From: a virus | DNA length: 22,112 nucleotides | IMG/VR virus record: IMGVR_UViG_3300036770_002324 | Coordinates: 1 to 22,112 of that record | Direction: 5' to 3' (one strand) | Part shown: positions 1 through 22,112 of the stretch, piece by piece | Layout: each line of letters begins with the position of its first letter | Numbering within the stretch: position 1 is the first letter of the stretch | Translations under genes and position numbers: made by a program | Notes under the pieces: model-generated | What the model was told of the DNA's origin: nothing | The model's database searches: none | What the model saw: only the letters and a program-made list of their open reading frames with translations

Positions 1-1581
1 GGTGCTGTCGCTGCTGGAGAAGGTGTTCTTGCTGGTACTACCGCAGCCGATATTATGGCTGCGACTGAGGCACTGGAAGCAGCAGGGGCTGCAACGCTTG
101 GAGGTAGTGCGGGACTTCCAACTGCTTTAGGTGCTTCTGAACTTGCTGCGGCTGGGGCTGGGGCGGGTGTTCCGGCTGCTTTAGGTAGTGCTGCACCTGC
201 TTCTGTAACGGTTGCGGGTTCTTCTTTACCTGCTGCTACTTCAATCACACCTGGACTTGCTGCGGCTGGGGTTTTAGGCGGGGCTGCTTTGGCAGGTGGT
301 GCAAGCGGAACAACTCCAGACGTTGTAGATGAATACAACGTCACAGGTGGACAAGGAACTCAAATTCCAGGGGGTGGAAGTTTAGGTGCTCCCGCAACCG
401 TCGCAACCACTGCTGCGGGAGCTTCAATCCTAAAACAGCTAGCTGATGCCACTGGGCTTAGCGAAGATACTTTAAGGTCAATTCTAAAAGGTGGTGCTGG
501 TTTACTTACTGGGTATGCTAGTTACAGAGATGCTGAAGCTGCGCGTGAAGCCGCAAGAGGCAAACCATTTAAAAGTAGCTCTGGGTATCAAGCAGTCACA
601 GGTGCAGGTGGCGTTACTGGGTTTAAGAAAGCTGCGTCTGGTGGGATAATTAGTTTGCAAGGTGGTGGTGGGGTTAGCTCATTGACACCCGTAGTAAATG
701 ATCCTATCGCGTATATGAATGATGTTTCAAACGCGTTGTTGACTATGCAGGAGGGTAGGCTACGTGACCCAAAACTTTACGAAACCGTGCTTAGTGGGAT
801 GAACCTTAGAAACACAGATAAGTTATTTAACGAAATAGCACGTAATCCTGACGAACTAAGCGACCGCGATTATTATTTAATGGAAGCTTTTGGGCTTCCC
901 GCATTGGCGTCAATGCCGCCTTCAGATTCGTTGGTATCCGCCGTAGACCGTATTCGTGGGCTATCAGATTCAGCTTCTACCCCAACCCCTTCTCAGATTT
1001 CTATGTATGAGGCAAATGAGCTTTATGCTCCAGGAGGGCAAGGAGTTTTTGATTCTGGGAGTGCTGCGCTCTCCCCATCTAAAGATTATGGGGACGCGTT
1101 TTCAGAAGAATACAACCCTACGCTTGAAAAAATGATGCGGGAGTTTGAAAAAACAGGGCACATAAGTGGAGTTGACAGTACGGCTGAGGACGAAGAAGGA
1201 CTTGGTTCAAGTTACTCTGGTTTAATGGCGCTACTAGCTCCCAAAATGGGAGAAGATGTTACCCAAATGCGAGCTTCTGGAGGTGGAATTGGGTCATTGG
1301 AAATGGCGAGGGGAGGACGTGCACTACCACCACGATACCTCGACGGACACTCAGATGGCATGGCAGACAAAGTCCCTGCACACATTGACAATAAAAGACC
1401 TGCTGCACTTTCTGATGGTGAGTTTGTTATTCCTGCTGATGTTGTTAGTCATCTTGGGAATGGGAATTCTAACGCAGGTGCGAAACGTCTTTACAAAATG
1501 ATGGATCGTATTCGTGCTGCACGAACAGGTAACCGTAAACAGGGTAGACAGATTAACCCTGATAAATTTTTGCCGAGGTAA
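1..1581 (+). CDS. Ala/Gly-rich phage virion structural protein (5' end outside window)
   Basis: The frame is open from base 1, so the gene probably begins upstream; the first ATG in the window is at 55. Numbering from that Met, residues 1-125 are low-complexity Ala/Gly/Thr/Ser. Residues about 193-206 hold a Gly-Gly-Ile element (AASGGIISLQGGG), and residues about 420-500 form a conserved-looking C-terminal module (DGHSDGMADKVPAHID, then LSDGEFVIPADVVSHLGNG). I recall that module from many environmental phage structural proteins of unknown exact role. No signal peptide or catalytic motif is seen. It is the first of four collinear genes ending in the giant polyvalent protein, and its stop lies 2 bases before the next start, so an internal, tail-tube or ejected virion component is likely. 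Function is inferred from composition and context only. Confidence 0.75.
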   Translation, partial: GAVAAGEGVLAGTTAADIMAATEALEAAGAATLGGSAGLPTALGASELAAAGAGAGVPAALGSAAPASVTVAGSSLPAATSITPGLAAAGVLGGAALAGGASGTTPDVVDEYNVTGGQGTQIPGGGSLGAPATVATTAAGASILKQLADATGLSEDTLRSILKGGAGLLTGYASYRDAEAAREAARGKPFKSSSGYQAVTGAGGVTGFKKAASGGIISLQGGGGVSSLTPVVNDPIAYMNDVSNALLTMQEGRLRDPKLYETVLSGMNLRNTDKLFNEIARNPDELSDRDYYLMEAFGLPALASMPPSDSLVSAVDRIRGLSDSASTPTPSQISMYEANELYAPGGQGVFDSGSAALSPSKDYGDAFSEEYNPTLEKMMREFEKTGHISGVDSTAEDEEGLGSSYSGLMALLAPKMGEDVTQMRASGGGIGSLEMARGGRALPPRYLDGHSDGMADKVPAHIDNKRPAALSDGEFVIPADVVSHLGNGNSNAGAKRLYKMMDRIRAARTGNRKQGRQINPDKFLPR

Positions 1582-1583
1582 TC

Positions 1584-3494
1584 ATGGCTATTGATATTGC
1601 AGGATTAAAAGCAGCCGCCGCTGGTTCTGAAGGCGATAAAATTAATTGGTACGCTAGTCAGCTTAGAGCTGGGTATACCGATGCTGAAATCACTGCTGCT
1701 GTTGATAGAGCTTTAGGCACTTCGTACGCTACCGCAAAAGCAGGTACGGAAGAAGCAGAAGAATGGAATTATCTCCAAGATAAAGCCGCTGAGCAAATAA
1801 TTAAAGGAATAAAAGACAGCACTTCTGCTAAAGAAAAAGCTATTGCTTATAATCAGCTATATCAGGGGGCTGGACTTACTAATGATGAAATTCAACAAAA
1901 TATTAGAGAAATTTTAGGTCAGCCAGATCCTGCTCACATGCGAGCACTGCTTGGTATGGCAGGGGCAAGACGCGCAGCACAGTTAACCACAGGTGCTGAA
2001 AAAGCCGACTACGTAAAACAGATGATCGCGGCAGGGTATAAACCTGAAGAAATTCAAAGCTATATAAATACAGCCGTAGGTCAGCAAACTCCCGAATATA
2101 TGGCTGAGTTATTTAGACTTGCTGGGGTGAAATTACCGGGGGCAGAGCAACCTTTTAAACCTGTTGTTGGTGGCACTGGAGTATCTATTTCAGGTGAATC
2201 TGGACTTCGTGAAGGTTACACCGACTACGTTCAGGATTATCTGCAACGGATGTCTGCGCTTTTAGCACGACGTAATGTAGACCCAACGACAAATCAACCC
2301 ACATATACAGGCCCACAGTTTGGTGGTACAGGTGCAGGGGGTTACGGCACAGAAACCGCACAAACGCTAGAAGACATTCAAGGCCAGCGTGAATCCATGA
2401 TGGGGTTGAAGGAAGACAAATCTTCTATGTTCACACCTTTTAAATATTCTTTTACGCCTAAGTCTTTCACGACTCAATCTGCCGCATCGGGCGGCATTAT
2501 GTCGTTGATTGAAGGGTATCAAGCAGGTGGGAATGTTAGTGGTGGATCAACCGGGAATATGCAGGGTAATCAGGTAGTGCCCTCGACTTTTGATGCGCCG
2601 GATGCTTTTTCACCAACTACGTATTCTTCCACTTACACTGCGCCAACTACCACATACACCGGCCCCGGTGCTACAGGTATTACAACCGATACGTTTGATC
2701 AAGCTGCGTTAGATCGTTTTATTAATCCTTACACATCTTCAGTCACTGACCCTCAAGTTCGTGAAGCCAAACGTCAAGCGCAGCTAGCCTCTCAAGCGCA
2801 AGCAGCAAAATTTACGCAAGCTGGTGCGTTTGGGGGGACTAGAAATATTTTGTCCGAAAACGAGATAGGCAGAAACCTTGCCACACAGATCGGTGATATT
2901 ACTGGGCGTGGGCAAAAAGAAGCCTATGACGCTGCACTTCGCGCATTTGAAGCTGAGCAGGGGCGTAAGTTAACCGCAGGTGTTGAAAGCGAAAGAGCAA
3001 GGCAAGAAGCTGGCAGACAAGCATTAACAGGTGCTGCAACCGCAGGGCAACTTGGGCTAGATGCTTCCAAACTGACTGAACAATCAAAACAATTTGGTGC
3101 TACTTACGGCTTACAAACAGAACAGTCGGCTGCACAGTACGACCAACAAGCTCGTGAACTTCAACAACGCGCCGAGGAAGCGCAGGCTAGAGGCGATCAG
3201 TTTGCAGCTAATCTTGCACTGCAACAACTCCAAGAAGCCCAACGCGCTGCTGAAGTTGCGCGTCAGTTTGAATACACACAAGCGCGTGATACATACTTAG
3301 ATCCGTTCCGTGAGCTTAGTTACGCAAATCAGTTGTTATCAGGTCTGCCAATTAAAGCTGGAGACACAGGAATTAGTCCGTTAGCCGAAGCTCTTGCGGG
3401 TGGTGCTGGTGGGGCTTCGTTAGTTAACAGTATTATTGGTAACCCAACTTATTTAGCGGATCTTAAAAAAGCTCTTGGGATTCCCCCTGGTTAA
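1584..3494 (+). CDS. Phage virion protein with three helical repeats and a long Gln/Ala-rich helical region
   Basis: This is a 636-aa protein. The ATG at 1584 follows GAGG with a 5-base spacer and starts 2 bases after the upstream stop. Three imperfect repeats at residues about 15-48, 82-115 and 136-170 share the pattern K-x3-Y-x6-AG-Y/L-T/K-x2-EI-x3-I-x3-G. A Gly-Gly-Ile element lies at 302-305 (AASGGIMSLIEGYQAGG), followed by a Thr/Ser/Pro/Tyr-rich linker at 340-370. Next come NPYTSSVTDP (381-390) and GAFGGTR (414-420). I recall this pair from phage proteins encoded beside internal virion or injection proteins. Residues about 390-610 are Ala/Gln/Glu/Arg-rich and should be mostly long helix or coiled coil. 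There is no enzymatic motif. A structural or ejection role in the virion is likely, but the exact role is unknown. Confidence 0.75.
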   Translation: MAIDIAGLKAAAAGSEGDKINWYASQLRAGYTDAEITAAVDRALGTSYATAKAGTEEAEEWNYLQDKAAEQIIKGIKDSTSAKEKAIAYNQLYQGAGLTNDEIQQNIREILGQPDPAHMRALLGMAGARRAAQLTTGAEKADYVKQMIAAGYKPEEIQSYINTAVGQQTPEYMAELFRLAGVKLPGAEQPFKPVVGGTGVSISGESGLREGYTDYVQDYLQRMSALLARRNVDPTTNQPTYTGPQFGGTGAGGYGTETAQTLEDIQGQRESMMGLKEDKSSMFTPFKYSFTPKSFTTQSAASGGIMSLIEGYQAGGNVSGGSTGNMQGNQVVPSTFDAPDAFSPTTYSSTYTAPTTTYTGPGATGITTDTFDQAALDRFINPYTSSVTDPQVREAKRQAQLASQAQAAKFTQAGAFGGTRNILSENEIGRNLATQIGDITGRGQKEAYDAALRAFEAEQGRKLTAGVESERARQEAGRQALTGAATAGQLGLDASKLTEQSKQFGATYGLQTEQSAAQYDQQARELQQRAEEAQARGDQFAANLALQQLQEAQRAAEVARQFEYTQARDTYLDPFRELSYANQLLSGLPIKAGDTGISPLAEALAGGAGGASLVNSIIGNPTYLADLKKALGIPPG

Positions 3495-3506
3495 TAGGTG
3501 ACTGCT

Positions 3507-5144
3507 ATGCCGATTCCATTCCCACCCGACGGACCCCAAGTTCAGGCAGCAATGTCTAAGATGCCTGGGGGTGTGTTGCAAAATTATGCAGCGGGTACAC
3601 CTGCACAACCAACAGGACAAGTTACACCTGGACCACTGGGCTCAGCCGCAGGTGCTTTAAATGCTCGCGGAGCTATGGGTGCGGCTAGTCAGCGCCAAAG
3701 CGCTATGAACAATAAAATTAGTAACTCAACCGTCTTCCAACAGAAAGATATGGAGCTTGCCCAGAAAGCCCAGCAGCTTCAGCAAAAAGAACAGCAGCTT
3801 GGTGTGCTCGGCGCACTCATGGCTAAAAAAGCTCAGGACATGCAAGCTCGTGAATCGATGGGCGTGGCCAACCTACCCATACGTCCTGATATGTTTACTG
3901 CGATGGATGGTGGGATTGTATTTGCTCATGGTGGTGGAGTTGAAGGGTACGCTCGGCGTGGGTTAGTGCAAGACCTTGGAATGATAAGCCCGCTTCGTGA
4001 AGATCGAATGGCGGAAGGGTTTACTGAACGCGAAGTAACGGATAGGGCGAGTAGCGAAGAAGAGGAAGAAGATCCGCGAGATGTAACGATTGCTAGAATG
4101 AGAAAAGGCGTAGTAGACCTTGAAGATGCTGCGAGGGCGGCACGCCTTTCTCCTGAAGAAAAGAAGCGGCGTTTAGAAGAATCCACAGCAGAAGATAAAG
4201 CGCTGTACGAAAAGTACAAAAAAGGGGTTGCTGGATTAGACGAACAAATGGTTAAAGCCATGCTCGGTAAAGAACCCGACATGCTATCTGGCATTATTTC
4301 TGGCATTCCTACGGAACGTGGGCGTAGGGTTTCAGATGTAATCCTTGGTATGGCTAAAGGTGTAAACGCTCAACAAGCAGCTTATGGGGATCGTGCTAGT
4401 AAAGCAGCTATGTATATGGCAGAAGCCAAGCGCAAACAAGCGCTTGCTGATTTTGAAGAAGAACGTGGTCGGCCCGAACGCGCTAAGAAACTTGTTGCCG
4501 ACGCAGAGTCTGATTTGGCTAAAGCTTATGAAATACAAAGTGGTGTTATTAAAACAGGTATTAAAACTGAGACAGATATTGCAGGACTGCAAAATAAAGA
4601 AGAGCTTGCTCGTGAACGACTTAGAGCAAGGGAGCAACTAGCGGAAGCTGATAGAAGGTCTAGAGAAAAACTAGCGGACGCTAGAAACGAAATTTTATTG
4701 GCAAGAGTAAACGCTGAATTAGCAAGAGCTGGGGCTGGTGGCAAAACGGATTTACAAACCCGCGCTGCTGTTTCTTACAATGTGCTAAAAGAAGAAAACG
4801 ATAAACTTCCTCAAAACCAAAGAAAGTCTGAAGCAAAACTAAGAGACGAGGCGTTTACACTAGCAGAAACCGCACTACTTGGATCTAGGCGTATAAGCGC
4901 ACAAGCAAGTATGCTACGTGCTGACATTTCAGGTGCAAAGACTTTAACTGAGGCGATGGCTAAACTAAAGTATGACCCCATGTACATAGAAGCCGATGCT
5001 TTAACTAAAAGGCAAATGGAAGATGAAGTACGTGCAAGGTTCCCATCTAGTGGCGCTACGCCTCCCGGTGCTATACCCTATCCACAAAGTCCACAAAGAA
5101 ACGCTCCACCTCCACCCCCCGGATTTGTCCCTAACTCGCGCTAA
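3507..5144 (+). CDS. Coiled-coil phage virion protein
   Basis: The frame also allows a GTG start at 3498. The ATG at 3507 is preferred because AGGTG (3496-3500) sits 6 bases upstream as an SD-like site; the GTG would lie inside that site. In numbering from the GTG, a Gln-rich helix spans about 78-118. A Gly-rich element spans 136-147 (MDGGIVFAHGGG), related to elements in the two upstream proteins. A strongly acidic patch lies near 185-195, and residues about 330-435 form a long charged helix rich in Glu/Arg/Ala, likely a coiled coil. The C-terminus is Pro-rich (APPPPPGF). No catalytic motif, signal peptide or transmembrane segment is evident. It sits between two probable virion genes and ends 5 bases before the giant gene, so it is probably a virion or scaffold-like component. 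The function is not recognised. Confidence 0.72.
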   Translation: MPIPFPPDGPQVQAAMSKMPGGVLQNYAAGTPAQPTGQVTPGPLGSAAGALNARGAMGAASQRQSAMNNKISNSTVFQQKDMELAQKAQQLQQKEQQLGVLGALMAKKAQDMQARESMGVANLPIRPDMFTAMDGGIVFAHGGGVEGYARRGLVQDLGMISPLREDRMAEGFTEREVTDRASSEEEEEDPRDVTIARMRKGVVDLEDAARAARLSPEEKKRRLEESTAEDKALYEKYKKGVAGLDEQMVKAMLGKEPDMLSGIISGIPTERGRRVSDVILGMAKGVNAQQAAYGDRASKAAMYMAEAKRKQALADFEEERGRPERAKKLVADAESDLAKAYEIQSGVIKTGIKTETDIAGLQNKEELARERLRAREQLAEADRRSREKLADARNEILLARVNAELARAGAGGKTDLQTRAAVSYNVLKEENDKLPQNQRKSEAKLRDEAFTLAETALLGSRRISAQASMLRADISGAKTLTEAMAKLKYDPMYIEADALTKRQMEDEVRARFPSSGATPPGAIPYPQSPQRNAPPPPPGFVPNSR

Positions 5145-5149
5145 AAACT

Positions 5150-8100
5150 ATGGCACTTCAAACAGCTACTAACCCCCAAACTGGGGAAAGCGTTGCGCTG
5201 GTTGGTAACCAATGGGTGCCCATAACTCAAACAGCTACTAACCCAAAAACCGGGGCAAAAGCCTATTTGGTTAACAACGAATGGATGGTGGATGAAGCCA
5301 TTGCAAAACCCACTACGCCGACTACGTCTGCTCCGGCAGAAACTAAAGCAAGACCTGAAACTGTTACATCCGCTACGGATGAGTTTTCTGCGTTTATGCC
5401 TGCAATATCTGATGAACCTGCGTATCGCAGTGTTATGGAAGGCGCATATTTCACACCAAAAGAAAAACAAACAGAAATTGGAAAACGTCTTGGTTTAGGT
5501 GCGGGGCCGATAAGCACTTCTACAGTGCAAAAAGCGGCTGATGTACGCGCAGGTAAGGCGCCCCCAACTGAATCTGTAGTTGCTAAAGTAGCAGCGGCTT
5601 TAGAAGAACAACAAGCTCCATCCCTTGAAGAAATGCTGTACAAGCAAGGGGCAGCAGATAGGGAACGATTGGTACAAAAACAACTTGAGACAAGGGATCG
5701 TCGTAAATTTGCAGAAGACTACCCAATTCTTGCATCAGCAGGAGCTGGTGCTGCATCAAATATTGTTGGTTTGCTTAATGCCAAAAACGTATTAGCTGAC
5801 GGATTTAACGTCACTTTTGTAAACCCTTTGTTACAAGGGTTAGGGTTAGATCCTTTACCTTCTACGGGTAAAGCGTTTGGTACTGAGTATTTTGATAAAG
5901 CAGCTAAAGACTACACACCTAAAATTGCCAAAAAAGAATTAGGTGAAGCTTGGAAAGAAAGCCAGTTTGCTCCGTGGTTAATGTCTAAGCTTGCGTCAAA
6001 TTCAGTATCAATAGCGCAATCACTAACTGCTGCGTTTTCTTTACCTTTAAGAGCTGTTTTGCTACCTAGCATGGGTTTGCAGACTGCTGGGTCTAGTTAC
6101 GCAGAGGGGGATGACCCAAGAGTTGCTTTAGCAAAAGGTCTTGTCGAAGTCGGTACAGAAATGCTGCCGTTAAAAGCTTTTGACAAAATTACTGACACTT
6201 TGAAAGGTATGTCTGTAGCAAAACAAAACGCTGTTTTGGCTGTAGCAGGTAAAAGATTATTGCAAGCAGGCGGGGCAATTACAGTAAACGGACTTGTAAA
6301 CGCAATCGAAGAAACTGCCGCGCAACTTGGGGGTAACGTATTAGATAAGTATTTTCAAGGTAAACAAATTGAATTAGACAAGGGGCTTGCTGAAGCTGCG
6401 ATAGTTGGTGCAGCTTCCGGTAAAGTCATGTCTATTCCCCATGTTGCGGGTATAGCCACGGGTGCATATGAACCAAACATACAGGCGCAAAGATTACTAA
6501 GAGATGTATTAGAAGGTGGGCAGTTTACTAAAGAAGGTGCGGATGCTGAGATCGCTGAAACCCTTAGAGCTGCTCCTACCACAAGCAGAAGAATTAGTCC
6601 TGTTGCAACCACCATAGCGGCAGCAGAAGCTGAACGACTAAAACAAAAACCTATTACACCTGTAGACTTAGAAGTACAAGGCACCGCAGCCGACTTAGAG
6701 CGCAAAGAACCAAAACTTACAACTGACGTTGCTCCACCAGAGCGTAAAGAGCGTACGCTTGATGCGGAACTAACCAAAGAGCAACAAATAAATGTTTTAA
6801 CTCAGCAGCTTGTTCAGACCCGTGGAATGGCTGAAGAGGATGCGCGTAAGATCGCAACCATGCGAGTGCTTGCATCAGAAGTAGAGGCTCAGAGGCGTGC
6901 GGCTGAAGCGGAAGAAGAAAGAAAAGCAAAGCTACGTGAAGGGTTGGTTATACCTGACGACGACCCAAGAGTGCAGGCTTATGCTGGAGAACTACTTGAC
7001 AATAATGTCGTTAGCACTAAAGCTGAGGCTATTGCGTTAGCCAAAAAACGGGTCGCTGATGAGGAGGCCGCAGATGCAGAAGATGTTACTGAGCCTCCCG
7101 TTGCAGGAGGTGGAGAGGGCGTTTCAGTTTCTGGCGGACCCTCTGGAGGAGCACCCACCGAAGGAGCTGCACCATCTATCGACACAGGAGTGGCAGGCAC
7201 TGAGCTTCCTGCTGAACCAACTGTACCACGAGAAGAGCCTCCACCTGCTGAATTAAAACTTGCACGCGATACGCTATACGACCAAGCAAAAAATTTAGTA
7301 ATTGAAAGCCAGCGAGCAAGTGTTTCATTAATTCAACGTGAGTTAAGAGTTGGATACAACCGCGCACAACGCATTCTTGAGCAGTTAGAAGCAGAAGGTG
7401 TAGTTTCCGCAAAAGATGCCAATCGTGTCCGTTCAGTTTTAATTGAAAAACCAACGCCTAAAGAGGAAGCCCCCAGTGTCACTGCGCCCACAGAAACCGT
7501 CGAAGCAGAAGAAACGCGAGCAGCAGCGCCTGTTGAAGGAGCAGAAGTGGCAGAACCTGCCGCAGAAACTCCTAGAACCAAGGCTATCAAACGACTTTCA
7601 GAGCTTACAGAAGAAGCTAGGAAACTAGAATCAGACAAACTTACGGGTTTTGCCAATGAGATCGACCCAGAAGTAAACAAAGAAACGATAGCCAACTACG
7701 CTGATGAAGACCTTGACGAATTAGTAAAAGATATTGAACGGCAAGTTGCTCGGCAAAAACGAGGCGCAGCAACATTTGATCTTTTTCCTGTTTTAACAGG
7801 TGATGGTTTTATTACATATGTAGATAACGACGAAATAGCAGCAGCGTATGGTAAAGAAAATAAACCCCCAGAATTAGAACAAGTTGATTTTGAAAATCTG
7901 TTGATTGCGCCGACTATGAACCAAGCTAAGGTAAAGCTTGGTCTGCCCGAATCGGCAAAAATGTCTACCTTGATGCAAACTGCATCTGATAAGGGGTATG
8001 ACGGTATTACGTTTAAAAGCTCAACAGGTCAGCAATATTTATTTTTCCCATATCAACGTCCATTTGAAAGTGCAAGCCCTTCGACTGCATTAAGTGGTGC

Positions 8101-11100
8101 GCCTGTTAATGAGCGCCTAAACAAAGTTAGCAATGCTGTTCAAGCTTTGACCGTTGTTGCACAAACAGGGGATGACTTACAAAAAGCATTGGCTAACAGA
8201 TTTAAGTCTGTAGCTACGAACGTGCCTGTTGTTGTGCTTGAACAAAACACGCCGCTGCCAAAACAGATTGCAGACAACAAAGCTTTGAAAGATAGTTGGG
8301 ATGTTGCTAACGCTATGTACGTTGGTCCAGCGTATGGTCAGCCGACTATATATTTACGTGGTGCTTCGTTTGGTGACCAGCAAAGTGTCAACAATGTAGA
8401 TGTGCTGCACGAGAGTGCTCACGCTGCGCTTGATAAAAAGCTAATCACTGCCGAGAACATGGCAGAAACCCAGGGTGTTGTTACTGGGGTGAGTAAAGAT
8501 CCGCTAGTACAGGGGTACATGGAGCTACAAGAAACAATGATGCTTGCTCAGCAAGCATACGACGAAGCAGTAAAAAACAACACAATTGACCCCCAAGTGC
8601 TTGAGCTTGGCGAAACACTTAACGTATTCAATAGCCCCCGTGAGTTTGCAGCCTACGGCACATCTAATCCGTATTTTGTTAAGTTTCTTAAGTCGGTAAA
8701 AACGCCAGATAAGTACAGCTCAACAGGTCGGGACAAGACACTGTTTACTAAGTTTGTTGAAGCTGTTCGCAAGATTCTTGGGCTTGCACCCAACCAATTC
8801 AATGCGCTTTCTGATTTGTTTGACATTACCGACAGGATTGCATCCATGCAGGTTCGGCCTGCACAAGAAGTTATTGGCCTGCGCGGTAGGCAGCTTAAGA
8901 CTGCTAAAGAACGCCAAGAGCAACAGAAACCATCGTTGGCTGCAAAGAAACCCGTTTCACAAACACTAACAGCTACGCCTTCTGCAAATGTAAAACGCAT
9001 GGCAAAAATGTTGGGCGCTAAACTTTATGGCACTCCAGACAAGATAGCTGAAGTGTCAATTAAAGAGCTGTTTCAAAATTCTTTTGACGCAATTAAAGGT
9101 GGTTTTGAAGAAGGACTTCAAACAACGGGCGATATAAAAATAAAAATAGATGAAAAGGATAGGTCTGTTACCATTATTGATGACGGCCCTGGTATGCCAG
9201 CTAGCGTTATGGGCAATCAATTTTTACAAATTGCTGGAACTGTAAAAAAGACAAAACGTGCGTCCGGTGGGCTGGGCGTTGCAAAGATGTTGTTTTTGTT
9301 TGAAAACAAAGAATTAGAAGTATTGTCTTTAAACAATGGCGAGATAGCTCGTATGGTTACCAGTGGAGAGGAGCTTAAAGAATCATTTGACGACCCCAGC
9401 AAATCTCCTAAAATTGAAATTACTTCTGACCCCAAAGTTGTTAAACAATACACAAAATCAACATTTCCTGAAGGGCACGGTACGTTAATACGTGTTGTAA
9501 TTCCTGAAAATTATCTTGACGAATCAACTGGGGAAACTAAAGATATACCATTTAATACATGGGATTTAACACATAGTCAATCTCTTCAACACAGCCCGTT
9601 ATTTGAAAATATTAATGTGCTGCTAGACCGAGGCTATGGTTACGACACACTTCCGTTAGGTAATAATTTTCCAATAGATGACTATACTGTCTTTTCTAAA
9701 GTTAAATTTAATTGGGGTGAAGCACGTATTTATATATCAAAAGACGAATTATTTTACGCGCCTTTTGAAAATACTTACATATTATCAAACGGCATATATC
9801 AGTTTGGTACTTCAATTAAAGATAAACCTGGGTTTGGCGCAAAAAATATTAAAAGAAATTTTTACATTGACGTATCGCCTAATGAAAATGTAAAACCAGA
9901 AGACCCTGGCTACCCATTTGATTTAAATAGACAAAGATTTTCTCCCGTTGCTCAAAAAGATTTTGATAATATTTTTAAATACGTAACTCTTACGTTTGCC
10001 CAAGCTGAGTATGGTAAAGATGTACAAAGTTTTGGGGTGGTGCAGTACATAGAACCTGACGGTAAATTAAGTCCTTCTGAAGAGCTTAGACCTGAAATAC
10101 CACCAGCCCCAACTGGGCTTACGCTTATTAAACCTACAGACAAGGTAGAAGTTAAAGACGGGATAATGTACGTAAATAATAGGCAAATTCCAGAGCTGTC
10201 TGTGGATGATCTGTCTAAAGTTAAAATAGAAATTGACGAACTTAAAATCCCGCAAGATAAAATTGATTCCACACGGGTTATGGTTCACGATAACCTTGTT
10301 AAAACATTAAGCGCGGATGAACTAGACGCTTCATCCATACCTCGGACAGACGTTGTTAGTTACGAAAAAGACGACACTGGAGTTATAACTGCGGGTAAAG
10401 TGCCGTTTACTGCAATAGCACGAGAAAAATTTGGTTCTCGGTTTGACGCTTACTTAAAAGAAGTAGGCGACATATTTATGCAGTTGCGCGAAGTATTGGT
10501 AATGTCTGACCCAAGCTATGCCAATTTAGAAAAAGAAGCAATCGGTGTAAGTTTTGATAAAGAATATCTTGGGGTAAGCATACGTGTCCCGTTTAGTGGG
10601 TCTTTCTTAAACCCTGCGTCTACGGATCTAGCGGATAAAGGAACACCTGCTCAAATTGCTGTGTCCATGATTGGCACGATGATCCATGAGCTAGCACATT
10701 TTAAAATACGTAATCATGGTTCAGATTTTGCTAAGGAAATGCAACGCGACATTATGTATTTAGAGACGATGCCTGGGTTTGATCTGGCAGACGTAAAGAA
10801 CAGCTTTGCCAAGTTTTTAGCCAAGAACATGGACATTTATCAGTTCTTAAACAAGGAGTTTAGAAGTGGAGATCTTGAGTCTGTTGGAAAGCGCTTCTCG
10901 GACGCTAGCAACGAACAAGTTGGAGATGGTCGCATTACTGAACCAGTGGAAGTCGCTGGCGGAAAAGGAGAAGGGAAGCAAGGAGTACCCGGAGGCGCTA
11001 AACAAAGCCCTCAAGGTGTTGAATCGGTCGGCCTCCCTGCCGGAGTTTCTGGCGAAGCTGCGGAAAGAAGAGCAGAAAGAACCCAAAAAGAAATCGACAA

Positions 11101-13981
11101 TGCAGTAGATGAAGCCGTTGAGAAATACGAAACCTCTGCAAAGGCTGAGGGTTTAGCAAAACAAGCTTCACTTATATACAAACTACGTAATGGGAAAAAT
11201 ATTTTCCCTGCACTTGCAGCAATATGGCGGGGTACAAACTATCGCATTCGCCAAGGTTTAGTTAAGCCAGTAACAAACGATTTCCTAGCTGAATGGGCTG
11301 GGAAAGATATACCTCGTTTGCTAGAAGCTAATAAACAACTGCAAGAACTAAGCGGTATGGCCCAAAAACTTATGGGTGCGGCTGCTGATCTTTCACGTAG
11401 TATTAATAATGCGTTTAGCCAAGACCCTACGCTTCGCGCTAAGTTAGACCAAATTACAAAAGTAACGACCCTTGCACAGGTTGACCCCACTGCTGAAGTT
11501 CGTAGTGAACGTATAAACAAAATGTTTGAAGACCTTGGGCCAGAGGGAAGGCGTTTATACAAAGATATAAAGCAGTATTACGATGACATGGCCGAGCTTT
11601 ATAGCTCATTGCTTGACGATCAAATTAATGATGCCAACATCCCACCTGAAGCAAAAAAGAAGCTGTTGGCTTCAATTAGAAAAATGTACGAAGGTGAAGG
11701 TCGGCTTGACCCTTACTTTCCTTTGATGCGAGATGGGGATTTTTGGCTTTCCGTATACGTAGGAAACACAAAACAGTTCTTCATGTTCCCAACAATGGCT
11801 GAGCGTGATGCTGTTGCTGCTCAGATGGCTGCTGAGCGTAAAGATGATTTAGATAACCTACTTGAAACCAAACGGTTTGAAATCGGCAACGACTTACGCA
11901 AGTTAAGGGAAGCGTCTACAAGACCGATGAACGGCCAACACCCTAGCGCAATTCTGAAAGCTACTTTTGATTTGATTGATAACGCCGACTTCACAGACAT
12001 TACCGCTCGTGAAGACATGAAAGATGCTGTGTATCAGTTATATCTACGCACGATGCCAGAACAGTCTTTCAGAAAGCAATTTATTACTCGTAAAGGGTAT
12101 GCAGGTTTTCGTACCGATTTGCTTCGAGACTTTAACGAAACATCGTTAAGAATGTCACTGCAACTTGCTCGGCTCAAGTACGCACCTAAGTTACGTAATA
12201 CGTTGTCGGCTGCTCGTGACTCTATACAAAATCGTCCAGAGCTTGAGCCTTTCATGTCTGAAATGGAAGCGCGAGTATCCCAGACGCTTAATCCTGATAT
12301 TCCCGGTGTGCTTGACAAAGTAGCTGGCTTTATTAACAAGGCTTCGTTTATCTATTACCTTTCCGGTGCGTCTTCTGCGCTATTGCAACCACTTGGTATT
12401 TTCCAAACAGGCATTCCTATACTTGGTGCTCGGCACGGATACCCAGAAACAGCCGCAGAAATGGCTAAGTTAATGAGGGTATGGGATCAATACGGTATGA
12501 CACGTAAGACTGCAACAGGTAGTTCTGTTTGGTCGCCACCTTCAATAATGAATGCTTCTGGCCTCACGGCAGATGAACGTGCTGCTGTAGAAAGTATGTT
12601 GGCTAGAGATGTAACCCAAAACACTTACGCCCGTGCGTTGTTTGATTATAAGAATGTACCCACTGAAGAATTTGGTTCTGTGGCGCAGCGTGGAAAGCGT
12701 TATGCAAACATAGCAGTTGGTGGGTTGCTGCATTCGACTGAAAGACTTTCCCGTGAGATTTTATTCTTAGCTTCGTATCGATTATCTAAACGCAAGAATA
12801 TGTCTAATGAAGCTGCGATAGACCAAGCAGTGCAAGACACTAATGATGCGCTTGGTAATTATGGTGAGTACAACCGCCCGATGGTTATGCGTAATGCAGG
12901 CGGTAAGATTATGTTGCAGTTTCAAATGTACCCACTGCATGTAACTCTGTACTTGCTTAAAAACTTTAAGCGCATGATCTTCGGCCTTAACGGAGAAGGC
13001 AGAGCTGAAGCTGCAAAAATATTCTGGGGTACGATGGCAACCACTTGGATGCTTGCTGGAGCTGCTGGTTTACCTATGTTCAGTGTAGTGATGGGGCTAC
13101 TAGGGTTGGCTTGGAGTAACGCCGACGATGACGAAAAACCAAAAGATGTTAAAGGGTTAAATTTTGAGCTTTGGTTCCGTACGGTGTTCCTACCCGAAGT
13201 GCTTGGTGACTACAAAATTAACGGTAAAAGTTTAAGTGATATTGTTGAACGTGGGCCTACAAACGCGCTTACTGGGTGGGACTTGTCTTCTCGCACACAG
13301 CTTAACGACCTGTGGTTCCGTGATGTTAAGGAAACCAAAACAGCCAGAGAAGAGCTGCAAGCCTACGCTATTGAGAAAGCTGGCCCCGGTGTGAACATGG
13401 TGCTCAATCTTGCCGACTCGTATGAGGCTTTCCGAAATGGAGATTACCAAAAGGGCGTAGAGAAGATGTCTCCTGCGCTGATACGTAACTTTATACTTAC
13501 ACATAAGTACGCTACTGAAGGCGCTAAAGACAATAAAGGTGCTCAGATTATGAGCAAGGATGCCTTTACGACAGGTGAACTTATTGGTCAGGCTATTGGG
13601 TTTCGTTCAGACCTTCTTGCCAACACACAAAACGTGACGTTCAAACTTATCGGTATTCAGCAACGCATTGAGAACGAACGCCAGAAGCTATTTGACAACA
13701 TCGACCGTGAATACCGCACGCGAGACTTTAAGGCTTACAACCAACTAATTACCAAAGACCTCGTTGCATTTAACAAAAAGTATCCTTCGTTTAGGATTGA
13801 TGTTGAACAGCTTCAAGACTCGTTGGAGCGTAGAGCTAAAGACCGTGGTGAGTCTTGGCGTGGTCTGCGGTTGTCAGAAAAGAATGCAGCGTTGCTTGCC
13901 CCTGCTGCTGCACCATCACGTAAGGCGATGGCTGAACGTGAACGTGAGGCGAAAAAAATCCCGACGGGGGGTCGGGATTAA
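5150..13981 (+). CDS. Giant polyvalent phage virion protein (FtsK-gamma, two zincins, GHKL ATPase, PLxRFG-type)
   Basis: This 2943-aa multidomain protein is probably packaged in the virion and ejected into the host. Domain order: two 23-residue repeats (5-25, 28-48); hydrophobic/helical region about 195-440; charged linker; FtsK-gamma winged helix about 706-767 (VGYNRAQRILEQLEAEG); possible ADP-ribosyltransferase-like stretch about 877-972; zincin H1087-E-S-A-H1091; GHKL ATPase from about 1285, with E1306/N1310/D1313, DDGPGM 1344-1349 and SGGLG 1372-1376; second zincin H1846-ELA-H1850 with HGSDF at 1856-1860; helical region; PLxRFG-like YFPLMRDGDFW 2189-2199; hydrophobic segments about 2393-2427 and 2629-2658. 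Such mixtures of enzymatic domains joined by Gly/Pro-rich linkers match the published phage polyvalent protein class. The ATG lacks a strong SD and lies 5 bases after the upstream stop, suggesting coupled translation. The zincins may process the polypeptide or attack host proteins; this is inference. Confidence 0.88.
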   Translation: MALQTATNPQTGESVALVGNQWVPITQTATNPKTGAKAYLVNNEWMVDEAIAKPTTPTTSAPAETKARPETVTSATDEFSAFMPAISDEPAYRSVMEGAYFTPKEKQTEIGKRLGLGAGPISTSTVQKAADVRAGKAPPTESVVAKVAAALEEQQAPSLEEMLYKQGAADRERLVQKQLETRDRRKFAEDYPILASAGAGAASNIVGLLNAKNVLADGFNVTFVNPLLQGLGLDPLPSTGKAFGTEYFDKAAKDYTPKIAKKELGEAWKESQFAPWLMSKLASNSVSIAQSLTAAFSLPLRAVLLPSMGLQTAGSSYAEGDDPRVALAKGLVEVGTEMLPLKAFDKITDTLKGMSVAKQNAVLAVAGKRLLQAGGAITVNGLVNAIEETAAQLGGNVLDKYFQGKQIELDKGLAEAAIVGAASGKVMSIPHVAGIATGAYEPNIQAQRLLRDVLEGGQFTKEGADAEIAETLRAAPTTSRRISPVATTIAAAEAERLKQKPITPVDLEVQGTAADLERKEPKLTTDVAPPERKERTLDAELTKEQQINVLTQQLVQTRGMAEEDARKIATMRVLASEVEAQRRAAEAEEERKAKLREGLVIPDDDPRVQAYAGELLDNNVVSTKAEAIALAKKRVADEEAADAEDVTEPPVAGGGEGVSVSGGPSGGAPTEGAAPSIDTGVAGTELPAEPTVPREEPPPAELKLARDTLYDQAKNLVIESQRASVSLIQRELRVGYNRAQRILEQLEAEGVVSAKDANRVRSVLIEKPTPKEEAPSVTAPTETVEAEETRAAAPVEGAEVAEPAAETPRTKAIKRLSELTEEARKLESDKLTGFANEIDPEVNKETIANYADEDLDELVKDIERQVARQKRGAATFDLFPVLTGDGFITYVDNDEIAAAYGKENKPPELEQVDFENLLIAPTMNQAKVKLGLPESAKMSTLMQTASDKGYDGITFKSSTGQQYLFFPYQRPFESASPSTALSGAPVNERLNKVSNAVQALTVVAQTGDDLQKALANRFKSVATNVPVVVLEQNTPLPKQIADNKALKDSWDVANAMYVGPAYGQPTIYLRGASFGDQQSVNNVDVLHESAHAALDKKLITAENMAETQGVVTGVSKDPLVQGYMELQETMMLAQQAYDEAVKNNTIDPQVLELGETLNVFNSPREFAAYGTSNPYFVKFLKSVKTPDKYSSTGRDKTLFTKFVEAVRKILGLAPNQFNALSDLFDITDRIASMQVRPAQEVIGLRGRQLKTAKERQEQQKPSLAAKKPVSQTLTATPSANVKRMAKMLGAKLYGTPDKIAEVSIKELFQNSFDAIKGGFEEGLQTTGDIKIKIDEKDRSVTIIDDGPGMPASVMGNQFLQIAGTVKKTKRASGGLGVAKMLFLFENKELEVLSLNNGEIARMVTSGEELKESFDDPSKSPKIEITSDPKVVKQYTKSTFPEGHGTLIRVVIPENYLDESTGETKDIPFNTWDLTHSQSLQHSPLFENINVLLDRGYGYDTLPLGNNFPIDDYTVFSKVKFNWGEARIYISKDELFYAPFENTYILSNGIYQFGTSIKDKPGFGAKNIKRNFYIDVSPNENVKPEDPGYPFDLNRQRFSPVAQKDFDNIFKYVTLTFAQAEYGKDVQSFGVVQYIEPDGKLSPSEELRPEIPPAPTGLTLIKPTDKVEVKDGIMYVNNRQIPELSVDDLSKVKIEIDELKIPQDKIDSTRVMVHDNLVKTLSADELDASSIPRTDVVSYEKDDTGVITAGKVPFTAIAREKFGSRFDAYLKEVGDIFMQLREVLVMSDPSYANLEKEAIGVSFDKEYLGVSIRVPFSGSFLNPASTDLADKGTPAQIAVSMIGTMIHELAHFKIRNHGSDFAKEMQRDIMYLETMPGFDLADVKNSFAKFLAKNMDIYQFLNKEFRSGDLESVGKRFSDASNEQVGDGRITEPVEVAGGKGEGKQGVPGGAKQSPQGVESVGLPAGVSGEAAERRAERTQKEIDNAVDEAVEKYETSAKAEGLAKQASLIYKLRNGKNIFPALAAIWRGTNYRIRQGLVKPVTNDFLAEWAGKDIPRLLEANKQLQELSGMAQKLMGAAADLSRSINNAFSQDPTLRAKLDQITKVTTLAQVDPTAEVRSERINKMFEDLGPEGRRLYKDIKQYYDDMAELYSSLLDDQINDANIPPEAKKKLLASIRKMYEGEGRLDPYFPLMRDGDFWLSVYVGNTKQFFMFPTMAERDAVAAQMAAERKDDLDNLLETKRFEIGNDLRKLREASTRPMNGQHPSAILKATFDLIDNADFTDITAREDMKDAVYQLYLRTMPEQSFRKQFITRKGYAGFRTDLLRDFNETSLRMSLQLARLKYAPKLRNTLSAARDSIQNRPELEPFMSEMEARVSQTLNPDIPGVLDKVAGFINKASFIYYLSGASSALLQPLGIFQTGIPILGARHGYPETAAEMAKLMRVWDQYGMTRKTATGSSVWSPPSIMNASGLTADERAAVESMLARDVTQNTYARALFDYKNVPTEEFGSVAQRGKRYANIAVGGLLHSTERLSREILFLASYRLSKRKNMSNEAAIDQAVQDTNDALGNYGEYNRPMVMRNAGGKIMLQFQMYPLHVTLYLLKNFKRMIFGLNGEGRAEAAKIFWGTMATTWMLAGAAGLPMFSVVMGLLGLAWSNADDDEKPKDVKGLNFELWFRTVFLPEVLGDYKINGKSLSDIVERGPTNALTGWDLSSRTQLNDLWFRDVKETKTAREELQAYAIEKAGPGVNMVLNLADSYEAFRNGDYQKGVEKMSPALIRNFILTHKYATEGAKDNKGAQIMSKDAFTTGELIGQAIGFRSDLLANTQNVTFKLIGIQQRIENERQKLFDNIDREYRTRDFKAYNQLITKDLVAFNKKYPSFRIDVEQLQDSLERRAKDRGESWRGLRLSEKNAALLAPAAAPSRKAMAEREREAKKIPTGGRD
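5159..5293 (+). repeat. Two tandem 69-base repeats encoding a 23-residue motif
   Basis: The 17-base string CAAACAGCTACTAACCC occurs at 5159 and again at 5228, exactly 69 bases apart. It encodes two copies of the pattern TATNPxTGxxxxLVxNxW at residues 5-22 and 28-45 of the giant protein. Outside this string the DNA copies differ, mostly while keeping the protein pattern, so the duplication is old or the repeat is maintained by selection. The small Trp/Asn-containing repeat looks like a binding or assembly tag at the extreme N-terminus. Its function is unknown. Confidence 0.7.
13952..13979 (-). terminator. Intrinsic terminator of the leftward replication operon
   Basis: AATCCCGAC (13957-13965) and GTCGGGATT (13971-13979) form a perfect 9-bp stem around a five-base G loop. 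Read on the - strand, the stem ends in seven T residues (complement of the A run 13952-13958). That is the stem-plus-U-tract form of a rho-independent terminator. On the + strand no U tract follows, so it should act on leftward transcripts. It lies inside the last codons and stop of the 2943-aa + strand gene, about 60 bases beyond the stop of the last - strand gene. Confidence 0.75.
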
Positions 13982-14015
13982 GGGGAAGTCGTGATTCCCA
14001 TCAGGAGACGCAGTC

Positions 14016-14042
14016 ATGGACTACGAAGGCAATATAGCCTAA
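14016..14042 (+). other. Mini-ORF of eight codons plus stop, with a good RBS
   Basis: An ATG at 14016 is preceded by AGGAG (14003-14007) with an 8-base spacer and opens a reading frame encoding MDYEGNIA, then TAA. It is the only clear translation start in the gap between the converging gene blocks. It may be the stump of a lost gene, a leader-like peptide or chance. Its end overlaps the stop of the convergent small - strand gene. Confidence 0.25.
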
Positions 14043-14233
14043 ACCCTCCACACACGCAAGCCCTTTATACCATCTTCGATTACAACCTTCACCACCACCT
14101 TCATACGTAGTCGGCGCATTACTTCATTAACCGCAGTCTTTGCCGACCTGTGGTCTATGCAAGGTACAAAAAAAGAAGTCCCCGGTTTAAACCTAGCCCA
14201 GTTGACGTTATACGTTACTGTCTCGATCCTCAT
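14039..14233 (-). CDS. Small conserved phage protein downstream of the primase
   Basis: This 64-aa basic protein begins at ATG 14233, inside the last codons of the primase-helicase gene (26-base overlap), and is the last gene of the leftward operon before the terminator. The N-terminal part contains FKPGTSFFVPCID, the middle is rich in Arg/Lys/Val, and the C-terminus is IEDGIKGLRVWRV. I recall small proteins of this type beside phage primases, but I know no assigned function. No cysteine cluster or membrane segment is present; one Cys lies near residue 25. The overlap suggests translation coupled to the primase. A role in replication or nucleic-acid binding is only a guess from basic charge and position. 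Confidence 0.6.
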   Translation of the reverse strand: MRIETVTYNVNWARFKPGTSFFVPCIDHRSAKTAVNEVMRRLRMKVVVKVVIEDGIKGLRVWRV

Positions 14234-17054
14234 GGTTCGCTAGTGAATCCATTTGCAAATACTCGGAGTTAGACGCATCAAACGCCAGCACCCTTACACC
14301 GGGAGAATCTAGTTGAGTGCCTTTGCCCATGCGCTTATTTACGCTTTCAACGTATACATTGAGATCCTTAAGCTGTTTAAGGGTGTCTTTGTAGTTGACT
14401 TGCTGGTCTGTGCAATACTTTTTAAAGCTATTCACCGTAATAAATAGGTACTTGGTATCGGGCTCGTAACGTATGTACAGCTCTCCCTTTGGCATAAGTG
14501 TCGGGTTGGCAGTCATGTTGGTGCGTTTATCTTCTTTGCCCTGCACAACCAAAGCCTTCTGAATGTTGGTGTTGATGAAGTCGCCAATGATCATCAAGGG
14601 GTTTAGCGTCGGTGGTTTAATTTCTTCGCGCATGTTGTTAAGAGTCTTAAGAAGCCACTCATAAATCGCCATCATGTCCCAGTTGTGGATGCCTAACTCT
14701 TTGGCAATCAGACCGCCCGTGATGTTGCAAGCTGCCACTGCCGACCAGAACCGCTCACGACTTGTAAACTGCACTTCCTTATCAATCTTGGCTTGCACCT
14801 TACGGATGAGGTCTTTTACGCTTTCGAGATTGTTCACTAAGTATTGGATGTAAATATCACCAGCATGACCGTAGTTTTCAAGTAACTGATGATCAAACAT
14901 ATCCTTGCCTTCTTGCGTAGCAATCGCATCCGACTTGTGTACGTGGTACTCAAGTAAGCGCATGTTTTCGCCATCCGGTGAGTTCTTTAGTGTGGAGAGC
15001 TTCTCGTAAAAACTTGCGTTTGCAGATGAAAGCGTAATGCCTGTCCAGCTCGTTAGGTTTAGCCGTGCTTCGTTGGCGTTAGACTTCATGCGGTTCTTAC
15101 CCCTGCCCTGCGAAATGCTGTAAGCAAGATCAGAGAACTCTTGAGGGGTTGTGTTTGTTATTTCATCAATCGTGTTTGGTAAATTATTTAGAACGCCGAG
15201 CCTGTGGATCTTGGCATTGAATGTGTCTTTCCAAATAGAGCCTAGCTCAGTCGGATGCCCGTACACACTGTTGCACAAGTAAAGCACCGTAGACTTACCT
15301 GTACCTGCTGATTGGTGAATCAAGTTAATGATCGCGCCCTTCATCCCAGTGAATTTCAGCAAGGGTGAGCCAAACGCAGTCAACGCACCGAAAGCATTTC
15401 CTTCAAGTCCAGGCCGACCATAAAGATTGAACACTTCTTTCCATTTCTCGTACGACCCTACGGGAGTGATGATCTCTGCTACATCTTTTGTATAGTTTGA
15501 AGGGGGGCTGTAGAAGACACCATCCTTAGTTACCTCGCGGTCACCCAAAATAAATTTACTGTCTGCTTCTATCCAACCAAATTGTGTACGCATTGTTTCC
15601 GCCTTTTTATCAAATTGCATTGCCTTAAGTGATCCGACAAGATAGATGGACAAGTCATCGTATTGCTTCTTGTGGGTGTACACGCCGTGCCGAGCCAACG
15701 TCTGCCTTAACTTATCTTTGGAAAAGATTTCGTCGGCTGCAAGTACAAATTCTTTTAACCCATCTCTTGGTAGCCGCAGTCTGACTACAGCCGAATCCCC
15801 AAGCGAAGGATCAATCATCCGTTTATGTATATACAAATCATGCTCGTAAACCTGTGTTGCTTCTTCCTCAGCGTCTGCGGGAGGGCGCTTGTACACACCT
15901 CCGTTTTTACCTCTGAAGAATGGAAACGGATACTCAGGTATACGTTCAACGGTTACTTCGCCATCTTCTGATACCACCTCCACTTCGTCTGTGTCGGCCT
16001 CGGCTATCTCAACCCCAAGCATGATGGGGGTTTTAATACGCCCTTTGTGCATACAACCGTTGCAACCTCCGGGATTCCAGCGATGGAATGTTGTGCAATA
16101 GTGCGGAGCGCCTGTTCGTATCAGATCATCAACTTTTACTTCTGTTTCATAGCGATCATAGCCGGGGTAGTTTTCTGATATTTTGTGTATCGCAGTGTCT
16201 TTATCAACGCAAAACGCTGCAATTGAAAGTGCTGATCTCCACAGGTTGTAGTCAATGCTTTGTTGGTTCTGGTAGCAGTGCAGTAGTTGGGCGCACCCAG
16301 TACCTTGTGCCGACTTGATCATGATGGTTTTGAATCGTTTTACTTTATTCTTCAGCAGAGCTTCCATCATGGGGCTCACGCTTGCAGGTATGTACTCAGG
16401 TCGCTCGTCGTCTGGTTCTGGTTCTGGTGCGCCGAGAAGCTCGGCTAAAGCTGCAACAGGTATACGATCTGATACTTCATTGATAACCGTAACTTGTTTT
16501 AGATCATTTTTATCTTTATGGTTATAAGTACCCGGAACACGCAGCACTCTTGATGCTTCAAAAACTGCGGGGTCAACGATTAAGTTGTGCGTCTCGCAAA
16601 GCTGCTTAAGTCTTTTAGCTAATGGCTTCCATTCCGTTTGAGTTAGTGTTTCTTCCAACAACCAGTAAGCATGTATGCCGTAGCCTGAATTTACCAAAAT
16701 TGGTTTTGGCAACTTAACTTCTTTGCAAAACCTTTTGAACTCACTCATTCCTATGTTTTGATCTAGGTATCCTGCGATGATGCCCTTTTCATCAGGCACA
16801 CCCTTGGTAGGGCCGCAGTCAATATCAAGCCATAGCGCCCTGAAATATAGAGCGTTCTCATGTTTGCGATTGTTCAGTGAGCCAAACTTGGCGCACCCAA
16901 AGTACACATTGAAAGACTTGGTAAGTTCTTTAATGCAAGCTTCAGCTTCTTCTTTGGTATCAAACAGCCTTTGGTCTACATACTTGCCGATCCCCACAAT
17001 GCAGTACCGACCTTCAGAAGGCAGCACGGCATCCAATAAATCAAAATTGGACAT
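14208..17054 (-). CDS. Phage primase-helicase (AEP/PrimPol-like primase plus SF3/DUF927-like ATPase)
   Basis: This 948-aa replication protein probably makes primers and unwinds DNA at the phage fork. The N-terminal part resembles archaeo-eukaryotic primases: LWLDID gives the metal-binding D77 and D79, SGYGIHAYW (123-131) gives the S-x-H-type motif, and D161 with R169 and VPGTYNHKD form the last conserved block. A Cys/His cluster (C320, H324, C331, C334, H336) probably binds zinc. The C-terminal ATPase has Walker A SAGTGKST (582-589) and Walker B NTIDE (627-631), then a sensor-like region TSWTGITLSSAN near 670, like DUF927/SF3-type phage helicases. It starts 24 bases after the HTH gene; only a weak GAG-containing RBS precedes the ATG. 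Primase-helicase identity is strong; the exact ATPase family is less sure. Confidence 0.85.
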   Translation of the reverse strand: MSNFDLLDAVLPSEGRYCIVGIGKYVDQRLFDTKEEAEACIKELTKSFNVYFGCAKFGSLNNRKHENALYFRALWLDIDCGPTKGVPDEKGIIAGYLDQNIGMSEFKRFCKEVKLPKPILVNSGYGIHAYWLLEETLTQTEWKPLAKRLKQLCETHNLIVDPAVFEASRVLRVPGTYNHKDKNDLKQVTVINEVSDRIPVAALAELLGAPEPEPDDERPEYIPASVSPMMEALLKNKVKRFKTIMIKSAQGTGCAQLLHCYQNQQSIDYNLWRSALSIAAFCVDKDTAIHKISENYPGYDRYETEVKVDDLIRTGAPHYCTTFHRWNPGGCNGCMHKGRIKTPIMLGVEIAEADTDEVEVVSEDGEVTVERIPEYPFPFFRGKNGGVYKRPPADAEEEATQVYEHDLYIHKRMIDPSLGDSAVVRLRLPRDGLKEFVLAADEIFSKDKLRQTLARHGVYTHKKQYDDLSIYLVGSLKAMQFDKKAETMRTQFGWIEADSKFILGDREVTKDGVFYSPPSNYTKDVAEIITPVGSYEKWKEVFNLYGRPGLEGNAFGALTAFGSPLLKFTGMKGAIINLIHQSAGTGKSTVLYLCNSVYGHPTELGSIWKDTFNAKIHRLGVLNNLPNTIDEITNTTPQEFSDLAYSISQGRGKNRMKSNANEARLNLTSWTGITLSSANASFYEKLSTLKNSPDGENMRLLEYHVHKSDAIATQEGKDMFDHQLLENYGHAGDIYIQYLVNNLESVKDLIRKVQAKIDKEVQFTSRERFWSAVAACNITGGLIAKELGIHNWDMMAIYEWLLKTLNNMREEIKPPTLNPLMIIGDFINTNIQKALVVQGKEDKRTNMTANPTLMPKGELYIRYEPDTKYLFITVNSFKKYCTDQQVNYKDTLKQLKDLNVYVESVNKRMGKGTQLDSPGVRVLAFDASNSEYLQMDSLANHEDRDSNV

Positions 17055-17078
17055 GGCGACTCGTAAAAAGCGGGGGTT

Positions 17079-17318
17079 CTAGCGGCGTTTGCGGTTAGCA
17101 CGAATGAAGTCTCGGATGGGCTTTTCATACTTGGCAAGGGGGGTGTTTAACCCCCAAAACCAATTGTAGACCGTAGCCCTACTGACTCCCAAGGAGTCAG
17201 CAACTTCGGCTACGGGGATGCCCAACTTCACGCAGTGTTTCCCAAGCGTAATGCCAAGATGTTCAGAGTCCGCATCAAGTAATGTGGCAGCTAAACTTTG
17301 GCTATATCCATAGGACAT
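17079..17318 (-). CDS. Small helix-turn-helix DNA-binding protein
   Basis: This is a 79-aa protein. Residues 34-56 form a clear HTH (IPVAEVADSLGVSRATVYNW followed by FWG), with the A-x3-GVS turn and a recognition helix typical of small phage regulators. The C-terminus is very basic (RANRKRR). The ATG at 17318 is preceded by AGGA, and the upstream gene's stop is 1 base away, so translation is probably coupled. It lies between a possible ssDNA-binding gene and the primase. It could repress the promoter at 18623-18657, whose -35 lies in a palindrome, or act as a replication accessory factor; both are inference. Its coding sequence contains a strong nested inverted repeat (17171-17215). Confidence 0.78.
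   Translation of the reverse strand: MSYGYSQSLAATLLDADSEHLGITLGKHCVKLGIPVAEVADSLGVSRATVYNWFWGLNTPLAKYEKPIRDFIRANRKRR
17139..17155 (-). repeat. Small GGGGG/CCCCC hairpin inside the HTH gene
   Basis: GGGGG (17139-17143) and CCCCC (17151-17155) are separated by TGTTTAA and could form a 5-bp stem in the leftward mRNA. No U tract follows on the - strand, so a terminator is unlikely. It lies 15 bases from the larger nested hairpin. Confidence 0.4.
17171..17215 (-). repeat. Nested perfect inverted repeat within the HTH coding sequence
   Basis: The outer arms CCGTAGCC (17171-17178) and GGCTACGG (17208-17215) are exact reverse complements. Inside them CTGACTCC (17182-17189) and GGAGTCAG (17193-17200) are also exact reverse complements around a CAA loop. 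The structure is two 8-bp stems separated by a 3/7-base internal loop. It covers codons about 35-50 of the HTH gene, which encode the DNA-reading motif. No U tract follows. It could be an RNA structure affecting primase expression, or a DNA site. Confidence 0.65.
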
Positions 17319-17319
17319 A

Positions 17320-18186
17320 TTAATCCTCGTCGGCCCAGGCTTTCACGATGGCATCAAGGTTGGCTTTCGGTGCTGGTGCAGCCGGTTCCTTTTTGCTTTC
17401 GCGCTTCTTAGGCTCAGATGCTTCTTCGGGTTGACTTGCAGGAGCAGGTAAAGCTTTCGCAGTATCTGCTTGGTAAGGAGTCATCATAACAATACGCCTA
17501 GTGCTACCAGACTCGGTGAGTTTTACAGCGGCGTTGTATTCCTCCGATCTGATCCAGCGCATGGGCATAAACAGCAGTGACTGATTGTCGTTATCCTCAT
17601 TGAAGAAGATGCTGGTAACAATGTGGTCAATACTTTTGCCGTTGTTTATGCAGACCTTGGAGTAGTTTTCAAAGGTATAAGCATTCTCAACATTTGAATC
17701 GCCAAACAACGACTTCGATGCAAGATTCATTTGATAGACTTGCCCTTCAAGCGCAGTGCCAAAATCCTCAAGCAACATAACGGCAAGCCGACGCGAATAC
17801 CGACAGGCTTTTGAAGAGCCCATGCCTGACCCTTTGATGTTCTTAGGGCAAGTATCGCAACGATCTCCCGGAGGATCTTCCACCGACTCATCAGGTTCAC
17901 GACCATTGTTTGAGAAGCAAGTCGGCGCAGTCGGCTCAGCGTCAGGGCTCCACTGCTTTTCGTAGTAGATACGACCAACGTCTGGGGATGCGTCAACAAT
18001 CACAACTTCTAACGGGCCTTTGATTTTGCCGACCTCTTCACCACCAGCCATTTTGCGGAAGATGCCGTTCTTTGGCACGATACGTTTTACACCACCGCTC
18101 TTACCAGCAAGCTGTTTGGTTAGTGTGCTGATGCCAGCTTTTTGAAGAAAGTCGGGTGTGTCTTGGCTTAATACAAGGTTACTCAT
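17320..18186 (-). CDS. Phage protein with a four-Cys motif; candidate ssDNA-binding protein
   Basis: This is a 288-aa protein. The N-terminal half contains short beta-like segments. A probable zinc site follows with C90, C110, C113 and C128, in a context (CDTCPKNIKGSG, SKACRYSRRLAV) that I recall from phage replication-module proteins. After a folded region to about 245, the tail is a Pro/Ala/Glu/Lys linker ending in the acidic AWADED. A disordered linker with an acidic tip is typical of single-stranded DNA-binding proteins, where the tip recruits partners. The gene lies in the promoter-proximal part of the primase operon. GAGG lies 7 bases before the ATG, and the stop is 1 base from the HTH start. 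The ssDNA-binding role is inference from architecture and position; no OB-fold was established. Confidence 0.6.
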   Translation of the reverse strand: MSNLVLSQDTPDFLQKAGISTLTKQLAGKSGGVKRIVPKNGIFRKMAGGEEVGKIKGPLEVVIVDASPDVGRIYYEKQWSPDAEPTAPTCFSNNGREPDESVEDPPGDRCDTCPKNIKGSGMGSSKACRYSRRLAVMLLEDFGTALEGQVYQMNLASKSLFGDSNVENAYTFENYSKVCINNGKSIDHIVTSIFFNEDNDNQSLLFMPMRWIRSEEYNAAVKLTESGSTRRIVMMTPYQADTAKALPAPASQPEEASEPKKRESKKEPAAPAPKANLDAIVKAWADED

Positions 18187-18194
18187 CTATATCC

Positions 18195-18602
18195 TCACTT
18201 GGAACGTCTAACGACAATGGTGTACTCATTTTCTACATTCAAACCCGCAGGTAGTAAGTCTGCGTTTTCATTCAGGAATTCCTTCATGTTGGTCTGATGT
18301 ATACGCTTTTCTAACAACGCAAACGCATCGTTATCTTTTATAAATTTATACATAGAACTCCAATCGTTCGTCCAATAGCGTGACTTGATCGACCGAATGA
18401 TGGTTCCATGCGTAGTGCGGATGCTGTCGGCTTTGATACGGTTACAAGCGTTTAACAACTCCTGCTCGATCACTGCCATTTGTTCTTTTAAATCACTGTC
18501 CTGCGACTCATAATCTGATTTTAGCTTCGCTCGCTCGTCCCTAATTCTGACGTACGTTTTTGCTAACTGATCCATTGGTACATCAACTAAAGTTTCTTCC
18601 AT
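18195..18602 (-). CDS. Small coiled-coil phage protein, first gene after the internal promoter
   Basis: This is a 135-aa protein. Residues about 10-55 are charged and helical (likely coiled coil), followed by a compact domain with THGTIIRSIKSRYWTNDW, KRIHQTNMKEF and PAGLNVENEYTIVVRR. Phage proteins of this layout are common in replication modules, and the layout loosely recalls Gam/Gp157-type proteins, but I see no feature that proves that family. GAGAGG lies 6 bases before the ATG at 18602. A promoter lies directly upstream, so this is the first product of the promoter-proximal transcript, 8 bases ahead of the Cys-motif gene. The function is unknown; a nucleic-acid accessory role is a guess. 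Confidence 0.65.
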   Translation of the reverse strand: MEETLVDVPMDQLAKTYVRIRDERAKLKSDYESQDSDLKEQMAVIEQELLNACNRIKADSIRTTHGTIIRSIKSRYWTNDWSSMYKFIKDNDAFALLEKRIHQTNMKEFLNENADLLPAGLNVENEYTIVVRRSK

Positions 18603-18657
18603 ATCTAACCTCTCTAATGAAGAACCGCAATGATAACATAACTTTTGACATTGTCAA
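18603..18657 (-). promoter_or_regulatory. Sigma70-type promoter with palindromic operator-like site and RBS
   Basis: On the - strand a perfect TTGACA (18652-18657) and TATCAT (18630-18635, one mismatch to TATAAT) are separated by 16 bases. Transcription would start near 18623, leaving about 20 bases that include GAGAGG before the ATG at 18602. The -35 is half of a 13-base palindrome, TTGACA-A-TGTCAA (18645-18657), a plausible operator. The element begins inside the stop codon of the upstream helicase gene. It splits the replication module into two transcription units. Confidence 0.65.
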
Positions 18658-20036
18658 GCAGCTTGTACCTCCTGCTTATACAAATCTATGATTTTTGCAT
18701 GTTGTCTCATGTTGCCTCGCAGCAATTTGTACAACCGCTCTTCGACAGGCGATCCTTTGATATGCACAACCGTCATGTTATTGACTTGCCCCGGTCGGTC
18801 AATCCGTGCGTTTGCTTGCAGGTACGTCTCCACACTGGTGACAGGCGCATACCATACGATAGTATCAGCCGCAGTTAGCGTCAGCCCATGTGATGCAGCC
18901 ATAGGCTGAATGATAAGCACCTTCGGGTTGGTATGCTTTTGAAACTCTCTGACAATATCAGAGCGTTTCTTCACAGGTGTATCGCCACTAATTATATCGT
19001 TTGATATGTTGTGCTTATCCAAGAACTGCTTCAGTATCTGTATCGTATGAGTAAACGGAACAAACACCAGCGTCTTGTGCGACGATTCTTCAATGACTTC
19101 TTTGACTACGTTAAGTCTGCCTGACACATCAAACTCAAGCACTTCTTTGTTGTCGGTATATACCGCCCCACCCGCTATCTGTAATAGCTTATTTATCTGC
19201 ACCGCTGCATTGACTGCCGTTACGTCCTCGTTGTCCGCTTGAATCACCATCTGCTTTTTGAGCATGTTGTAGTACGACCTCTGCTGTGGGCTCAACGGAG
19301 CTTCTCGGTCAATGTAGGTTAGTGGGGGTAAGTCCAAGCACTGATGCTTTTCAAATCGTATAGCTGGCTGCAACAATGTATGCACGATCTTGTCGGCCCC
19401 GATCTTCGGTATCCATCGATACATAGATGTTTTGTCCATCACCATATCTCTGAACTGCCCAAAGAATTTAGGTGTATTGCTTGGGTTAATGAGCTTAGCC
19501 AATCCGTAAGCATCCACAGGCGATTGAGCGGCGGGTGTTCCTGTCAACATCCACAAACCCTTGACTGATTTCATAACGTCGCGCAAATCTTTCCATCGTT
19601 CGGTCTGCACGTTTTTATAGGCTGACGCTTCGTCAATGACAACCAAGTCAAAGCCCCCTGCGGCTATCTCCTTCTTGACGATGCCGATCCCATCGAAGTT
19701 GATGATGATCACCTCGGCCATACCGTTGACAATTTTCTTGCGCTTGTCTGCTGTACCATAAGCAATATCAACGGATCGATGAATGGCAAACTTGAAAAAG
19801 TCCTCCTGCCACGCAGAGCGCATTACCGACAACGGACAAGCAATCAGCACACGGCGTAATACGCCAAGTTTCATTAAGTAGTCAACAGCCCAGATAACGG
19901 ATGCAGTCTTACCCGTACCTTGCTCGTTGAAACAAAACGCCTTGCGTCTGGTAACTAAAAACTCTGATGTTGTCTTCTGATGCGCGAACGGTTCAAACCC
20001 CGGCGGTCGGGGCCACTCATACTCTGATAGATTCAT
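18654..20036 (-). CDS. SNF2-type superfamily 2 DNA helicase/translocase
   Basis: This 460-aa protein has the complete SF2 motif set: Walker A NEQGTGKT with K43 (38-45 region), motif Ia IACPLS (65-70), motif II DEAS (135-138), motif III LTGTP (164-168), motif V region PMAASHGLTLTAAD (378-391) and motif VI QANARIDRPGQ (407-417). The linked RecA lobes and DRPGQ-type motif VI place it with SNF2-family phage helicases, which translocate on double-stranded DNA using ATP. The product of such genes is thought to remodel or repair replication and recombination intermediates. The ATG at 20036 follows AAGGA, and its start overlaps the preceding small gene by 20 bases. It sits downstream of a RecB-like nuclease and an HNH-like gene. 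There are no missing motifs or frameshifts. Confidence 0.9.
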   Translation of the reverse strand: MNLSEYEWPRPPGFEPFAHQKTTSEFLVTRRKAFCFNEQGTGKTASVIWAVDYLMKLGVLRRVLIACPLSVMRSAWQEDFFKFAIHRSVDIAYGTADKRKKIVNGMAEVIIINFDGIGIVKKEIAAGGFDLVVIDEASAYKNVQTERWKDLRDVMKSVKGLWMLTGTPAAQSPVDAYGLAKLINPSNTPKFFGQFRDMVMDKTSMYRWIPKIGADKIVHTLLQPAIRFEKHQCLDLPPLTYIDREAPLSPQQRSYYNMLKKQMVIQADNEDVTAVNAAVQINKLLQIAGGAVYTDNKEVLEFDVSGRLNVVKEVIEESSHKTLVFVPFTHTIQILKQFLDKHNISNDIISGDTPVKKRSDIVREFQKHTNPKVLIIQPMAASHGLTLTAADTIVWYAPVTSVETYLQANARIDRPGQVNNMTVVHIKGSPVEERLYKLLRGNMRQHAKIIDLYKQEVQAA

Positions 20037-20211
20037 TTTCTTCCTTTAATCTAACTGTCATTCGACTTATATCTGCTTTAAGTTTTCCTGCATCTCTCAA
20101 CCGTTCAAATAGTGGGTCGGCCAATTGCCCCCCTACTGGCCCCGTTATCAATTCATACCAAGGCACTTCTTGTCGTCCATAAATTAAGAGCCACCTCTGT
20201 TCGTCTGTCAT
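20017..20211 (-). CDS. Small phage protein between HNH-like protein and helicase
   Basis: This is a 64-aa protein starting at ATG 20211 through an ATGA overlap with the stop of the HNH-like gene, and it overlaps the helicase start by 20 bases. This double coupling supports a real gene. The sequence has an N-terminal segment TDEQRWLLIYGRQEVPWYE, a Gly-Pro-Val-Gly-Gly turn, and a basic helical C-terminal half (LFERLRDAGKLKADISRMTV). No cysteines or known motif are present. It may be a small nucleic-acid-binding or helicase-partner protein, but this rests only on position. Confidence 0.6.
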   Translation of the reverse strand: MTDEQRWLLIYGRQEVPWYELITGPVGGQLADPLFERLRDAGKLKADISRMTVRLKEENESIRV

Positions 20212-20516
20212 TTGCGCTCCCTCTTACTGGTTTCTGATACAAGTTTATGACCTGAGTTTCGTTTAAATGATCGGTTCTTTGCTGGGCTTTCAATACGCAG
20301 CCCTTGCTCGTTTGTGCCTCCTTTGCTTAGTGCTACCTTGTGTGCTACGTCCTTACCCTCACGGGCATCAGCCTTGCCGTTGCCGTTTTTATCAGCACCC
20401 TTCTTGTCGATGGAGTACCGTGCGCGGGCTCTGGCTAATCGCTCGTCGGCTTCGCCTCGTGCGACTTGTTGTTTGTATTCCTTTTTGTACGGACGGGATT
20501 TGTTAACGTAGGGCAT
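20208..20516 (-). CDS. HNH-like small basic phage protein
   Basis: The ATG at 20516 gives 102 aa and is preferred over the frame's upstream ATG at 20606. GAGG lies 5-6 bases upstream, the nuclease stop is 1 base away, and the extra 30 codons overlap the nuclease gene. The N-terminal half is strongly basic (KSRPYKKEYKQQVARGEADE). The second half contains GKDVAHKVALSKGGTN, then RIESPAKNRSFKRN. This resembles the His...Asn...Asn pattern of HNH/beta-beta-alpha-metal nucleases, though no cysteine pairs and no clear final His are present. It is possibly a nicking nuclease or a DNA-binding relic. The neighbours (RecB-like nuclease, SNF2 helicase) fit a DNA-processing module. Active nuclease function is uncertain. 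Confidence 0.65.
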   Translation of the reverse strand: MPYVNKSRPYKKEYKQQVARGEADERLARARARYSIDKKGADKNGNGKADAREGKDVAHKVALSKGGTNEQGLRIESPAKNRSFKRNSGHKLVSETSKRERK

Positions 20517-20517
20517 A

Positions 20518-21186
20518 TCAACCTCGATTATGTTCACAAGTTTTAACGGGACACCAACCACATAAGTTATTAGGTGAAGCGTTCCATACGCCGGTTTCAA
20601 ACGCACTTTGCAGTCTGTGTAGGTCAGGCTTCACCTTATCCATATAACGCCCTCGGCTATCTGCTGTTTGATACGCCTTCACAAACTCGTTGCTCACTAC
20701 AAAAAGTAACCCCGATTTGATCCGTGTGATCTCGGGGAAGTGCGCCATGACCCCCTCGGCTACCAAGTCTAATTGCTGCACATCTGCATACCTTGCGCTT
20801 TTACCTGTCTTGTAATCCAAAGAGTAAGCCAGACCTTTTTCTCGGTTGACAATCAGCAAGTCTGCAATACCACGCCACCACACATGCTTATCAAAAAACC
20901 CGCACGGTTCTAAATCTTTGGTCAGCCCCATGCGGTATTCGCAGAACCGCTCACCTTCTAACTGCATAAGCCCTTCCAACGTAGGTTTAATGTGAATGTC
21001 GTCAAACTTAGCAGGTATGGGTGTGCCGTTCTTTACAAATTCTTCTGCTGCTTTGTGCAGCTCGTTGCCGTACAAAGTTGCTTTGGTTGGTTTGTCTACA
21101 AAGTCTTTAGCTACCTTCAGGTGGTAGTATTTCTTTGGGCAGTCTTGGAATGTTTTAAGACTGCTGTATGACCATGCAATGTTCAA
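20518..21186 (-). CDS. PD-(D/E)XK exonuclease of the RecB/Cas4 type with probable Fe-S cluster
   Basis: This is a DNA nuclease. TTG at 21186 is chosen as start because it forms a TTGA overlap with the upstream stop, has AGAGGA 9 bases upstream, and is just ahead of the first conserved block; the frame's ATG at 21279 would overlap the neighbour by about 97 bases. In the 222-aa form, WSYSSLKTFQDCPKKYY (from residue 5) is the RecB-family N-terminal motif. H44 lies in GNELH, D109 in GIAD, and D124 and K126 in LDYKTGK. C16 plus C209, C212 and C217 make the Cys-x(n)-Cys-x2-Cys-x4-Cys set that holds a 4Fe-4S cluster in Cas4/AddB-type enzymes. No CRISPR array or cas gene is nearby, so a replication/recombination role is likely. 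Confidence 0.85.
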   Translation of the reverse strand: MNIAWSYSSLKTFQDCPKKYYHLKVAKDFVDKPTKATLYGNELHKAAEEFVKNGTPIPAKFDDIHIKPTLEGLMQLEGERFCEYRMGLTKDLEPCGFFDKHVWWRGIADLLIVNREKGLAYSLDYKTGKSARYADVQQLDLVAEGVMAHFPEITRIKSGLLFVVSNEFVKAYQTADSRGRYMDKVKPDLHRLQSAFETGVWNASPNNLCGWCPVKTCEHNRG

Positions 21187-21413
21187 AATGGTGCTTCCTC
21201 TAACGTAGGGGGTTCTTTCTTTCCCCGTACGATAGCTAGTTGATTTCTCGGAGCGCACACGTAGTCGGGAAAAGGCCAATCGGTTCTAGGAACTCGAAGC
21301 CATACCATACCATCTTCCTCTTTGATAATGAAGCCTATCTTCCCTGTCGGTTTAATTCTAACTTTTGTATCAGGGCTCACGGATTTTTCCCCCTGCTTCT
21401 TTCCAACCATCAT
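21183..21413 (-). CDS. Small SH3-like phage protein (start uncertain)
   Basis: The stop overlaps the nuclease start (TTGA). Two starts are plausible: ATG 21413, with AAGG 5 bases upstream, giving 76 aa; or GTG 21380, with AGGGGG 8 bases upstream, giving 65 aa and only an 11-base overlap with the preceding gene. An ATG further upstream at 21470 is less likely. The conserved-looking core, TKVRIKPTGKIGFIIKEEDG then MVWLRVPRTDWPFPDYV, alternates strands and turns as in small SH3/KOW-like barrels, ending in an acidic tail. It may bind nucleic acid or a protein partner, but there is no firm function. Confidence 0.6.
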   Translation of the reverse strand: MMVGKKQGEKSVSPDTKVRIKPTGKIGFIIKEEDGMVWLRVPRTDWPFPDYVCAPRNQLAIVRGKKEPPTLEEAPF

Positions 21414-21639
21414 AAAAACCTTCACGCCAAGCCTGCTCCCAAGCAATACACCACAGATCGTATGACCCATCGAGCGGAAACTTAAAATCTTCTTTGCCTT
21501 TCATCACGGCCTTGACATCTCGCCGCTTGATAAATGCTTCCCAAGCTTTGTCTCGTTCGTGGTTGACGATGGGTACGTCATCAAACAATCCTTTCCTACC
21601 GCCTTTAGCTTTTTGATACTTGTTGTGATCACCACTCAT
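21370..21639 (-). CDS. Small aromatic-rich phage protein of unknown function
   Basis: This is an 89-aa protein starting at ATG 21639 through an ATGA overlap with the upstream gene, with AGGAG upstream. The N-terminus is basic and probably flexible (KYQKAKGGRKGL). The C-terminal half contains DLWCIAWEQAWREGFYDGW, a helix dense in Trp/Tyr/Phe. That pattern vaguely recalls small ribosome- or RNA-binding proteins such as ribosome modulation factor, but the resemblance is weak. Its end overlaps the next gene. No function is assigned. Confidence 0.6.
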   Translation of the reverse strand: MSGDHNKYQKAKGGRKGLFDDVPIVNHERDKAWEAFIKRRDVKAVMKGKEDFKFPLDGSYDLWCIAWEQAWREGFYDGWKEAGGKIREP

Positions 21640-21881
21640 TGCTTACTCCTTGCTCTTATGGCTTCAGCGCACATCGCTGCAAGACCTTTGGTGTAATACT
21701 TTTCAAAAACTTCTTGTCGTTCCTCACACACTCTTGCACACGCCTCACGCTCATGGGCCACAGCACGATTGTAGAAGTCCGTTATTTCGCTGATCCCCCA
21801 ACGTGCTGGCTCGGTGTAGTTCTCACCTGCTCTTATGAGTCCGACTTCTTGTGCAAGCTTGATGATTTCTTCTTGTTTCAT
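21636..21881 (-). CDS. Small phage protein with EREACAxVC motif, paralog of the next upstream gene
   Basis: This is an 81-aa protein joined to both neighbours by ATGA overlaps, with AAGGGG 6 bases before the ATG. The N-terminus is a short helix (MKQEEIIKLAQEVGLI). The centre holds AHEREACARVCEE, and the C-terminus AAMCAEAIRARSKQ. The last two blocks recur in the neighbouring gene product. Small proteins with this His/Ala-Glu-Arg-Glu-Ala-Cys signature are common in phage early regions; I know no established function. It is probably helical with three nearby cysteines, but I cannot say whether they bind metal. Confidence 0.65.
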   Translation of the reverse strand: MKQEEIIKLAQEVGLIRAGENYTEPARWGISEITDFYNRAVAHEREACARVCEERQEVFEKYYTKGLAAMCAEAIRARSKQ

Positions 21882-22112
21882 TTATTTCCCCTTGCTCGGA
21901 TTGCTTGCGCGGCCACCTTTGTAATGTCTGACGCATATTCAGGATGTACAGCAAGCACATCACAAACCTTCGCACACGCCTCACGCTCTGCTGCTGCGAC
22001 AAGTGCGGCGAAGCGTTCAAGCTCCTCAACAGCTAAGTGGACAAGGAGCCCACCTTCTTCGTAAGAACTCCCTACCAACTGAACGCCGGAGATGTTTCGC
22101 CCAACGTACAAA
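21878..22112 (-). CDS. Small phage protein with EREACAKVC motif (5' end uncertain, at window edge)
   Basis: The frame is open to the right edge; a TTG at 22111 is the first candidate start seen, but the real start may lie outside the window or inside the frame. The product includes EELERFAALVAAAEREACAK and AAQAIRARGNK, matching the signature of the adjacent downstream gene, and ends in an ATGA overlap with it. The residues before LERFAALVAA are not conserved-looking, so the true start could be internal. Function unknown. Confidence 0.55.
   Translation of the reverse strand, partial: LYVGRNISGVQLVGSSYEEGGLLVHLAVEELERFAALVAAAEREACAKVCDVLAVHPEYASDITKVAAQAIRARGNK

Follow-up and report, generated by a model that had tools for sequence, protein, structure and literature searches.

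A polyvalent-type protein of an environmental phage

The window, the whole 22,112-nucleotide stretch analyzed here (IMG/VR virus record IMGVR_UViG_3300036770_002324, positions 1 to 22,112), is a 22-kb piece of an environmental tailed-phage genome. It contains a polyvalent-type phage ORF of 2943 amino acids at 5150..13981 (+) with a PLxRFG/DarB-like C-terminus (NCBIfam tail-700, E = 1.5e-118; PHROG 10089, E = 9e-66). The PLxRFG (tail-700) region is located in the last quarter of the ORF (11711..13885, +; E = 1.5e-118). Polyvalent proteins sensu Iyer et al. (2017) are very large ORFs that combine multiple unrelated domains with polyvalent-associated families at the C-terminus. The 2943-residue ORF had these features; it carries FtsK_gamma, HATPase_c_3, and tail-700, and LPD39 scored just below the cut-off. 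A preliminary description of this DNA had placed an FtsK gamma domain in a phage virion polyvalent protein, and the carrier was confirmed as a large polyvalent phage protein of the PLxRFG/DarB-like type.

PHROG 10089, the family matched by the C-terminal region, is "DarB-like" antirestriction. DarB is recognized by a dyad of adenine methyltransferase and SWI2/SNF2 helicase. The ORF shares the C-terminal region with phage P1 DarB and PHROG 10089, but the dyad was not found in it: a family profile search gave no methyltransferase or SNF2 family at significant E, and the window encodes SNF2 in a different ORF. PADLOC returned no defence-system match.

A GHKL (HATPase_c-type) ATPase domain was found at 9065..9490 (+), with all four motifs present (NSFDA, DDGPGM, GGLGVAK, and GHGTLI). 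Scanning viral contigs with the HATPase region recovered only the lineage of the window. The terms HATPase, HSP90, and histidine kinase are absent from the text of Iyer et al. (PMC5512222). Two HExxH metallopeptidase-like motifs were observed in the ORF, HESAH at 8408-8422 (+) and HELAH at 10685-10699 (+), the latter inside a weak YgjP-like match. At the N-terminus, the repeat TATNPxTGxxxxLVxNxW occurs in two copies (5162-5260, +); it also opens the otherwise different polyvalent protein of locus L238. The close relatives L003 and L004 have, in place of the N-terminal hydrophobic region of the window protein (residues ~88-505; 5411-6664), one that looks unrelated (21-29% identity).

A 43-kb relative, G002, has its polyvalent gene, TerL, and portal all on one strand; should this genome be circularly permuted, the polyvalent gene would close the late run. 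TerL was nearest to those of phage DSL-LC04 and Pelagibacter phages HTVC027P and HTVC023P. Judged from gene order and family, virion packaging and ejection of the 2943-residue protein are plausible.

The ORF contains an FtsK gamma domain and no FtsK motor

The FtsK gamma winged-helix domain occupies residues 706-765 (7265..7444, +) and was recovered by profile, structure-sequence, and fold matches. Pfam PF09397 (FtsK_gamma) matched these residues of the full ORF with E = 8.2e-24 and 83.5 bits, and a six-frame search gave 90.4 bits at 7265-7444 (+) with no stops; the curated cut-off is 30.6 bits. The preliminary description had put the winged helix at 7267-7450, which was correct within a few bases. 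Among solved structures, the sequence search gave E. coli FtsK gamma 2J5P with E = 7e-15, and the closest solved sequences were all FtsK gamma.

The domain was modeled using AlphaFold with 48 sequences (the window and fetched loci) as input, and pLDDT was at least about 90 over the core. Foldseek ranked FtsK gamma crystal structures at positions 1-13. Superposition on the KOPS-bound Pseudomonas aeruginosa FtsK gamma 2VE9_A with VIA-align gave Z = 12.4 and an rmsd of 0.8 Å over 62 residues, whereas the best winged helix other than FtsK gamma reached Z 7.6. The predicted winged-helix fold was thus borne out by the model.

No FtsK motor (PF01580) was found when the window and four related contigs were searched, in agreement with the earlier view that the gamma stands here without one. 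The PRK10263 match was limited to residues 707-768, and the translocase motor that marks FtsK/SpoIIIE proteins was not seen in the ORF. Similar to FtsK/SpoIIIE gamma (PF09397; 2J5P, 2VE9) in sequence (about 50% identity), fold, KOPS triad, and XerD contacts, the domain of the window differs in lacking the alpha/beta motor, in being internal to a 2943-residue phage protein, and in having Gln at position 1299 and no wing glycine. On profile and model evidence, it is a genuine FtsK gamma copy without a motor in a very large phage protein, which is probably virion-carried.

Recent capture from a host FtsK was also considered. No recent donor was evident, because the best fetched bacterial matches were only 50-64% identical; the best E-value among them belonged to Dechloromonas (59% identity). 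Small minus-strand ORFs overlapping the gamma stretch (7176-7454 and 7333-7695) are mechanical.

Recognition residues are kept and the domain is under purifying selection

The recognition helix GYNRAQRILEQLE (residues 735-747; 7352..7390, +) contains the equivalents of E. coli FtsK R1300, E1303, and E1306. The R1300A/E1303A/E1306A triple mutant of E. coli FtsK was built as a KOPS-blind protein (PMC2680272). The triad was R, E, and E in the window, in L003 and L004, and in the distant relative L256, indicating that the helix is intact, as had been proposed, and that the DNA-contacting residues were not lost in close homologs.

The segment QRELRVGYN (residues 729-737; 7334..7360, +) is the counterpart of E. 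coli FtsK Q1288-N1296, which contacts XerD. In FtsK, the contacts are made by Q1288, R1289, R1292, and N1296, and I1293 and G1294 add van der Waals contacts (PMC5052618). All four side chains were present in the window, which was identical to E. coli FtsK at KOPS-triad and XerD-contact residues except for I1293, replaced by Val. One FtsK gamma surface serves both DNA and XerD (PMC5052618), so conservation alone does not separate the two roles.

The wing DANRVRS (7415..7435, +) has Arg in place of the conserved Gly1318, which is Leu in L003 and L004 and Ser in L256. In the recognition helix, the unusual Gln replaces Ala1299. Both positions are otherwise near-invariant in bacterial and viral sequences; these were collected using peptide patterns including GYNRA, which overstates conservation at the positions of the patterns. 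As the wing Gly and Ala1299 depart from the bacterial consensus, the specificity of the window gamma may be shifted or weakened.

The close relatives L002-L004 keep the gamma (93-100% identical over the 91-residue query). Ten synonymous and 3-4 amino-acid changes were counted in its 62 codons, which are small counts. Its dN/dS was about 0.08-0.11, compared with 0.67-0.80 for the nearly unconstrained linker before it. The gamma is under purifying selection, and this contrast within one protein argues for a maintained function.

The gamma sits in an exchangeable slot

A Pro/Glu-rich linker (residues 600-705; 6947..7264, +) precedes the slot and is common at the DNA level to otherwise diverged relatives. 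The module slot itself spans about residues 690-985 (7217..8104, +), and its content varied. In the window it holds the gamma followed by a further domain, in L184 a coiled segment, and in L256 the gamma followed by an L184-type coiled segment. The module after the gamma (residues about 869-986) had no Pfam match.

A scan of viral contigs with the PLxRFG region gave 80 loci. The gamma was found in the ORFs of only four of them, three from the lineage of the window (L185, L186, and L194) and the distant L256, whose C-terminal region is 29% identical to that of the window; many of the 80 ORFs are 5'-truncated, and absence was counted only for ORFs closed at the 5' end. Among these, L184 (1989 residues, C-terminal region ~74% identical) had no gamma. 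When 50 related contigs were searched whole, L256 gave the one gamma match and the other 49 gave none. The domain is dispensable, being missing from most relatives.

L184 and L256 share 498 bases over the coiled segment at 96% identity, and the remainder is far more diverged. Between the window and L184, DNA identity was 90% in the linker before the slot and 75% in the C-terminal region. The shared linker and coiled-segment DNA points to module exchange. By these comparisons, the gamma is an accessory, gained or lost as a module in a slot that phages exchange.

The L256 gamma grouped with that of the window (tree support 0.94). It keeps R1300, E1303, and E1306, and has Asp at R1292, Ser at G1294, and Phe at Y1295. 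Since R1292 is Asp while the KOPS triad is kept, L256 offers a hint, weak because it is a single sequence, that selection acts on the KOPS-type contacts and not on the XerD surface, favoring DNA binding over XerD docking.

Most closely related viral gammas lack a motor

The FtsK-gamma scan returned 521 related viral stretches, and the best 80 were kept. Selection was for similarity to the query and used peptide patterns, and proportions within the set are not those of all viruses. Within this set, 78 of 80 gammas were motorless; an FtsK motor was in the same ORF only in L044 and L078. The families among the best 80 of 521, identified from single members, included RdgC fusions, DUF5906/VapE-type primase-helicases, phrog_6576 proteins, and a ParB-like protein. 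Three polyvalent-type gamma groups were among them, represented by the window, L049, and L082. The L049 protein has transglycosylase, methyltransferase, and SNF2 domains. In the phrog_6576-type proteins of L031 and L034, the gamma adjoins a weak ribosome-modulation-factor (Rmf)-like stretch. In L040 (8293-9603), the protein that carries it gives a ParB-like partition match.

RdgC proteins with a C-terminal FtsK gamma were observed in viral loci L016, L017, L043, L066, and L012 and in plasmid loci H103 and H104. They are motorless like the window protein, but their gamma is attached C-terminally to a recombination protein that binds DNA. A tree built on 59 positions placed polyvalent gammas beside the RdgC-fused ones as the nearest gammas (support 0.81); this link is tentative because the alignment is so short.

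An FtsK winged helix in polyvalent proteins is not a new idea, since Iyer et al. (2017) already listed it among their infrequent DNA-binding domains and predicted dsDNA binding (PMC5512222). Like the window protein, theirs are giant multi-domain proteins of mobile elements with a rare DNA-binding module; the window protein differs from them (e.g., Cupriavidus WP_029307715, known by description) in its GHKL ATPase motifs and PLxRFG C-terminus. A small terminase with FtsK_gamma was reported in 2021, and lone phage FtsK_gamma genes were noted there as having no known role (PMC8190038). That terminase, from Bacillus phages Sam46 and Sam112, carries the gamma at its N-terminus and is likewise a motorless gamma on a DNA-acting phage protein. 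Unlike the window protein, it is a packaging initiator, with another partner and another host group. New in the present analysis are the signs of exchange at the slot, the difference in dN/dS between gamma and linker, the altered XerD-facing residues of L256, and the count of viral gammas that lack a motor.

A DNA tether is the preferred explanation

KOPS has the sequence GGGCAGGG. In G002, GGGNAGGG occurred 3 times against 2.3-3.1 expected, which is about chance. In a 35-kb relative (G003), it occurred 5 times against about 2 expected, with P 0.04-0.07 across nulls, which is marginal at most. The true motif of the gamma could differ from the one counted. The suggestion that the protein steers phage DNA by KOPS gained no support from these two contigs, where no convincing GGGNAGGG excess was seen.

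We favor, with a probability of about 0.6, the explanation that the gamma is a portable, motorless DNA tether with KOPS-like recognition, acquired horizontally and inserted where a large phage protein exchanges modules. The protein carrying it would probably be packaged and ejected with the genome. The gamma would then tether this protein to dsDNA at KOPS-type sites, which are short, G-rich, and polar. The tethered cargo would be the GHKL ATPase, the metallopeptidase-like motifs, and the PLxRFG C-terminus, and the target would be either the incoming phage genome or the host chromosome. In favor of a tether are the family and fold match, the KOPS triad kept in the window and in L256, the dN/dS contrast with the linker, and the dsDNA binding predicted by Iyer et al. 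(PMC5512222). Motorless viral gammas also occur on DNA-acting partners, namely RdgC, primase-helicase, ParB-like, and other polyvalent proteins, and terminase (PMC8190038). On grounds of stoichiometry, a few ejected copies should suffice for tethering to one genome but hardly for titrating the FtsK or XerD of the host. Against it, one gamma per chain may bind weakly, as each KOPS is bound by three gamma domains in FtsK (PMC5052618). The lack of convincing KOPS enrichment, the absence of the gamma from most relatives, and the altered positions 1299 and 1318 also count against a tether.

Alternatively, the gamma might be a DNA-binding wedge acting in the virion, in packaging, or in ejection, for example by keeping the protein attached to packaged DNA, and might play no part at host KOPS. 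A gene that comes last in a putative late operon, with TerL and portal on the same strand in G002, is consistent with this, as are the FtsK gamma fused to a Bacillus phage small terminase (PMC8190038) and the contigs without convincing KOPS bias. However, most relatives with the same C-terminal region do without the gamma, so it is not generally needed for virion assembly, and we regard such a wedge as unlikely.

Docking on host XerD, which the preliminary description had proposed and which would either activate or block Xer recombination at dif, appears less probable still. It is consistent with the presence of every E. coli XerD-contact side chain in the window. Nine residues of the XerD surface of FtsK gamma (1289-1297, RQFRIGYNR), fused to XerC, are enough to activate XerCD (PMC5052618). 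However, the XerD loop is also part of the DNA-binding surface, and its conservation does not separate the roles. Neither a dif-like site above shuffled sequence nor a tyrosine recombinase was found in the phage contigs, which may be incomplete, and interference with dif recombination thus found no support. A virion protein would also exist in few copies. The Asp and Ser of L256 at R1292 and G1294, beside an unchanged KOPS triad, speak against XerD docking as the selected function. Least probable is a recently captured domain decaying without a selected function, which would fit the patchy occurrence and the departures at 1299 and 1318 but is opposed by the excess of synonymous changes in the gamma next to a close-to-neutral linker and by key residues kept even in L256.

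Implications for giant ejected phage proteins

Target choice by the giant proteins that phages eject is, to our knowledge, hardly understood at all. The DNA code of the gamma is well understood in bacteria, and the domain could offer a handle on one targeting step of these proteins. A broader proposal, which we hold only tentatively and consider doubtful, is that FtsK gamma is a general mobile DNA-addressing module of phages, which in polyvalent proteins delivers an ejected enzyme to KOPS-type sites. If so, after one or more captures and the loss of its motor, the gamma would have spread between virion polyvalent proteins, RdgC, primase-helicases, ParB-like proteins, and terminases, and it would bring an ejected enzyme to host or phage DNA of a particular polarity or in a particular region. 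Most close viral gammas are motorless and belong to other proteins that act on DNA, a pattern suggestive of a reusable DNA-binding part of phages with a predictable specificity.
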